Shown here piece after piece: positions 1-64,000 of a DNA stretch of 64,000 nt. The notes beneath the pieces were generated by a model that searched no databases, was not told where the DNA came from, and saw only the letters and a program-made list of their open reading frames with translations. The DNA lies in NCBI RefSeq assembly GCF_000515395.1, contig NZ_KI911782.1, forward strand, positions 3,718,606 to 3,782,605. The letters are read 5' to 3'. The DNA is from Jiangella gansuensis DSM 44835. GTDB lineage: Bacteria; Actinomycetota; Actinomycetes; Jiangellales; Jiangellaceae. The position numbers and the translations under genes are program-made. Position 1 is the stretch's first letter. Each line of letters opens with the position of its first letter.

Positions 1-2159
1 TGGTGAGCCGGGAAGCGGGCCGGGAATTCCCACAGGAGCCGCGCGGGCAACTCGACCTCGCCATCCGTGCGGTCTTCGATTCCTGGAACACCGATCGTGC
101 CCACATCTACCGGCGGCAGGAGCGCATTCCCGACGACCTCGGCACCGCGGTGAACGTCGTCTGCATGGTGTTCGGGAATCTCGGGCCCGACTCCGGTACC
201 GGGGTCGCGTTCACCCGCGATCCGGCCACCGGGGAACAGGGAATCTACGGCGACTACCTGCCGAACGCGCAGGGCGAGGATGTCGTCGCCGGAATTCGCA
301 ACACCTTGCCGCTAGCCGAACTGGAACGCCTCGACAAAGCCTCCTACGACCAGTTGCTGGCCATCATGGAAACCTTGGAACGGCACTACCGCGACCTGTG
401 CGACATCGAGTTCACCATTGAGCGCGGAAAGCTCTGGATGTTGCAGACCCGGGTCGGGAAGCGCACCGCCGCCGCGGCGTTCCGTATTGCCGGCCAGTTG
501 GTCGACGAGGGGCTCATCGACGAGGACGAGGCATTGTCGCGGGTGACCGGCGCGCAGCTGGCCCGGCTGATGTTCCCGCAGTTCGACCCTGCGGCGCCAC
601 GCACGCCGATCGCTCGCGGTATGGCGGCCAGCCCCGGCGCCGCGGTCGGCAAGGCGGCGTTCGACTCCGCGACCGCCGTCGACTGGGCCGGGCGGGGCGA
701 GGACGTGATCCTGGTCCGCCGCGAGACCAACCCCGACGACCTGCGCGGCATGGTCGCCTCGCGCGGCGTCCTCACTTCGCGCGGCGGCAAGACGTCGCAT
801 GCCGCCGTCGTCGCCCGCGGCATGGGCCGCACCTGCGTCGTGGGGGTCGAGGCCCTGCGGGTCGATCCGCGCGGCCGCGGGTTCGTCACTCCCGACGGCG
901 TGCGCGTCGCCGAGGGGGACGTCATCTCCATCGACGGCGGTACCGGAGAGGTGTTCGTCGGCACCGTCCCGGTGGTTCCGTCGGCGGTGTCGGACGCGCT
1001 GTACGGCGAGCCGCTGCCCGACGACGTCGACGATGCCCGGCGTCAGGTCGTCGACGCGGTGCTGCGTCTCATGCGACATGCCGACGAACGACGTCGCCTG
1101 GGTGTCCATGCCAACGCCGACACCGGCGAGGACGCGCGGCGGGCCCGCGAACTCGGCGCCGGCGGCATCGGACTGTGCCGGACCGAGCACATGTTCCTCG
1201 GCGCCCGTCGCAAGATCGTCGAGCGGGTGATCCTGGCCCGCACCGACGAGCAGCGCGACGCCGGCCTGGACGAGTTGCGCCCACTGCAACGGGCCGACTT
1301 CGCGGAGATCCTGGAAGCCATGGACGGGTTGCCGGTCACGATCCGGCTGCTCGACCCGCCGCTGCACGAGTTCCTCCCGGACCTGACCGACCTGTCGGTG
1401 AAGGTGGCCGTGGCCGAAGCGACCGGTCAGTCCGACCGCGAGGCGACCGAGCTGCTCGCCGAAGTGCAGCGCCTGCACGAACAGAACCCGATGCTCGGCA
1501 TGCGTGGTGTCCGGCTGGGCCTCGTCGTGCCGGGGCTGTTCCAGCTGCAGGTCAGGGCCATCGCCGAGGCCGCCGCGGAGTTGCACGGCCGGGGCCTGGA
1601 CCCACGCCCGCAGATCATGGTGCCGCTGGTCGCGGCGGTGCAGGAGTTGGAGGCGATCCGCGAGATGGCCGAGGCGACCGTGGCGGAGGTGGCCGCCGAG
1701 ACGGGGGAGGACCTGCGCTTCCCGATCGGAACCATGATCGAGCTGCCACGTGCGGCCATGACGGCGCACGAGATCGCCCAGGCCGCGGAGTTCTTCTCCT
1801 TCGGCACCAACGACCTCACCCAGACCACGTGGGGCTTCTCCCGCGACGACGTCGAAGCGACCTTCTTCCCCGCGTACCTGGAACGCGGGGTCTTCGGGGT
1901 GAGCCCGTTCGAGTCGATCGACGCCGAGGGCGTCGGCCGGCTGGTGTCGATCGCCGCTTGGGAGGGCAAGGAGACCCGGCCGGAGCTGGAGCTCGGGATC
2001 TGCGGTGAGCACGGAGGCGACCCGGACTCGATCCACTTCTTCGAATCGATCAAGCTCGACTACGTCTCCTGCTCACCGTTCCGGGTCCCGGTGGCCCGGT
2101 TGGAGGCCGGCCGCGCCGCGTTGGCCGCCGCCGGCGGGGAGGGCAGCGACAGCCGCTGA
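1..2159 (+). CDS. ppdK: pyruvate, phosphate dikinase, 5'-truncated by window edge
   Basis: Interconverts pyruvate + ATP + Pi and phosphoenolpyruvate + AMP + PPi in the cytoplasm. About 718 residues are visible of a family length near 880-900, so the start and most of the ATP-grasp domain lie upstream of the window. The first visible part is the end of the ATP-grasp domain (MVFGNLGPDSGTGVAFTRDP). Next comes the phosphohistidine domain with GGKTSHAAVVARGMG; the catalytic His codon is at 798-800. The C-terminal PEP/pyruvate TIM barrel follows, with SFGTNDLTQTTWG and the catalytic Cys in GICGEHGGD (codon 2001-2003). All key residues in the visible part are present. The in-frame GTG at position 3 is internal and is not the true start. 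A PEP synthase is unlikely because the motif order and the GICGEHGGDP signature match PPDK. Confidence 0.95.
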   Translation, partial: VSREAGREFPQEPRGQLDLAIRAVFDSWNTDRAHIYRRQERIPDDLGTAVNVVCMVFGNLGPDSGTGVAFTRDPATGEQGIYGDYLPNAQGEDVVAGIRNTLPLAELERLDKASYDQLLAIMETLERHYRDLCDIEFTIERGKLWMLQTRVGKRTAAAAFRIAGQLVDEGLIDEDEALSRVTGAQLARLMFPQFDPAAPRTPIARGMAASPGAAVGKAAFDSATAVDWAGRGEDVILVRRETNPDDLRGMVASRGVLTSRGGKTSHAAVVARGMGRTCVVGVEALRVDPRGRGFVTPDGVRVAEGDVISIDGGTGEVFVGTVPVVPSAVSDALYGEPLPDDVDDARRQVVDAVLRLMRHADERRRLGVHANADTGEDARRARELGAGGIGLCRTEHMFLGARRKIVERVILARTDEQRDAGLDELRPLQRADFAEILEAMDGLPVTIRLLDPPLHEFLPDLTDLSVKVAVAEATGQSDREATELLAEVQRLHEQNPMLGMRGVRLGLVVPGLFQLQVRAIAEAAAELHGRGLDPRPQIMVPLVAAVQELEAIREMAEATVAEVAAETGEDLRFPIGTMIELPRAAMTAHEIAQAAEFFSFGTNDLTQTTWGFSRDDVEATFFPAYLERGVFGVSPFESIDAEGVGRLVSIAAWEGKETRPELELGICGEHGGDPDSIHFFESIKLDYVSCSPFRVPVARLEAGRAALAAAGGEGSDSR

Positions 2160-2255
2160 CGCCTGGCGTGGCTGGTTGCGGGCAGTCCGGCATCTTCGCT
2201 AATGTCCGGGCTGCTCCGCAGCAAATTCGTGCGTTTTGAGTATTGAGAGGCCATA

Positions 2256-3065
2256 GTGCGCCGCCTTGCCTACGTTGCAGCCGTTTTGCCCGCGTTTGTC
2301 ATAGGCGCGGCCGTCTCCGCCGCCGCCAATGACGTGCATCACGACCACGATCACAACTTCTTCCCCGGTAACGGGAAGGACTGTGAAGACCCGGCCGTCA
2401 TCGCGGCCGCGGCCACCCTCGGCGTCACCGAGCTGGGGGAGACCCTGGCCGACATCGAGGGGTCCGACTCCGGCGAGAACGACATCCTCACCTGGACCAC
2501 CCACGGCAGCGAGCAGCAGTTCCTGGACGTGGAACTGAAGGACGACTCGTACGTGATCACCGCCATCGGCGTGAAGGGCGGCCCGGACTTCGCCCTGTAC
2601 GTCGAGGAGCCGTGGACCAGCCTGCACGCGCCGCACAAGGGCTGGGAGCTGGCCGACGGCCGTTCCGGTGACAAGTACCCGCGGATCAGCCACTGGTTCG
2701 CGTGCGGTATGCCGACGACGCCGCCGACGGACGAGCCCACTGTGCCGCCCACGGACGAGCCCACCGAGCCGCCGACCGACGAGCCCACCGAGCCGACCGA
2801 GCCGCCGACCGACGAGCCCACCGAGCCGCCCACGGACGAGCCCACCCAGCCGACCGAGCCGCCGACCGACGAGCCGACTCCGACGGACACCCCGTCGCCG
2901 TCCGACACTCCGTCGCCCTCGGACACCCCGAGCCCGTCGCCGTCGGAGACGGACGAGCCGGGGCTGCCCGACACCGGTAGCTCTCCCGCGGTGCTCATCG
3001 CGGCGGCTCTGACGCTGCTGGCCGTCGGCGCGGTGGCGCTGCGCAACCGCCTCGTCAAGGCGTGA
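2256..3065 (+). CDS. LPXTG-anchored surface protein with Pro/Thr-rich stalk
   Basis: A 269-residue secreted protein of unknown binding function. It starts at GTG 2256 with a short signal peptide (RRLAYVAAVLPAFVIGAAVSA). A His/Asp-rich stretch follows (DVHHDHDHNFF), then a compact globular domain of about 110 residues with two Cys (one after GKDCEDP, one in WFACGMP). From about residue 150 to 235 there is a low-complexity stalk made of repeated TDEPTEPP and SPSDTP units. The C-terminus is a classical sortase signal: LPDTG (residues 237-241), a hydrophobic helix and a basic tail (RNRLVKA). It should therefore be covalently attached to peptidoglycan. The stalk would lift the N-terminal domain off the wall. 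No sortase gene lies in the window. Confidence 0.88.
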   Translation: MRRLAYVAAVLPAFVIGAAVSAAANDVHHDHDHNFFPGNGKDCEDPAVIAAAATLGVTELGETLADIEGSDSGENDILTWTTHGSEQQFLDVELKDDSYVITAIGVKGGPDFALYVEEPWTSLHAPHKGWELADGRSGDKYPRISHWFACGMPTTPPTDEPTVPPTDEPTEPPTDEPTEPTEPPTDEPTEPPTDEPTQPTEPPTDEPTPTDTPSPSDTPSPSDTPSPSPSETDEPGLPDTGSSPAVLIAAALTLLAVGAVALRNRLVKA

Positions 3066-3087
3066 CCGTCTCTCCGTAACGCACTGA

Positions 3088-3140
3088 ACGATCAGGTGCA
3101 CCGCTCGGCCCAAGTGGCCCGGGTCGGTGCACCTGATCGT
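3088..3140. terminator. intergenic hairpin, likely bidirectional terminator
   Basis: Perfect 16-bp inverted repeat, ACGATCAGGTGCACCG (3088-3103) and its complement at 3125-3140, separated by 21 bp. It lies 23 bp after the LPXTG gene stop, in the gap between two convergent genes. There is no T-tract, which is common for actinobacterial terminators. Confidence 0.7.
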
Positions 3141-3230
3141 CTTCGACGCCGTCGGACCTTGGTACGCGTCGTCATCCTCTTGGTACGCGAGGTCCTCGCT
3201 GAGCTGGCCGAAATGTCCGATCCCAGTGGT

Positions 3231-3253
3231 GATTTCGCCGACCAAGGCGAATC
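3231..3253 (-). terminator. small hairpin downstream of lhgO
   Basis: GATTTCGCC (3231-3239) pairs with GGCGAATC (3246-3253) with one bulged T and a 6-nt loop. It lies about 45 bp beyond the lhgO stop in the direction of lhgO transcription, so it may end that transcript. The stem is short, so this is tentative. Confidence 0.35.
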
Positions 3254-3296
3254 GGACGTCAGGCGGGTCCCGATCAGGTGACCGACGGTGGAGGGC

Positions 3297-4493
3297 TCAG
3301 GTCCGGTCCAGCAGGCCGGCGGCGACGTCGTCGGCGATGGCCAGGCACGCGGTCGCGGCCGGCGACGGCGCGTTGCGGATGCACACGACGTTGCCGACGC
3401 GGCTGATCCGGAAGTCGTCGACCAGACCACCGTCGGCGTCCATCGCCTGGGCCCGGATGCCGGCCGGCGCGGGCGTCAGGTCGGCGGCGGTCAGTCCGGG
3501 CAGGTAGGCCGCGGCCGCCGCCGCGAACCGGTGGCGGCTGAGGGAGCCGCGCAACTCCTGCACGGCGGTGCGCCGGTTGGCCCAGGCGAACCGGCGGAAC
3601 CCGGGCCACCGGGCCAGCCCGAGCAGCTCAGCGGCGTCGAGGTCGCGGCGCCGGTAACCTTCCCGGGCCAGTGCCAGCACCGCGTTGGGGCCCACCATCA
3701 CCTCGCCGTCGACCCGCTTGGTCAGGTGGACGCCGAGGAACGGGTAGCGCGGGTCCGGCACCGGGTAGATCAGACCGCGCACCAGGTCGCGCCGCTCCCG
3801 CCGCAGCAGCGCGAACTCGCCCCGGAACGGCACGATGCGCGGGTACCGGTCGTCGCCGGCCAGCACGGCCAGCCGGTCCGCGTGCAGGCCGGCGCAGATC
3901 ACCACCCGGTCCACGGCGATGGTCTCGCCGTGTGCGCCGGTCACCCGGACCTCGTCCTGCGACTGCGCGAAGCCGGTGACCTGGAATCCGGTACGCACGG
4001 TGCCGCCGGCGTCGACGGTGTCGGCGAGCAGCGCGGCGGCGATCTCCGTGAAGTCGACGATGGCCGTGGTGGGGGAGTGCAGGCCGGCGACACCGCGTAC
4101 GTGCGGCTCGATGTCGCGCAGGCCGGCCGCGTCGAGCATCCGCACCCCGGGCACGCCGTTGGCGAGCGCCCGGTCGCGCAGGTCGTCGAGGCGGCGTCGC
4201 TGGATGTCGTCGAGGGCGACGATCAGCTTGCCGCACTCGTCGTAGCGCAGCCCCTTCTCCGCGCAGTACGCACGCAGCAGGCCGACGCCGCGGCGGGAGA
4301 ACCGCGCCTTCGCCGAGCCCGGCGCGTAGTAGATGCCCGCGTGCACGACACCGCTGTTGCGTCGCGTCTGGTGCTGCCCGGGCGCGGGCTCCTTCTCCAG
4401 GACGGTGACGTCGGCGTCGTCGGCCGACCGGGCGAGTGCACGGGCGATGGCGGCGCCGACGATTCCGGCCCCGATGACGGCGTACGTGGTCAC
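3297..4493 (-). CDS. lhgO: L-2-hydroxyglutarate oxidase
   Basis: FAD-dependent oxidoreductase of the LhgO/DAO family, 398 residues. It oxidises L-2-hydroxyglutarate to 2-oxoglutarate as metabolite repair or entry into the TCA cycle. The N-terminus has the dinucleotide-binding signature VIGAGIVGAAIARAL (about residues 6-20). Family-typical RRNSGVVHAGIYY follows, and a second FAD-contacting GAGIRAQAM-type segment lies near the C-terminus. Length matches the family. The start codon is GTG at 4493, preceded by a G-rich ribosome site. It diverges from dgt, with about 76 bp between starts, and stands alone with no obvious partner. Confidence 0.92.
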   Translation of the reverse strand: MTTYAVIGAGIVGAAIARALARSADDADVTVLEKEPAPGQHQTRRNSGVVHAGIYYAPGSAKARFSRRGVGLLRAYCAEKGLRYDECGKLIVALDDIQRRRLDDLRDRALANGVPGVRMLDAAGLRDIEPHVRGVAGLHSPTTAIVDFTEIAAALLADTVDAGGTVRTGFQVTGFAQSQDEVRVTGAHGETIAVDRVVICAGLHADRLAVLAGDDRYPRIVPFRGEFALLRRERRDLVRGLIYPVPDPRYPFLGVHLTKRVDGEVMVGPNAVLALAREGYRRRDLDAAELLGLARWPGFRRFAWANRRTAVQELRGSLSRHRFAAAAAAYLPGLTAADLTPAPAGIRAQAMDADGGLVDDFRISRVGNVVCIRNAPSPAATACLAIADDVAAGLLDRT

Positions 4494-4569
4494 GATGCGA
4501 TCCCCCGGTCCCAGGACGCGGCCCGCCCGCGAGGCGGCGCCGCCGTGGAGAGCGTAACCTCAAGCGTTG

Positions 4570-5802
4570 ATGAGCGGCTACGACGACGCCGACCGGGAGC
4601 GCTGGGCACCCGAGCCACCGAAACGGGCGGTGCGCACGGCGTTCGAACGCGACCGGGCCCGTGTGGTGCACTCGGTGTCGCTGCGCCGCCTGGCGGCCAA
4701 GACGCAGGTCGTGGCGCCGGGCAGTGACGACTTCGTCCGTAACCGGCTCACCCACTCGCTGGAGGTCGCGCAGGTCGGCCGCGAGCTGGGCAAGGCGCTG
4801 GGCTGCGACCCGGACGTCGTCGATGCCGCCTGTCTCGCGCACGACCTCGGGCACCCGCCGTTCGGGCACAACGGCGAGCAGGTTCTCGACGAGATCGCCG
4901 CCGACATCGGCGGTTTCGAGGGCAACGCACAGACGCTGCGGCTGCTCAGCCGACTGGAGGCGAAGGCTGTGCACCCGGACGGGCGCTCGGCCGGGCTGAA
5001 CCTCACCCGGGCCAGCCTCGACGCGGCCACGAAGTACCCCTGGCGGCGCGGCGAGCGCGCGGGCCGCAAGTTCGGCGTCTACGACGACGACGCCGAGGTG
5101 TTCGGCTGGCTGCGCAGCGGTGCCGCGGGGGACCGTCGCTGTCTCGAGGCACAGGTCATGGACTTCTCCGACGACGTCGCCTACAGCGTCCACGACGTCG
5201 AGGACGCCATCGTCGGCGGCTGGTTGCAGCTGGACGAGCGGCTGGACGACCCGGACGAGCGGGACCGGCTGGCGGCGCTGACCCGCGACTGGTACCTGCC
5301 CGACGCCGAACCGGACGAGATCGGCGCGGCGCTGGAACGACTGCGGGCACTGCCGTACTGGGTCGGCGACTACGACGGCCGGATGCGCTCACAGGCCGCG
5401 CTCAAGGACATGACGAGCCAGCTGATCGGCCGGTTCTGCGACCACGCCGAGCGGGCGACGCACGCGGCCTACGGCGGCGGCCGGCTCACCCGCTATGCCG
5501 CCGACCTCGAGGTGCCGAGAGCCACCCGGGTCGAGGTGGCGCTGCTCAAAGGGCTGGCGGCGGTGTATGTCATGACGGCCTCAGACCGTGCACCCATCTA
5601 CGAGCGGCAGCGTGAGCTCATCGAGGAGCTGGTGGCGGCGCTGCGGCTGCGAGCCCCGGAGGCGCTGGAACCGCCGTTCCAGGAGAGCTGGGCCGGTGCC
5701 GCCGACGACGCCGCCCGGCTGCGGGTCATCGTCGACCAGGTCGCATCGTTGACCGACGATTCCGCGCATGTCCTGCACGCGGCGCTGACTGGCCGGCGCT
5801 GA
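4570..5802 (+). CDS. dgt: deoxyguanosinetriphosphate triphosphohydrolase-like protein
   Basis: HD-domain dNTP triphosphohydrolase of 410 residues; the family converts dGTP (or other dNTPs) to the nucleoside plus triphosphate. The metal-binding HD pair is in [16 protein letters not shown] (H91-D92). Upstream, [14 protein letters not shown] supplies the first metal His. Further on, [16 protein letters not shown] carries the last Asp ligand. ATG 4570 is chosen; a TTG lies one codon upstream at 4567. It lies two genes before dnaG, with the oppositely oriented glycosylase gene in between. A dgt-dnaG neighbourhood is common in actinobacteria and fits a role in dNTP pool control. Confidence 0.93.
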
Positions 5803-5826
5803 CCGTCCGCCGTCCGGCGCGTTTCC

Positions 5827-5898
5827 GTTGATCTTGGAGAACGTGCGGAATCAATCGGACATCTCGCCCAGGAATTCCGCGCTTACTCCAAGATCAAC
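5827..5898. repeat. 72-bp palindromic repeat, copy 1
   Basis: Ends are GTTGATCTTGGAG (5827-5839) and its exact complement (5886-5898); total length is 72 bp. The central CGGACA is at 5856-5861, offset 29 from the left end, on the + strand. It lies between the convergent dgt and glycosylase genes. It belongs to a five-copy family (13503, 21369, 40027, 59456) and may also work as a bidirectional terminator. Confidence 0.92.
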
Positions 5899-5911
5899 GG
5901 GGCTGCCTGCC

Positions 5912-6712
5912 TCAGTCCCGCTGGCAGTTCGGGCACCAGACCGTGGAGCGGCCCCCGACGCGGGCGCGACGCAGCGTCGTGCCGCACCGCGGGCAGCTGC
6001 CGTCACGATCGTCGCGGTGGCCGGTGAGCCAGGTGTCCCACCCCGGGACCCGGCCGGCCCGGGACGAGCGCTTCAGCACCGTGCGCAGGTTGCGGTGCAG
6101 GCGGCCCCGGTCGGCGTCGGTGAGGTCCTGGGTTCCGCGTTCCGGGTGGATCCGGGCCCGCCAGAGGATCTCGTCGGCCAGGAGGTTCCCGAGCCCCGCG
6201 ACGACGGTCTGGTCCATGAGCGCGGGCTTGAGGCGCCGCCGGGTCACCTCGAGTCGTTTGCCGAGCTCGGCCTCGCCGAGGCCGGCCGCGTCGGGCCCGA
6301 GCTCGCCCAGCAGGTCCGCGACGTGGTCGTCGTCGGGCGCGAGCCGGAGCCCATGGAGCTTGCGCAGGTCGCGGTAGCGGAGCTCTCTCGAGGTCGTGAT
6401 GATGACGACCCGGTCGTGCCGGTGACGCTCCTCATTGCCGTCGACCCAGGCCAGCGCGCCGGTCATGCCGAAGTGGAAGACCACGCTCGGCTCCGCCTGA
6501 CGGTGCCGCCGGCCGGAGCGGACCGGCGCGACCAGCCACTTGCCGTGCCGCTTCGGCGTGGCGAACGTCTGCCCGGTCAACGCGTCCCGCAGCGCGTCGG
6601 CGGTGACGCCGCGCAGGACGCCGGAGTCGAGGACGTCGACGCGCTCGATCCGGTGCCCGGCCGCCCTGTCGAGCACCCGGCGGAAGCCTTCGACGTCCGG
6701 TAGTTCCGGCAT
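5912..6712 (-). CDS. Fpg/Nei family DNA glycosylase
   Basis: Base-excision repair glycosylase/AP lyase of 266 residues. The start at 6712 gives MPELPDVEGF, whose Pro2 and Glu3 form the catalytic N-terminus after Met removal. Upstream in-frame codons would destroy this and are rejected. Other family features are the KRHGKWL lysine segment, VAGLGNLLADEILW of the helix-two-turn-helix, and a C-terminal zinc finger of two CxxC pairs (CPRCG and CPNC). A Nei2-like rather than Fpg specificity is possible but cannot be decided from sequence alone. The start lies 82 bp from the dnaG start on the opposite strand, so the two promoters share this short divergent gap. Confidence 0.9.
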   Translation of the reverse strand: MPELPDVEGFRRVLDRAAGHRIERVDVLDSGVLRGVTADALRDALTGQTFATPKRHGKWLVAPVRSGRRHRQAEPSVVFHFGMTGALAWVDGNEERHRHDRVVIITTSRELRYRDLRKLHGLRLAPDDDHVADLLGELGPDAAGLGEAELGKRLEVTRRRLKPALMDQTVVAGLGNLLADEILWRARIHPERGTQDLTDADRGRLHRNLRTVLKRSSRAGRVPGWDTWLTGHRDDRDGSCPRCGTTLRRARVGGRSTVWCPNCQRD

Positions 6713-6794
6713 GTCTACGACATACCCACGACGCCGGGTCGTATGGGACGAGCGGTTCAGCGCGACCGCGGCGGCGGTCGTAGACTCAGCTCTC

Positions 6795-8693
6795 GTGGCG
6801 GGACGCATCCGGGACGAGGACATCGCGGCGGTTCGCGAGCGCGCCCGCATCGACGTCATCGTCGGCGAGTACGTCGCGCTGCGCAACGCCGGCGGCGGGT
6901 CCCTCAAAGGCCTGTGCCCGTTCCACGACGAGAAGACGCCGTCCTTCCACGTCACTCCAGCCCGCGGTTTCTACCACTGTTTCGGCTGCTCCGAGGGCGG
7001 CGACGTCATCAGCTTCGTGCAGAACATCGATCAGCTGTCGTTCGCCGAGGCGGTCGAGCGGTTGGCCGACAAGGTCGGGCTGCAGCTGCGGTACGAGGAA
7101 GCCAAGGCCGGCTCGGCGCCGCGGCAGAGCCGTGAACAGCGCACCCGGCTGGTCGAGGCGCACCGCATGGCGGCGGAGTTCTACTCGGAGGCGCTGGAGT
7201 CGTCGCCGGAGGCGATGACCGGCCGCCAGTTCCTCGACGAACGCGGCTTCGACCAGACCGCGGCCGAGCGGTTCGGTGTGGGCTATGCCCCGCAAGGCGG
7301 CGAGGTGTTGCGCAAGCACCTGCGGCAGAAGGGCTTCAGCGACCAGGAGCTCATCGCCGCCGGGCTGGTCGCGCAGGGCCGCAACGCCCCGTACGACCGG
7401 TTCCGCGGCCGGCTCATGTGGCCCATCCGCGACCTGCTCGGCGACGTCGTCGGCTTCGGTGCCCGCCGGCTGTTCGACGACGACCGCATCGAGGCCAAGT
7501 ACCTCAACACGCCGGAGACCTCGATCTACAAGAAGAGCCACGTGCTCTACGGGGTCGACCTCGCGAAGAAGGACATCGCGCGCACGTCGCAGGCCGTCGT
7601 CGTCGAGGGCTACACCGACGTCATGGCCTGCCACCTGGCCGGCGTCACCACGGCCGTCGCCACCTGCGGGACGGCGTTCGGCGACGACCACGCGCGTACG
7701 CTGCGCCGGCTGCTGCGCGACCAGGACGAATACCGCGGTCAGGTGATCTTCACCTTCGACGGCGATGCCGCCGGTCAGAAGGCCGCGCTGCGGGCGTTCG
7801 AGGGCGACCAGCGGTTCGTCTCGCAGACGTACGTCGCGATCGAGCCCGATGGTCTCGACCCGTGCGAGTTGCGCCAGCGCTCCGGCGACCTCGCGGTGCG
7901 CGAACTGGTGGCGCGGCACCGGCCGCTGTTCGAGTTCGCCATCCGCACCATGGTCGACGGATACGACCTGGACCACCCGGAGGGCCGCACCCGGGCCCTG
8001 GAGAAGGCGGTGCCACTGGTCGCCCAGATCCGTGACCGCGCCCTGCGGGACGAGTACGCGCGCCGGCTGGCCGGTTGGGTCGGCGCACCCGACGAGCTGT
8101 CCGTGGTGCGCCGGGTGCGGGCGGTCTCGGGGGCGCCGGAGCAGCGCGGCCGGCAGCGCCCGCCCGCCCCGCCGGCGGGTCAGCAGGCGCTGGGCGTGCC
8201 CGTACACGGCGACGTCGACCCGCAGACGCTGGGGCTGGAGCGTGACGCACTGCGCATCGCGGTGCAGCGGCCCGCGCTGGCCGGTCCGACGTTCGACGAT
8301 CTGGGTGCCGACGCGTTCGTGTCGCCGGTGTACCGCGCGGTCCGCGAGACCATCGGCAAAGCCGGCGGCTGCGCCACCCAGGCCGGGGGCCACCCGTGGG
8401 TGGACGCACTGTTGGGTGCCACCTCCGATGAGGCGGTCCGGCAGGTGATCACTCAGCTGGCGGTCGAGGCGATGCCGGTCGACGAGAACGCCGTACAGCG
8501 CTACACCGTATCGGTGGTGCTGCGGCTGCACGAGGTCTGGGTGTCCCGGCAGCTGGTGTCGCTGAAGGCGAAGCTCCAGCGCACTGACCCGTCAGCGCAG
8601 GTCGAGCTCTACAACCGCCTGTTCGGTGAGCTGATGGCGCTGGAGAAGCACCGGCGCGACCTGCGCGAACGGGGCATCGGCGCCAGCACCTGA
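6795..8693 (+). CDS. dnaG: DNA primase
   Basis: Synthesises RNA primers at the replication fork; 632 residues, the usual bacterial size. The N-terminal CHC2 zinc-binding domain reads CPFHDEKTPSF followed by YHCFGC. The TOPRIM domain contains VVVEGYTDVMACH and the acidic FTFDGDAAGQKA. The C-terminal part (from about residue 450) is the helicase-binding domain. GTG 6795 is chosen because the protein then begins AGRIRDEDIAAVRERA, the family N-terminus. Longer in-frame readings run antisense through the glycosylase gene and are not credible. Confidence 0.95.
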   Translation: MAGRIRDEDIAAVRERARIDVIVGEYVALRNAGGGSLKGLCPFHDEKTPSFHVTPARGFYHCFGCSEGGDVISFVQNIDQLSFAEAVERLADKVGLQLRYEEAKAGSAPRQSREQRTRLVEAHRMAAEFYSEALESSPEAMTGRQFLDERGFDQTAAERFGVGYAPQGGEVLRKHLRQKGFSDQELIAAGLVAQGRNAPYDRFRGRLMWPIRDLLGDVVGFGARRLFDDDRIEAKYLNTPETSIYKKSHVLYGVDLAKKDIARTSQAVVVEGYTDVMACHLAGVTTAVATCGTAFGDDHARTLRRLLRDQDEYRGQVIFTFDGDAAGQKAALRAFEGDQRFVSQTYVAIEPDGLDPCELRQRSGDLAVRELVARHRPLFEFAIRTMVDGYDLDHPEGRTRALEKAVPLVAQIRDRALRDEYARRLAGWVGAPDELSVVRRVRAVSGAPEQRGRQRPPAPPAGQQALGVPVHGDVDPQTLGLERDALRIAVQRPALAGPTFDDLGADAFVSPVYRAVRETIGKAGGCATQAGGHPWVDALLGATSDEAVRQVITQLAVEAMPVDENAVQRYTVSVVLRLHEVWVSRQLVSLKAKLQRTDPSAQVELYNRLFGELMALEKHRRDLRERGIGAST

Positions 8694-8715
8694 CGACCGG
8701 CGGCGCCGCGCGCGG

Positions 8716-9078
8716 TCAGCCGTCTTCGCGGTGGAAGACGTGCCGCGTCAGCGCCTGCACGTCACCGTCGAGGTGGTCGATGCGCCGGTTGACCTCGTCA
8801 AACCGGGTGTTCATCTCGGCGCGCATGGAGTCGAACTTCGTGTCCATGGCGCCGAACTTCGTGTCCATGGCGCCGAGCCTCGTGTCCATGGATTGGAAGC
8901 GGGCGTCGAATTTCTCGTCCATCGCCGCGAATCGGAGGTCGATGGTGTCGAACCGGCTGTCGAAGCGGCTCTCGATGCCGCCGACCTTGGCGTCGACCAG
9001 GCGCAGCAGCATCGTGAACATGATGCTGACAACGGCGATGAAGCCGCCGATGAGCGTCCAGGTCTGCGCGTCGTTCAT
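8716..9078 (-). CDS. small membrane-anchored coiled-coil protein
   Basis: 120 residues, function unknown. An N-terminal transmembrane helix (about residues 8-27, LIGGFIAVVSIMFTMLL) is followed by a long amphipathic coiled coil. The coil is built from near-7-residue repeats (SRFDTID, LRFAAMD, EKFDARF, TRLGAMD, TKFGAMD, TKFDSMR). A good ribosome site (AAGGAG on the minus strand, 9083-9089) precedes ATG 9078. This architecture resembles many short actinobacterial and phage coiled-coil proteins with no assigned activity. The repeated DNA encoding TKFGAMD looks like slippage-driven expansion. It is convergent with dnaG. Confidence 0.72.
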   Translation of the reverse strand: MNDAQTWTLIGGFIAVVSIMFTMLLRLVDAKVGGIESRFDSRFDTIDLRFAAMDEKFDARFQSMDTRLGAMDTKFGAMDTKFDSMRAEMNTRFDEVNRRIDHLDGDVQALTRHVFHREDG

Positions 9079-9267
9079 GCACTGCTCCTTCGTGGATCGT
9101 CATGGTACGACCCTGGCTGATCGCGGCGCAGCTCGGCGGGGAGAAATCGGACATTGTGGATAACGTCCGGAACTCGTCTGGCTTGTGGACAGCGTGCGGG
9201 CCAGCTGCGGCCGGCCCGAGCCGGGCATCGCGGGAATGCGGCAGGACCAGTTGACGCTTCAACCATC

Positions 9268-9420
9268 ATGAGCGAACCACGGGAGACCGCGACCGCCGCC
9301 ATCACCGAGGAAGCGCGGGAGGAGCTGGCCGCCCCGAACGGGCGGATCGTGCTCAGCACGGTGGGCGGCGCGGCAGACGTGGGCGCCGGTGCGTGCACCG
9401 ACGGATTCTGCGCGCTCTGA
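9268..9420 (+). CDS. 50-residue hypothetical protein with C-terminal Cys pair
   Basis: Short ORF starting at ATG 9268 and ending 40 bp before the DsbA-family gene. Its last residues are GAGACTDGFCAL, a CxxxxC pair close to the C-terminus. The N-terminal half is acidic/helical (TEEAREELAAPNGRIVL). I do not recognise it. No convincing ribosome site is seen, so it could be leaderless or spurious. Position beside a thiol oxidoreductase makes a redox-related peptide conceivable. A RiPP-like precursor is also conceivable, but no modifying enzyme is nearby. Confidence 0.45.
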   Translation: MSEPRETATAAITEEAREELAAPNGRIVLSTVGGAADVGAGACTDGFCAL

Positions 9421-9460
9421 CCCCGCCCGACGTCCACGACAACGCAAGGAGAACGCGACA

Positions 9461-10108
9461 GTGCTGATCGAGGTGTGGTCGGACTTCGTCTGTCCCTGGT
9501 GCTACATCGGTAAGCGGCGGTTGGAGACCGCGCTGAGCCGGTTCGAGCACGCCGGCGACGTCGAGATCCTGTGGCGTAGTTACCAGCTCGACCCGACGGT
9601 AGAGCCGGGCGCCGACGGGCTGGTCCTGGACCACCTGGCCAAGAAGATGGGCGCCGGGCCGGAGCAGGTCCGCGCGATGACCGACCGGGTGACCGCGCTG
9701 GCGGCCGCCGAGGGCCTCGAGTACGACCTGGAGAACGCGCACGTCGCCAACACCTTCGACGCGCACCGCGTCGCCCACCTGGCCCGGAAGTACGACGCCG
9801 GGCCGCAGGTGCACGAACGTTTCATGCGCGCGCACCTGATCGAGACCCAGCACCTGAGCGACCCGGAGACGGTGATCCGCCTCGCGGCAGAGGCCGGCGT
9901 GCCGGCCGACGAGGCGCGCCGGGTACTGGCCGGCGACGACCACGCCGACGACGTGCGGGCCGAGATCGACCTCGCCCGGCAGTTCGGTGCCAACGGGGTG
10001 CCGTTCTTCGTCCTGGGCCGCACGCACGGCGTGTCCGGAGCCCAGCCGGTGGAGACCTTCCTGTCGGCGCTTCAGGAGGCGTACGGCCGGGCGGTCGCCG
10101 CTTCCTGA
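9461..10108 (+). CDS. DsbA family oxidoreductase, FrnE-like
   Basis: Thioredoxin-fold disulfide oxidoreductase of 215 residues. GTG 9461 is chosen because AAGGAGAAC lies just upstream and the protein begins [18 protein letters not shown]. The active site is CPWC at residues 11-14. The FrnE/2-hydroxychromene isomerase-like family has a helical insert between the two halves of the fold, which fits residues about 65-165. The cis-Pro loop reads NGVPFFVLG. No signal peptide is present, so it acts in the cytoplasm. It follows the 50-residue Cys-containing ORF. Confidence 0.9.
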
Positions 10109-10172
10109 CGAGCGCCACCGTAGCGGGACCGTGCCTTCCGGTGTCCCGGGCCCGGCAGGCATGATGCTCGGC

Positions 10173-11555
10173 ATGACCCTCGTCGCTGGCATCGACTCGT
10201 CCACTCAGTCCTGCAAGGTCGTGCTCGTCGACGCCGACTCCGGCGCCGTCGTCGACTCCGCCCGGGCCGACCACCCCGACGGCACCGAGGTCGACCCGCG
10301 GGCCTGGTGGGACGCACTCGCCAAAGCCGGCGACGGTCTGCTCGAGCGGGCCGACGCCGTCGCGGTCGGGGGACAGCAGCACGGCATGGTGGTCCTGGAC
10401 GCCGACGGTGACGTCGTGCGGCCGGCCCTGCTGTGGAACGACACGCGGTCAGCTGCGGCCGCCCGCGACCTGACGCAGGAGCTCGGTGGCCCGCAGGCCT
10501 GGGCTGACGCCGTCGGGCTGGTACCGGTCGCGAGCTTCACGGTCACCAAGCTGCGCTGGCTGGCCGTGCACGAGCCTGCCGCCGCCGACCGCGTCGAGCA
10601 GGTCATGCTCCCGCACGACTACCTCACCTGGCAGCTGGCCGGCCGGCCGGAGCGGCCCGTTACCGATCGCGGCGACGCCTCCGGCACCGGGTACTGGTCC
10701 GCCGGCACCAACGACTACCGGCTCGACCTGCTGCGACTGGGCTTCGGGCGCGAGATCGGCGTGCCCCGGGTGGCCGCGCCCGCCGAGGTGGTCGGGACGA
10801 CGGCGTCCGGCGCGGCCATCGCGGCCGGCACCGGCGACAACATGGGCGCCGCCCTCGGCCTGACGCTGGAGCCGGGCGATGTCGTCGTCTCCCTCGGCAC
10901 CAGCGGCACCGCGTTCGCTGTGTCGGAGTCGCCGGTCGCCGACGCCAGCGGGCTGGTGGCCGGGTTCGCCGATGCCACCGGCCGCCACCTCCCACTGGTG
11001 GCCACGCTGAACGCGGCTCGGGTCCTCACGGCCGCCGCCACGATGCTCGGCGCCGACCTGTCCGGCCTGGATCAGCTGGCCCTGCAGGGCGAACCCGGCG
11101 CCGGTGGCATGGTTCTGCTGCCCTACCTCGACGGCGAGCGCACCCCTGACCTTCCCGACGCGACCGGCTCGCTGGTCGGGCTCACCCGTGCCGCCATGAC
11201 CCCCGCCAACCTCGCCCGCGCGGCCGTCGAAGGCATGCTGTGCGGCCTCGCCGACGGCGTGGACGCGCTGGCCGCGCAGGGCGTCGTCGTCGAGCGGGTG
11301 GTGCTGATCGGCGGCGCGGCGCAGTCGGCCGCGGTCCGTGCGGTGGCGCCCGAGGTGTTCGGCACGCCGGTGGTCGTGCCGGCGGCGGGGGAGTACGTCG
11401 CCCGCGGGGCGGCCCGGCAGGCCGCCTGGGCGCTCACCGGAGCGCCGACGCCGCCGGCCTGGCCGCTCGACGTCGAGGCGACGGTGGAGCCACGCGGCGG
11501 CGGCGCGGCTGTCCGCGAGGCCTACGCGCAGGCGCGGACCAGGTTGCACGGCTGA
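10173..11555 (+). CDS. xylB: xylulokinase (FGGY family)
   Basis: Phosphorylates D-xylulose to xylulose 5-phosphate, feeding the pentose phosphate pathway; 460 residues, within family range. The N-terminal ATPase fold starts [14 protein letters not shown]. The substrate region includes [12 protein letters not shown] and WNDTRS. The C-terminal half has [23 protein letters not shown] and [16 protein letters not shown] 10173 is preferred over 10161 because the family starts right before AGIDSSTQS. No xylA or transporter is adjacent. The ABC cassettes further along carry ROK regulators of the XylR type but are separate. Confidence 0.88.
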
Positions 11556-11650
11556 TCGCGGGGTACGGGGACACCGTCGTGGGACGGCTGGGCGGCGGTG
11601 CGGACGAGCCGGAATACTGGCGGGTGGTCGCGGGTTGAGGCGAACAAGTT

Positions 11651-11666
11651 CGTTGACACGTCAACG
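11651..11666. promoter_or_regulatory. inverted-repeat operator candidate before the monooxygenase gene
   Basis: CGTTGAC-AC-GTCAACG, a perfect 7-bp inverted repeat with a 2-bp spacer, 27 bp before the ATG at 11693. The size and position suit a MarR- or TetR-type repressor, and the site includes a TTGACA-like hexamer. No regulator gene is adjacent. Confidence 0.45.
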
Positions 11667-11692
11667 ATCTAGCCGAGAGGGAGTGACCTGAG

Positions 11693-12856
11693 ATGCAGTT
11701 CGGGATCTTCACGGTGGGCGACGTGACCACCGATCCCACCACGGGGCGGACCCCCACCGAACACGAGCGAATCAAGGCGACGGTCGAGATCGCCAAGAAG
11801 GCCGACGAGGTCGGCCTCGACGTGTTCGCCACCGGTGAGCACCACAACCCGCCGTTCATCGCCTCGGCGCCCACCACCACGCTGGCCTATATCGGCGCTC
11901 AGACGAAGCGGATCATCCTCTCGACGGCGACGACGTTGATCACCACCACCGATCCGGTGCTGATCGCGGAGAACTACGCCAAACTGCAGCATCTGACCGA
12001 CGGCCGGGTGGACCTCATGATGGGCCGCGGCAACACCGGGCCGGTGTACCCGTGGTTCGGCAAGGACATCCGCGACGGCATCGCGCTGGCGGTCGAGAAC
12101 TACGCGCTGCTGCACCGGTTGTGGCGTGAGGACGTCGTCGACTGGCAGGGCCGGTTCCGCACCCCGCTGCAGGGCTTCACCTCGACACCGCGGCCGCTGG
12201 ACGGCGTGCCGCCGTTCGTCTGGCACGGCTCGATCCGCAGCCCCGAGATCGCCGAGCAGGCCGCCTATTACGGCGACGGATTCTTCCACAACAACATCTT
12301 TTGGCCGATGTCGCACACGAAGCAGATGGTCGACCTCTACCGGCGCCGCTTCGAGCACTACGGTCACGGGCCGGCCGACACCGCCATCGTCGGGCTCGGC
12401 GGACAGGTGTTCATGCGCAAGAACTCGCAGGACGCCGTGCGCGAGTTCCGTCCGTACTTCGACGTCGCCCCCGTGTACGGCCACGGGCCCTCGCTGGAGG
12501 AGTTCACGGCGCAGACACCGCTCACCGTCGGCAGCCCGCAGCAGGTCATCGACCGGTATGCCGCCATGCGCGACCACGTCGGGCACTACCAGCGCCAGCT
12601 GTTCCTCATGGACCACGCCGGGCTGCCGCTGCCGACCGTCCTGGAGCAGATCGAGATCCTCGGCTCCGAGGTGGTCCCGGTGCTGCGCCGGGAGATGGCC
12701 GCCGGCCGGCCGGCGCACATCCCGGACGCGCCGACACATGCCTCCCTGGTGGCCGCCGCGGGTGGTGCGCGCGACGCGACGGTGTCCGCCGTCGACGACG
12801 TCACCGGCCGGGTCGCCGAAAACGCCGCGGAGACCACCACGGAGTCGCTGCGATGA
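11693..12856 (+). CDS. LLM class flavin-dependent monooxygenase (CE1758-type)
   Basis: Luciferase-like TIM-barrel flavoprotein of 387 residues that probably uses reduced FMN and O2 to oxidise an unknown small substrate. It begins MQFGIFTVGDV. Family features include FATGEHHNPPF, DLMMGRGNTGPVYPW and PFVWHGSIRSPEIAEQAA. A strong ribosome site (GAGAGGGAG) lies 8 bp before ATG 11693. The stop overlaps the next gene's start (ATGA), so the monooxygenase and its FMN reductase are translated together as a two-component system. The residues after about 345 (rich in Ala and Thr) are a disordered tail. Confidence 0.9.
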   Translation: MQFGIFTVGDVTTDPTTGRTPTEHERIKATVEIAKKADEVGLDVFATGEHHNPPFIASAPTTTLAYIGAQTKRIILSTATTLITTTDPVLIAENYAKLQHLTDGRVDLMMGRGNTGPVYPWFGKDIRDGIALAVENYALLHRLWREDVVDWQGRFRTPLQGFTSTPRPLDGVPPFVWHGSIRSPEIAEQAAYYGDGFFHNNIFWPMSHTKQMVDLYRRRFEHYGHGPADTAIVGLGGQVFMRKNSQDAVREFRPYFDVAPVYGHGPSLEEFTAQTPLTVGSPQQVIDRYAAMRDHVGHYQRQLFLMDHAGLPLPTVLEQIEILGSEVVPVLRREMAAGRPAHIPDAPTHASLVAAAGGARDATVSAVDDVTGRVAENAAETTTESLR

Positions 12857-13482
12857 GCCGGCGCACCCTCGCGGTCGTCTCGGCCGGCCTGCGTCAGCCG
12901 TCGTCCACCCGGCTGCTGGCCGACCGGCTGGCCGAGGTGACCGTGCGCGACCTCGCCGGCCGCGAGGTCGAGGCCGAGATCCGCGTCGTCGAACTGCGCG
13001 AGCACGCTCACGACCTCACCAACCACCTGCTCGCCGGCTTCCCGAGCCCGGCGCTGTCCAACGCCATCGACGACGTCACCACGGCGGACGGCATGATCGC
13101 GGTGTCGCCGATCTTCTCCGCGTCCTACAGCGGCCTGTTCAAGTCGTTCTTCGACGTCCTCGACACCGACGCGCTGAGCGGGATGCCAGTGCTGCTGGGC
13201 GCCACTGGCGGCACCGAGCGGCACTCGCTGGCGCTGGAGCACGCACTGCGTCCGCTGTTCGCCTACCTGCGCGCCGTCACGGTGCCGACCGCGGTCTACG
13301 CCGCCACGTCCGACTGGGGGAGCGAGAACGGCGACGGCGCCGGTGCGACGTCAGGGCTGTCCCGCCGTATCGAACGGGCCGCCGCGGAGCTGGCGGATCT
13401 GATGGCGGCCAGGCCGGCGCGCGAGCCGGCCGACCCGTTCGCCCTCCCCACATCGTTCGAGCAACTGCTGTCCGAGAACTGA
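12853..13482 (+). CDS. NAD(P)H-dependent FMN reductase (CE1759-type)
   Basis: Flavodoxin-fold reductase of 209 residues that supplies FMNH2 to the coupled monooxygenase. The FMN phosphate-binding loop is SAGLRQPSSTRLLADRL. The second flavin contact region is GMIAVSPIFSASYSGLFK, and LLGATGGTERHSLALEH follows. ATG 12853 overlaps the upstream stop by four bases, the usual arrangement for these pairs. A 72-bp palindrome follows the stop. Confidence 0.9.
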   Translation: MSRRTLAVVSAGLRQPSSTRLLADRLAEVTVRDLAGREVEAEIRVVELREHAHDLTNHLLAGFPSPALSNAIDDVTTADGMIAVSPIFSASYSGLFKSFFDVLDTDALSGMPVLLGATGGTERHSLALEHALRPLFAYLRAVTVPTAVYAATSDWGSENGDGAGATSGLSRRIERAAAELADLMAARPAREPADPFALPTSFEQLLSEN

Positions 13483-13502
13483 CGGCGAACCCCGGACCTC
13501 CC

Positions 13503-13574
13503 GTTGATCTTGGAGTTATCGCGGAATCAATCGGACATCACGGGCCGAGATTCTGCGGTTACTCCAAGATCAAC
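13503..13574. repeat. 72-bp palindromic repeat, copy 2
   Basis: Ends GTTGATCTTGGAG (13503-13515) and its complement (13562-13574). Central CGGACA at 13532-13537, offset 29 from the left end on the + strand, as in copy 1. It sits in the gap between the convergent FMN reductase and ROK genes and could end both transcripts. Confidence 0.92.
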
Positions 13575-13603
13575 GGCCAGGGGGATGGGTATGAGCCGGT
13601 CAG

Positions 13604-14824
13604 TCACTGGGCGAGCATGAGGTCGACCTGGGTCGGTGCCAGGGCGTGGTCGATGACCATGACAGCCGCGCCGATGATGCCGGCGCGGTCGCCGGTGCTG
13701 GACTGCACGATCCGCAGGTCCTGGGTGGCCAGCGGCAGCGAGCGCCGGTAGACGATCTCGCGGACCCCGGCGATGAGGTGCTCGCCGGCCTGCGACAGCG
13801 ACCCGCCGATGACGATGACCGACGGGTTGAACAGGCTCACGGCCGCGGCGAGTACCTCACCGATGTCACGTCCGGCCTGGCGCAGCAACTGCAGTGCCTC
13901 GATGTTGCCGCCCCGTGCCAGCGTGACGACGTCGGCGCTGGTCTCGGCGCGGGTGCCGTTGGCGGCGAGCTTGGCCGCGATGGCCGCGCCGCTGGCGACC
14001 GCCTCCAGGCACCCGGTGTTGCCGCACCGGCAGACCACCTCGGTGCCGTGCGGCAGCTGCAGGTGGCCCATGTCGCCGGCGGCGCCCTGGGCGCCTCGGT
14101 GCAGCCGGCCGTCGCTGATCAGGCCGCTGCCGATACCGGTGGCGACCTTGACGAACATCATGTGTGGTGCGTCGCTCCACTGGGTGAAGTGCTCGCCTAG
14201 CGCCATGATGTTGACGTCGTTGTCGACCAGTGCGACGGCGCCGAAGCGGTCCTCCAGGTAACCCTGCACGTCGAAGCCGTCCCAGCCGGGCATGATGGGC
14301 GGGCTGACCGGGCGGCCGGTGGAGTGTTCGACGGGGCCGGGTAGTCCGATCCCGACGCCGAGCAGGTCGGCGGGGTCGCGGCCGGCGCGGGCGATGAGGT
14401 CGTGCCCGGCGCTGGCAACCCACGACAGCACCGGCTCCGGCCCGGAGGCCACCAGCAGCTCGTCGTAGGCCTCCGCCAGCACCTCACAGGCGAGGTCGGT
14501 GAGGGCGAGCCGGGCGTGGGTGGCGCCGATGTCGGCGGACAGCACGAACCGGGCGTTGGGGTTGAACGCGAACCGGGTGGGCGGGCGGCCGCCGGTGGAC
14601 GCGGCCTTGTCGGCCGGGCCGATGAGATTACTGGCCAGCAGGGCGTCGACGCGCTGGGTGACCGTGGAGCGCGCCAGCCCGGTTTCGGCGGCGAGTTCGG
14701 CGCGGGTGCGCGGCCGGCCGTCGCGCAGCAGCTGGAACAGGGAGCCGGCGGCATACATAGAGCCGCCGTTGTCAGCCACCGCGCTGACCGGCCGCGACGT
14801 GGTGACGCGTACGCCTTCGAGCAT
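13604..14824 (-). CDS. ROK family transcriptional regulator (cassette 1)
   Basis: 406-residue repressor with an N-terminal winged helix-turn-helix (RAELAAETGLARSTVTQRVD) and a C-terminal sugar-kinase-like ROK domain. The ROK part has ADIGATHARLALTDL, VDNDVNIMALGEH and the zinc site GHLQLPHG plus CRCGNTGCLEA. It is divergent from the oxidoreductase/ABC operon. The intergenic region holds a 27-bp inverted repeat overlapping a promoter -35 box, so it probably represses that operon until a sugar ligand binds. ATG 14824 (MLEGVRVTT) is chosen. It shares an SPPIMPGWDG segment with the ROK gene at 34146. Confidence 0.9.
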   Translation of the reverse strand: MLEGVRVTTSRPVSAVADNGGSMYAAGSLFQLLRDGRPRTRAELAAETGLARSTVTQRVDALLASNLIGPADKAASTGGRPPTRFAFNPNARFVLSADIGATHARLALTDLACEVLAEAYDELLVASGPEPVLSWVASAGHDLIARAGRDPADLLGVGIGLPGPVEHSTGRPVSPPIMPGWDGFDVQGYLEDRFGAVALVDNDVNIMALGEHFTQWSDAPHMMFVKVATGIGSGLISDGRLHRGAQGAAGDMGHLQLPHGTEVVCRCGNTGCLEAVASGAAIAAKLAANGTRAETSADVVTLARGGNIEALQLLRQAGRDIGEVLAAAVSLFNPSVIVIGGSLSQAGEHLIAGVREIVYRRSLPLATQDLRIVQSSTGDRAGIIGAAVMVIDHALAPTQVDLMLAQ

Positions 14825-14889
14825 GGCACTAGTGAAACACACCCGACTTCATTCCGTGTAGCAACAGTCTCGGTGGTAACACTCGCGCA

Positions 14890-14927
14890 ACTTTTGCTTG
14901 ACGTGCGTGCAAAAGTGCCTCTAAGTT
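14890..14927 (+). promoter_or_regulatory. promoter with overlapping ROK-type operator
   Basis: Inverted repeat ACTTTTGC (14890-14897) and GCAAAAGT (14909-14916). Inside it sits TTGACG (14898-14903) as a -35 box; TAAGTT (14922-14927) is the best -10 at 18-bp spacing. Binding here would block the operon starting at 14936. The divergent ROK gene is the obvious regulator. Confidence 0.6.
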
Positions 14928-14935
14928 CCTCTGCC

Positions 14936-16083
14936 ATGGCAGTGACTCCGATCACAGAGCGCGCGTACGGCGGCGACAGCGCCCCGCCGACCCCGGGCTA
15001 CCGTGCAGCGATCGTCGGAACCGGCTTCATGGGCCGGGTGCATGCCCGGGCCGTCCAGGTGGCGGGCGGCCGGGTGGTCGGGGTCGTCGGCTCCAGCACC
15101 GAGCGAGCGTCGTCGGCGCTCACGGACCTCTCGGCCGGACGCGTGTTCGCCGGCCTGGACGACATGCTCGCCGCCGACGGAGACGACCGCGTCGACGTCG
15201 TGCACGTGTGCACGCCGAACCACCTGCACGAGCCGGTGGTGCTCGCGGCGCTGGCCGCCGGCAAGCACGTGGTGTGCGAGAAGCCGCTGGCCACCTCCGC
15301 GGCGGCCGCCGCCGCGATGACCGCCGCCGCGGCCACGGCGGGCCGCGTCGCCGCCGTCCCGTTCGTCTACCGCTTCCACCCGATGGTCCGCGAGGCGCGC
15401 GAGCGGGTCCGCGCCGGTGAGGTCGGCACCATCTTCGTCGCCCACGGCAGCTACCTGCAGGACTGGCTGCTCCACCCGTCCGACGACAACTGGCGCGTCG
15501 ATCCGGACCTCGGCGGACCCACCCGGGCGTTCGGCGACATCGGCTCGCACTGGTGTGACCTGCTCGAATTCGTCACCGGCGAGCGCATCATCCGGGTGTC
15601 GGCGCAGTCGTCGACCGTGAACAAGCGGCGCGGCGTCGACAGCTTGCGCAACGTCACCACCGAGGACGTCGTCGTGGTGCAGTTCGCGACCGCGTCCGGC
15701 GCCATCGGCTCGGTGGTCGTCAGCCAGGTCTCGGCGGGCCGCAAGAACCGCCTGCTGCTGGAGGTGTCGGGCTCGCACGGGTCGCTCTCGTTCGACCAGG
15801 AGAACCCGGAGCAGCTGTGGTGGGGCGGCCGCGAACGCAGCAGCCAGCTGGTCCGCGACCCGGAGACGCTGAGCTCTCCCGCAGCCCGCTACGCCCGGGT
15901 CCCGGCCGGTCACTCACAGGGTTACCAGGACTGCTTCGACGCCTTCGTCGCCGACACGCGAGCGGCCATCGGCGGCGACGCCCCGGACGGGTTGCCCACC
16001 TTCGACGACGGCCTGCGCGCAGCCCGGCTGGCCGAGGCCGTCGTCCTGTCCGCACACGAGAGCCGCTGGGTGGAGGTGCAACC

Positions 16084-16087
<4 letters not shown>
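14936..16087 (+). CDS. Gfo/Idh/MocA family oxidoreductase
   Basis: NAD(P)-dependent sugar or inositol oxidoreductase of 383 residues. The Rossmann signature is IVGTGFMGRVHARAV (about residues 24-38), followed by the conserved HVVCEKPLATS with its catalytic-type EKP. The C-terminal GFO/IDH domain includes RAFGDIGSHWCDLLEFVTG. It is first in the operon and its stop overlaps the GTG start of the ABC ATPase, so it is coupled to uptake. It likely oxidises or reduces the imported sugar, possibly at C3 as in known glucoside 3-dehydrogenases. Substrate is unknown. Confidence 0.9.
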
Positions 16088-17630
<1,543 letters not shown>

Positions 17631-17634
<4 letters not shown>

Positions 17635-18983
17635 GCCGGGCAGTCGCCGTCGCCGGCCGAAGCGGCACGTCGCGCCGCCGGCTCGGCTCCACCGAGATCG
17701 TCTGGCTGGCGCTGGTCGCCGTCCTGATCATCGGTGTGGTGCTCGTCGCGATCGACGGGCAGAACCTGCTGAGCACCGCGAACACCCGCGACATGCTGGC
17801 GCGCTCGAGCCTGCTGGGGTTCGTCGCCATCGGGCAGACGCTGGTCATCCTGTGCCGGTCGCTGGACCTGTCCGTGGGTTACGTGATGGCGCTGAGCAGC
17901 CTGATAGCGGCGACGACGATGAACGGCGACCCCGCACGGGTACCGCTGGCCATCGCGGCGGTGCTGGTGGTCGCCGGGCTCATCGGGCTCGGCAACGGCC
18001 TGATCATCTCGGTGCTCAAGGTCAACCCGTTCATCGCCACCCTCGGTGTCGGCCTCATCATCAAGGGCTATCTGGACACGGAATACCAGGGCCCCGCAGG
18101 TGCGGTGCCCGGCTCGTTCCAGCAGTTCGGCTTCAGCCGCATCGGCCCGGTGCCGGTGTCGACGCTGGTGATGCTCGCCGTCGCGGTCGCCGGCATCCTG
18201 TTCCTGCGCAAGACCCGCACGGGTTACCACATGTTCGCCGTCGGCGGCAGCGCGGACGTGTCGCGGCTGTCGGGCATCAGGACCGGACGGGTCATCGTCA
18301 CCGCGCACGTGCTGTGCTCCATCGCGGCCGGGCTGGCCGGCCTGCTGATCGCCGCCCGGTTCGGCACCGGCAGCGCCCTGGTCTACAACTCCGGCTACGA
18401 CCTGGAGTCCATCGCCGCTGTGGTGCTCGGCGGGACGCTCCTGCTGGGCGGCCGCGGCGGCATCGCGGGCACCATCGCCGGCGTGCTGATCCTGGCGGTG
18501 CTGGACACCGTGTTCAACATCCTCGAAGTCGACCCGTTCTTCAAGGACGTGCTGCGCGGCGTGATCATCGTGGCCGCGGTCGCCATCTACGCCCGCCGTC
18601 AGATCGACCGGAAAGCCAGCCGCATCCGCTTCGGCGACGACGGTGGTGGCGGCGGCGGTGCCGCCCCGCCGGGTCCGCCACCGGACGGCGGCCCCGGTCA
18701 CACCGTCCCCGCGGGGACTACAGGAGGGGCGGACGATACCGACCGGCGAGCGGGGGCCGGAGGTTCCCGTGAGGCGTCGGTCCACGCTGACGGCGCTTCT
18801 GGGGATCAGTCGGGGCATCGTCCGGCCCGACACCTCGACGGCCCGGGTGGGGCGGACGACACCGACCGGCGAGCGGGGGCCGGAGGTTCCCGTGAGGCGT
18901 CGGTCCACGCTGACGGCGCTTCTGGGGATCAGTCGGGGCATCGTCCGGCCCGACACCTCGACGGCATGGGAGGTGCGCGATGA
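17631..18983 (+). CDS. sugar ABC transporter permease with expanded C-terminal tail
   Basis: 450 residues. Residues about 25-320 are a BPD_transp_2 permease of the RbsC type with 8-10 hydrophobic segments; key stretches are SLDLSVGYVMALSS, VNPFIATLGVGLI and AAVVLGGTLLLGGRGGIAGT. The natural domain ends near RRQIDRKASRIRF. About 115 further residues are Gly-, Ala- and Asp-rich and contain a 41-residue unit repeated twice, encoded by a 123-bp tandem DNA repeat. Such a tail is abnormal for this family. ATG 17631 and the stop both overlap neighbours (ATGA). Confidence 0.9.
18726..18965 (+). repeat. 123-bp direct tandem repeat, two copies, inside a permease gene
   Basis: Copy 1 begins at 18726 with GGGGCGGACGATACC; copy 2 begins at 18849 with GGGGCGGACGACACC and matches to 18965. 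The period is 123 bp (41 codons) and the copies are nearly identical, so the duplication is recent and keeps the frame. It lies just before the next permease start at 18980. Confidence 0.93.
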
Positions 18984-20047
18984 CGGTCACGTCCCCGCAA
19001 CCCACGCGGCGCCCGAGCGCCGGATCCCGGGCGGCCGAGGTCGCCGGCCGGTTGTTCGGCGGCGGCAGCGCGACTGTGTTCGCCCTGCTGATCGTCGTGT
19101 TCGTGTGGATCTTCATCCTCAACCCGAACTTCGCCGAGCCGCCGTCGCTGATGGCGTTCGTCAAGCAGGCGGCGCCGCTGGTGATCCTGGCTGTCGGGCA
19201 GTACTTCGTCATCGTGTCCGGCGAGTTCGACCTGTCGGTCGGGTCGCTGGTGGGTGCGCAGGTGGTCATTGCCGCCGCGCTGCTCGACGGGGAGGAGAGC
19301 CGCACGGTCCCGGTCATCCTGGTGATGCTGGCGTTCGGTGTCCTCGTCGGCCTGGTGAACGGCCTCGTCACCACGGTGCTCAAGGTGCAGTCGTTCATCA
19401 CGACGCTCGGCATGATGCTGGTCCTGTACGGCGCCATCCGGTTGTGGACCGGCGGTGCGCCCACCGGCGCCCTGTCCGAGGCGTTCCGGCAGGCCGGCCG
19501 CGGCGGCATCGACATGGCCGTGGTGCGCCAACTGCCGTACGCCCTGCTGATCCTGGTCGGCATCGTCATCGTGGCGATCGCCATCATGCGCAGCTCCTAC
19601 GGCCGGACGCTGATGGCGACCGGCGACAACGAACGTGCCGCCGGGTTCTCCGGCGTGCGGGTCTGGCAGGTGCGCACGCTCGCGTTCGTCCTGTCCAGCG
19701 TCATGGCGACCGTCGCCGGCATCCTGATCGGCGGCTATGCGGGCGTCACAGCTCAAGTGGGTCAAGGCCTGGAGTTCACCGCCATCACCGCGGTGGTGCT
19801 CGGCGGCGTGGTGCTCGGAGGCGGCCGTGGCACCGTCGTCGCCGCCATGGCCGGCGCGCTCACCCTCGAAGCCCTGTTCACCTTGTTCAACCAGCTCAGC
19901 ATGCCGTCGACCATCCGGCCGGCGGTCCAAGGCGTGATCATCATCGCCGCGGTGGCCTACGCCGCACGTGAGAGAGCGCGACCCCGGCAGCAGCCGGACA
20001 CCGCACCGGAGGCACCGGTGCCAGCACCCGAAGCGAACCAGTCCTAG
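18980..20047 (+). CDS. sugar ABC transporter permease, second subunit
   Basis: 355 residues, RbsC-type inner-membrane permease. Conserved segments are YFVIVSGEFDLSVGSLVG, LKVQSFITTLGMMLVLYG and AITAVVLGGVVLGGGRGT. It pairs with the preceding permease as a heterodimer, less common than the single RbsC homodimer seen in cassette 2. ATG 18980 overlaps the upstream stop. The last 30 residues are a Pro/Ala-rich tail. Confidence 0.93.
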   Translation: MTVTSPQPTRRPSAGSRAAEVAGRLFGGGSATVFALLIVVFVWIFILNPNFAEPPSLMAFVKQAAPLVILAVGQYFVIVSGEFDLSVGSLVGAQVVIAAALLDGEESRTVPVILVMLAFGVLVGLVNGLVTTVLKVQSFITTLGMMLVLYGAIRLWTGGAPTGALSEAFRQAGRGGIDMAVVRQLPYALLILVGIVIVAIAIMRSSYGRTLMATGDNERAAGFSGVRVWQVRTLAFVLSSVMATVAGILIGGYAGVTAQVGQGLEFTAITAVVLGGVVLGGGRGTVVAAMAGALTLEALFTLFNQLSMPSTIRPAVQGVIIIAAVAYAARERARPRQQPDTAPEAPVPAPEANQS

Positions 20048-20071
20048 CGAGAACGTCCGAGGAGGACAACG

Positions 20072-21316
20072 ATGCGCAGATCGCGCGCTCTATTGGCAGC
20101 GTCGGCGGCAGCCGCGCTGATGCTCACCGCCTGCACCACCGATGACCCCGACGAGACCGCGGCACCGGAGGAGACCGCTGCCGCCGGTGAGGAGCCGGGC
20201 ACCGAAGACGGGGGCGAGGGTGAGGAGGAACCGGCCGCCGACGGCGAGTGGTTCGTCCAGGCCGACTACGAACGCCAGCTCGCACAACGCGACATCGAGC
20301 CGGAGGGCCCGGCGGACCAGCCGTGGCTGCAGGCGATCGAGCCGGAGTACGTCGACACCACGGAGTACGCCAACCCGGAGGGCAACACGCTCTGCTTCTC
20401 CAACGCCTCCGTCAGCAACCCGTGGCGGGTCACCGGCTGGATCACCATGCAGCAGCAGGTCGAGGTGCTGCAGGCGGCCGGCGAGATCGGTGAGTTCCGG
20501 GTGTCCGACGCCGCCGACGACGACAACCAGCAGATCTCCGACATCCAGGCGTTCGTCGACGCCGGCGACTGCAACGCGATCATCATCTCGCCGTCGACGA
20601 CGGCCACCCTCACCCCGGCGGTGGAGGCGGCCTGCGCCAGCGGCGTGCCGGTCATCGTGTTCGACCGCGGTGTCAACACCGACTGCATGGTGACGTTCAT
20701 CCACCCGATCGGCGGCTACGCCTACGGTGCGGACGGCGCGGAGTTCCTGGTCGAGAACCTGGAGCCCGGGTCGACGGTGCTGGCGCTGCGCATCCTGCCC
20801 GGCGTCGACGTGCTGGAGCACCGGTGGGCAGCGGCGCAGGAGATCTTCGCCGACAGTGAGCTGGAGATCCTCGGCGACGAGTTCACCGGCGGCGACGGCG
20901 CGCAGATCAAGACCCTGGTCACCCAGTACCTGCAGCGCGGTGAGGTCGACGGCATCTGGATGGACGCCGGCGACGGCGCCGTCGCGGCCGTCGAGGCGTT
21001 CGAGGACACGGGCAACGACTACCCGGTCATGGTCGGTGAGGACGAGTTGAGCTTCATGCGCAAGTGGCAGGAGACCGGCATGACCGCGATCGCGCCGGTG
21101 TACTCGAACTTCCAGTGGCGCACCCCGATCCTCGCCGCGACCATGATCTGGGCCGGCGAGCAGGTGCCGAGCGAGTGGGTGCTCCCGCAGGCGCCCATCA
21201 CCGACGCGGACCGGGACGAGTTCCTCGACCGCAACGCCGAGATGCCTAGCCTGCACTACGCCAAGTTCGGCGGCGAGGACCTGCCCGGTTACCCGTCCGC
21301 CTGGCAGGACCGCTGA
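20072..21316 (+). CDS. sugar-binding lipoprotein of ABC cassette 1
   Basis: 414-residue solute-binding protein (Peripla_BP_4, ribose-binding-like). AGGAGG lies 11 bp before ATG 20072. The signal peptide ends in the lipobox LTAC, with Cys21 as the lipidated residue, so it is tethered outside the membrane. An acidic linker (residues about 22-65) precedes the bilobed domain, which includes NAIIISPSTTATLTPAVEAA, VPVIVFDRGV and WMDAGDGAVAAVEAF. It is the last gene of the transporter operon. Ligand is unknown. Confidence 0.93.
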   Translation: MRRSRALLAASAAAALMLTACTTDDPDETAAPEETAAAGEEPGTEDGGEGEEEPAADGEWFVQADYERQLAQRDIEPEGPADQPWLQAIEPEYVDTTEYANPEGNTLCFSNASVSNPWRVTGWITMQQQVEVLQAAGEIGEFRVSDAADDDNQQISDIQAFVDAGDCNAIIISPSTTATLTPAVEAACASGVPVIVFDRGVNTDCMVTFIHPIGGYAYGADGAEFLVENLEPGSTVLALRILPGVDVLEHRWAAAQEIFADSELEILGDEFTGGDGAQIKTLVTQYLQRGEVDGIWMDAGDGAVAAVEAFEDTGNDYPVMVGEDELSFMRKWQETGMTAIAPVYSNFQWRTPILAATMIWAGEQVPSEWVLPQAPITDADRDEFLDRNAEMPSLHYAKFGGEDLPGYPSAWQDR

Positions 21317-21368
21317 CGCACCGCCCCGTCCCCGTCACCTGACGCGCCACCTCGTCGCCCCCACCCAG

Positions 21369-21440
21369 GTTGATCTTGGAGTTGTTCGGCGAATCCCGGG
21401 CGATTTGTCCGGGCGATACCCGAACAACTCCAAGATCAAC
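21369..21440. repeat. 72-bp palindromic repeat, copy 3 (opposite orientation)
   Basis: Ends GTTGATCTTGGAG (21369-21381) and complement (21428-21440). The core reads TGTCCG at 21406-21411, which is CGGACA on the minus strand at offset 29 from the right end. The inner arms (TTGTTCGG, CCGAACAA) differ from copies 1, 2 and 5 but still pair with each other. Confidence 0.92.
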
Positions 21441-21485
21441 GGGGTGATGGCGGCGGGAGCGGTGCAGGCGAAAGGAGCACGATCG

Positions 21486-22349
21486 ATGACTCGACTCCTC
21501 GGGGTCAACACCTGGGTGTGGACGTCGCCGCTCACCGACGCGTCGCTCGCCGAGCTGGCCCCGCGCATCAAGGACTGGGGTTTCGACGTCGTCGAGCTGC
21601 CGGTCGAGAACCCGGGCGACTGGGACCCCGCCCAGGCGGCGAAACTGCTCGGCGAACTCGACCTCGCGGCCACGGTCACCCTCGTCATGGGGCCGGGCCG
21701 CGAACTGGTGGCAACCGACGACACGACCGTCCGGGCCACCCGCGACTATCTCCGCCACGTGGTGGACGTCGCGGCGGCGGTCGGGTCCGCGGTGATCGCT
21801 GGTCCCGCCTACGCCTCGGTCGGCCGGACCTGGCGCATGAGCGAGGACCAGCGCCGGGTCCGCTACAGCGAGCTGCGCGACGGGTTGGCGCCCGTCGTCG
21901 AGCACGCTGTGAGCGCCGGCGTCACGGTCGCGGTCGAGCCGTTGAATCGATACGAGACCAGCCTGCTGAACACCGTCGACCAGGCCATGGAGGCGCTCAG
22001 CGACCTGCCTGCCGCCGGCTGCGGCCTGGCACTCGACGTGTACCACATGAATATCGAGGAGCAGTCCGTTCCGGACGCGATCCGCCGGGCCACCGGCCGG
22101 ATCGCGCACGTGCAGGTCTGCGCGAACGACCGCGGCGCCCCCGGCGCCGACCACCTCGACTGGCCCGCCATCCTGGCCGCACTCGACGCGGCCGGGTACG
22201 ACGGGCCGCTGGTGATCGAGTCGTTCACGGCCGACAACGCGACCATCGCCACGGCCGCCTCGATCTGGCGGCCGCTGGCCGCGAGCCAGGACGCCATCGC
22301 CGTCGACGGCCTGTCCTTCCTGAAGGGAGTGATGCAGGACCGGACCTAG
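21486..22349 (+). CDS. sugar phosphate isomerase/epimerase (TIM barrel)
   Basis: 287-residue AP_endonuc_2 (xylose isomerase-like) barrel related to D-tagatose/D-psicose 3-epimerases. AAAGGAGCACG precedes ATG 21486. Likely metal ligands lie in VTVAVEPLNRYET (Glu), GLALDVYHMNIEE (Asp, His) and PLVIESFTADN (Glu). The N-terminus LLGVNTWVWTSPL matches this family. It follows the ABC cassette after a 72-bp palindrome and probably acts on the imported sugar. Confidence 0.9.
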   Translation: MTRLLGVNTWVWTSPLTDASLAELAPRIKDWGFDVVELPVENPGDWDPAQAAKLLGELDLAATVTLVMGPGRELVATDDTTVRATRDYLRHVVDVAAAVGSAVIAGPAYASVGRTWRMSEDQRRVRYSELRDGLAPVVEHAVSAGVTVAVEPLNRYETSLLNTVDQAMEALSDLPAAGCGLALDVYHMNIEEQSVPDAIRRATGRIAHVQVCANDRGAPGADHLDWPAILAALDAAGYDGPLVIESFTADNATIATAASIWRPLAASQDAIAVDGLSFLKGVMQDRT

Positions 22350-22357
22350 CGCGAAAG

Positions 22358-22441
22358 CAGTTCAACCAGTCACTTCGCTCTCACCTGAGAAGCGCAGGTC
22401 AACCAGTCACTTCGGTTTCACCTGAGAAGCGCAGTTCAACC
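22358..22441. repeat. 37-bp direct tandem repeat (2.3 units) in a leader region
   Basis: Units start at 22358, 22395 and (partial) 22432, each beginning CAG[TG]TCAACC, with AGTCACTTCG in the two full units and only a few differences. It fills the gap between the isomerase and the first giant secreted enzyme. ACCTG and CAGGT across the unit junction can form a small hairpin. No spacers and no cas genes, so it is not a CRISPR array. Possible protein-binding array or leader RNA. Confidence 0.8.
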
Positions 22442-22506
22442 GGCGGCGCCGGCACGCCGCGGGGTTTCAGCAGCATCGTCGCTCTTTCCCCTGGAGGAAC
22501 CCCCTG

Positions 22507-25500
22507 ATGATCGTCGCTCTACGCCAACGGTGGGCCCGGCTGTTAGCCGTGGCACTCGCCGCCGTGCTGGCGATACCGCTGCTCACCGCGATGCCGTCGT
22601 CGGCGCACGACGGAGAACACGGTGACGCGCACGTGCTGATCTTCACCAAGACGACCCAGTTCCGGCACACCGAGGCGATCACGCAAGGTGTGCCGGTGCT
22701 CGAGGCCGCCTTCGAGGCCGCCGGCATCACGTCCGAACACACCGAGGACTCCTCGATCTTCAACGACGAGGACCTCTCCCACTTCGACGCCCTGGTCATG
22801 TTCCAGGCCTCCGGCGACCCGTGGACCGCCGACGAGAAGGCCGCACTGGAGCGTTACCAGCAGGCCGGCGGCGGCATCGTCGCCATCCACAACGCCGCCG
22901 ACATGCGCGGCAACTATGCCTGGTGGGACAACCTCGTCGGCTCGCTCATGCCGGGCCACGCCGCCACCGGCACCAGCCCGGGCCTGCCCGGCACCGTTCG
23001 CATCGAGGACCAGACCCACGCCTCCACGACCCACCTTCCGCAGCGGTGGGAGCGCGCTGACGAGTGGTACAACTTCTCGACGAACGTCCGCGGCACCGCG
23101 CACGTCCTGGCCACCATGGACGAGACGACGTACAACCCGGGCAGCAACGCCATGGGCTACGACCACCCGATCTCCTGGTGCAAGCCGTACGACGGCGGCC
23201 GCGCGTGGGTGACCGCGATGGGTCACTTCGGCGCCCACTACACGCAGGAGCCGGACTTCGTCCAGCACATCGTCGGTGGCGTGCAGTGGGCCGCCGGCGT
23301 GGTCGAGAGCGACTGCGGCGGCACCGTGTGGGACCAGTTCGAACGGGTCCCGCTGGACCAGAACACCAGCGCGCCGTTCGCCATCGACGTCGCACCCGAC
23401 GGCCGCGTCTTCTTTACCGAGCTGGTGCGCGGCCAGATCCGCGTGTACGACCCGAGCACCCAGACGACGTCGACGGCCGTCACCATTCCGGTGTACTCCG
23501 GCGGCGAGGACGGCCTGCTGGGCATCGCGGTGCACCCGGACTTCGAACAGAACGGGCACCTGTTCGTGTACTACTCGCCGGCCAGCTCGAACGACAGCGA
23601 CCCGGCGAACTTCTTCAGCCGGGTCTCGCGCTTCACCGTCGGTGAGAGCTCGCAGATCGACCCCGCCTCCGAGGTCGTCGTGCTCGAGGTGCCGGCCCGC
23701 CGGTTGCCTGACGAGCCCGGCCACACCGGCGGCGGCCTGGCCTTCGACGCCGACGGCAACCTGTACCTCGGCGTCGGCGACGACGTGAACCCGCACTCGG
23801 AGCCCTCGGGCGGTTACGCACCGCTGTCCGAGCGCGACGGGACGTTCCACGACGCTCGCGAGACCTCCGCCAACACGAACGACCTGCGCGGCAAGCTGCT
23901 GCGCATCCACCCGGAGCCGGACGGCAGCTACACCATTCCCGAGGGCAACATGTTCGCCCCGGGCACGCCGAACACGCTCCCGGAGATCTACGCGATGGGC
24001 TTCCGCAACCCGTTCCGGTTCTCCATCGACCCGGAGACCGGCTGGGTGGGCGTGGCCGACTATGGTCCCGACAACAGCAGCAACAACCCCAACCGTGGCC
24101 CCGCCGGCATGGTCGAGTGGAACCTCATCAAGGAGCCGGGCTTCTACGGCTGGCCGCTGTGCATCGGGCCGAACGAGCCGTACCGGGACGTCGACTACCG
24201 CACCAACCCGGTCACCGTCGGCGACTACTTCGACTGCGCCAACCCGGTCAACGACTCCGTCCGCAACACCGGCCTGACCGAGCTCCCGCCGGCACAGGAA
24301 CCGGAGCTCTACTACGGCTACCAGACGTCCTCGGTCCCGGGTGTCATCCCGGCCGGCGGCGGTCTGGCGCCGATGGGCGGCCCGTTCTACGACTACGACC
24401 CGAACCTGGAATCGGACACGAAGTTCCCGGAGTCGTACGACGGCAAGCCGTTCTTCTACGAGTGGGCGAAGAACAAGCTCTACTCGATCGACCTGAACGA
24501 GGAGACCGGCGGGCTGGAGAAGATCAACCCGTTCCTGCCGGGCGAGCCGTGGATGGCCCCGATCGACTCCAAGTTCGGCCCCGAAGGCTCGATGTACGTG
24601 CTCGACTGGGGTGGCGGCTTCGGCCGCGACAACCCGAACTCGGGGCTGTACCGGGTCGACTACGTCTCCGGCTCCCGCTCGCCGGTCGCGCACGCGGCGG
24701 CGACACCGGACTCGGGCCACGCTCCGTTGACGGTGCAGTTCGACGGCAGCACCAGCACCGACCCGGAGGACGAGGAGCTCACGTACGCGTGGGACTTCGA
24801 CGACGACGGCACGGTCGACTCAACCGAGGTGCAGGCTAGCCACACCTACACCGAGAACGGCGTCTACAACGCCCGGCTCACCGTGACCGACCCGCACGGC
24901 AAGACCGGCACCACCACGGTGCCGATCACGGTCGGGAACACCCGGCCCGAGGTCGAGTTCAACCTGCCGCCCGACGGCGCGTTCTTCGACTTCGGCGACG
25001 AGATCAGCTGGGACGTCAGCGTCACCGACGCCGAGGACACCGAGATCGCCGACGAGGACATCGTCATCCAGCCGGCGCTCGGCCACGACGATCACCCACA
25101 CCCGGCCGACCCGATGAGCGGACGGACCGGATCGGTGGTGACGGCGCTGGGCGGCGGTCACAGCGAGGACATGAACGTCTTCTATATCCTCAACGCCCGC
25201 TACACCGACCGCGGCGGCGCCGGCGGCATCCCGGCACTGGCCGGCGAGGACACGTCCCTGCTGTTCCCGAAGCAGCGGGAGGCGGAGTTCTTCAAGCGCG
25301 CCGAGGGCGTCACCACCAGCTCCTCGCGTGACATCGAGGGGCACGGAGACGCCATCACCGGCCAGGACGGCGCCTGGGCGGCGTACGAGCCGGTGAGCCT
25401 GCACAACGTCGACGCGCTCGTCCTGCGGGCATCGTCGGTCGCGGGTGGCCCGATCGAACTGCGCAGGGACGCGCCGGACGGCGAGCTGATCGGCACCGCG

Positions 25501-28260
25501 GAGGTACCGGCCACCGGCTCGGCCGCCTACGCGGACGTCTCCGTCGCCGTGGAGGACCCGGGTGAGAGCTTCACCCTCTACGCGGTCTTCCCGGGTGCGG
25601 GCGAGCGTCGGCTGAACTTCATCGAGGCCGACGGCAAGGGCGCCTCGCCGACGTCGAAGCCGAAGGTGGCCGTCACCGCGCCGACCCCGGCCGACGAGCT
25701 GGAGCCCGGCGAGATCACCGTCACGGCGGACGCCAGCGACGCGGAGAACACCATCACCCAGGTGGAGTTCTTCGCCGACGGCGAGTCGATCGGCGTCGAC
25801 ACGGAGACGCCGTACGAGGTGACCTGGACGGTCGCGGAGGAGCAGCGGTACCGGCTCACCGCGGTCGCCACCAACGACCTCGGCGTCAGCACGACGTCGC
25901 GGATCGTCCAGGTGGAGGTCGGCGACCTGTTCGGCGACTGGTTGACGTTCTCGCACCCCGCCGCGAACGGCGTGTTCGACCGTCCGGACGCTGACACCTG
26001 GGTCGTGGAGTCCGGCGGCGGCAACATGTGGCAGGGGACCGACGAGTACAGCGCCGTCTACCTGCCGGGTGCCGCCGGTGAGCAGTGGACCGCCACGGCG
26101 AAGGTCGAGAGCCTGGTCAACACCAACAACTCGGCCAAGGCCGGCCTGATCGTCCGCAACGATGTCACGCAGCCGGGGGTCTCACCCGGGTACGCGGCGA
26201 TGACGATGCGCGCGGGGTCGGGCTTCGAGTGGCTGCGCGACACCGACGGCAACGGTCAGCTCGACGCCAGTACCGGGGCCAGCACCAACGGCTTCCCGGC
26301 CTGGGTACGGATCGTCCGCGACGGCGACCAGTACACGTCGTACTGGAGCAAGGACGGCGAGACGTTCACGGCGGTGGGCGAGCCGGTGACCCTGACCGGT
26401 GCGGCGGACGTGCAGGACATCGGCCTCGCGGTCACCGCGCACAGCGGCTCCGCGCGGACCACGGCGGTGTTCAGCGACTTCACGCTGGTCGACGGCACCC
26501 CCGGGCCCGACCCGGAGCCGGAGCAGCCGCCGGTCTGCCTGATCACCGGGACCGACCAGTTCGACGGCTCCACGCTGGACACCAAGCGTTGGACGACGGT
26601 CCGCAACGCCGACGGTCTCCCGGTGTCCGTGGCCGACGGCGGACTGGTGCTGCCGGTCACCAACGGCGACATCAACGAGGCGGTCGCCGGGCCGATCAGC
26701 TACGTGGGCCAGCCGGCCCGGGCCGGGGAGTGGACCGTCGAGACCGCGGTCTCGCTGGAGCACACCCGCGAGTGGCAGCACGCCGGACTGCTGATGCACG
26801 GCAGCGACGACGACTACGTCAAGCTGGCGTTCACCCGCAACAACTCCGGCGGCCGGCTCCTGGAGTTCCAGACCGAAGCGGGCGGCACCCGGACCTGGCA
26901 CGCCAACGTGACCCTGCCGGCGGACTTCCCGTCGACGGCGCACCTGCGGCTGGCCAGTGACGGGACGCAGCTCACGGCCGCGTACTCCGCCGACGGTGAA
27001 ACGTGGGTGGACCTGGCCGGCGCCGCGCAGGTGATCGAGAACTCGACGATCGGCCTGATGGCCGCGGGTGACACCGCCGCCCACGAGGTCGACGCCGTGT
27101 TCGACCACTTCACCATCACCCCCGACGTGGACGACGACGGCGTCCGGGAGCCCAGTGACGAGTTCGACGGCAGCGCCATCGACGGCTGCCGGTGGAACGC
27201 CGTGGTGCGTTACGACTCGTCGAAGGTCGGGCTGGCCGACGGCCAGCTGCGGATCGAGACCCAGCCGGGAGACATCAACGGCGCCGCGAACGAGGACCCG
27301 CGCAACTTCATCCTGCAGAAGGTCCCCGACGGCGACTGGACGATCGAGACCAGGCTGACGCCGACGATGCTGCACCAGTGGCAGCTGGCCGGCTTCATGG
27401 TCTACGGCGACGACGACAACTACGTGAAGTTCGACGTCGTCGCCCAGAACGCCGCCGGCGGGGCCACGAACCTGCACGCCGAGCTCGTGTCGGAGAAGGG
27501 CGGCCAGTTCGGCAACGGCGGCAACCGGAACATCGACATCCCCGAGACCAGCGAGAGCGGCTGGTTCTACCTGCGGCTGACGAAGAGCGGCGACACCTAC
27601 GCCGCCGAGATCAGCGACGGCGGAGTGAACTGGACGTCTCTCGGTGACCCGGTCACGAACGACGCCGAGCTGACGTCGTTCGGCCTGATGGCGATCGGTC
27701 CGGAGCAGACGCAGCCGGTCACCGTGGCGTTCGACTACTTCCGGGTCACGACGGAGCAGCCGGACACAACGCCGCCGGTGATCACCGTCACCGGGGTCGA
27801 GGACGCCGGTGTCTACGATCTGGCCACTCCGCTCGAGTTGGGCGCCACGGCGACGGACGACGTGTCCGGTGACGTGCCCGCCACGCTCACGCTCGACGGG
27901 CAGCCGGTCGAGAACCCGGAGACGGTCACACCGTCGCTCGGCGCCCACGAACTGGTCGCCGCGGCGACGGACGAGGCCGGCAACGTCGCGGAGGTGACGG
28001 TCTCCTTCGAGGTGGTCGCCACCTACGACGGCGCCCGGGCGCTGGTCCAGCGCTACCGGGAGGACGGGACCGTCAACCGGAACCAGTCCGTGCAGCTGAC
28101 CACGCACCTGACCAACGCCGAGCGGTTGGCCGGTCAAGGCGTCACGACCGGTGCCAACACCTCGCTGGACCGGTACGTCGCGGTCGCGGAGGGGGTGACG
28201 GACGACGACGCTCGCGGCTGGCTGCTGGCCTACGCCGACGCGCTGCGAGCACAGCTGTAA
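22507..28260 (+). CDS. giant secreted ThuA / PQQ-dependent sugar dehydrogenase protein 1
   Basis: 1917 residues, exported. Order: signal peptide (1-33); ThuA-like domain (about 42-262: VLIFTKTTQFRHTEAI, GGGIVAIHNAAD); PQQ sugar dehydrogenase propeller (about 278-718: GEDGLLGIAVHPDF, MGFRNPFRFSIDPETG, SMYVLDWGGGFG); PKD domain (727-810, YAWDFDDDGTVDS); a domain with GHDDHPH (859-865); CBM6-like sandwich (921-1045); Ig-like (1052-1137); three concanavalin-like modules of DUF1349/LamG type (1140-1330, 1344-1535, 1542-1750); Ig-like; C-terminal FIMAH (1838-1917). GGAGG lies 10 bp before ATG 22507. It probably oxidises polymeric or glycosidic sugars outside the cell; substrate and PQQ use are inferred. 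Unlike proteins at 28396 and 49823 it lacks a DUF1080 domain. Confidence 0.9.
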   Translation: MIVALRQRWARLLAVALAAVLAIPLLTAMPSSAHDGEHGDAHVLIFTKTTQFRHTEAITQGVPVLEAAFEAAGITSEHTEDSSIFNDEDLSHFDALVMFQASGDPWTADEKAALERYQQAGGGIVAIHNAADMRGNYAWWDNLVGSLMPGHAATGTSPGLPGTVRIEDQTHASTTHLPQRWERADEWYNFSTNVRGTAHVLATMDETTYNPGSNAMGYDHPISWCKPYDGGRAWVTAMGHFGAHYTQEPDFVQHIVGGVQWAAGVVESDCGGTVWDQFERVPLDQNTSAPFAIDVAPDGRVFFTELVRGQIRVYDPSTQTTSTAVTIPVYSGGEDGLLGIAVHPDFEQNGHLFVYYSPASSNDSDPANFFSRVSRFTVGESSQIDPASEVVVLEVPARRLPDEPGHTGGGLAFDADGNLYLGVGDDVNPHSEPSGGYAPLSERDGTFHDARETSANTNDLRGKLLRIHPEPDGSYTIPEGNMFAPGTPNTLPEIYAMGFRNPFRFSIDPETGWVGVADYGPDNSSNNPNRGPAGMVEWNLIKEPGFYGWPLCIGPNEPYRDVDYRTNPVTVGDYFDCANPVNDSVRNTGLTELPPAQEPELYYGYQTSSVPGVIPAGGGLAPMGGPFYDYDPNLESDTKFPESYDGKPFFYEWAKNKLYSIDLNEETGGLEKINPFLPGEPWMAPIDSKFGPEGSMYVLDWGGGFGRDNPNSGLYRVDYVSGSRSPVAHAAATPDSGHAPLTVQFDGSTSTDPEDEELTYAWDFDDDGTVDSTEVQASHTYTENGVYNARLTVTDPHGKTGTTTVPITVGNTRPEVEFNLPPDGAFFDFGDEISWDVSVTDAEDTEIADEDIVIQPALGHDDHPHPADPMSGRTGSVVTALGGGHSEDMNVFYILNARYTDRGGAGGIPALAGEDTSLLFPKQREAEFFKRAEGVTTSSSRDIEGHGDAITGQDGAWAAYEPVSLHNVDALVLRASSVAGGPIELRRDAPDGELIGTAEVPATGSAAYADVSVAVEDPGESFTLYAVFPGAGERRLNFIEADGKGASPTSKPKVAVTAPTPADELEPGEITVTADASDAENTITQVEFFADGESIGVDTETPYEVTWTVAEEQRYRLTAVATNDLGVSTTSRIVQVEVGDLFGDWLTFSHPAANGVFDRPDADTWVVESGGGNMWQGTDEYSAVYLPGAAGEQWTATAKVESLVNTNNSAKAGLIVRNDVTQPGVSPGYAAMTMRAGSGFEWLRDTDGNGQLDASTGASTNGFPAWVRIVRDGDQYTSYWSKDGETFTAVGEPVTLTGAADVQDIGLAVTAHSGSARTTAVFSDFTLVDGTPGPDPEPEQPPVCLITGTDQFDGSTLDTKRWTTVRNADGLPVSVADGGLVLPVTNGDINEAVAGPISYVGQPARAGEWTVETAVSLEHTREWQHAGLLMHGSDDDYVKLAFTRNNSGGRLLEFQTEAGGTRTWHANVTLPADFPSTAHLRLASDGTQLTAAYSADGETWVDLAGAAQVIENSTIGLMAAGDTAAHEVDAVFDHFTITPDVDDDGVREPSDEFDGSAIDGCRWNAVVRYDSSKVGLADGQLRIETQPGDINGAANEDPRNFILQKVPDGDWTIETRLTPTMLHQWQLAGFMVYGDDDNYVKFDVVAQNAAGGATNLHAELVSEKGGQFGNGGNRNIDIPETSESGWFYLRLTKSGDTYAAEISDGGVNWTSLGDPVTNDAELTSFGLMAIGPEQTQPVTVAFDYFRVTTEQPDTTPPVITVTGVEDAGVYDLATPLELGATATDDVSGDVPATLTLDGQPVENPETVTPSLGAHELVAAATDEAGNVAEVTVSFEVVATYDGARALVQRYREDGTVNRNQSVQLTTHLTNAERLAGQGVTTGANTSLDRYVAVAEGVTDDDARGWLLAYADALRAQL

Positions 28261-28270
28261 CAGCACCACG

Positions 28271-28324
28271 GTGATCGACAGGGGGTCACGACCCCTATGG
28301 AGGTACTGGCCCCCTGTCGATCAC
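28271..28324. terminator. strong hairpin after giant gene 1
   Basis: GTGATCGACAGGGGG (28271-28285) and its exact complement (28310-28324), a 15-bp stem starting 11 bp after the stop. An in-frame ATG at 28297 lies in the loop, which argues against using it as the start of the next gene. Confidence 0.82.
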
Positions 28325-28395
28325 CGGCACCACCGATCGGGCCGATCACGGGGAACGAGGGCGCGCACGTCAGTACACGTTCGAGGGAGGCACTG

Positions 28396-31300
28396 GTGCC
28401 ACACCATCCGAGAACCTCACGATCACTCGCCCGCGGCGTTGCCGTCGCCGCGGCCGGAGCTCTGCTCCTGCCGCTCGGCGCGACGGCGACCTCATCGGCG
28501 ACGACAGTCCCATCGGCCGAATCCGCCGAGTCCGTCGTCGAACCGCTGCACGACGGCGCTCACGTGCTCGTCTTCTCCAAGACCGCCGGCTTCCGGCACG
28601 ACTCCATCCCGGCCGGCATCGCGGCCATCGAGGAACTGGGCGCGGAGCACGGTTTCGAGGTGACCGCGACGGAGGACGCCGCGGCGTTCACGGCCGACAA
28701 CCTGGCCCAGTACGACGCCGTCGTCTGGCTGTCCACGACCGGTGACGTCCTGAACGACGAGCAGCAGGCCGCGTTCGAGGAGTACATCGCGGCCGGCGGC
28801 GGATACGCCGGCGTGCACGCGGCGGCGGACACCGAGTACGACTGGCCCTGGTACGGCGAGCTGGTCGGCGCCTACTTCGACTCGCACCCGCAGATCCAGC
28901 CGGCCACCGTCACGGTCGCCGACCGCGTGCACCCGTCCACGGCCGGCCTGCCGCAGCGGTGGGAACGCACCGACGAGTGGTACAACTACCAGACCAACCC
29001 GCGTGGCGACGTGCACGTCCTGGCCACGCTCGACGAGGACTCCTACGATGCCGGCGGCGGCGCGATGGGTCTCGACCACCCGATCGCCTGGTGCCACGAC
29101 TACGAGGGCGGCCGGTCCTGGTACACCGGCGGCGGCCACACCCAGGAGTCGTTCGCGGAGCCGGCGTTCCGCGAGCACCTGCTCGGCGGCATCCTGACCG
29201 CGGCGGGCCAGGTCCCCGCCGACTGCGGCGCCACCGTCGAGCAGAACTTCGACCAGATCACGCTGGCTCGAGGGCCGGAGGAGATGGGCGAGCCGATGGG
29301 CGTCGCGGTGCTTCCCGACGGCAGCGCCCTGCACACCTCGCGCGACGGCCGCGTCCTCTACACCGCGGCCGCGGGGGAGACGACGCTCGCCGCACAGGTC
29401 CCGGTCTACGACTTCCGCGAGGACGGGATGCAGGGCATCGCACTCGACCCGGACTTCGAGACCAACGGCTGGGTGTACCTCTACTACTCGCCGGTGCTGG
29501 ACACCCCGGACGGCGAGGTCGCGCACAGCAGCCTCGACCCGGCCGTCTGGGAAGCATACGAGGGACACAACAACCTGTCCCGGTTCCGGTTCGCCGACGG
29601 CGTCCTGGACCTCGCCTCGGAGCAGGTGATCCTGCAGGTGCCGCAGGACCGTGGCAACTGCTGCCACCACGGCGGCGACATCGACTTCGACGCCGACGGC
29701 AACCTCTACCTGTCCACCGGTGACGACACCGACCCGTTCGAGTCCAACGGGTACACGCCCACCGACGACCGGGTCGACCGGGCGCCGCAGTTCGACGCCC
29801 GCCGCACCTCCGGCAACACCAACGACCTGCGCGGCAAGGTGCTGCGGATCACCGTGCAGGAGGACGGCTCCTACACCGTCCCGGACGGCAACCTGTTCGC
29901 TCCCGGCACGGAGGGCACCTTGCCGGAGATCTACGCGATGGGGTTCCGCAACCCGTTCCGCATCAGCGTCGACCAGGAGACCGGTGACGTCTGGGTCGGC
30001 GACTACGGCCCGGACTCCGGCAGCGCGGGCCGCTACGGCCCCGCGGGCCAGGTCGAGTTCAACCGGGTCACCGAGCCGGGCAATTTCGGCTGGCCGTACT
30101 GCACCGGCTACAACACGCCGGAGGAGACGTACGTCGACCGCGACTTCACCGCGTACTACGGCATCAACCCGCACACCGGGCAACAGGACCCCAACAACGG
30201 CGCCAACGATCCCATCGGCGCGAAGTTCGACTGCGCCGGCGGCCCGGTCAACGACTCACGGCTCAACACCGGCCTCGACACCGTCCCGCCCGCCGAGCCG
30301 GCGTGGATCGCCTACAACGCCGGGTCGGTGCCGGAGTTCGGCACCGGCAGCGAGTCGCCGATGGGCGGCCCGGTCTACCGCTACGACCCGGACCTGGAGT
30401 CCGACACCAAGTTCCCCGAGTACTACGACGGGCAGTTCTTCGCGTACGAGTTCGGCCGCCGCTGGATCAAGAACATCGGCGTGGCCGAGGACGGGACGTC
30501 GCTGTCCATCGAACCGTTCTCCGACGTCGTCACCAACACCCAGCTCATGGACCTGGAGTTCGGCCCGGAGGGCTCGCTGTACGTGCTCGACTACGGCACC
30601 GGGTACTTCGGCGGCGACCAGAACTCCGCGCTGTACCGGATCGACTACGTCAAGGGCACCCGGTCGCCGTCGGCGATCGCCACCGCCAGCCCGACCTCCG
30701 GGCCGGCACCGCTGACCGTCGAGTTCTCCGCCGCGGGATCCGACGACCCCGACCCCGGCGACACCATCACGTACGCCTGGGACTTCGACGGCGACGGCGT
30801 CGTCGACAGTACGGACGAGGAGGCGTCGCACACCTACACCGAGAACGGCGAGTACACCGCCCGGCTCACCGTGACCGACCAAGCCGGGCTCGAGGGCGTC
30901 GCGACGGTGCACATCGTCGTCGGCAACACCGCACCGGTGATCGAGTTCGTGCAGCCGCCCAACGGCGGCATGTTCAGCTTCGGCGAGGACGTCTCGTTCG
31001 AGGTCTCGGTCACCGACCCGGACGGGCAGCCGGTCGACTGCGCCGACGTCGAGGTCACCTTCGCGTTGGGGCATGACCAGCACACGCACGGCGGCGAGAG
31101 CGTCAACGGCTGCTCCGGCACCCTCCCGACCGGCACCGACGGCTCGCACGGCACGAACGACAACATCTTCGGGCTGCTGCTGGCCGAGTACACCGACACT
31201 CCGCCCTCGCCGGACACCGTCCCGGTGACCGGTAGCGCGGAGTTGATCCTGCAGCCGAAGCACCGGCAGGCCGAGCACTTTTCCGCGCAGAGCGGCGTCC

Positions 31301-33093
31301 AGGTGGTCAGCCACGGCGGAGCCGAGGGCGGCGCCCGGGTCGGGTACATCGAGCCCGGCGACTGGATCGCGTTCGAGCCGTGGAACCTGGCCGGGATCAG
31401 GTCGGTCGCCCTGCGGGTGTCGGCCGGCGGCCCGGGCGGCACCGTCGAGCTGCGGATGGGCGCACCCGATGGTCCGCTCGCGGCCGTCGTGGACGTGCCG
31501 CACACGGGCAGCCCGGACAACTACGTGGACCTCGAGCCGGTACCGGTCACCGACCCCGGTGGCACCGACACGCTGTACCTGGTCTTCCAGGGCACCGGCG
31601 GCGGGCTGATGGACATCGACGCGATGACGTTCAGCACTTCGGCCGGCGTCTGCGAGGACCCGGGCGCCGAGGTCGACCCGAACGACGAGTTCGACGGCGA
31701 CGCCCTGGACCGGTGCCGGTGGGCGACGATCCTGCGGCCGGACCCGGAGCACCTGACGGTCGCGGACGGCCAGCTGCGGATCGACGCGCTGGAGGGTGAC
31801 ATGCACGCCGGTAACACCAGCGCCGCGAACATCGTCCTGCAGAACGTGCCGGACCCGGCGGCCGGGTTCGAGGCGTCGACCCAGCTCTCGCTGCCGGCCG
31901 GCGGCGACTACGAACAGGCCGGGCTGCTGGTCCACGCCGGCGATCAGAACTTCGCCAAGGCGGTCCTGATCAACGTCCCGGGGCTGGGCTGGCGGTTCGA
32001 GTTCGGCATGACTACCGGCGGCCAGGCGGTCTTCGACGCCGCGCTGGACCGCTCCGGCGAGCTGCCCGCCGCCATCACCGAGAACGCGCACGTCAAGGTG
32101 GTCAGCAACGGCCACACCCTGACGGCGTACTGGTCGGCCGACGGTGCGGAGTGGACGGCGTTCGGGCGGCCGCGCCCGATGTCGGCGCTGCCGAACCCGA
32201 AGGTGGGTCTCGGCGCGTACAACGGCGTCGGCCAGACCGCGGCGTTCGAGCACTTCCACCTCGGCGAGGCGCCGACGACGCAGTGCGAGCCGACGGCGCC
32301 CGAGGCCGGCTATCGCAGCCTGTTCGACGGTACGGCGGCCAGCCTGGCGGACTGGGGGATGGCCGGTCCGGGCGGGTTCCACCACACCGACTGTGAGCTG
32401 CTGTCGTACGGCGGGCTCGGCCTGTACTGGTATCAGGCTGACTCGTTCGAGGACTACAGCCTGAAGTTGGACTGGATGATGCCGGGGGATGACAACTCCG
32501 GTGTGTTCGTGGGGTTCCCGGATCCGGGTGAGGACCCGTGGGTGGCGGTCGAGCAGGGTCATGAGATCCAGATCGATGCCACGGATGCTGCGGACCGGAC
32601 GACGGGTGCGGTGTATGCGTTCCAGTCGGCGGATATCGCGGCGCGTGATGCGGCGTTGAATCCGCCGGGGGAGTGGAACGAGTTCGAGATCGTCGTGCAG
32701 GGTGACCGGATCCGGGTTTACCTGAACGGTGCATTGATCAACGATTACACCGATACTGATCCGAATCGGATGAACCAGCCGAGTTTCGTCGGTATCCAGA
32801 ACCACGGCAACGGCGACGACGTGTACTTCCGCAACATCCGGATCCAGGAGTACACGTTCGAAGCCGCGGCCGGCCTCGTCGGCGACCTGTACGACGCGGG
32901 CGACCTCAACCGCTCGCAGGAGCGTCAGCTGCTGCAGCACCTGTCCATGGCCGAGCGGCTGGCCGGCGACGGCCTGACCGCCCGCGCCGGCGAGTCCCTC
33001 GATCGGTACGAGGCGGTCGCGTCCCGCGTGGCCGACGAGTCCGTCCGGGCCGAGCTACTGGAGATGGGCGAGGCCCTGCGGGCCCGTCTGTGA
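28396..33093 (+). CDS. giant secreted ThuA / PQQ dehydrogenase / 3-keto-disaccharide hydrolase protein 2
   Basis: 1565 residues. GTG 28396 is chosen: GGGAGG lies at 28385-28390 and a typical signal peptide follows (SLARGVAVAAAGALLLPLG). Domains: ThuA (about 55-265: HVLVFSKTAGFRHDSIPAGI); PQQ propeller (281-755: GFRNPFRISVDQETGDVWVG, SLYVLDYGTGYFGG); PKD (760-840); GHDQHTH motif (892-898); CBM6-like (955-1085); concanavalin-like (1095-1292); DUF1080/3-keto-disaccharide hydrolase (1303-1485: SLFDGTAAS, WMMPGDDNSGVFVGFPDPGE, EIQIDATD); FIMAH (1487-1565). The combination suggests one polypeptide that oxidises a glycoside and cleaves the 3-keto product. A 411-bp segment of the DUF1080 part is almost identical to the gene at 49823. 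Confidence 0.91.
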   Translation: MPHHPRTSRSLARGVAVAAAGALLLPLGATATSSATTVPSAESAESVVEPLHDGAHVLVFSKTAGFRHDSIPAGIAAIEELGAEHGFEVTATEDAAAFTADNLAQYDAVVWLSTTGDVLNDEQQAAFEEYIAAGGGYAGVHAAADTEYDWPWYGELVGAYFDSHPQIQPATVTVADRVHPSTAGLPQRWERTDEWYNYQTNPRGDVHVLATLDEDSYDAGGGAMGLDHPIAWCHDYEGGRSWYTGGGHTQESFAEPAFREHLLGGILTAAGQVPADCGATVEQNFDQITLARGPEEMGEPMGVAVLPDGSALHTSRDGRVLYTAAAGETTLAAQVPVYDFREDGMQGIALDPDFETNGWVYLYYSPVLDTPDGEVAHSSLDPAVWEAYEGHNNLSRFRFADGVLDLASEQVILQVPQDRGNCCHHGGDIDFDADGNLYLSTGDDTDPFESNGYTPTDDRVDRAPQFDARRTSGNTNDLRGKVLRITVQEDGSYTVPDGNLFAPGTEGTLPEIYAMGFRNPFRISVDQETGDVWVGDYGPDSGSAGRYGPAGQVEFNRVTEPGNFGWPYCTGYNTPEETYVDRDFTAYYGINPHTGQQDPNNGANDPIGAKFDCAGGPVNDSRLNTGLDTVPPAEPAWIAYNAGSVPEFGTGSESPMGGPVYRYDPDLESDTKFPEYYDGQFFAYEFGRRWIKNIGVAEDGTSLSIEPFSDVVTNTQLMDLEFGPEGSLYVLDYGTGYFGGDQNSALYRIDYVKGTRSPSAIATASPTSGPAPLTVEFSAAGSDDPDPGDTITYAWDFDGDGVVDSTDEEASHTYTENGEYTARLTVTDQAGLEGVATVHIVVGNTAPVIEFVQPPNGGMFSFGEDVSFEVSVTDPDGQPVDCADVEVTFALGHDQHTHGGESVNGCSGTLPTGTDGSHGTNDNIFGLLLAEYTDTPPSPDTVPVTGSAELILQPKHRQAEHFSAQSGVQVVSHGGAEGGARVGYIEPGDWIAFEPWNLAGIRSVALRVSAGGPGGTVELRMGAPDGPLAAVVDVPHTGSPDNYVDLEPVPVTDPGGTDTLYLVFQGTGGGLMDIDAMTFSTSAGVCEDPGAEVDPNDEFDGDALDRCRWATILRPDPEHLTVADGQLRIDALEGDMHAGNTSAANIVLQNVPDPAAGFEASTQLSLPAGGDYEQAGLLVHAGDQNFAKAVLINVPGLGWRFEFGMTTGGQAVFDAALDRSGELPAAITENAHVKVVSNGHTLTAYWSADGAEWTAFGRPRPMSALPNPKVGLGAYNGVGQTAAFEHFHLGEAPTTQCEPTAPEAGYRSLFDGTAASLADWGMAGPGGFHHTDCELLSYGGLGLYWYQADSFEDYSLKLDWMMPGDDNSGVFVGFPDPGEDPWVAVEQGHEIQIDATDAADRTTGAVYAFQSADIAARDAALNPPGEWNEFEIVVQGDRIRVYLNGALINDYTDTDPNRMNQPSFVGIQNHGNGDDVYFRNIRIQEYTFEAAAGLVGDLYDAGDLNRSQERQLLQHLSMAERLAGDGLTARAGESLDRYEAVASRVADESVRAELLEMGEALRARL
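32422..32832 (+). repeat. 411-bp near-identical tract shared with 54635-55045 (copy a)
   Basis: I find two base differences in 411 bp against 54635-55045, while flanking sequence of the same domain differs every few codons. The tract is rich in GAT, GGT and TAT codons compared with flanks that use GAC, GGC and TAC. It encodes most of the DUF1080 domain. Confidence 0.95.
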
Positions 33094-33096
33094 GCC

Positions 33097-33146
33097 GTGA
33101 TCACCAGGGGGCCGTCGTGCCCCCGTGGCGGCCCCCTGGTGATCAC
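33097..33146. terminator. strong hairpin after giant gene 2
   Basis: GTGATCACCAGGGGGC (33097-33112) and its exact complement (33131-33146), 16-bp stem with an 18-nt loop, 4 bp after the stop. Its outer sequence resembles the hairpin at 28271. Confidence 0.82.
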
Positions 33147-33166
33147 CTGAGAAAGGAGACGTCACC

Positions 33167-33979
33167 GTGCCGACTCAACGTCCTGCGAGCGTGGCGAACC
33201 GACGCGACGGATCTCGGAGACCGAGCGGACGCGGTGGCCGGGCGACCGGTGCCGGCCGGTCGCCGTCCCCGGCGCCGGGGCAGGTGGCCCCGTCCCGGCG
33301 CCGGGCCTTCTGGATCGCCGCCCTCGTCGCTCTGGTGGCCCTGAACATCGTGCTGGCGACGCTGGTGCTGTCCGGAGGTGGCGACGACGACGACCCGTTG
33401 GCCTCGCGGGTGGCTGAGCTTGAAGCCGAGGAGGAAGCCCGCAACGCCGAGGTCGTCACCGAGCTCACCCAGCAGGCCACCGCGGCGCACCACGCGCTGT
33501 TGTCGCTGATGGAGGGCATGCACGGCGTGCTGCCGGCCGAAGGAGCCCCGTCGGCGACCCCGGCCACGGCCACCGACATCGCCGGCTGGCGGGCCGCCGT
33601 CGACGAAGCCACCGCCACGTTCGGTGAGCCGCCGTCGGCGTCCACCGAGGTCAACGTCACGCGCAACGGTCTCGTGCTCGCCGTCGACCTGCTCCGGTCG
33701 GCGGTGACGGCGTACGAGTCCGCGGTGGCGACGCCCGCGGGGGACCAGCAGGACACGCTGCTCACCCTGGCGTCGGACCTGCGCACCCAGGCCGTCGGCG
33801 CCTGGGCGGTGGCAGCGACCCAACTCGACGTGCTGAACATCGACGCGGGCAACGGTCACGTCCACATCAATCTGCCGATCCGCCCCGGCGAGGAGACCGA
33901 CCCGCACAGCCTCGACGTCCCCAGCACCACCGAGGGCGACGTCGCCGAAGGAGGCGCCCACGGTTCCCACCACCAGTGA
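33167..33979 (+). CDS. single-pass membrane protein with His-rich C-terminus, unknown function
   Basis: 270 residues. A basic, Arg/Ser/Pro-rich N-terminus of about 45 residues precedes one transmembrane helix (AFWIAALVALVALNIVLATL). A short acidic segment and a helical stretch (SRVAELEAEEEARNAEVV) follow, then a helical extracytoplasmic domain. The C-terminus contains NGHVHINL and ends GGAHGSHHQ, so metal binding is possible. AAGGAG lies 8 bp before GTG 33167. It follows the terminator of giant gene 2 by 20 bp and precedes the ROK cassette. No family recognised; coding evidence is good (clean codon bias and ribosome site). Confidence 0.78.
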   Translation: MPTQRPASVANRRDGSRRPSGRGGRATGAGRSPSPAPGQVAPSRRRAFWIAALVALVALNIVLATLVLSGGGDDDDPLASRVAELEAEEEARNAEVVTELTQQATAAHHALLSLMEGMHGVLPAEGAPSATPATATDIAGWRAAVDEATATFGEPPSASTEVNVTRNGLVLAVDLLRSAVTAYESAVATPAGDQQDTLLTLASDLRTQAVGAWAVAATQLDVLNIDAGNGHVHINLPIRPGEETDPHSLDVPSTTEGDVAEGGAHGSHHQ

Positions 33980-33994
33980 CCGCCAACCGCCCCG

Positions 33995-34058
33995 AAATGA
34001 TCACGTGGCGTTGGGGTGTTCACCCTCCACCACCCATGCTTGCCTGGGGAACCGGGAG
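33995..34058 (+). repeat. 64-bp intergenic repeat, left member of inverted pair
   Basis: Begins AAATGATCACGT and ends TGCTTGCCTGGGG then ACCGGGAG. The reverse complement of 35376-35439 matches over exactly 64 bp, with differences concentrated in the middle (around a GGGTG-TCACCC hairpin). The two copies flank the ROK gene at 34146 in opposite orientation. Confidence 0.85.
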
Positions 34059-34105
34059 CAATCATGGTGATGGCTCGCTCACTCATTTGCGTGTCGCATG
34101 CGGAA

Positions 34106-34128
34106 CTTTCGATGCGGCGCGGCGAAAG
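34106..34128. promoter_or_regulatory. possible ROK autoregulatory site
   Basis: CTTTCG (34106-34111) and CGAAAG (34123-34128) form an inverted repeat 18 bp before the ATG of the ROK gene at 34146. A related palindrome TTTCGAAA lies at 35485-35492, upstream of the next operon. Weak evidence. Confidence 0.3.
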
Positions 34129-34145
34129 CATGGCACGATGGGCGC

Positions 34146-35339
34146 ATGGCGCATACGCTCGCCGGCCGGCCGGAGACGGCGACCCAGGCGAAAGTCCTGA
34201 AGCTCCTGCGTGACGAGGGGCCGCTGTCGCGGGTCGAACTCGCCGACCGCCTCGGTGTCTCACGCACCACGATGGCCAGCGAAGTGGGCCGGCTGACCGA
34301 GCTCGCCCTGGCCGAGGGGGCCGGCCCGGCGGCCTCGCGTGGCGGCCGTCGCTCCACGCTCGTCGACCTCTCCTCCGACGTGCGCTTCGTCGGCATCGCC
34401 ATCGGCGCGACGACGGTGTCGGTGGCGGTCACGGACGGCCGGCTGGCAGTGCTCGGCCAGCGCTCTGTCGACATGGACGTGCGGCAGGGGCCGGAGCCGG
34501 TGCTGGCTCGCGCCCTGGAGCTGACCCACAAGGTGCTGGCGGAGCAGGGCGTGACCCGGCCAGTGGGCGTAGGCGTCGGGGTGCCCGGGCCGGTGGACTT
34601 CCACGGCGGCATGCCGGTCTCACCGCCCATCATGCCCGGCTGGGACGGCTACCCGGTGCGCGACGCACTCGCCCGTGAACTGGGCTGCCCGGTGCTGCTG
34701 GACAACGACGTGAACGTGATGGCGCTGGGCGAGCAGCACTCCGGCGTCGCCAAGGCCGCCCGCGACTTCCTGTTCGTCAAGATCGGCACCGGGATCGGCT
34801 GCGGCATCGTCGTCGACGGCCAGTTGTACCGGGGCGTCGACGGCTGTGCCGGCGACATCGGGCACATCCGGGTCGAGGAGTTCGGCCCCACCTGCGCATG
34901 CGGCAACACCGGCTGCCTCGAGGCGTTCTTCGGCGGGGCCGCGATGGCCCGCGACGCGCTCGCGGCGGCCCGCGGCGGCCGGTCGCCGGCCCTCGCGGCC
35001 ATACTGTCCGAGAAAGGCGAGCTGACCGGCGCCGACGTCGCCTCCGCCGTGGCCATGGGCGACCCGTACACCGTCCAGATGATCCGCGACGGCGGCCACC
35101 GCGTCGGCTGGGTCCTCGCCAGCCTGGTCTCGTTCTTCAACCCTGGCCTGATCGTCATCGGCGGACGGGTCGCCCGGCTCGGCCATCCGCTGCTGGCCGA
35201 GATCCGCGGCGTCGTGTACCGGCGCTCGCTGCCGCTGGCCACCGGCAACCTTCCGGTCGTCCTCAGCGAGATGGGCGACGACGCCGGCGTGGTCGGCGCC
35301 GCGGCACTGATCAGCGACGCGATCTTCGCCGCGCCCTGA
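34146..35339 (+). CDS. ROK family transcriptional regulator
   Basis: 397 residues. N-terminal winged HTH (SRVELADRLGVSRTTMASEV, about residues 28-47) and C-terminal ROK sugar-binding domain: GVGVGVPGPVDF, LLDNDVNVMALGEQ, the ROK signature around CAGDIGHIRV, and zinc ligands CACGNTGCLEA. ATG 34146 is chosen over an upstream in-frame codon because the HTH then starts at the usual distance. It lies between secreted-enzyme genes and probably controls one or both neighbouring transcription units. Close in sequence to the cassette 1 ROK (shared SPPIMPGWDG). The gene is bracketed by inverted 64-bp repeats. Confidence 0.9.
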   Translation: MAHTLAGRPETATQAKVLKLLRDEGPLSRVELADRLGVSRTTMASEVGRLTELALAEGAGPAASRGGRRSTLVDLSSDVRFVGIAIGATTVSVAVTDGRLAVLGQRSVDMDVRQGPEPVLARALELTHKVLAEQGVTRPVGVGVGVPGPVDFHGGMPVSPPIMPGWDGYPVRDALARELGCPVLLDNDVNVMALGEQHSGVAKAARDFLFVKIGTGIGCGIVVDGQLYRGVDGCAGDIGHIRVEEFGPTCACGNTGCLEAFFGGAAMARDALAAARGGRSPALAAILSEKGELTGADVASAVAMGDPYTVQMIRDGGHRVGWVLASLVSFFNPGLIVIGGRVARLGHPLLAEIRGVVYRRSLPLATGNLPVVLSEMGDDAGVVGAAALISDAIFAAP

Positions 35340-35375
35340 CGGCGTCTGCGCCGGGGCGTGGCCACCCCAGGCGTC

Positions 35376-35439
35376 CTCCCGGTGCCCCAGGCAAGCATCC
35401 CTGGTGAAGGGTGAGCACCCATGGTGGACGTGATCATTT
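35376..35439 (-). repeat. 64-bp intergenic repeat, right member of inverted pair
   Basis: Read on the minus strand it begins AAATGATCACGT and ends CACCGGGAG, matching 33995-34058 at both ends and in TGCTTGCCTGGGG. It starts 36 bp after the ROK stop. Confidence 0.85.
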
Positions 35440-35484
35440 GGGGCTTGGTCGCGGGCGACAAAGCGCGTTACTTACACCGTCAAG

Positions 35485-35537
35485 TTTCGAAAGTTTGACG
35501 GGAACTGTTGACCTTTGTTTCGTTTGAGGTCTAGCTT
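35485..35537 (+). promoter_or_regulatory. promoter and palindrome upstream of the Tat-exported isomerase operon
   Basis: TTGACC (35508-35513), 18-bp spacer, TAGCTT (35532-35537). A perfect TTTCGAAA palindrome (35485-35492) inside AGTTTCGAAAGTTT lies 15 bp upstream of the -35 box and may be an operator. The gene starts at 35690, giving a leader of about 145 nt. The rest of the 350-bp gap holds the 64-bp repeat and nothing else recognised. Confidence 0.55.
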
Positions 35538-35689
35538 GCGTGATCAACGGCTGGCATCTTCCGGCCGCGATCTTCCTGCGCGTCGAACGGATCCGTGCCC
35601 GGAAAGGGGGGTGGCACGGCACGGCCTTCTGATCCCGCGCCCCCGTCATGTCCGCCGTAGCGGTCGATCGGCTCAATGAGGAGAACGAC

Positions 35690-36637
35690 ATGGCACGTCC
35701 CGAGATCAACAGGCGGCAGTTCCTGAGCGCCGTCGCCGGCACCACGATGGCGGTCACGGCCGCGGGCCTCGCGGCACCGGCGGTGGCCGGCGCGGCGAAG
35801 GGCATGCTCGTCCCGCCCGGCAAGATCGGTATCCAGCTGTTCACCATCCGCAACCTCGTCTCCTCCCTCGGCTTCCGGGTGGTCTTCGAGGAACTGGCCC
35901 GCATCGGCTACAAGAACATCGAGTTCGCCGGCTACACGTCGCCGGCCGAGCCGGGCATCACCGTGCAGCAGATCCGGCAGCTGCTCGACGACAACGGCCT
36001 CACCCCCATCGGCAGCCACGTCGGCCTGAACGCGTTCCGCAACAACCTGCAGCAGGAGTTGGACCGGGCGGAGATCCTCGGCCTGCCGTTCATCGGCACC
36101 GCGAACGAGCCGGTCAGCGCCGCGAACCGCACCGTCGCCGGCTACCAGGCCGCGGCCGCGGAGTTCAACGCGTTCGGCGCCGCCGCGCAGGCCCGCGGGA
36201 TCCGCTGGTACCACCACAACCACCAGAACGAGTTCAGGTTCGCGAACGACGATCCGAACACGCGCCTCTACGACGTGCTGCTCGCGGAGACCGACCCGAA
36301 GCTGGTCTTCCTCGAGATGGACATCTACTGGGCCTACGTGGGCCAGCACATCGCGCCCGGCTTCGACCCGATCGACTACGTCGTCGACAACCGCCTGCGG
36401 TACCCGCTGTTCCATGCCAAGGACGGCCGGGAGTCGGCGTCCGCCAACGGCTACGACATCGTCGAGTTCGGTGCCGGGAGCATCGACTTCCAGCGCTTCT
36501 ACAGCGCGATCGGGTCGCGCGGCCGGCACTACTCGCTGTGGGAGCAGGACAACGCGCCGAACACGCCGGCCGAGGCCGGCGGTGCGCTGGGCGCAGCGGA
36601 GCGCAGCTACGACGCTATCTACAGCCTTCGCGGCTGA
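35690..36637 (+). CDS. Tat-exported sugar phosphate isomerase/epimerase-like protein
   Basis: 315 residues. GAGGAGAACGAC precedes ATG 35690. The N-terminus carries a twin-arginine signal (INRRQFLSAV, then a hydrophobic run ending AVAGA), so a folded, probably metal-loaded barrel is exported. The AP_endonuc_2/xylose isomerase-like barrel has KIGIQLFTIRNLV, a His-rich strand GIRWYHHNHQNEF, LVFLEMDIYWAY and YPLFHAKDGR with candidate metal ligands. It forms an operon with the 1112-residue PQQ protein (26-bp gap), so both work outside the cell. In this setting an epimerase or a lyase acting on oxidised sugars is plausible. Confidence 0.9.
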   Translation: MARPEINRRQFLSAVAGTTMAVTAAGLAAPAVAGAAKGMLVPPGKIGIQLFTIRNLVSSLGFRVVFEELARIGYKNIEFAGYTSPAEPGITVQQIRQLLDDNGLTPIGSHVGLNAFRNNLQQELDRAEILGLPFIGTANEPVSAANRTVAGYQAAAAEFNAFGAAAQARGIRWYHHNHQNEFRFANDDPNTRLYDVLLAETDPKLVFLEMDIYWAYVGQHIAPGFDPIDYVVDNRLRYPLFHAKDGRESASANGYDIVEFGAGSIDFQRFYSAIGSRGRHYSLWEQDNAPNTPAEAGGALGAAERSYDAIYSLRG

Positions 36638-36663
36638 CCCGGCCGACACGAGAGGACGACGCG

Positions 36664-39600
36664 ATGCGCCGTTTCGCCAGTATCGCCCTGGCCGCCCTGA
36701 TGCCGGCCGCCGTGCTCGCCGCGGCCCTGCCCGCCAGCCTGTCCGCGTCAGCGCACCCCGGCCACGAGCACAGCGAAGCCGAGGAGACCGCCCGCGACTG
36801 GAACAACTACGAGAAGATCCTGCTCAGCAAGAACACCGGTGAACCGATCGATTTGGCGGTGCTGCCGGACTCCCGGGTGCTGCACACCGCCCGCAACGGT
36901 GACGTCCGGCTGACCGACCCCGCCACCGGCATCACCAGACTCATCAACACGATCGACGTCTATGCCAACTCCGAGGACGGTCTGCAGACCATCGCGATCG
37001 ACCCGGACTTCGAGACCAACCAGTGGGTGTACCTCTTCTACGCACCTCGCGTCATGGAGGCGCCGTACCCGGAGACCACGCCGGCGGGCAACGCGCCGAA
37101 CTCGCTGCCGGCCGGTGAGACCGACGCGTACTGGGACCGGTGGAAGGGCTACAACGTCCTCGCCCGCTTCAAGTGGGACGAGGCGACCGACTCGCTCGAC
37201 CTGGCGACGAAGCAGGAGATCATCAAGGTCGAGGTGCAGCGTGGGCAGTGCTGCCACGTCGCCGGTGACCTCGCCTGGGACGCCGACGGCAATCTCTACA
37301 TCTCCACCGGCGACAACACGCCGGCCGGCACCCCCGGTGCCAACGGCTATGCGCCCAACAACGACGCGCCGGGCATGAACCCGGGCTTCGACGCGCGCCG
37401 CGGCCCGGGCAACACCAACGACCTGCGCGGGAAGATCCTGCGGATCAACGTCGGCGAGGACGGGTCCTACACCGTCCCGGAGGGCAACCTGTTCGCGCCC
37501 GGCACGGAAGGCACCCGGCCGGAGATCTTCGTCATGGGTGTACGCAACCCGTTCCGCATCGACTACGACGTCGAGACCGGCTCGCTGGTCTGGGGCGACT
37601 ACGGCCCGGACGCCGGCCAGCCGAACCCCGACCGCGGCCCGATGGGCTACGTCGAATGGCAGACCACCGGCGAGCCGATCAACGCCGGCTGGCCGTACTG
37701 CCACGGCCCGAACGCCAACTACAACGAGTGGGACTTCGCGACGGCGACGCCCGGCGCGTGGTTCGACTGCGACGCCGGCGCGGAGAACAACTCCCGCTGG
37801 AACACCGGCCTCGACGTGGTCCCACCGGCCACCGCGCCGCACCTGTACTACGGCGACAACGCCAGCCACCAGCCGTGGCCGGAGCTGACCGATCTCGGCG
37901 GCGGCGGCCAGGGCCCGATGGGCGGCCCGGTGTACCGCTACGACGCGGACAACCCGTCGCCGTCGAAGTTCCCGGAGCACTGGGACGGCAAGGCGTTCTT
38001 CGCGGAGTTCTCGCAGGACTACGTGGCAGCGTTCACGCTCGACCTGGCCACGAGCGGCCCGGTCACCGAGATCGTGGACTTCCTGCCGAACGCGCACCTG
38101 AACCACGTCGCCCAGCCGATCTGGGACAACGTCATGGACATGGAGTTCGGCCCGGACGGCTCGATGTACGTACTGGAGTACGGCGACGGCTTCTTCCGGC
38201 AGAACCCCGACGCCGGCCTGTACCGGGTCGACTATGCCGAGGGCAACAAGAGCCCGCAGGCGCGGTTCACGGCCGACCCCATCTCCAGCAGCGACGCGCC
38301 GCTGACGGTGCAGTTCGACGCGTCGGCGTCGTCCGATCCGGAGGGCGCGACGCTGACCTACGACTGGGACTTCGACGGTGACGGCTCGTTCGACGCCAGC
38401 GGTGTCACGGCCAGCCACACCTACACCGAGCTCGGTCAGTACAACGCGGCGCTGCGGGTCACCGACCCGTCCGGCAAGTTCGGCGTGCGCTCGACGCAGA
38501 TCACGGTCGGCAACGTCGCACCCACGGTCACGCTGGACACCCCGGACGGCGGGTTCTTCGACTGGGGCCAGGCGGTGCCGGTGACAGTCTCCGTCGAGGA
38601 CCCGGAGGACGGGAACACGCCGGTCTGCTCGCGGGTGCAGTGGGAGTTCGGGCTCGGGCACGACGAGCACGCGCATCCGCTGAGCTCGGGCTCGGGGAAC
38701 TGCACGTTCGGCGTCCCGACGCCCGCCGATGCTCCGGAGCACGGTGAGACGGAGAACATCTACGGCGGGCTGGTCGTCGGCTACACCGACAACGGCCACC
38801 TCGGCGTGCCGCCGGCCCGGGGGGAGGCGTCGATCCTGCTGAACCCGAAGACGCAGCAGGCGGAGTGGTTCGACGACGCCGAGGGCGTCGAGATCGTCGA
38901 CGACCCGGACGCCAACGGCCTGCGCAAGGTGACGTCGTTCGACGCCCGGGACTGGATCGCCTTCGACCCGGTCAACCTGGTGAACATCGACAGCATCGTG
39001 GCCCGCGCGTGGGGCCGGGGCACGCTGCACCTGCGGTGGGACGACCCGAAGGCGACGCCGTTCGCCACGTTCTCGTTCCGCAATCGCACCGGCTGGTTCG
39101 AGATCGAGCAGGCTCTCACCGACGCCCCGGAAGGCACCGGCCGGCTGTACCTCACGTCCACCAGCGGCTTCGACCTCGACGAGCTGCGGTTCGTCGGCGA
39201 CGGCGTGGCCGACGTCACGGCACCGACGGTGAGCCACACGCTCAACCCGGCGGCACCGACCGGCGCCAACGGCTGGTACACCGGCAACGTGTCGGTCGCC
39301 GTCAACGCCACTGACAACGGCACTGTCGCCAGCCGGCAGCGTTCCACCGACGGCGGGGTCACCTGGGCCAACGCCAACAACCCGCTGACGGTCAGCGCCG
39401 AGGGCACCACCACGGTGCACTACCGGGCGACCGACAACGGTGGCAACGTGTCCGAGGTCGGCTCCGTCGCCGTCAAGATCGACAAAACCCCGCCGGCGGC
39501 GTCCGTCGGCGGCGTCGACGACGGGTCCAGCCATGCGGCCAGCGGCACGCTGACGCCGTCGTTCACCGGGACCGACGCGGTCTCCGGGATCGCCTCGGTG

Positions 39601-40002
39601 ACCGGCACCCTGGACGGTGACCCGGTGGAGTCCGGCGCCGTCGTGGAGCTGTGGACGCTCGAGGTCGGCTCACACGAGCTGGTCGCGAGCGCCACGGACA
39701 ACGCCGGGCATCACGGCAGCGCGACGGCGACGTTCACGGTGACGACGTCGCTGGCCGACCTGGCGGCGATCGTCGGCCACTACAGGCAGGCCGGGGTGCT
39801 GACGACGGCGGGGGACAGCCGGCTGCGGCTGCACCTGGACGCCGCCATCCGGCACGCCGGCGCGGGCCGCACGGACAGCGCTGTGCGGTCGCTGGCGCAG
39901 TTCGCCTCGACGGCTGCCAGCGCCACGTTCGTCACTGACCCGGCGGCGCGGGAGGTGCTCGGCTATCACACCGGTGTGGTGACCGACCAGCTCTCCGGCT
40001 GA
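36664..40002 (+). CDS. secreted PQQ-dependent sugar dehydrogenase protein 3
   Basis: 1112 residues. ATG 36664 is chosen because a signal peptide begins there (MRRFASIALAALMPAAVLAA); longer readings overlap the upstream gene. No ThuA domain. PQQ propeller (about 43-525: SEDGLQTIAIDPDFETNQW, GQCCHVAGDLAWD, GVRNPFRIDYDVETG, SMYVLEYGDGFF); PKD (533-618); GHDEHAH (665-671); CBM6-like domain (727-847); two Ig/OmpL47-like repeats (about 853-1030, NGWYTGNVSVAVNATDNG); FIMAH (1033-1112). Probably acts extracellularly with the Tat-exported isomerase encoded just upstream. A 72-bp palindrome follows the stop. Confidence 0.9.
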   Translation: MRRFASIALAALMPAAVLAAALPASLSASAHPGHEHSEAEETARDWNNYEKILLSKNTGEPIDLAVLPDSRVLHTARNGDVRLTDPATGITRLINTIDVYANSEDGLQTIAIDPDFETNQWVYLFYAPRVMEAPYPETTPAGNAPNSLPAGETDAYWDRWKGYNVLARFKWDEATDSLDLATKQEIIKVEVQRGQCCHVAGDLAWDADGNLYISTGDNTPAGTPGANGYAPNNDAPGMNPGFDARRGPGNTNDLRGKILRINVGEDGSYTVPEGNLFAPGTEGTRPEIFVMGVRNPFRIDYDVETGSLVWGDYGPDAGQPNPDRGPMGYVEWQTTGEPINAGWPYCHGPNANYNEWDFATATPGAWFDCDAGAENNSRWNTGLDVVPPATAPHLYYGDNASHQPWPELTDLGGGGQGPMGGPVYRYDADNPSPSKFPEHWDGKAFFAEFSQDYVAAFTLDLATSGPVTEIVDFLPNAHLNHVAQPIWDNVMDMEFGPDGSMYVLEYGDGFFRQNPDAGLYRVDYAEGNKSPQARFTADPISSSDAPLTVQFDASASSDPEGATLTYDWDFDGDGSFDASGVTASHTYTELGQYNAALRVTDPSGKFGVRSTQITVGNVAPTVTLDTPDGGFFDWGQAVPVTVSVEDPEDGNTPVCSRVQWEFGLGHDEHAHPLSSGSGNCTFGVPTPADAPEHGETENIYGGLVVGYTDNGHLGVPPARGEASILLNPKTQQAEWFDDAEGVEIVDDPDANGLRKVTSFDARDWIAFDPVNLVNIDSIVARAWGRGTLHLRWDDPKATPFATFSFRNRTGWFEIEQALTDAPEGTGRLYLTSTSGFDLDELRFVGDGVADVTAPTVSHTLNPAAPTGANGWYTGNVSVAVNATDNGTVASRQRSTDGGVTWANANNPLTVSAEGTTTVHYRATDNGGNVSEVGSVAVKIDKTPPAASVGGVDDGSSHAASGTLTPSFTGTDAVSGIASVTGTLDGDPVESGAVVELWTLEVGSHELVASATDNAGHHGSATATFTVTTSLADLAAIVGHYRQAGVLTTAGDSRLRLHLDAAIRHAGAGRTDSAVRSLAQFASTAASATFVTDPAAREVLGYHTGVVTDQLSG

Positions 40003-40026
40003 CAGCCTCGTCGGCCCAGTCCCGAA

Positions 40027-40098
40027 GTTGATCTTGGAGTAATGACATCAACCCGGACCCATATGTCCGATAGATGCCGCGCTTACTCCAAGATCAAC
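40027..40098. repeat. 72-bp palindromic repeat, copy 4 (opposite orientation)
   Basis: Ends GTTGATCTTGGAG (40027-40039) and complement (40086-40098). Core TGTCCG at 40064-40069, which is CGGACA on the minus strand at offset 29 from the right end. It lies between two co-directional genes. Inner arms pair less well than in other copies. Confidence 0.92.
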
Positions 40099-40161
40099 TT
40101 CGGGGGCGAGGGCCGGCGGCGCCTTTTGCCGCTCAGTGGCCTGGATTACACCGTTGGTGGC

Positions 40162-40208
40162 GAAAGAGTTTCAAACGTCTTGACATAGAGGAAATGTGAC
40201 GTTTATCT
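40162..40208 (+). promoter_or_regulatory. promoter of the 708-residue PQQ protein gene
   Basis: TTGACA (40180-40185), 17-bp spacer, TTATCT (40203-40208); the gene starts at 40239. A GAAA-GAG-TTTC inverted repeat (40162-40172) lies just upstream and may be an operator. Confidence 0.6.
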
Positions 40209-40238
40209 GAGGCCTTCCGAACTCGATCGGAGGGCAGC

Positions 40239-42365
40239 ATGCGCAGAGCCGTAGGGATGACAGCCGGCGCGCTGGTCGCGTCCGTGCTCGTCGCCACGCC
40301 CGGAGCCGCGGCGCCGGGCACCGGTGGGACACCGGCATCGGAGCCACCGCCTGACTCCGCGTTCCAGAAGGTCACGCTCAACGACTCACCCGGCGAACCG
40401 ATGGACCTCGCGGTCCTGCCGGACGGCCGGGTACTGCACACCACCCGGTTCGGCGAGGTGTGGCTGCACGACCCCGACACCCGGCTGAACACGCTGGCCG
40501 CGGAGCTCGACGTCTACGAGCACGACGAGGAGGGCTTGCAGAGCGTCGCCGTCGACCCCGGCTTCGGCACGGACAACCAGTGGGTCTACCTGTACTACTC
40601 GCCGCCACTGGACACCCCTGTCGACGACCCGAGCACCCCGGACGTCAACGAGGGCGACGCGCCGCTCTTCGGCGACCCAGCCGACTTCGAGCCGTTCGAA
40701 GGCGTGATCCGGCTGTCCCGGTTCGAGCTGGACGGCGACGAGCTCGACCTGGCAAGCGAGCAGGAGATCATCGACGTCCCGGTCGACCGCGGCATCTGCT
40801 GCCACGTCGGCGGCGACATCGTGTTCGACGACGCCGGCAACCTGTACCTCGGCACCGGCGACGACACCAACCCGTTCGAGTCCGACGGCTTCACCCCGAT
40901 CGACGAGCGGCCCGACCGCAACCCCGCATTCGACGCCCAGCGCACCTCGGCCAACACCAACGACCTGCGCGGCAAGGTGCTGCGAATCACCGTCCAGGAC
41001 GACGGCACGTACACCGTCCCCGACGGCAACCTGTTCGAGCCGGGCACCGAGGGAACCCGCCCGGAGATCTACGCCATGGGCTTGCGCAACCCGTTCCGGA
41101 TCGAGATCGACCCGGGCACCGGCGACGTGTACGTGGGTGACTACTCACCCGACGCCGACACCGCCGACCCCGAGCGTGGCCCGGCCGGAGTCGGCAAGTG
41201 GACCGTCGTGCGGGAGCCGGCCAACTACGGCTGGCCGTACTGCGCCACGGCGGAGCTGCCCTACGTCGACTACGACTTCGCTACCGAGGCCTCCGGTGAG
41301 CCGTTCGACTGCGCCGCCCCGGTCAACGAGTCGCCGCACAACACCGGCCTGACCGAGCTGCCGGCGGTGACCCAGCCGGACGTCTGGTACTCCTACGGCC
41401 AGTCCGCGGAGTTCCCCGAACTGGGCACCGGCGGCATCGGCCCGATGGCCGGCCCGGTGTACGACTTCGACCCGCGCACCACGCGCGGCCGGGCGCCGGT
41501 GGCGTGGCCGGAGTACTACGACGGCGTGCGGTTGTTCTACGAGTGGACCCGCGACTACATCAAGGGCTTCCGCCTCGACGACGCCGGTCGGCTGGCATCC
41601 ATCGAGGACGTCGTGTCCTCGGTCGTCACCGACAACCCAATGGACATGGAGTTCGGCCCGGACGGCGCGCTCTACGTCCTGGAGTACGGCGACGGCTTCT
41701 TCGCCGAGAACCCGGAGGCGCAGCTCGCCCGGATCGACTACATCGGCACGGACGGCAACCACACCCCGGTCCCGGTGGCGACGGCCGACGTCACCAACGG
41801 CGAGGCGCCGCTGACGGTCCAGTTCAGCAGTGAAGGCACCGCCGACGCCGACGGTGACCGGATGCGCTACGAGTGGGACTTCGACGCTGACGGCAGGGTC
41901 GACTCGCGCCTGCGGAACCCGTCGTTCACCTACGAGGAGAACGGCCTGTACCGAGCCACCCTCAAGGTCACCGACCTCGGCGGCCCGCACCGCGGCAAGA
42001 CCGCGTCGGCGGAGGTCGAGATCGTGGTCGGCAACGTCGCGCCGGTGGTCGAGTTCGTCACCCCGTCCGACGGCGACACGTTCTCCTTCGGCGACGTCGT
42101 CGCGTTCGAGGTGCGGGTGACAGACGACCAGCCGGTCGACTGCTCCCGGGTGCAGGTGACCTACATCGTCGGCCACGACGACCACGGTCACCCGCAGACC
42201 ACGGCGGCGGGCTGCACGGGCACCATCCAGACGACGCTGCCCGGCGGCCACGGCCCGGGGGACAACCTGCGCGGCGTCTTCAATGCCGCTTACACCGACC
42301 CAGGCGGTGACGGCCTGCCGCCGCTGTCCGGGAGCGCGGAGGTGGTGCTGGAGCCGGTCGGCTGA
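40239..42365 (+). CDS. secreted PQQ-dependent sugar dehydrogenase protein 4 (short form)
   Basis: 708 residues; AGGGCAGC precedes ATG 40239. Signal peptide (1-25), PQQ propeller (about 42-505: GLQSVAVDPGFGTDNQWVY, GICCHVGGDIVFD, LRNPFRIEIDPGTGDVYVG, ALYVLEYGDGFF), PKD (512-595, YEWDFDADG) and the domain with GHDDHGH (645-651). It ends with SAEVVLEPVG, exactly where the other four proteins continue with PK-x-R-x-AE and a CBM6-like domain. It therefore lacks the sugar-binding and FIMAH modules and is probably a diffusible form. Whether this is a natural short form or a loss is not clear. It has its own promoter and a strong terminator. Confidence 0.9.
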   Translation: MRRAVGMTAGALVASVLVATPGAAAPGTGGTPASEPPPDSAFQKVTLNDSPGEPMDLAVLPDGRVLHTTRFGEVWLHDPDTRLNTLAAELDVYEHDEEGLQSVAVDPGFGTDNQWVYLYYSPPLDTPVDDPSTPDVNEGDAPLFGDPADFEPFEGVIRLSRFELDGDELDLASEQEIIDVPVDRGICCHVGGDIVFDDAGNLYLGTGDDTNPFESDGFTPIDERPDRNPAFDAQRTSANTNDLRGKVLRITVQDDGTYTVPDGNLFEPGTEGTRPEIYAMGLRNPFRIEIDPGTGDVYVGDYSPDADTADPERGPAGVGKWTVVREPANYGWPYCATAELPYVDYDFATEASGEPFDCAAPVNESPHNTGLTELPAVTQPDVWYSYGQSAEFPELGTGGIGPMAGPVYDFDPRTTRGRAPVAWPEYYDGVRLFYEWTRDYIKGFRLDDAGRLASIEDVVSSVVTDNPMDMEFGPDGALYVLEYGDGFFAENPEAQLARIDYIGTDGNHTPVPVATADVTNGEAPLTVQFSSEGTADADGDRMRYEWDFDADGRVDSRLRNPSFTYEENGLYRATLKVTDLGGPHRGKTASAEVEIVVGNVAPVVEFVTPSDGDTFSFGDVVAFEVRVTDDQPVDCSRVQVTYIVGHDDHGHPQTTAAGCTGTIQTTLPGGHGPGDNLRGVFNAAYTDPGGDGLPPLSGSAEVVLEPVG

Positions 42366-42371
42366 CGCACG

Positions 42372-42423
42372 TTGATCATCAAGGGTTGACCCGGTCATGG
42401 CCGGGTCAACCCTTGACGATCAA
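42372..42423. terminator. long hairpin between convergent genes
   Basis: Arms 42372-42394 and 42401-42423, 23 bp each with one mismatch, separated by TCATGG; the inner stem is AAGGGTTGACCCGG. It serves the + strand PQQ gene and the minus-strand VOC gene, whose stop lies inside the right arm. Confidence 0.85.
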
Positions 42424-42815
42424 GGGGTGGGGGCCGACGGCCAGGCGCGGGCGTTCGCGGCGAACTCCTCCGGGTCGCTGTGCACCGGGATGACGCAGAG
42501 CAGGTGCCCGCCCGGCGCCCGCAGCGTGTGGCAACCTTGCCAGCTCGCCACCTCCACGGCACCGAGCCCGGCCAGCCGGGAAACCTCGGCGGCGACCTCG
42601 TCGGTCTCGATGTCCAGGTGGTAGCGGGGCGCGTCGTCCACTGACTGCACCGCGGTCACCAGGCCGGGGATGGCGTCCTCGAGCACGGTGAACTGCGGCT
42701 CGCCGGGAGGGCTGTGGGTGGCGACACCCAGTGCGCCGGCCCAGAACCCGGTGGTGGCGGGCGCGTCCTCGCGGGGCACGTCGATGAGCAGGGTCGAGAT
42801 CCGGCTGCGATGCAT
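42420..42815 (-). CDS. VOC family (glyoxalase/bleomycin resistance-like) protein
   Basis: 131 residues with the beta-alpha-beta-beta-beta VOC pattern: STLLIDVPREDAPATTGFWA, RYHLDIETDEVAAEVSRLAG, SWQGCHTLRAPGGHLLCVIP. Such proteins are metal-dependent lyases, dioxygenases or binding proteins; the activity here is unknown. ATG 42815 (MHRSRIS) is chosen as it starts the first beta strand; a longer in-frame reading to 42860 has no ribosome site. It is not related in an obvious way to the sugar genes around it. Confidence 0.85.
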   Translation of the reverse strand: MHRSRISTLLIDVPREDAPATTGFWAGALGVATHSPPGEPQFTVLEDAIPGLVTAVQSVDDAPRYHLDIETDEVAAEVSRLAGLGAVEVASWQGCHTLRAPGGHLLCVIPVHSDPEEFAANARAWPSAPTP

Positions 42816-43242
42816 CGCCGCATCGTACTGAGAGGCGCTGACGCAGCTCACTTTGTCCAACTGGATGCGTAAGTAGCGCCGATGCCGGTTGGTCAGCGAT
42901 CCCGCTCGGCAGGGTTTTGCGTGGTGCGTGGCCGAACTGTGACCTGGCGCCGGTGTCGCGTCATGTGCGCGGCGTGCCAGCCGGCCGCACCGCGCTGCGC
43001 CGCAGATGGGAAGCCGTTTCGGGGGCTATCGCCAGAATCGTCCGGCCATCCTGGCGCGACCCGCGAGGCATGGAGCCGCCTGACCGTCATCGTTGCGTCA
43101 CCGCAAGAAACTCCGTCGTAACCCTTGACCGCCAGGCAGGCGGCTTCCTAGTTTGTTGTCTCATCCGACGAACACCGGTGATGCACGTCACGTGAGTTCA
43201 CGGATTCTCAGCGCGGGCCGAGCCGACGAGAGGAGGCTGTCC
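42816..43242. other. 427-bp gap without a recognisable gene
   Basis: Short open frames are present on both strands but none has a ribosome site, homology I recognise, or the codon bias of the neighbours. The right part holds the promoter at 43125-43154 and the ribosome site of the ROK gene. Upstream signals for the minus-strand VOC gene must also be here. Confidence 0.6.
43125..43154 (+). promoter_or_regulatory. promoter of ABC cassette 2
   Basis: TTGACC (43125-43130), 18-bp spacer, TAGTTT (43149-43154), 88 bp before the ROK start at 43243. The layout is almost the same as the promoter at 35508. Confidence 0.6.
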
Positions 43243-44592
43243 ATGAACGACGGGCTGCTTCCCGATCGCGGGCTCACTCCGGCCGACCAGGTCTTCCTGC
43301 GCCGGCACAACCTCGCCATGGTGTTGCGCGACCTGCGCGACGCCGGTCCGCGCTCGCGGGCGCGCATCGCCGCCGACACCGGCCTGAACAAGGCGACCGT
43401 CTCGAGCCTGGTGGCCGAGCTCGCCGAGCTGGGCCTGGTGCGCGACGGCGACGTCGAGCGCGTGGGCGGGGTGGGCCGGCCCGGCCAGACGGTCGAGATC
43501 GACGGCCGGGTCTGCGGGCTGGGCGCCGAGATCAACGTCGACTATGTCGCGGTCCTGGTGCTCGACCTGCGCGGCGAGCAGGTCCTCTACGAGCGCACCC
43601 CCCTCGACGTGCCGCGGCTCGGAGTGGAGAAGACGCTCGACGAGCTGGCCGCGGCCATCGCCGCCGCGGCCGGGAGGGCCCGGGAGCTCGGGCACGACAT
43701 CGCGGGCATCACCGTCGGCATTCCCGGCATGGTGGAGACCGCCCCCGGGGTGTTGCGCCACGCGCCCAACGTCGGCTGGCGCGAGGTGCGCGTCGCCGAC
43801 GAGCTGGCCACCCGGTTCGGCGGACCCGGCATCCCGATCCGGGTCGACAACGACGCCAACCTCAGCGCCCTGGCCGAATACACGATGGGAGCGTCGGCCG
43901 GCACCCCCGACCTCGTCTACGTCACCGGCGAGACCGGCGTCGGTGGCGGCGTCATCTCCGACGGTGTCCTGCTGCGCGGTACCGAAGGCTACGGCGGCGA
44001 GATCGGACACATGCCGATCGGCGACCCAGCGCATCCCTGCGGCTGCGGGAAGCTCGGCTGCTGGGAGACCTCGGTCGGGCTCGCGGCGCTGCTGCGGGAG
44101 GTGGCCGATCCCGCCGACTCGGTCACGGACCCGTCGGTGGACCTGGAAGTACGGCTGACGGAGATCCGCCGCCGCGCCTCCCTGGGCGACGGGCGCACGC
44201 TGCGCGGCCTGCAGGCCGTCGGCACCAGCCTCGGCCTGGGCGCGGCGATCCTGGTCAACCTGTTCAACCCGCGGGTCATCGCGCTCGGCGGCTACTTCGC
44301 GGTGCTGGGCGAGTTCCTGCTGCCGGCCATGGAGGCCGAGCTGGACAAGCGGGTGGTCGCGCCGGCGCGGGGCGGCTGCCGCATCGAGCTGTCGGCGCTC
44401 GGCTTCACCGCCGCCTGCCGCGGCGGAGCGCACGTCGCGCTGGAGGCGGTGCTCACCGATCCGGCGTCCGTGACGCTCTCCGCCGCCGACGCCGCCGCCG
44501 ATGCCGCCGCCGTCCGGGCCAGCGGTCAGAACCGCGGCTCGACGGAACCGGCCGACCCCATTCCCAGCCAGCTACCGGGAGGTATGGCGTGA
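43243..44592 (+). CDS. ROK family transcriptional regulator (XylR-like), cassette 2
   Basis: 449 residues. AGGAGG (43231-43236) lies 6 bp before ATG 43243. Winged HTH (SRARIAADTGLNKATVSSLV, about residues 39-58) and ROK domain: GLGAEINVDYVAVLVLDL, ITVGIPGMVE, VDNDANLSALAEY, and the zinc site GGEIGHMPIG plus CGCGKLGCWE. The C-terminal 40 residues are an Ala-rich tail. Unlike cassette 1, the regulator is the first gene of the operon and its stop overlaps the ABC ATPase start (GTGA), so it is probably autoregulated with the transporter. Confidence 0.91.
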   Translation: MNDGLLPDRGLTPADQVFLRRHNLAMVLRDLRDAGPRSRARIAADTGLNKATVSSLVAELAELGLVRDGDVERVGGVGRPGQTVEIDGRVCGLGAEINVDYVAVLVLDLRGEQVLYERTPLDVPRLGVEKTLDELAAAIAAAAGRARELGHDIAGITVGIPGMVETAPGVLRHAPNVGWREVRVADELATRFGGPGIPIRVDNDANLSALAEYTMGASAGTPDLVYVTGETGVGGGVISDGVLLRGTEGYGGEIGHMPIGDPAHPCGCGKLGCWETSVGLAALLREVADPADSVTDPSVDLEVRLTEIRRRASLGDGRTLRGLQAVGTSLGLGAAILVNLFNPRVIALGGYFAVLGEFLLPAMEAELDKRVVAPARGGCRIELSALGFTAACRGGAHVALEAVLTDPASVTLSAADAAADAAAVRASGQNRGSTEPADPIPSQLPGGMA

Positions 44593-46094
44593 GCGACCCG
44601 TTGCTCCGGATGCACGGCATCGTCAAGGTCTTCCCCGGCGTCCGCGCCCTGGACGGCGTCGACCTCGAGGTCCGCCCCGGCGAGGTGCACTGCCTGCTGG
44701 GCCAGAACGGCGCCGGCAAATCCACCCTGATCAAGGTGCTGTCCGGCGCTCACCAGCCGGACGAAGGTCAGATCACCTGGCAGGGCGAGGAGATCCGGCT
44801 CACGACGCCGCAGGCGGCCATGAACCACGGCATCGCCACCATCTACCAGGAACTGGACCTCGTCGACGGTCTCAGCGTCGCCGAGAACATCTATCTCGGC
44901 CACGAACTCGCCGCCGCCGGGTTCTCCCGCCGCGGCGACACCCAGCGGGAGGCGGCGGCCCTGCTGGACCGGCTCGGGCACAGCGAGATCTCGCCGCGGC
45001 GTGAGGTCGGGAGGCTGTCCGCGGCGGGCAAGCAGATCGTGAGCATGGCCCGGGCGCTGTCGCACGACGTGAAGCTGATCGTCATGGACGAGCCGTCGGC
45101 GGTGCTCGACCAGGAGGAGGTCGGCCGGCTGTTCACGGTCATCCGCGACCTGACGGCCGACGGTGTCGCCGTCGTCTACATCTCGCACCGGCTGGAGGAG
45201 ATCCGCCAGATCGGCGACCGGGTGACGGTTCTGAAGGACGGCCGCACGGTGGCCGCCGGGCTGTCCGCCCGGGACACCCCCACCCGCGAGCTGACCCGCC
45301 GGATGACCGGCCGCGACATCGAGTACGTCTTTCCTGAGCGGGTGTCCGGCGACGGCGACGGCGCGGTTGTCCTGTCGGTGCGTGACCTGGCGGCCTCCGG
45401 TGCGTTCAGCGGCGTCGACTTCGACGTGCGCGCCGGCGAGATCGTCGGGCTGGCCGGCCTGGTCGGTTCCGGCCGGTCGGAGATCCTGGAGACCATCTTC
45501 GGCATCCGCAAGGCCAGCAGCGGGACGGTGACGCTGAACGGCAAGCGGCTGCGCAACGGTTCGGTGGGCGCCGCGGTCGCCGGCGGCATCGGGTTGTCCC
45601 CCGAGGAGCGCAAGAGCCAGGGCCTGCTGCTCGATGAGGCGATCTACCGCAACGTCAGCCTGGCCACCATGGGCCGCTTCGCCCGCGGCGGCTTCATCAA
45701 CCGCGCCACCGAGAAGCGCGCCGCCACCGAGCACATCACGTCGCTCGACGTCCGCCCACCCGACGTCGACCGCGCCGTCCGGACGCTGTCCGGCGGCAAC
45801 CAGCAGAAGGTCGTGCTGGCGAGGTGGCTGCTGCGGGAGTGCCGGGTGCTGTTGCTGGACGAACCGACCCGCGGCGTCGACGTCGGTGCTCGCAGCGAGA
45901 TCTACGCACTCATCCGGCGCCTCGCCGCCGACGGTGTCGGCATCGTCATTGTCAGCAGTGAGGTCCCCGAGGTGCTCGGCCTGGCCGACCGGGTCCTCGT
46001 CCTGCGGGATGGGCTCGTCGTGCACAGCGGCCCGGCCCACGAGATCGACGAGCACCGGGTCCTCGACCTGGTGATGGAAGGGAGCGCAGCGTGA
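44589..46094 (+). CDS. sugar ABC transporter ATP-binding protein, cassette 2
   Basis: 501 residues, RbsA-type double ATPase. N-half Walker A GQNGAGKST (residues 38-46), degenerate signature LSAAGKQIVSMARAL, Walker B LIVMDEPSAVL. C-half GLVGSGRSE as a degenerate P-loop, signature LSGGNQQKVVLARW, and LLLDEPTRGVDVGA. The GTG start at 44589 and the stop at 46094 both overlap neighbours by four bases. Confidence 0.94.
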   Translation: MSDPLLRMHGIVKVFPGVRALDGVDLEVRPGEVHCLLGQNGAGKSTLIKVLSGAHQPDEGQITWQGEEIRLTTPQAAMNHGIATIYQELDLVDGLSVAENIYLGHELAAAGFSRRGDTQREAAALLDRLGHSEISPRREVGRLSAAGKQIVSMARALSHDVKLIVMDEPSAVLDQEEVGRLFTVIRDLTADGVAVVYISHRLEEIRQIGDRVTVLKDGRTVAAGLSARDTPTRELTRRMTGRDIEYVFPERVSGDGDGAVVLSVRDLAASGAFSGVDFDVRAGEIVGLAGLVGSGRSEILETIFGIRKASSGTVTLNGKRLRNGSVGAAVAGGIGLSPEERKSQGLLLDEAIYRNVSLATMGRFARGGFINRATEKRAATEHITSLDVRPPDVDRAVRTLSGGNQQKVVLARWLLRECRVLLLDEPTRGVDVGARSEIYALIRRLAADGVGIVIVSSEVPEVLGLADRVLVLRDGLVVHSGPAHEIDEHRVLDLVMEGSAA

Positions 46095-47167
46095 GCGATC
46101 AGACTCCGGCCGCACCTGCGAGCGCGTCCGGGACACCGCCGGCGGACGAACACCGCCGTGTCGAGGCTGCCGCGGCGACTGAGGGCGACACCCGGTCGAG
46201 CTTCGGCCGGTTCATGAGCAGTTCGGCGGGCCGCAACTTCGGTCTCGTCATCGCCCTGCTGGTGCTGTGTGCCGTAGGTGTGGCCACCGCGGGCGACCGG
46301 TTCGCCAGCACCGACAACATGCTGACGATCCTGCGGCTGGCGGCGAGCGTCGGCGTGGTCAGCATCGGCATGACGTTCGTGATCATCGGCGGCGGTATCG
46401 ACCTGTCCGTCGGCGCGATCGTCGCGCTCGCCTCGGTCTGGGCCACCACCCTGGCCACGCAACGGATGGCCGAGGACACCCACTGGATCATCATGGTGTT
46501 CACCGCCCTCGCGGTCGGCGTCGGCTGCGGATTGGTCAACGGGGTGCTCATCGCGTACGGGGGCATGGCGCCGTTCATCGTCACCCTGGCGATGCTGGCG
46601 GCCGCGCGCGGCCTGGCGGAGATCATCTCCGAGCGGCGTACGCAGATCATCGAGGTCCGGCCCCTGATCGACTTCGTCAACGGCGACTTCCTCGGCGTCC
46701 CGGTGCTGGTCTGGATCTTCGCCGTGGTCAGCGCGATCGGCTGGGTGCTGCTGAACCGCACCACGTTCGGCCGGCGCACTATCGCCGTCGGCGGCAACGC
46801 GACGGCAGCCCGCCTCGCCGGCATCGCGGTCAAGCGGCACACGATGATGCTCTACGCGCTGCTCGGCCTCGCCTGCGGCCTCGCCGCGGTCATGCTGATG
46901 GCTCGCACCACCACCGGCAGCTCGACCCACGGCTTTCTCTGGGAGCTGGACGCGATCGCCGCGGTGGTCATCGGCGGCACCCTGCTGTCGGGTGGCCGCG
47001 GCACCATCGTCGGCACCATCTTCGGCGTCCTGATCTTCATGACGCTGACCAACGTGTTCACCCTCAACAACCTGGACAGCTCCACCCAGGCCGTCGCGAA
47101 GGGCGCGATCATCGTGATCGCCGTGCTGCTGCAGCAGCGGGTGGCCGCGCGCAGCGATTCGTCGTAG
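46091..47167 (+). CDS. sugar ABC transporter permease, cassette 2
   Basis: 358 residues, RbsC-type. A 45-residue cytoplasmic N-terminus precedes the membrane domain: TFVIIGGGIDLSVGAIVALA, APFIVTLAMLAAARGLAEI, and DAIAAVVIGGTLLSGGRGT. A single permease gene implies a homodimer, in contrast to the two permeases of cassette 1. GTG 46091 overlaps the ATPase stop. Confidence 0.93.
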   Translation: MSDQTPAAPASASGTPPADEHRRVEAAAATEGDTRSSFGRFMSSSAGRNFGLVIALLVLCAVGVATAGDRFASTDNMLTILRLAASVGVVSIGMTFVIIGGGIDLSVGAIVALASVWATTLATQRMAEDTHWIIMVFTALAVGVGCGLVNGVLIAYGGMAPFIVTLAMLAAARGLAEIISERRTQIIEVRPLIDFVNGDFLGVPVLVWIFAVVSAIGWVLLNRTTFGRRTIAVGGNATAARLAGIAVKRHTMMLYALLGLACGLAAVMLMARTTTGSSTHGFLWELDAIAAVVIGGTLLSGGRGTIVGTIFGVLIFMTLTNVFTLNNLDSSTQAVAKGAIIVIAVLLQQRVAARSDSS

Positions 47168-47262
47168 GTCACGGCGGCCCGCGCGCCGGCCGCCTCGCCC
47201 CCAGCCGTAACCCCACCCGGACGCGGAGTCCGGACCGAACCGATCTCAAAGAGGAGAGACCC

Positions 47263-48333
47263 ATGTCGGTAACCACGCATCGGCCGTTCCGCCGATGGCT
47301 GACGACGACGGCCGCGGTGTTCGCCGCCGCGGCGCTCGTGGTCGGCTGCACCAGCAACGAACCGGAGGAGGACCCGGACGCCGCGGGCGAGACCGGCGGC
47401 GGTGACGAGGCGCCGGCCGGCGGCAACGACGAGCCCGGTGAGACCGTCACCATCGGCTTCTCCGGCCCGCTGGCCGACCACGGCTGGCTGGCCGCCGTCA
47501 ACGAGTCCGCCATCGCCGAGGCTGAACGCTACGAGGACATCGAGCTGCGCACCGCCGAGGCCACCAACGACGCCAGCCTGCAGATCAGCCAGATCGAGAC
47601 GTTCATCAACGAGGGCGTCGACGCGATCGTGCTGCTCCCGACGGACGGCGCTCAGCTGACCGAGGTGGCGACCCGGGCCATGGACGCGGGCATCATCGTC
47701 GTCAACGTCGACCGTGAGTTCTCCAGCCCGTTCGCCGCCCGCACCACCATCCTGGGCGACAACTACGGCATGGGCGTCTCGGCCGGCACGTACGCCTGCG
47801 GGCTCATCGAGGACAACGGCATCGAGGACCCGGTGATCGCCGAGATCGCCGGCATCGACGCACTGCCGCTGACCCAGGACCGCTCGCAGGGCTTCGCCGA
47901 CGCGCTGGACGCCTGCGGCCAGACCGTCGACAACCGCGTCGCGGCGGAGTTCACCGTCGAGTCCGGCGAGGAGCAGGCGTCGAACCTGCTGCAGGCGGCA
48001 CCGCACATCGACATCGTGTGGAACCACGACGACGACCAGGGCGTCGGCGTGAAGCAGGCCTTCGACAACGCCGGCCGGGACGAGTTCTTCTTCATCGGCG
48101 GCGCCGGGTCGGCCAACGCGATGCGGTGGATCCAGGACGGCGAGATGGAAGCGACGGTGCTCTACCCGCCAACGCAGGCGGCCGACGGTATCCGCCTGGC
48201 CCGGCTGCTTGCGCAGAACAAGGGCATGTCGGACCTGGTCCAGGTGGAGGTGCCGCGGCGCATCGTGCTCAACGCGCCGGTCGTCAACGCCGACAACGTC
48301 GACGACTACATGCACCTGGGCTTCGAATCCTGA
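47263..48333 (+). CDS. sugar-binding lipoprotein of ABC cassette 2
   Basis: 356 residues. GAGGAGAGACCC precedes ATG 47263. Lipobox VVGC gives lipidated Cys29. An acidic linker leads to a Peripla_BP_4 domain: TVTIGFSGPLADHGWLAAVN, VDAIVLLPTDGAQLTEVATR, IVVNVDREFSSPFAARTTI and DIVWNHDDDQGVGVKQAF. It resembles ribose/xylose/inositol binders; the ligand is not known. Confidence 0.93.
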   Translation: MSVTTHRPFRRWLTTTAAVFAAAALVVGCTSNEPEEDPDAAGETGGGDEAPAGGNDEPGETVTIGFSGPLADHGWLAAVNESAIAEAERYEDIELRTAEATNDASLQISQIETFINEGVDAIVLLPTDGAQLTEVATRAMDAGIIVVNVDREFSSPFAARTTILGDNYGMGVSAGTYACGLIEDNGIEDPVIAEIAGIDALPLTQDRSQGFADALDACGQTVDNRVAAEFTVESGEEQASNLLQAAPHIDIVWNHDDDQGVGVKQAFDNAGRDEFFFIGGAGSANAMRWIQDGEMEATVLYPPTQAADGIRLARLLAQNKGMSDLVQVEVPRRIVLNAPVVNADNVDDYMHLGFES

Positions 48334-48504
48334 TCGGTGCGCCGGGAGGGGGCCGAACGGGCCTCCTCCCGGCGCCGTGCAGGGCCGATCAAGACAGGGG
48401 GGTGTTGGACGTGAACGAATCGACCTGTCGACAAGGCTCTGAGGGCCGCCCGGCCGGTGGCGTCGGCCAGCCGGAGGCTCAGACACTCAATGGAAGGCAC
48501 GCAG

Positions 48505-49695
48505 ATGACGGATGACGGCAAGCCGACACTCGGTATCGGCATGGTGGGCTACTCGTTCATGGGGGCAGCCCACTCCCAGGCATGGCGCAACGCGCCCAGC
48601 TTCTTCGACGTACCTGTCGTTCCGGTACTGAGAGCGCTGGGCGGGCGGAATGCCGAGGCGGCCGGCGAGGTCGCCAGCCGCTTCGGCTGGGAGAGTGTCG
48701 AGACGGACTGGCGGCAGCTCGTCGCCCGCGACGACGTCGGCCTGGTCGACGTGTGCACGCCGGGGGACACCCATGCCGAGATCGCGATCGCGGCGTTGGA
48801 AGCCGGCAAGCACGTGTTGTGCGAGAAGCCGCTGGCCAACAGCGTCGAGGAAGCCGAGGCGATGGTCGCGGCCGCGGAGAAGGCCGCCGAGTCCGGGGTG
48901 CGCAGCCTGGTCGGCTTCACCTACCGGCGGGTGCCGGCCATCGCGCTGGCCCGCCGGCTGGTCGCCGACGGGCGGATCGGCCGCATCTACCACGTGCGGG
49001 CCCAGTACCTGCAGGACTGGATCTCCGACCCGGAGGCGCCGCTGTCGTGGCGGCTGCAGAAGGACCGGGCCGGCTCCGGCGCGCTGGGCGACATCGGCGC
49101 GCACATCGTGGACTTGACCCAGCACATCACCGGTGAGCGGATCACCGGGGTCAGCGCCATGCTGGAGACGTTCGTGAAGGAGCGGCCGCTGCCGTCGTCC
49201 TCCAGCGGTCTGTCCGGCACGGTCAGCGAGGGTGGCCAGCGGGGGCCAGTCACCGTCGACGACGCCGCGGTCTTCCTGGCTCGCTTCACCGGTGGGGCGC
49301 TGGCGACCTTCGAGGCGACCAGGTTCGCGTCCGGCCGCAAGAACGCCATCCGCATCGAGATCAACGGGTCGAAGGGCAGCCTCGCGTTCGACTTCGAGGA
49401 CATGAACGTCCTGCACGTCCACGACCACACCGTGGATCCGGGCCTCGGCGGGTTCAGGCGGGTGCTGGTCACCGAGCCCAGCCATCCGTACGTCGAGGGC
49501 TGGTGGCCGCCCGGTCACCTGCTCGGCTACGAGCACGCCTTCACCCACCAGGCCGTCGACCTGTTGACCGCGATCGCCGCGGGCACCGACCCGGCGCCGT
49601 CGTTCGCCGACGGCCTGGGTGTCCAGCGCGTGCTGGCCGCCGTCGAGCGGAGCGCGGCAGCGAACAGCACCTGGACGGAGGTGCCGGGCACATAA
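48505..49695 (+). CDS. Gfo/Idh/MocA family oxidoreductase, cassette 2
   Basis: 396 residues. Rossmann motif GMVGYSFMGAAHSQAWRN near residue 10, AGKHVLCEKPLANSVEEAE, then the C-terminal domain with GALGDIGAHIVDLTQHITGE. ATG 48505 is chosen (AAGG at 48494-48497); ATG 48490 is an alternative that adds five residues. It resembles the cassette 1 oxidoreductase in role but is not a close copy. In this setting it may reduce or oxidise an imported 3-keto or related sugar. A 60-bp palindrome follows the stop by 5 bp. Confidence 0.9.
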   Translation: MTDDGKPTLGIGMVGYSFMGAAHSQAWRNAPSFFDVPVVPVLRALGGRNAEAAGEVASRFGWESVETDWRQLVARDDVGLVDVCTPGDTHAEIAIAALEAGKHVLCEKPLANSVEEAEAMVAAAEKAAESGVRSLVGFTYRRVPAIALARRLVADGRIGRIYHVRAQYLQDWISDPEAPLSWRLQKDRAGSGALGDIGAHIVDLTQHITGERITGVSAMLETFVKERPLPSSSSGLSGTVSEGGQRGPVTVDDAAVFLARFTGGALATFEATRFASGRKNAIRIEINGSKGSLAFDFEDMNVLHVHDHTVDPGLGGFRRVLVTEPSHPYVEGWWPPGHLLGYEHAFTHQAVDLLTAIAAGTDPAPSFADGLGVQRVLAAVERSAAANSTWTEVPGT

Positions 49696-49700
49696 CTCGC

Positions 49701-49760
49701 ACTTCTGGAGGCTTGTGCACCCTACGGGCCAGGGGGAAGGGTGCATAAGTCTCCAGAAGT
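49701..49760. repeat. 60-bp palindromic repeat, copy A
   Basis: Ends ACTTCTGGAG (49701-49710) and its complement CTCCAGAAGT (49751-49760); inner arms TGCACCCT and AGGGTGCA also pair. Total length is 60 bp, the same as the copies at 56337 and 62374. It lies in the 127-bp gap before giant gene 5. Confidence 0.93.
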
Positions 49761-49822
49761 GGCCGAACCAGACAGCAACCCAGAGCGCGCGTCCCGTTTC
49801 CCGACAGTCGAAGGAGACTGTG

Positions 49823-52800
49823 GTGAGTCATCCCGCGCAACGCGTCCGCCATGCGGCGAGGCGGCTGTTGGCCGCCGGCTTAGCGGCCCTCGTCTCGGCG
49901 CCGCTGGTCATGAGCGCGACCGCCGCTCCGGCCGCGGCGCATCCCGGCCACGGCGGCTATTCGGTCCTGGTGTTCTCCAAGACCGCTGGGTTCCGGCACG
50001 ACTCGATCCCGGCCGGTATCGCGGCCATCGAGCAGCTCGGTGCCGAACATGACTTCGACGTCACCGCGACGGAGGACGCCGCGGCGTTCACCGACGAGAA
50101 CCTCGCCCAGTACGACGTCGTCGTCTGGCTGTCAACCACCGGTGACGTCCTCAACGGCGACCAGCAGGCCGCGTTCGAGCGGTACATCCAGGCCGGCGGC
50201 GGGTACGCGGGCATCCACTCCGCGTCCGACACCGAGTACGACTGGCCCTGGTACGGCGAGCTGGTGGGCGCCTACTTCGCCAGCCACCCGGCCAACCAGA
50301 CCGCGACCGTCAAGGTGGAGGACCCGGCGCACCCGTCGACCGATCACCTCGACCCGCTCTGGACCCGCTACGACGAGTGGTACAACTACCGGTCCAACCC
50401 GCGCGGCGACGTGCATGTGCTGACCTCCCTGGACGAGTCGTCGTACTCGCCGGGCGGCGGTGCGATGGGACACGACCACCCGATCACCTGGTGCCAGGAC
50501 TACGACGGCGGCCGCTCCTGGTACACCGGGCTCGGGCACACCCAGGAGTCCTACAGCGAGCCGGAGTTCCTCGAGCTCGTCCTCGGCGGCCTGGAGACGG
50601 CGGCCGGTGTCACCCCCGCCGACTGCTCGGCCAGCGTGCCGGGCAGCTTCGAGAAGGTCACCCTCGACGACACCACCAGCAACCCGATGGAACTGGACGT
50701 CGCCGACGACGGCCGCGTCTTCTACGTCGACCGGAATGGCCTCGTCCGCCTGATACGTCAAGACGGCTCGGCCACCACGGTCGGGACGCTCAGCGTGTAC
50801 ACCGGCCAGGAATTCGGCCTCATGGGCATCGCCCTGGACCCGGACTTCACCACCAACAACTGGATGTACCTCACCTACGCGCCGGCCGGCGGTGAGGCCG
50901 TCGACAGGGTGTCGCGGTTCACGCTGAACGGCGAGACGCTGGACCTTGCCAGCGAGACGGTGATCATCGAGTACCCGACCAACCGGGTCCAGTGCTGCCA
51001 CGCGGGTGGGGCGCTGGAGTTCGACAACGACGGCAACCTCTACATCGCCACCGGCGACAACACGAACCCGTTCGCCTCCGACGGCTACGCCCCGATCGAC
51101 GAGCGCCCCGACCGCGCGCTCTGGGATGCCCAGCGCACCTCCGCCAACACCGACAGCCTGAGTGGCAAGGTGCTGCGCATCACCCCGTCCGACGGCGGCG
51201 GCTACACCGTCCCCGACGGCAATCTGTTCCCGCCCGGCACGGCGCAGACCAGGCCGGAGATCTTCGCGATGGGCTTCCGCAACCCGTTCCGGATCGGCCT
51301 GGACCCGGCCACGAACACGCTCATGGTCGCCGACTACGGGCCGGACGCCGGCAGCGCGAACCCCAGCCGCGGCCCGGACGGCCGGGTGGAGTGGAACATC
51401 GTCGACGAGCCCGGCTTCTACGGCTGGCCGTACTGCGTCGGCAACAACACGCCCTACATCGACTACGACTTCGCCACCGGCCAGTCCGGGGCGGCGTTCG
51501 ACTGCGCCGCGCCGGTCAACGACTCGCCGAACAACACCGGCCTGACCCAGCTGCCCGCCGCCGTCGAGGCGGAGGTCTGGTACGGCTACTCGACCAACCC
51601 GCTGTACCCCGAGATCGGCGGCGGCGGCGCCCCGATGGCCGGGGGCGTGTACCGGTACGACCCGCAGCTGGTGTCGGACCGCAAGTGGCCGGCGTACTGG
51701 GACGGCAAGGCCGTCTTCGGCGAGTGGAACCAAGGCAACCTGTACTCCTTCCAGCTCGACGAGGCCGGCACCGCGGTCACCGACATCAACGCGCTCTTCC
51801 CGGACTGGGCGTTCGCGCGGCCACACGCCATGCAGTGGGGCCCGGACGGCGCGCTGTACCTGATCGAGTGGGGCAGCGGTTTCGGCGGCGACAACGCCGA
51901 CTCCGGCGTCTACCGCATCGACTACGTGCAAGGAACCCGGGCGCCGGTGGCACGGATCGCCGCGGACCCGCTGAACGGCCCGGTGCCGCTGGAGGTCACC
52001 TTCGACGGGTCGGCGTCCATCGACCCCGAGGGCGGGCCCATCACCTACGCCTGGGACTTCGACGGAGACGGCACCACGGACAGTACTGATCAAGAGGCCA
52101 CCCACACCTACACCGAGGCCGGCGACTACACCGTCGCGCTCACGGTCACCGACGCCGACGACCTCGCCGACGTCGCCAACGTGGAGATCGTGGCCGGCAA
52201 CACCGCGCCGGAGATCTCCGTGGCGTGGCCGCCGAACGGCGGGTTCTTCGACTTCGGCGACACCATCGCCTACGACGTCGGCGTCACCGATGCCGAGGAC
52301 GGCGCGGGTGAGTGCCCGCGGGTCGTCACCCAGCCGGCGCTGGGCCACGACGACCACTCGCACGGCTACGAGCAGTACTTCGGCTGCACCGGGGTGTTCC
52401 CGCTGCCCGGCGACGCCGGCCACATCGGCGCGAACATCTTCGGCACCGTCTCGGTCACCTACACCGACGACGGCGCCCCGGGGGTCAGCCCGCTGACCAG
52501 CCAGGAGGTGCTGGTCCTGCAGCCCAAGCGGCGCGAGGCCGAGCACTTCGACAGCACCGGGCGGCTGACCGGCTCCACGTCCGGCGGCGACCCCGGTGTG
52601 CAGGTGGAGACCACCGGCGACGACCTCGGCGGCGGCCAGAACATCGGCTGGATCGAGCCGGGGGACTGGTGGGCGTGGGACCCGATGAACCTCACGAACA
52701 TCGACGCCGTCACCCTGCGGGCGGCCACCCCGTCCGGCCCGTCGACGGTGGAGGTGCGCACGGGAGCCCCGGACGGCCCGACGGTGGCCACCATCACCGT

Positions 52801-55800
52801 CGAGCCCACCGGCGACTGGCAGCAGTACGACGACTTCACCGGCGAGGTCAGCGGCGACACCGCCGGCGACAGCGGCCCGCTGTACTTCGTCAACGTGTCA
52901 GGCCAGCTCAACGTCAACTGGATCGACTTCGACGGCAAGGGCGTCACCGAGAACGAACGGCCCGACGTCGAGGTCACCGCGACGCCCACCAGCGGCACCG
53001 CGCCGCTCGACGTCGCATTCGAGGCGACCGCCACCGACCCGGAGGGCGACCTGCCGCTGACCTACGAGTGGGTCTTCGGCGACGGCGGCACCGCCACCGG
53101 CGCGACTGCGGCGCACACCTACACCGAGGCCGGCACGTACGACGCCCGGGTGACGGTGACCGACGCCCGCGGCGCCGCGGCCACCGAGCATGTCGCCATC
53201 GACGTCGACGCCGACGTCTCCGAACCGCCGGTCTGCCTGGCCGGCCGGTCCGACGGCTTCGACGGCGACGCCCTGGACCGCGACCGCTGGACCACGGTGG
53301 TCCGGGAGAACCAGGAGCTGACCGTGGCCGACGGACACCTCGTCCTGCCGGCGACGAGCACCGACATCTACGGCACCAACAACACCGACACGCCCAACAT
53401 CGTCCTGCAGGACCTGCCGGACGGTCCGTTCACGGCGACGGCGAAGCTGACCATGCAGGCCTACCGCGCCTACCAGCAGGCAGGTCTGATCATCTACGGC
53501 GACGACGACAACTACGCCAAGATGGTGTTGCAGGGCCGCGACACCGCAGCCAGCAACCCGGCGGCCCGGATCTTCCAGTTCATCCGGGAGGAGAACGGCG
53601 CGCCGAACGAGGTCGGCGAGAGCAACACGGCCAACCTCGGCGCCGGCTACCCGGACACCGTCTGGGTCCGCTACATCAGCGACGGCAGCACGCTGCGGGC
53701 CGCGTACAGCGCCGACGGCGTGACCTTCGCCGAGATGCCGCAGACGAAGAGCCTGGCCGGCATCGACAACCCGAAGATCGGCCTGGTGGCGCTGTCCGGC
53801 TCCGGGCAACCGGTCACGGAGGTCCGGTTCGACTCGTTCCACATCACCCCCGACGACACCGCCCCCGTACCGGAGCCGGACGACGAGTTCGACGGCGCGG
53901 CGCTGGACGGCTGCCGCTGGACGGTGCTGCGACCCGACGAGGCGGCGCTGCGCGTGGCCGGCGGGCAGCTGGAGATCGACACCAGCGACGGCGACATCTA
54001 CACCGGCGACACCGACCCGGCGCCGTCGAACTTCGTGCTGCAGCCGGCGCCGGACGGCGACGAGTGGACCATCGAGACGGTGGTCGACGGGTCGCTCTTC
54101 GACGAGCAGTACCAGCAGGGCGGCCTGATCGTCTACGAGAACGGCGACACCTACGTCAAGCTCGACCTCGTCACGGACAACCAGGCCGGCCAGCCGGTGA
54201 CCCGCCGCATCGAGCTGCGCAGCGAGGTCGATGCCGTCATCCAGAACCCGCAACCCCAGGTCACCGAGCTGACACAGGGGGCCTGGCATCTGCGGCTGAC
54301 CCGGTCCGGCGAAACGTACGCCGGTTCGTACAGCGCCGACGGCGAGACCTGGACGCCGCTGGCCGAGCCCGTCACCAACGCCGCCCTGTCCGAGGGCGAC
54401 GTGCGGGTGGGCCTGTTCGCTCTCGGAGCGGCGCAGGGCGCGTCGAAGACGGCCCGGTTCGACCACTTCCGGGTCGACAGTGGCGCGCCCGCCTGCGAGC
54501 CGACGGTGTCGGAGGAGGGCTACACCAGCCTGTTCGACGGCACCGCGGCCAGCCTGGACGGCTGGGGGATGGCCGGTCCCGGCGGGTTCGCGCTCACCGA
54601 GGACTGCGCCCTGCTGTCCGAGGGCGGCATGGGGCTGTACTGGTATCAGGCTGACTCGTTCGAGGACTACAGCCTGAAGTTGGACTGGATGATGCCGGGG
54701 GATGACAACTCCGGTGTGTTCGTCGGGTTCCCGGATCCGGGTGAGGACCCGTGGGTGGCGGTCGAGCAGGGTCATGAGATCCAGATCGATGCCACGGATG
54801 CTGCGGACCGGACGACGGGTGCGGTGTATGCGTTCCAGTCGGCGGATATCGCGGCGCGTGATGCGGCGTTGAATCCGCCGGGGGAGTGGAACGAGTTCGA
54901 GATCGTCGTGCAGGGTAACCGGATCCGGGTTTACCTGAACGGTGCATTGATCAACGATTACACCGATACTGATCCGAATCGGATGAACCAGCCGAGTTTC
55001 GTCGGTATCCAGAACCACGGCAACGGCGACGACGTGTACTTCCGCGACATCCGCATCGCCGAGCTCGTCGACGAGACGGCGCCGACGGTCGAGCTCACCC
55101 TCGACCCGGCGGAGCCGACCGGCCAGAACGGCTGGTGGACCGGCCCGGTGAGCGTGTCGGCGGTGGGCACCGACGACGGCGGCGAGGTCACCCTGGAGTC
55201 CCGGCTCGACGGCGGCGACTGGGAACCGTATACCGGTGCGGTCGTGGTGGACGCCGACGGCGAGCACGTCGTCGAGGTCCGGGGCACCGACCCGGCCGGC
55301 AATGTGTCCGAACCGGTCGCGGCGACCGTCCGCAAGGACGCCACCGCGCCCGTCACGACGGCCACGACGTCCGGCTCGGCGCCGGTGTCGGTCACGCTCG
55401 CCGCCACGGACGAACACGCCGGCATGACGGCCACCGACTGGTCACTCGACGACGGCGACTGGACCCCGTACGACGGCCCGGTCGAGGTCAGCGGCGACGG
55501 CGAGCACGAGCTGCGGTACCGCTCCACCGACGCCGCCGGCAACGTCGAGGACGTCAAGGCGGTGACCGTCACCGTCGACGGCTCCGCACCGGTGCTCGTC
55601 GTCAGCGGCATCGCACACGGCCAGCTGTACGGCGACAGCCAGGACCTGACCGTGACCTGGACGGCCACCGACAACGGCCCGGTCACCGTGACCGCGGAGC
55701 TCGACGGCGAGCCGATCTCGTCCGGGACGGTGCTCGCGCTGCACGCCGTCCCGCTGGGTCTGCACGAACTGCAGGTCACGGCCACCGACGCGGCCGGCAA

Positions 55801-56107
55801 CAGCACCACGCAACGGATCACGTTCTTCGTCACCACGTCGTTCGCCGACATGGAACTGCTCATCACGCGGTTCGAGGACGACGGGCTGCTGGACAAGCGG
55901 CTGGCGAAGGACCTGCAGAAGGCCCTGGGCACGGCCCACCGGCAGGACGCCATGGGCCGGGACGAACGGGCCGTGCGGGCCCTGGAGTCCTTCAAGGACA
56001 TCGTGACCGACCGGGTCGCGGACGTGGGCGTGCGCGCCACGCTCCTGCGCGACGCCGACGCGATGATCCTGCGCCTGGGCGGCACCCCCTCGGGTTCCGC
56101 CGGGTAA
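49823..56107 (+). CDS. giant secreted ThuA / PQQ dehydrogenase / 3-keto-disaccharide hydrolase protein 5
   Basis: 2094 residues, the largest protein here. AAGGAG (49811-49816) supports GTG 49823; a longer reading would run through the 60-bp palindrome. Order: signal peptide (1-39), ThuA (about 46-262), PQQ propeller (275-705: EFGLMGIALDPDF, MGFRNPFRIGLDP), PKD (710-795), GHDDHSH (841-847), CBM6-like (900-1040), second PKD (1045-1130), two concanavalin-like modules (1145-1342, 1353-1556), DUF1080 (1565-1746), three Ig/OmpL47-like repeats (1752-2010), FIMAH (2012-2094). It closes cassette 2. The ThuA and DUF1080 parts are closest to the protein at 28396. Likely role: extracellular glycoside oxidation and cleavage. 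Confidence 0.91.
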   Translation: MSHPAQRVRHAARRLLAAGLAALVSAPLVMSATAAPAAAHPGHGGYSVLVFSKTAGFRHDSIPAGIAAIEQLGAEHDFDVTATEDAAAFTDENLAQYDVVVWLSTTGDVLNGDQQAAFERYIQAGGGYAGIHSASDTEYDWPWYGELVGAYFASHPANQTATVKVEDPAHPSTDHLDPLWTRYDEWYNYRSNPRGDVHVLTSLDESSYSPGGGAMGHDHPITWCQDYDGGRSWYTGLGHTQESYSEPEFLELVLGGLETAAGVTPADCSASVPGSFEKVTLDDTTSNPMELDVADDGRVFYVDRNGLVRLIRQDGSATTVGTLSVYTGQEFGLMGIALDPDFTTNNWMYLTYAPAGGEAVDRVSRFTLNGETLDLASETVIIEYPTNRVQCCHAGGALEFDNDGNLYIATGDNTNPFASDGYAPIDERPDRALWDAQRTSANTDSLSGKVLRITPSDGGGYTVPDGNLFPPGTAQTRPEIFAMGFRNPFRIGLDPATNTLMVADYGPDAGSANPSRGPDGRVEWNIVDEPGFYGWPYCVGNNTPYIDYDFATGQSGAAFDCAAPVNDSPNNTGLTQLPAAVEAEVWYGYSTNPLYPEIGGGGAPMAGGVYRYDPQLVSDRKWPAYWDGKAVFGEWNQGNLYSFQLDEAGTAVTDINALFPDWAFARPHAMQWGPDGALYLIEWGSGFGGDNADSGVYRIDYVQGTRAPVARIAADPLNGPVPLEVTFDGSASIDPEGGPITYAWDFDGDGTTDSTDQEATHTYTEAGDYTVALTVTDADDLADVANVEIVAGNTAPEISVAWPPNGGFFDFGDTIAYDVGVTDAEDGAGECPRVVTQPALGHDDHSHGYEQYFGCTGVFPLPGDAGHIGANIFGTVSVTYTDDGAPGVSPLTSQEVLVLQPKRREAEHFDSTGRLTGSTSGGDPGVQVETTGDDLGGGQNIGWIEPGDWWAWDPMNLTNIDAVTLRAATPSGPSTVEVRTGAPDGPTVATITVEPTGDWQQYDDFTGEVSGDTAGDSGPLYFVNVSGQLNVNWIDFDGKGVTENERPDVEVTATPTSGTAPLDVAFEATATDPEGDLPLTYEWVFGDGGTATGATAAHTYTEAGTYDARVTVTDARGAAATEHVAIDVDADVSEPPVCLAGRSDGFDGDALDRDRWTTVVRENQELTVADGHLVLPATSTDIYGTNNTDTPNIVLQDLPDGPFTATAKLTMQAYRAYQQAGLIIYGDDDNYAKMVLQGRDTAASNPAARIFQFIREENGAPNEVGESNTANLGAGYPDTVWVRYISDGSTLRAAYSADGVTFAEMPQTKSLAGIDNPKIGLVALSGSGQPVTEVRFDSFHITPDDTAPVPEPDDEFDGAALDGCRWTVLRPDEAALRVAGGQLEIDTSDGDIYTGDTDPAPSNFVLQPAPDGDEWTIETVVDGSLFDEQYQQGGLIVYENGDTYVKLDLVTDNQAGQPVTRRIELRSEVDAVIQNPQPQVTELTQGAWHLRLTRSGETYAGSYSADGETWTPLAEPVTNAALSEGDVRVGLFALGAAQGASKTARFDHFRVDSGAPACEPTVSEEGYTSLFDGTAASLDGWGMAGPGGFALTEDCALLSEGGMGLYWYQADSFEDYSLKLDWMMPGDDNSGVFVGFPDPGEDPWVAVEQGHEIQIDATDAADRTTGAVYAFQSADIAARDAALNPPGEWNEFEIVVQGNRIRVYLNGALINDYTDTDPNRMNQPSFVGIQNHGNGDDVYFRDIRIAELVDETAPTVELTLDPAEPTGQNGWWTGPVSVSAVGTDDGGEVTLESRLDGGDWEPYTGAVVVDADGEHVVEVRGTDPAGNVSEPVAATVRKDATAPVTTATTSGSAPVSVTLAATDEHAGMTATDWSLDDGDWTPYDGPVEVSGDGEHELRYRSTDAAGNVEDVKAVTVTVDGSAPVLVVSGIAHGQLYGDSQDLTVTWTATDNGPVTVTAELDGEPISSGTVLALHAVPLGLHELQVTATDAAGNSTTQRITFFVTTSFADMELLITRFEDDGLLDKRLAKDLQKALGTAHRQDAMGRDERAVRALESFKDIVTDRVADVGVRATLLRDADAMILRLGGTPSGSAG
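54635..55045 (+). repeat. 411-bp near-identical tract shared with 32422-32832 (copy b)
   Basis: Constant offset of 22,213 bp with no gaps. The two differences are GTC for GTG near 54724 and AAC for GAC near 54917 (Asn for Asp). Flanks on both sides diverge at once. Confidence 0.95.
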
Positions 56108-56273
56108 CCGCCACCACCCACCACCCCACGAGGAGACGTCACCATGAGAGTTCAGCACCCATCCGGTGCAAGACGCCGGATCGGACCCCGCGACCAGGGC
56201 ACCTCGGCCCTGCCCCGGTTCGACGGGCCGGGCTCTCATGGTCGGCGGGGAGCCGGCGACAGCCGGCTCTCGG

Positions 56274-56313
56274 CCCCGGTGCCGGAGCGACGCGCTCCGC
56301 GCCGGCACCGGGG
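56274..56313. terminator. strong hairpin closing the sugar island
   Basis: CCCCGGTGCCG (56274-56284) and its exact complement (56303-56313), with GAGCG/CGCTC pairing again in the loop. It lies 166 bp after giant gene 5 and before the Ebo cluster. Confidence 0.7.
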
Positions 56314-56336
56314 CACCTGTCTCGCCTCCACTCGCG

Positions 56337-56396
56337 ACTTCTGGAGAGCTATGCACCCTGAAACCCCCCTTGAAGCGTGCATGAGTCTCCAGAAGT
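56337..56396. repeat. 60-bp palindromic repeat, copy B
   Basis: Ends ACTTCTGGAG (56337-56346) and CTCCAGAAGT (56387-56396). CACCCT is at offset 17, as in copies A and C. It ends 19 bp before the first Ebo-cluster gene. Confidence 0.93.
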
Positions 56397-56415
56397 GGGA
56401 TGCGGAGGAAACGGC

Positions 56416-57582
56416 ATGAGCGAGCGCACAGGTATCTGGTTCGTCGGGGCCCGCGGCTCCGTCGCCACGACGACCACCGTCGGGTTGCTGGCCATCCGGG
56501 CCGGCCTGGCCGGGCACACCGGCATGGTGTCGGAGCTGCCGCAGGTGGCCGCGGCCGGGCTGGTGCCGCTGGACGGCATCGTCATCGGCGGCCACGAGGT
56601 CGCCGACGGGTCGCTGGTGAAGCGGGCCGAGGAGCTCAGCAGCGGCGGCGTCATCCCGCCGGCACTGGCACAGGTGCTGGCCCGCGAGCTGGCCGCGGCG
56701 GACGAACGGATCCGCGCGGGCGTCGTCGCCACTACCGGTTCGCAGCGGGCGGCGGCGGAGCGGGTCGCCGCGGACCTGGCCGCGTTCCGGGACGAGCACC
56801 GGCTCGACCGTGTCGTCGTCGTCGACGTGTCCAGCACCGAGCCGCCGGTCGAGGACGACGTCCCGGCGCTGGCATCGCTGGAGGCGCTGGAAGCCGCCCT
56901 GGACGCCGGTGAGGCGCCGCTGCCCGGCAGCTCGGTGTATGCGTACGCGGCGTTCCGGACCGGATGCCCGTACGTGGCGTTCACCCCCAGCCCGGGGCCG
57001 CGGCTGCCGGCGCTGCTCGAGCTGGCGCTCCGGCAAGGCGTGCCGTGGACCGGATCGGACGCCAAGACCGGCGAGACCCTGGTCAAGACCGTGCTCGGGC
57101 CGATGTTCGCGATGCGCGCGCTGAAGGTGCGCTCGTGGTCCTCGGTCAACCTGCTCGGCGGCGGCGACGGCCAGACGCTCGCCGACCCGGACAACGCGGC
57201 CAGCAAGATCGCCACCAAGGCGAACGGGCTGGAGTCGATCCTCGGCCACACGGTCGACGGGCCGCTGCACATCGACTACGTGCCCGACCTCGGCGACTGG
57301 AAGACCGCCTGGGACCTGGTGTCCTTCGAAGGCTTCCTCGGCACCCGCATGTCCATGCAGTTCACCTGGTCCGGCTGTGACTCGTCGCTGGCCGCGCCGT
57401 TGGTGCTCGACCTGGTGCGGCTGGTGTCGCGGGCGCATTCGCTCGGGCAGAGCGGCCCGGTGCCGGAGTTCGGATTCTTCTTCAAGGACCCCGCCGGCAG
57501 CGACGTCCACGCGCTCAGCACGCAATGGGAAGCACTCGTGGCATGGTGCGCCCGGGCCGGCGCGGCGGGGAGCTCCGTGTGA
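56416..57582 (+). CDS. inositol-3-phosphate synthase-like protein of the Ebo cluster
   Basis: 388 residues, similar to myo-inositol-1-phosphate synthase, which converts glucose 6-phosphate to inositol 3-phosphate with bound NAD. Rossmann start WFVGARGSVATTTTVGLLA; VVDVSSTEPP; the active-site region SDAKTGETLVKTVLGPMF; and VNLLGGGDGQTLADP. GGAGG precedes ATG 56416. It is not necessarily the housekeeping Ino1, since a paralogue of this type sits beside the SCO3242 prenyltransferase gene in Streptomyces. Its stop overlaps the next start (GTGA), so its product probably feeds the same metabolite. Confidence 0.88.
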   Translation: MSERTGIWFVGARGSVATTTTVGLLAIRAGLAGHTGMVSELPQVAAAGLVPLDGIVIGGHEVADGSLVKRAEELSSGGVIPPALAQVLARELAAADERIRAGVVATTGSQRAAAERVAADLAAFRDEHRLDRVVVVDVSSTEPPVEDDVPALASLEALEAALDAGEAPLPGSSVYAYAAFRTGCPYVAFTPSPGPRLPALLELALRQGVPWTGSDAKTGETLVKTVLGPMFAMRALKVRSWSSVNLLGGGDGQTLADPDNAASKIATKANGLESILGHTVDGPLHIDYVPDLGDWKTAWDLVSFEGFLGTRMSMQFTWSGCDSSLAAPLVLDLVRLVSRAHSLGQSGPVPEFGFFFKDPAGSDVHALSTQWEALVAWCARAGAAGSSV

Positions 57583-58568
57583 GGTTCCGCGACGTCGCCG
57601 AACTGGTGCGAGCACCGGCCGCGCTGACCGTGCCCGGGGATTCCCTGGCCGGTGCCGCCGCGGCCGGTTACCCATACGGCGCTCGCACCGCCGTGACGCC
57701 GTTGGCGTCGGCCTGCCTGTACTGGGCCGGCATGGCGCTCAACGACTACGCCGACCGCGACCTCGACGCCGTCGAACGGCCGGAGCGTCCCATCCCGTCG
57801 GGACGCGTGAAACCGGCGGAGGCGCTGGGCCTGGCCGCCGGCCTGACCGCCGCCGGCATCGGCCTGGCCGCGGTGGCCGGCGGACGGCGCGCCCTGCGGG
57901 TCGCGGTCCCCTTGGCGGCGGCGGTCTGGACGTACGACCTGCTGGCCAAGCCGACACCCGCCGGGCCGGCAGCGATGGGGTTGGCGCGCGGACTCGACGT
58001 GCTGCTCGGCGCGGGCGGGCGGCTGCGTGCCGCTGCCCTGCCGGCGGCGGCCGTCACCGCTCACACCGTCGGCGTCACGGTCCTCAGCCGCGGCGAGGTG
58101 CACGGCGCGTCCCCGTCGTCGGCCCGGTTCGCGCTAGGTGCGACGACCGTCGCCGCTGTCTCGGCCGTGGCTCCGGTGGTGGCGGGCTGGGCGGGGGAAC
58201 GCCGTCCCCGCCCGCGGGCTCGTTCCTCGCCCGATGCCCGACCGAACCCTGGCCGGCGTTCCCCCGCCCAGCCCGCCGCTGTGGTCACCCTGGGTGCCCG
58301 CGGCGGCGACGCCGGTCGCCCGGTGCGCGCGCTCGCGGCTGCCGGGTTCGCCGGGATGTACGCGGCGACGGTGGGGCGGGCACAGCTCGGGGCGGCGCGG
58401 CGGCCGGATGCGCAGACGGTGCGGTCGGCCACCGGCGCCGGGGTGCGCGGCGTGATCCCGCTGCAGGCGGCCCTGCTGGCCCGGTCCGGGGCGACGGCCC
58501 TGGCGGGCGTCGTCGTCGGGATCGGTCCTGCGGCGCGGGCACTGTCGAAGGTGGTGTCGCCGACATGA
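57579..58568 (+). CDS. eboC: SCO3242/EboC-type UbiA prenyltransferase with in-frame insertion
   Basis: 329 residues, polytopic membrane protein. The UbiA aspartate motif is NDYADRDLD (about residue 55), followed by ERPIPSGRVKPAEAL, both family hallmarks; it transfers a prenyl group onto a polar acceptor. GTG 57579 overlaps the upstream stop. Between hydrophobic helices, about residues 200-240, lies a stretch rich in Arg and Pro (GERRPRPRARSSPDARPN) that does not look like this family. The DNA there is a 97-bp palindrome (58181-58277). The family is usually near 290-300 residues, so an inserted repeat explains the excess. Whether the enzyme is still active is open. Confidence 0.85.
   Translation: MRFRDVAELVRAPAALTVPGDSLAGAAAAGYPYGARTAVTPLASACLYWAGMALNDYADRDLDAVERPERPIPSGRVKPAEALGLAAGLTAAGIGLAAVAGGRRALRVAVPLAAAVWTYDLLAKPTPAGPAAMGLARGLDVLLGAGGRLRAAALPAAAVTAHTVGVTVLSRGEVHGASPSSARFALGATTVAAVSAVAPVVAGWAGERRPRPRARSSPDARPNPGRRSPAQPAAVVTLGARGGDAGRPVRALAAAGFAGMYAATVGRAQLGAARRPDAQTVRSATGAGVRGVIPLQAALLARSGATALAGVVVGIGPAARALSKVVSPT
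58181..58277. repeat. 97-bp palindrome inside the prenyltransferase gene
   Basis: Perfect 24-bp arms 58181-58204 and 58254-58277 enclose 49 bp. The enclosed sequence, read on the minus strand, matches the repeat at 63882-63947 (shared GCGAGGAACGAGC and GGTCGGGC). The arms differ from those at 63882. Confidence 0.9.
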
Positions 58569-59599
58569 GCGGCCCCGGAGCTGGACTGAGATTCGGATAC
58601 GGGACCAACGGGTTCGGCAGCCATCGCCTGGACGACGCGCTGGCGGTCATCGCCGGGCTCGGGTACGACGGAGTGGCCCTCACGGTGGACCACCCGCACC
58701 TGGACCCGTTCGCGCCCGGGCTCTCGGCCCGGACGGTGGCGGTGGGCCGGCGGCTGGCGGAGCTGGACCTGGCCGTCGTCATCGAGACCGGCGCCCGCTA
58801 CGTCCTCGACCCATGGCGCAAGCACGAGCCGAACCTGGTCTCCGACGAGGGACGGGAGCGCCGGGTCGACCTGCTGTGCCGGGCGGTGCGCATCGGGGCG
58901 GAGTTGGGTGCCGAGGCGGTGTCGTTCTGGTCCGGGACGCTGCCCGACGGGGTCAGCGCGGACGAGGGATGGCGGCGGCTGACCGCGGGGGTCGGGGCCG
59001 TCCTCGAGGAGGCGGACCGGTGCGGCGTGATCTGTGCGTTCGAGCCGGAGCCGGGGATGTTCGTCGATACCGTCGCCGGCGTGCTGGAGCTGCGTAAGAG
59101 GCTCGGCGACCCGGCGGCGCTGCGGGTGACGCTGGACATCGGCCACGTCGTAGCGAACGAGACGGGCACCGTGGCCGACTGCGTCCATCAGGCCGGCGAG
59201 CTGCTGGCGAACGTGCAGGTGGACGACATGGCCCAGGGTGTGCACGAGCACCTGGAGTTCGGTGAGGGCGAGGTCGACCTGCCGGCGGCGTTGGGTGCGC
59301 TGCTGGACGCCGGCTACACGGGGCTGGCCGCGGTCGAGCTGCCCCGGCACGGGCATGCGGCTCCCGCCGTGGCTCGCCGGTCGCTGGAGGCGTTGCGCGC
59401 GGCCGAGGCGACCGCGTTCGACACCCGCCGCTCCAGCGACACCCCCCGTCCTCCGGTTGATCTTGGAGTTTCCGCGGAATCTACCGGACAAAACGGGCCG
59501 CAATTCCGCGGAAACTCCAAGATCAACGGGGTGGGGGCGACGGAGACCGCGGCAGACGACGCAGGCGGAGACGACGGGGCAGAGGAGGGAACGGGATGA
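58565..59599 (+). CDS. sugar phosphate isomerase/epimerase of the Ebo cluster, with repeat-encoded tail
   Basis: 344 residues. AP_endonuc_2 TIM barrel: LRFGYGTNGFGSHRLDDAL, VICAFEPEPGMFVDTVAGV (Glu ligand), VTLDIGHVVANE (Asp, His) and NVQVDDMAQGVHEHLEFGEG. ATG 58565 overlaps the prenyltransferase stop and its stop overlaps eboA. The barrel ends near residue 285 (EALRAAEATAF). The next part is low complexity, and residues about 298-321 are encoded by a 72-bp palindrome (copy 5), for example VDLGVSAESTG. The tail is therefore a by-product of the repeat. It may stand in for the EboD position of cyanobacterial clusters, though it is not related to EboD. Confidence 0.87.
   Translation: MSGPGAGLRFGYGTNGFGSHRLDDALAVIAGLGYDGVALTVDHPHLDPFAPGLSARTVAVGRRLAELDLAVVIETGARYVLDPWRKHEPNLVSDEGRERRVDLLCRAVRIGAELGAEAVSFWSGTLPDGVSADEGWRRLTAGVGAVLEEADRCGVICAFEPEPGMFVDTVAGVLELRKRLGDPAALRVTLDIGHVVANETGTVADCVHQAGELLANVQVDDMAQGVHEHLEFGEGEVDLPAALGALLDAGYTGLAAVELPRHGHAAPAVARRSLEALRAAEATAFDTRRSSDTPRPPVDLGVSAESTGQNGPQFRGNSKINGVGATETAADDAGGDDGAEEGTG
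59456..59527. repeat. 72-bp palindromic repeat, copy 5, inside a coding sequence
   Basis: Ends GTTGATCTTGGAG (59456-59468) and complement (59515-59527). CGGACA at 59485-59490, offset 29 on the + strand. Inner arms TTTCCGCGGAAT and ATTCCGCGGAAA pair almost perfectly. 72 bp is 24 codons, so the reading frame is kept through it. Confidence 0.93.
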
Positions 59600-60273
59600 G
59601 CGCGACGATCGAGCAGGCCGCACCGCACCTGGACGGGGCGGCGCGGGAACGGCTGGGCGAGCTGATCGCCGAGGTCGAGGCGGACCCGGCACGGATCTCG
59701 GTGCTGTTCCCCGCGGTCGCCCGGAGGGTGACGCGGGGTCCGGTCAGCACCGGCGACCCGGACGGCCTGCGCGGCCCGCGGCTGGAGGACGAGGCGCGGA
59801 TGGCGCTGCTGGTGGCGGCCGCGGCGAAGATGGACGCCGCCGCGCTGGCCCGGGAGGTGGCCGAGCTGTACCGGTTCGGCGACGCCGACGAGAAACGCGC
59901 GGTACTGCGCGCGCTGGCGCTGCTGGACCTCGGCGACGCCGGACTGCCGCTGGTGGCCGACGCGTTGCGGACGAACGACGTGCGGCTGGTGGCGGCCGCG
60001 CTGGGTCCGTACGGCGCCGCGCATCTCGACGACAGCGCGTGGCGCCAGGGCGTGCTGAAGTGCCTGTTCGTGGGCGTGCCGCTGGACGCCGTCGCCGACC
60101 TGGACGCGCGCACCGACGCCGAGCTGGCCCGGATGGTCGCCGACTACGGCAACGAACGGGTGGCTGCCGGCCGCTCGGTGCCCAGCGACGCCTGGCGCAT
60201 CCTGGGCCGGCACCCGGAGGCGGTCGCCGGCCGGTTCCCCGTCCCGTCCGACACCAGCGCCGGGGAGGCCTGA
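59596..60273 (+). CDS. eboA: EboA domain protein
   Basis: 225-residue, mostly helical cytoplasmic protein. The EboA family is defined by its place in Ebo clusters and has no known catalytic activity. Recognisable parts are RMALLVAAAAKMD, ELYRFGDADEKRAVLRALAL, and the helical repeat LVADALRTNDVRLVAAALGP. The repeats resemble HEAT/Armadillo-like scaffolds. ATG 59596 overlaps the previous stop, and the stop TGA shares one base with the eboB ATG. Identification rests on both sequence style and the exact gene neighbourhood. Confidence 0.85.
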   Translation: MSATIEQAAPHLDGAARERLGELIAEVEADPARISVLFPAVARRVTRGPVSTGDPDGLRGPRLEDEARMALLVAAAAKMDAAALAREVAELYRFGDADEKRAVLRALALLDLGDAGLPLVADALRTNDVRLVAAALGPYGAAHLDDSAWRQGVLKCLFVGVPLDAVADLDARTDAELARMVADYGNERVAAGRSVPSDAWRILGRHPEAVAGRFPVPSDTSAGEA

Positions 60274-61184
60274 TGCGCATCTTCGACCCGCACATCCACA
60301 TGACGTCCCGCACCACCGACGACTACCAGCGCATGTACGCCGCCGGGGTGCGGGCCATCACCGAGCCGGCCTTCTGGCTGGGCCAGCCGCGCACCACCGT
60401 CGGGTCGTTCTGCGACTACTTCGACGCGCTGCTCGGCTGGGAGCGGTTCCGGGCCGCGCAGTTCGGCATCCGGCACCACTGCACCATCGCGCTGAACCCG
60501 AAGGAGGCCAACGACCCGCGCTGCACCGCCGTGCTGGAGGTGCTGCCGCGTTACCTGGCCAAGGACGGCGTGGTGGCGGTCGGCGAGGTGGGCTTCGACT
60601 CCATGACCGACGAGGAGGAGAAGGTGTTCGTCCAGCAGCTCGAGCTGGCCGGCGAGCACGACCTGCCGGTGCTGGTGCACACCCCGCACCGAGACAAGGC
60701 CGCCGGTACCCGCCGCACCCTCGAGCTGGTCAACGCCAGCGGGCTCCCGCCGGAGCGGGTGCTCGTCGACCACCTGAACGAGACGACGGTGGGCATGGTC
60801 GCCGACTCCGGGTGCTGGATGGGGTTCTCCATCTACCCGGACACCAAGATGGACGAACACCGGATGGTGCGCATCCTGGCCGACCGCGGGCTGGACCGGA
60901 TGATCGTCAACTCCGCGGCCGACTGGGGTCACAGCGACCCGCTGAAGACGGTGAAGACCGGCCGGGCCATGCTCGGCGAGGGATTCAGCGCCGACGACGT
61001 CGACCGCGTGCTGTGGCGCAACCCGGTCGAGTTCTACGGCCAGAGCGGCCGGTTGCTGCTCGACGAGGTCGACCTGTCCGGAACCGCGGGCACCGGCGTG
61101 CGCGGCATCCCGACCGGCCCGACCGCCACCTTCGAGGGCAACTCCGTGCTGCGCGGGCAGCGGCCGGACCCCGATGAGCACTGA
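60273..61184 (+). CDS. eboB: EboB, TatD-like metal-dependent hydrolase
   Basis: 303 residues, amidohydrolase-like TIM barrel. The N-terminal metal motif is DPHIHM (D5, H7, H9). GEVGFDS (Glu), VLVHTPHRDKA (His) and VLVDHLNE supply the other ligands, and SAADWGHSDP carries the last Asp region. All expected ligands are present, so it should be an active hydrolase of an unknown phosphate or ester/amide substrate. ATG 60273 is reached by TGATG coupling from eboA. Confidence 0.88.
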   Translation: MRIFDPHIHMTSRTTDDYQRMYAAGVRAITEPAFWLGQPRTTVGSFCDYFDALLGWERFRAAQFGIRHHCTIALNPKEANDPRCTAVLEVLPRYLAKDGVVAVGEVGFDSMTDEEEKVFVQQLELAGEHDLPVLVHTPHRDKAAGTRRTLELVNASGLPPERVLVDHLNETTVGMVADSGCWMGFSIYPDTKMDEHRMVRILADRGLDRMIVNSAADWGHSDPLKTVKTGRAMLGEGFSADDVDRVLWRNPVEFYGQSGRLLLDEVDLSGTAGTGVRGIPTGPTATFEGNSVLRGQRPDPDEH

Positions 61185-61207
61185 CGAGCGCTGAGGAGGG
61201 CCGACCA

Positions 61208-62398
61208 TTGCGCATGCGGCACCGTGACGGCACCGTCGTGCACGTCGCGTACTGCACCAACGTGCACCCGACCGAGGACGTCGAGGCGCTGTTGCGGCAG
61301 GTGCGCCGGTACGGGGGCGGGATACGGGAACGGCTGGGCACGGCGCGGCTGGGATTGGGCCTGTGGTTGCCGGCGCCGGTGGTCTCCCGGCTGGCCGGTG
61401 CGGCCGGGCGGGCGGAGCTGGAGCGGCTGCGTTCGGCCCTGGACGCCGGCGGGCTGGAGGTGGTGACGCTCAACGCGTTCCCGTACGCCGGCTTCCAGGA
61501 CCCCGAGGTCAAGCTGGCCGTCTACCACCCGGACTGGACCACGCCGGAGCGGCTGGCGTACACGCTGGACTGCGCCCGCGTGCTGGCCGGACTGCTGCCC
61601 GACGACGCCGCCCGCGGCAGTGTGTCCAGCCTGCCGCTGGCCTGGCGTACGCCGTGGGACGACGCACGGCGGAGGCTGGCCCGGGGTCACCTGGATCGGC
61701 TGGCCGACGGCCTGGCGGCGCTGGAGGCGTCGACCGGCCGCACCATCCGGGTCGGGCTGGAGCCGGAGCCCGGCTGTGTCGTCGAGACCACCGACGGCGC
61801 CGTCGTCGAGCTGGCCGGCGTCGACACCGAGCGGATCGGCGTCTGCCTGGACGCCTGCCATCTCGCCGTGCAGTTCGAGGAGCCGACCGAGGCGGTCCGG
61901 CGGCTGGCCGCGGCCGGGCTGCCGATCGTGAAGACCCAGGCGTCGGCGGCTCTGGAGGTGGCCGACCCGGCGTCCGACGGGGCCCGGGCCGCACTCGCGG
62001 CGTACACCGAGGACCGGTTCCTGCACCAGACCCGCGCGTTGGGCTCGTCGGCGGCGGTGGCCGGCGTGGATGACCTGCCGGCCGCGCTGGCCGGTGGGCT
62101 GCCTCGCGGTGACCCGTGGCGGGTGCACTACCACGTGCCGGTGCACGAGCACCCGGAGCCGCCGCTCGCGGTCACGCAGGATCACCTGGCCGCGACGTTC
62201 GATGCGCTGTTCGGTGGCGAGCACGCGGTCACCGACCACGTGGAGGTCGAGACCTACACCTGGTCGGTGCTGCCCGAGGGGCGGCGGCCGGCCGGGCCGG
62301 ACGGGCTGGCCGACGGTCTGGCGGCGGAGCTGAGGTGGGTCGCGGACCGGCTGATCGCGACGGGTATGACCCCACTTCTGGAGGCTTATCCACCCTGA
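61208..62398 (+). CDS. eboE: EboE, metabolite traffic TIM-barrel protein
   Basis: 396 residues, xylose isomerase-like barrel of the EboE family. TTG 61208 is chosen: GAGGAGG ends 8 bp upstream, whereas the ATG at 61214 would be 14 bp away. Family features are VHVAYCTNVHPTEDVEALL, LNAFPYAGFQDPEVK (Glu/Lys near the active site), VGLEPEPGCVVET, and IGVCLDACHLAVQFEEP, then HYHVPVHEHPEPPL. These give a likely set of Glu/Asp/His metal ligands. The stop lies inside the 60-bp palindrome copy C. Confidence 0.88.
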   Translation: MRMRHRDGTVVHVAYCTNVHPTEDVEALLRQVRRYGGGIRERLGTARLGLGLWLPAPVVSRLAGAAGRAELERLRSALDAGGLEVVTLNAFPYAGFQDPEVKLAVYHPDWTTPERLAYTLDCARVLAGLLPDDAARGSVSSLPLAWRTPWDDARRRLARGHLDRLADGLAALEASTGRTIRVGLEPEPGCVVETTDGAVVELAGVDTERIGVCLDACHLAVQFEEPTEAVRRLAAAGLPIVKTQASAALEVADPASDGARAALAAYTEDRFLHQTRALGSSAAVAGVDDLPAALAGGLPRGDPWRVHYHVPVHEHPEPPLAVTQDHLAATFDALFGGEHAVTDHVEVETYTWSVLPEGRRPAGPDGLADGLAAELRWVADRLIATGMTPLLEAYPP

Positions 62399-62433
62399 AA
62401 CTGGCCCGGAAACGTGGACAAGCCTCCAGAAGT
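62374..62433. repeat. 60-bp palindromic repeat, copy C, overlapping the eboE stop
   Basis: Arms 62374-62393 and 62414-62433 are 20 bp with one mismatch (ACTTCTGGAGGCTT outer part). CACCCT sits at offset 17. It encodes the last eight codons of eboE and ends 14 bp before the eboF start. Confidence 0.93.
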
Positions 62434-62447
62434 CGAAAGGAGAAGCG

Positions 62448-63830
62448 GTGAACAAGGTCTTGGTGCTCGACGTCGTAGGGCTCACCCCGCGGCTGCTGCA
62501 ACACACTCCGAACCTGCGGGCGATCGCGGACGAGGGCTGGCAGGCGTCGCTCGGGACGGTGTTGCCGGCGGTGACGTGCTCGGTGCAGTCGACGTTCCTC
62601 ACCGGGACGATGCCGCGCGAGCACGGCATCGTCGGCAACGGCTGGTACTTCCGTGACCTCGGCGAGGTCTTCCTGTGGCGGCAGCACAACCGGCTGGTGG
62701 GCGGGGAGAAGGTGTGGGACGCCGCCCGGCGCGTCCGGCCCGGGTACCGGGTGGCCAACGTGTGCTGGTGGTACGCGATGGGCGCGTCGACCGACTGGAC
62801 CGTCACACCACGGCCCATCTACCACGCCGACGGCCGCAAGTCGCCGGACTGCTACACCTGGCCGCCGGCCCTGCACGACGAGCTGACCGGCGCGCTGGGG
62901 GAGTTCCCGCTGTTCAACTACTGGGGCCCGACGGCGTCGATCAAGTCCAGCGACTGGATCGTGCAGGCGACCCGCAAGCTGATGCCGGGCGCGGATCTGA
63001 CGCTCGCTTACATCCCGCACCTGGACTACGACCTGCAGCGCTTCGGCCCGCACAGCCCGCAGGCGGTCGCCGCCGCCCGTGACGTGGACCGGGTCCTGGC
63101 GCCGCTGCTGACCGAGGCCCGCGACCGAGGCGTCACCGTGCTCGCCCTCAGCGAGTACGGCATCGGCCCGGCCAGCCGTCCGGTGCACGTGAACCGGACA
63201 CTGCGTCAAGCCGGGCTGCTCGAGGTGTACACGCAGGCGGGCATGGAGTACCTGGACCCGTGGACGTCGCGGGCGTTCGCCGTCGCCGACCACCAGGTGG
63301 CGCACGTCTACGTCCGCGAGCCCGGTGACCTCGACGCCGTCCGGGAACTGTGCGAGGCGCTACCCGGGGTGGATCTCGTGCTGGACAAGGAGGCGCAGCG
63401 GGAGTTCGGGCTGGACCACGAGCGCTCCGGCGAGCTGGTCCTGGTCGCCGACATCGGTGCCTGGTTCACCTACTACTACTGGCTGCACGACGACCGTGCG
63501 CCCGACTTCGCCCGTGGGGTGGAAATCCACCGCAAGCCCGGCTACGACCCGGCCGAACTGTTCCTCGACCCCGCCGACCCGCGGGTCAAGTTGCGCGCGG
63601 GCGCGAACCTGGCGAAGAAGAAGCTGGGGCTGCGCTACGCCATGAACGTCGTACCCCTGGACGGTCAGTGGGTCCGCGGCACCCACGGCCGGCTGCCCGA
63701 CGATCCCGCCGACGGGCCGGTGCTGCTGTGCAGCGACCCGTCGACGGCCCGCGACAAGCTCGCCGCCACCGACGTCCGCGACCTCATGCTCGACCTCGCC
63801 CACCTGAGCACCCCAGCACAAGCGGGCTGA
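62448..63830 (+). CDS. eboF: EboF, nucleotide pyrophosphatase/phosphodiesterase-like protein
   Basis: 460 residues, alkaline phosphatase superfamily. AAAGGAG precedes GTG 62448. Metal ligand Asp in VLVLDVVGL, nucleophile region LPAVTCSVQSTFLTGTMPREHG (Thr or Ser), GIVGNGWYFRD, then YIPHLDYDLQRFGPHS and ALSEYGIGPASRPVHVNR, which supply the second metal set. No signal peptide is seen, so it acts in the cytoplasm. In other Ebo clusters this member is thought to process a phosphorylated or nucleotide-linked intermediate. It is the last complete gene here. Confidence 0.88.
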   Translation: MNKVLVLDVVGLTPRLLQHTPNLRAIADEGWQASLGTVLPAVTCSVQSTFLTGTMPREHGIVGNGWYFRDLGEVFLWRQHNRLVGGEKVWDAARRVRPGYRVANVCWWYAMGASTDWTVTPRPIYHADGRKSPDCYTWPPALHDELTGALGEFPLFNYWGPTASIKSSDWIVQATRKLMPGADLTLAYIPHLDYDLQRFGPHSPQAVAAARDVDRVLAPLLTEARDRGVTVLALSEYGIGPASRPVHVNRTLRQAGLLEVYTQAGMEYLDPWTSRAFAVADHQVAHVYVREPGDLDAVRELCEALPGVDLVLDKEAQREFGLDHERSGELVLVADIGAWFTYYYWLHDDRAPDFARGVEIHRKPGYDPAELFLDPADPRVKLRAGANLAKKKLGLRYAMNVVPLDGQWVRGTHGRLPDDPADGPVLLCSDPSTARDKLAATDVRDLMLDLAHLSTPAQAG

Positions 63831-63881
63831 GAGACGCAGACCCTACGGATGAGCAAGCGGGCCGGAGGTGGAGGTGCGGGG

Positions 63882-63947
63882 GATGCCGGCCAGGGTAGGT
63901 CGGGCGTCCGAGCGAGGAACGAGCGAGGCGGGCGGGGCCGGCACATC
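63882..63947. repeat. palindromic intergenic repeat related to the element at 58181
   Basis: GATGCCGGCC (63882-63891) pairs with GGCCGGCACATC (63936-63947). The enclosed sequence (GGTCGGGC, then GCGAGGAACGAGC) matches the core of 58181-58277 read on the minus strand at about 42 of 50 positions. It lies in the 166-bp gap after eboF. Confidence 0.8.
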
Positions 63948-63996
63948 CAACACCCCCACCCACCAACAGCAAGCGAACGACTGGAGGAGACGACAC

Positions 63997-64000
63997 ATGG
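63997..64000 (+). CDS. start of a downstream gene, cut by the window edge
   Basis: ATG at 63997 preceded by GGAGGAG (63983-63989). Only the start codon is visible, so nothing can be said about the product. It is probably part of the Ebo region or the next operon. Confidence 0.55.

Follow-up and report, generated by a model that had tools for sequence, protein, structure and literature searches.

Protein-coding palindromes are mainly known from Rickettsia, and selection for the peptide is hard to separate from selfish spread of the repeat. The Rickettsia palindromic elements (RPEs) are about 150 bp long, and nearly half of the reported ones lie in open reading frames (ORFs), according to the accessible portion of PMC10969869; their repeat identity is said to fade over time (available text of PMC6649704). 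Another class of short palindromes, the REPs, are reported to stall ribosomes when located 15 nt or less from a stop codon (excerpts of PMC12306157) and are insertion targets of IS elements (excerpts of PMC1525189). As to the locus considered here, the available part of PMC5133447 mentions, with data not shown there, that the isomerase and EboA are fused into one protein in various actinobacteria, which makes the isomerase-EboA junction a natural linker. We found no published account of the 72-nt palindrome family of Jiangella analyzed below, most subscription papers being outside the literature searched, and the palindrome mentions in the available text of PMC5292007 concern CRISPR.

A palindromic repeat inside an Ebo-cluster isomerase gene

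The window, i.e., the whole 64,000-nt stretch of DNA analyzed from the soil actinobacterium Jiangella gansuensis, contains the following features, all on the + strand.

58565..59599 (stop included), +, xylose-isomerase-like TIM-barrel gene (sugar-phosphate isomerase/epimerase-like) of the Ebo cluster, 344 aa, from the ORF, PF01261 and homologues
59436..59598, +, variable barrel-eboA linker, widened by the insert, borders approximate, from alignment and pLDDT <50
59456..59527, +, 72-nt palindromic repeat, read in frame 0 as VDLGVSAESTGQNGPQFRGNSKIN, residues 298-321
59456..59468, +, left 13-nt arm GTTGATCTTGGAG, with a TGA in frame 2 within the arm
59515..59527, +, right 13-nt arm CTCCAAGATCAAC, reverse complement of GTTGATCTTGGAG
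59582..59589, +, GAGGAGGG, likely eboA ribosome-binding site, 3' of the insert
59596..60273, +, eboA, in ATGA overlap with the isomerase stop, NF035938 EboA domain (E 1e-50)
5827..5898, +, further 72-nt palindrome copy, exact arm pair
13503..13574, +, further 72-nt palindrome copy, exact arm pair
21369..21440, +, further 72-nt palindrome copy, exact arm pair
40027..40098, +, further 72-nt palindrome copy, exact arm pair

The first-pass annotation had proposed that a 72-nt palindrome forms 24 in-frame codons near the 3' end of this Ebo-cluster gene, after a finished barrel and with the overlap to eboA preserved, and each of these points was borne out. The ORF starting at 58565 is free of stops, through the palindrome, up to the TGA at 59597-59599; the PF01261 profile match (E 3.5e-36, residues 27-279) covers the barrel and ends before the repeat, and the eboA ATG starts at 59596. 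The five arm pairs (10 arms) found in the window compare with 0 expected from 100 shuffles. In folding, the RNA hairpin at 59446-59537 reached -59.1 kcal/mol (z = -8.3), a value that none of 200 shuffles matched, and an Rfam scan of the window gave no family at gathering cut-offs.

The closest solved folds of the isomerase are UlaE (Foldseek E 1.6e-16) and a D-tagatose 3-epimerase-like protein, and its modeled fold matches those of sugar 3-epimerases. In the AlphaFold2 model, built from a 21-row alignment, pLDDT is high up to about residue 290 and falls below 50 at residues 299-337, and the tail is accordingly predicted to be disordered. Curated cut-offs were passed in the cluster by the EboA domain, EboE and SCO3242-type prenyltransferase genes, while the TatD-like and phosphonoacetate-hydrolase-like genes gave matches below cut-off.

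The window holds other repeats as well. A second palindrome family of about 62 nt, with ends ACTTCTGGAG/CTCCAGAAGT, has 14 exact copies in the genome and three in the window. One of them (62373-62434) overlies the 3' end of eboE (61208-62398), and J. gansuensis EboE ends in ...GMTPLLEAYPP with its stop inside the palindrome; J. aurantiaca EboE ends in ...GMEEIA, and its cluster locus has no arm of this second family. The two further copies are at 49700-49761 and at 56336-56397, the latter just 5' of an inositol-phosphate-synthase-like gene. An unrelated inverted repeat of 82 nt, without spacer and 80% complementary, was found at 42357-42438.

The isomerase-eboA junction in congeners

A homologue search in 60 genomes gave some match at E 0.001 in 29 of them and 23 Ebo-type isomerases at E <= 3e-72, J. 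gansuensis included. The palindrome was present in two of the 23, J. gansuensis and J. aurantiaca, and the exact core was absent from the loci of 20. Tails could be read in 22 homologues, and the core search at the loci also took in the remaining one. The J. asiatica homologue (G005) breaks off in the spacer, after 59 aa, where its contig ends, and eboA lies at the end of another contig. We looked for repeat-free homologues carrying the same tail sequence and length and saw none, the tail after VELPRH being 88 aa in J. gansuensis, 82 aa in J. aurantiaca and 38 to 56 aa in nine repeat-free congeners.

Complete junctions were available for 11 of the 12 congeners (J. asiatica was excluded from the spacer alignment). 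Their spacers measure 218, 200, 122, 116, 89, 86, 80, 80, 77, 77 and 68 nt, and all 11 equal 2 modulo 3. In the alignment, the variable spacer holds the palindrome, which in J. aurantiaca occupies the same spacer and the same frame as in J. gansuensis, and a purine-rich site followed by the eboA start lies 3' of the spacer. Seven of the nine repeat-free congeners have a GG(E/V)E-type protein end beside a GAGGAGG-like site and the eboA ATG; the exceptions to this end are G008 and J. muralis, and in J. endophytica the stop comes one codon earlier. In both filled alleles the GG(E/V)E-type end, the ribosome site and the ATGA are still found 3' of the repeat, so the original stop was not passed and the linker was lengthened instead. 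We therefore reject an overrun of the original stop by the repeat, as had been suggested from the J. gansuensis sequence alone; of that proposal, the insertion in frame after a finished barrel stands and the readthrough does not. Likewise, the "new tail" that had been described is an existing linker made longer, and it is found in two species rather than in one strain.

The filled linkers are some 40 to 46 codons longer, of which 24 are palindrome and some 16 to 22 are not, and hence this was no clean 72-nt insertion. The surroundings of empty and filled sites are too divergent to fix the borders of the insert or a target site duplication. G008 and J. muralis (L020 and L027) carry a different in-frame insert of about 36 to 42 nt in the same spacer, which suggests that the isomerase-eboA spacer might be an insertion hotspot.

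We compared the two filled alleles in their codons and in their arms. The palindrome has 5 synonymous and 7 nonsynonymous codon changes, against 86 and 20 in the 266 codons of the barrel (Fisher P 0.0056, with 12 changed codons in total in the palindrome), and these changes give no sign of protein-level selection on the palindrome tail between the two alleles. At the same time, the arms are identical at 26 of 26 positions versus 31 of 46 inside the palindrome (P 0.0006), and barrel four-fold sites are identical at 92 of 164. The J. aurantiaca copy was found via protein homology, so exact arms were not a precondition for this pair. With palindrome codons that are more prone to replacement than those of the barrel, and 13-nt arms that show no change, the arm constraint looks like one acting on the nucleic acid, or like copying among repeats.

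The frame kept in two species within the same spacer, and the retention in both of the arm-encoded VDLG and SKIN, could point to exaptation, with the 24 codons giving the isomerase a new function, e.g., docking to EboA. We regard this as highly improbable: VDLG and SKIN are simply what the DNA arms encode, and these arms recur in the 53 exact copies of the genome, the inner codon changes have a high nonsynonymous share, the tail is predicted to be disordered, and nine of the 11 congeners with a complete junction have no repeat. Judged from the sequences, the repeat supplies an Ebo-cluster enzyme with an in-frame linker or tail, which is most likely tolerated and not under selection for its peptide.

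Our main reading, to which we give a probability of about three in four, is that a multicopy palindromic element, shared by Jiangella and a near relative, sits, tolerated, in a permissive linker between the barrel and EboA and is constrained as DNA or RNA. The insert would survive because the repeat is 72 nt long and usually open in frame 0, and because the linker is presumably disordered. Translation through the hairpin would keep it from acting as an end-of-gene barrier 5' of eboA, and the arms would be conserved for a DNA or RNA function of the element, or by copying between repeats, and not for the peptide.

Copies, pairing and history of the palindrome family

The J. gansuensis genome (5,585,780 bases) contains 53 exact-arm copies, and a covariance model gave 137 strand matches, counted as at least 69 places at full model length. 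This model was made from 48 aligned copies out of 161 oriented 72-nt ones, and 150 of 1901 first-look candidates were scored. Across 118 genomes, exact-arm copies appeared in 11 of 12 Jiangella, 1 of 10 other Jiangellaceae and none of the remaining 96. At least 120 stretches were found in named genomes, and those listed comprise 117 from Jiangella, two from Haloactinopolyspora alba and one from Dactylosporangium fulvum. From the loci we collected 189 distinct copies, 161 of them of 72 nt. A search of viral_contigs gave no exact-arm match.

Pairing may be maintained inside the element. In the inner stem of the 48 aligned copies, 75 cells were changed on both sides, compared with 38 for the shuffles, none of 500 of which reached this number; these two-sided changes also exceeded every slid control. 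Two of five covariation measures did not exceed shuffles (double-change pairs, 10 versus 9.1; pair types, 24 versus 23.4), and the three that exceeded them might be inflated by the relatedness of the copies. Among 156 distinct copies, pairing was commoner than shuffled at pairs 15-20 and 22. The flanks are C-rich 5' of the element on either strand, hence G-rich 3'. Subfamilies differ from genome to genome, a hint of homogenization: at pair 19/54, 45 of 49 J. gansuensis copies carry G-C and all 42 of the J. rhizosphaerae copies collected carry C-G, although J. aurantiaca has both (14 and 21 of 36) and is thus mixed.

At shared sites, palindrome interiors are 0.62 identical, against 0.61 for random pairs (12 of 16 pairs, the others differing in length), and the flanks agree more than the interiors. 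We considered a rapid replacement of the interiors at these sites and withdrew it, as four-fold identity between J. gansuensis and its congeners is only 0.55 to 0.66 and plain drift explains most of the interior divergence.

To account for the spread of the family, mobilization by a REP transposase was considered and is rejected: the Y1/REP transposase (PF01797) was found in none of 23 genomes, the 12 Jiangella included, whereas the control search was positive in 5 of 14 well-known genomes. In J. gansuensis itself, two arm pairs 1.4 kb apart (among 100 of 125 single-arm places listed) are palindromes split by a transposase gene that we assign to the IS30 type on the basis of its HTH_38 and rve domains. 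The interrupting elements (3092754-3094150 and 4049378-4050774; L218:301-1697 and L219:301-1697) have their own ends inside the loop and are 98.8% identical over 1368 aligned nt. Thus, the arms are not the ends of the 1.4-kb element at 3092754-3094150, an idea that we discarded, since this is an IS30-type insertion within the loop. The IS30-type element may target the palindrome.

The copy nearest to the J. gansuensis Ebo palindrome is at 3613521-3613592 in the same genome (42 of 46 inner nt). In its flanks, 35 nt match the isomerase gene around VELPRHGHAA at 94%, and 26 nt match the right junction at 92%; repeat and right junction together are 94% identical over 101 nt, and about 71 nt in between are absent. 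It thus seems that Ebo-gene DNA was copied to this place jointly with the repeat. The whole degenerate copy of the isomerase 3' end, palindrome and right junction included (3613437-3613622; L045:1443-1686), lies beside a gene with a putative PhoX-like look.

Whether the two Ebo palindromes go back to one old insertion with losses or to two independent insertions into a hotspot linker is a question that either answer would leave compatible with the tolerated insert. On the isomerase tree, J. gansuensis groups with J. asiatica (98/99) and J. aurantiaca falls elsewhere, most of the genus branching not being resolved, and the two palindromes are 0.67 identical inside, a similarity reached by 30% of random pairs; together, this means that one old insertion is not proven. 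We consider two insertions a real possibility, somewhat short of an even chance. Palindrome presence does not follow the tree, each Ebo copy is closest to copies of its own genome, in J. aurantiaca as in J. gansuensis, and this spacer holds an in-frame insert of another kind in two further congeners. However, in both species the palindrome lies on the same side of the ribosome site, in the same frame and with the same loop orientation, drift at 0.56 four-fold identity would alone erase the similarity, and the J. gansuensis copy nearest to the Ebo palindrome may be its daughter, given the Ebo-gene DNA in its flanks.

Gene ends, other coding copies and known systems

To see how genes meet the element elsewhere, we used a codon score trained on seven genes of the Ebo-cluster region (2408 codons, the isomerase barrel included and an out-of-frame eighth piece excluded). 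A gene runs into the element on 33 of 362 copy sides, although weakly coding genes could be missed by this simple score. Entry was in frame 2, where the TGA at the edge is the stop, in 26 of the 33 genes, in frame 0 in four and in frame 1 in three (binomial P 1e-7 for frame 2 versus one third); related sites are included in these counts, so not all of them are independent. At stricter cut-offs, frame 2 accounted for 24 of 31 and 17 of 23 entries, and a first, stricter count, which missed the Ebo gene, had 13 of 17. This is therefore a repeated palindrome near gene 3' ends, whose edge TGA is the stop codon in 26 of 33 cases. The edge TGA ends the adjoining genes at L014, L057, L066, L072 and others, and two of these sites, L014 (J. 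gansuensis) and L057 (H. alba), are similar in both flanks and hence related.

Frame 0 is free of stops in 288 of 378 element orientations. Full readthrough was seen in 4 of the 33 genes, namely, the two Ebo genes, a LivM-LivG fusion and a doubtful frame-1 case (L176). In the fusion (PF02653 plus PF00005), J. aurantiaca and J. asiatica (L236, L240) use the palindrome as linker, and in J. asiatica its outer arms both differ, by a paired change. The two further LivM-LivG homologues found, in G001 and G004, have linkers without palindrome (10 of 12 congeners searched). L090, a J. gansuensis ORF with no Pfam match, enters the element in frame 0 and has its stop inside it.

An element with such a stop at its edge might be expected to belong to gene 3' ends, and the hairpin between isomerase and eboA could in this sense have a regulatory role in the operon, through mRNA processing, stability or attenuation, its coding being incidental. 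The very stable fold and an arm conservation beyond codon need would agree with this role, as would the 26 of 33 edge stops. But there is no U run after the stem, the junction lacks the element in nine of 11 congeners, and ribosomes would melt the hairpin if the open frame is translated, so we judge a regulatory hairpin improbable. It is also conceivable, if doubtful, that the palindrome behaves as a selfish element of a "harm-limiting" kind, adapted to gene ends and linkers and yielding either an immediate edge TGA or a disordered 24-codon linker. One entry frame would lead to the edge TGA on either strand, and the gene would simply stop; another would turn the 72 nt, a multiple of three, into a usually stop-free, disordered linker. 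If this were true, arms and pairing would be kept as nucleic acid inside genes, and linkers would be gained under DNA-level and not protein-level selection.

Compared with known systems, the tolerated insert of the main reading recalls RPEs most. Both are multicopy, lie in frame in unrelated protein genes and encode a tolerated peptide, as far as the available parts of PMC10969869 and PMC6649704 describe RPEs, and the open in-frame peptide is found here in the Ebo gene (two species) and the LivM-LivG fusion (two species). The Jiangella palindrome differs from RPEs, as described, in its 72 nt, in lying mostly outside genes and in belonging to a high-GC actinobacterium; a stop codon is commoner than a peptide, and the arms are unchanged in the one pair compared. 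The large ORF share of RPEs was not seen, with 33 of 362 sides entered and four full readthroughs, one of them doubtful.

With REPs and BIMEs the family shares short repeated palindromes by gene 3' ends, and the IS insertion in the palindrome is also REP-like, although IS30 is not among the five families named in the accessible text of PMC1525189. It is longer (72 nt versus 14 to 40 for REPs in E. coli in PMC12306157, or 21 to 65 in PMC1525189, excerpts in both cases) and has no Y1/REP transposase in the 23 genomes. Nematomorph mitochondria also have inverted repeats in protein-coding genes with pairing kept over time (available text of PMC6649704), where, however, both arms encode conserved amino acids, while in Jiangella the repeat belongs to a dispersed family and forms an extra segment of the gene. 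Ebo clusters elsewhere have a xylose-isomerase-like partner of EboA as well, and unlike the fused actinobacterial form, isomerase and EboA are separate overlapping genes in Jiangella, and in two species the palindrome occupies their junction.

The occurrence of empty and filled alleles, the two unrelated host genes, the frame bias and the arms conserved within coding DNA make it testable, in another kind of bacterium, whether a dispersed palindrome is maintained as DNA or RNA, with proteins doing no more than tolerate the insert. They also caution that, in genomes of this kind, a C-terminal tail or a linker can derive from a repeat. By analogy, the Jiangella case would be a protein-coding palindrome of the kind known from Rickettsia, built on a different repeat, with RPEs as its closest precedent.
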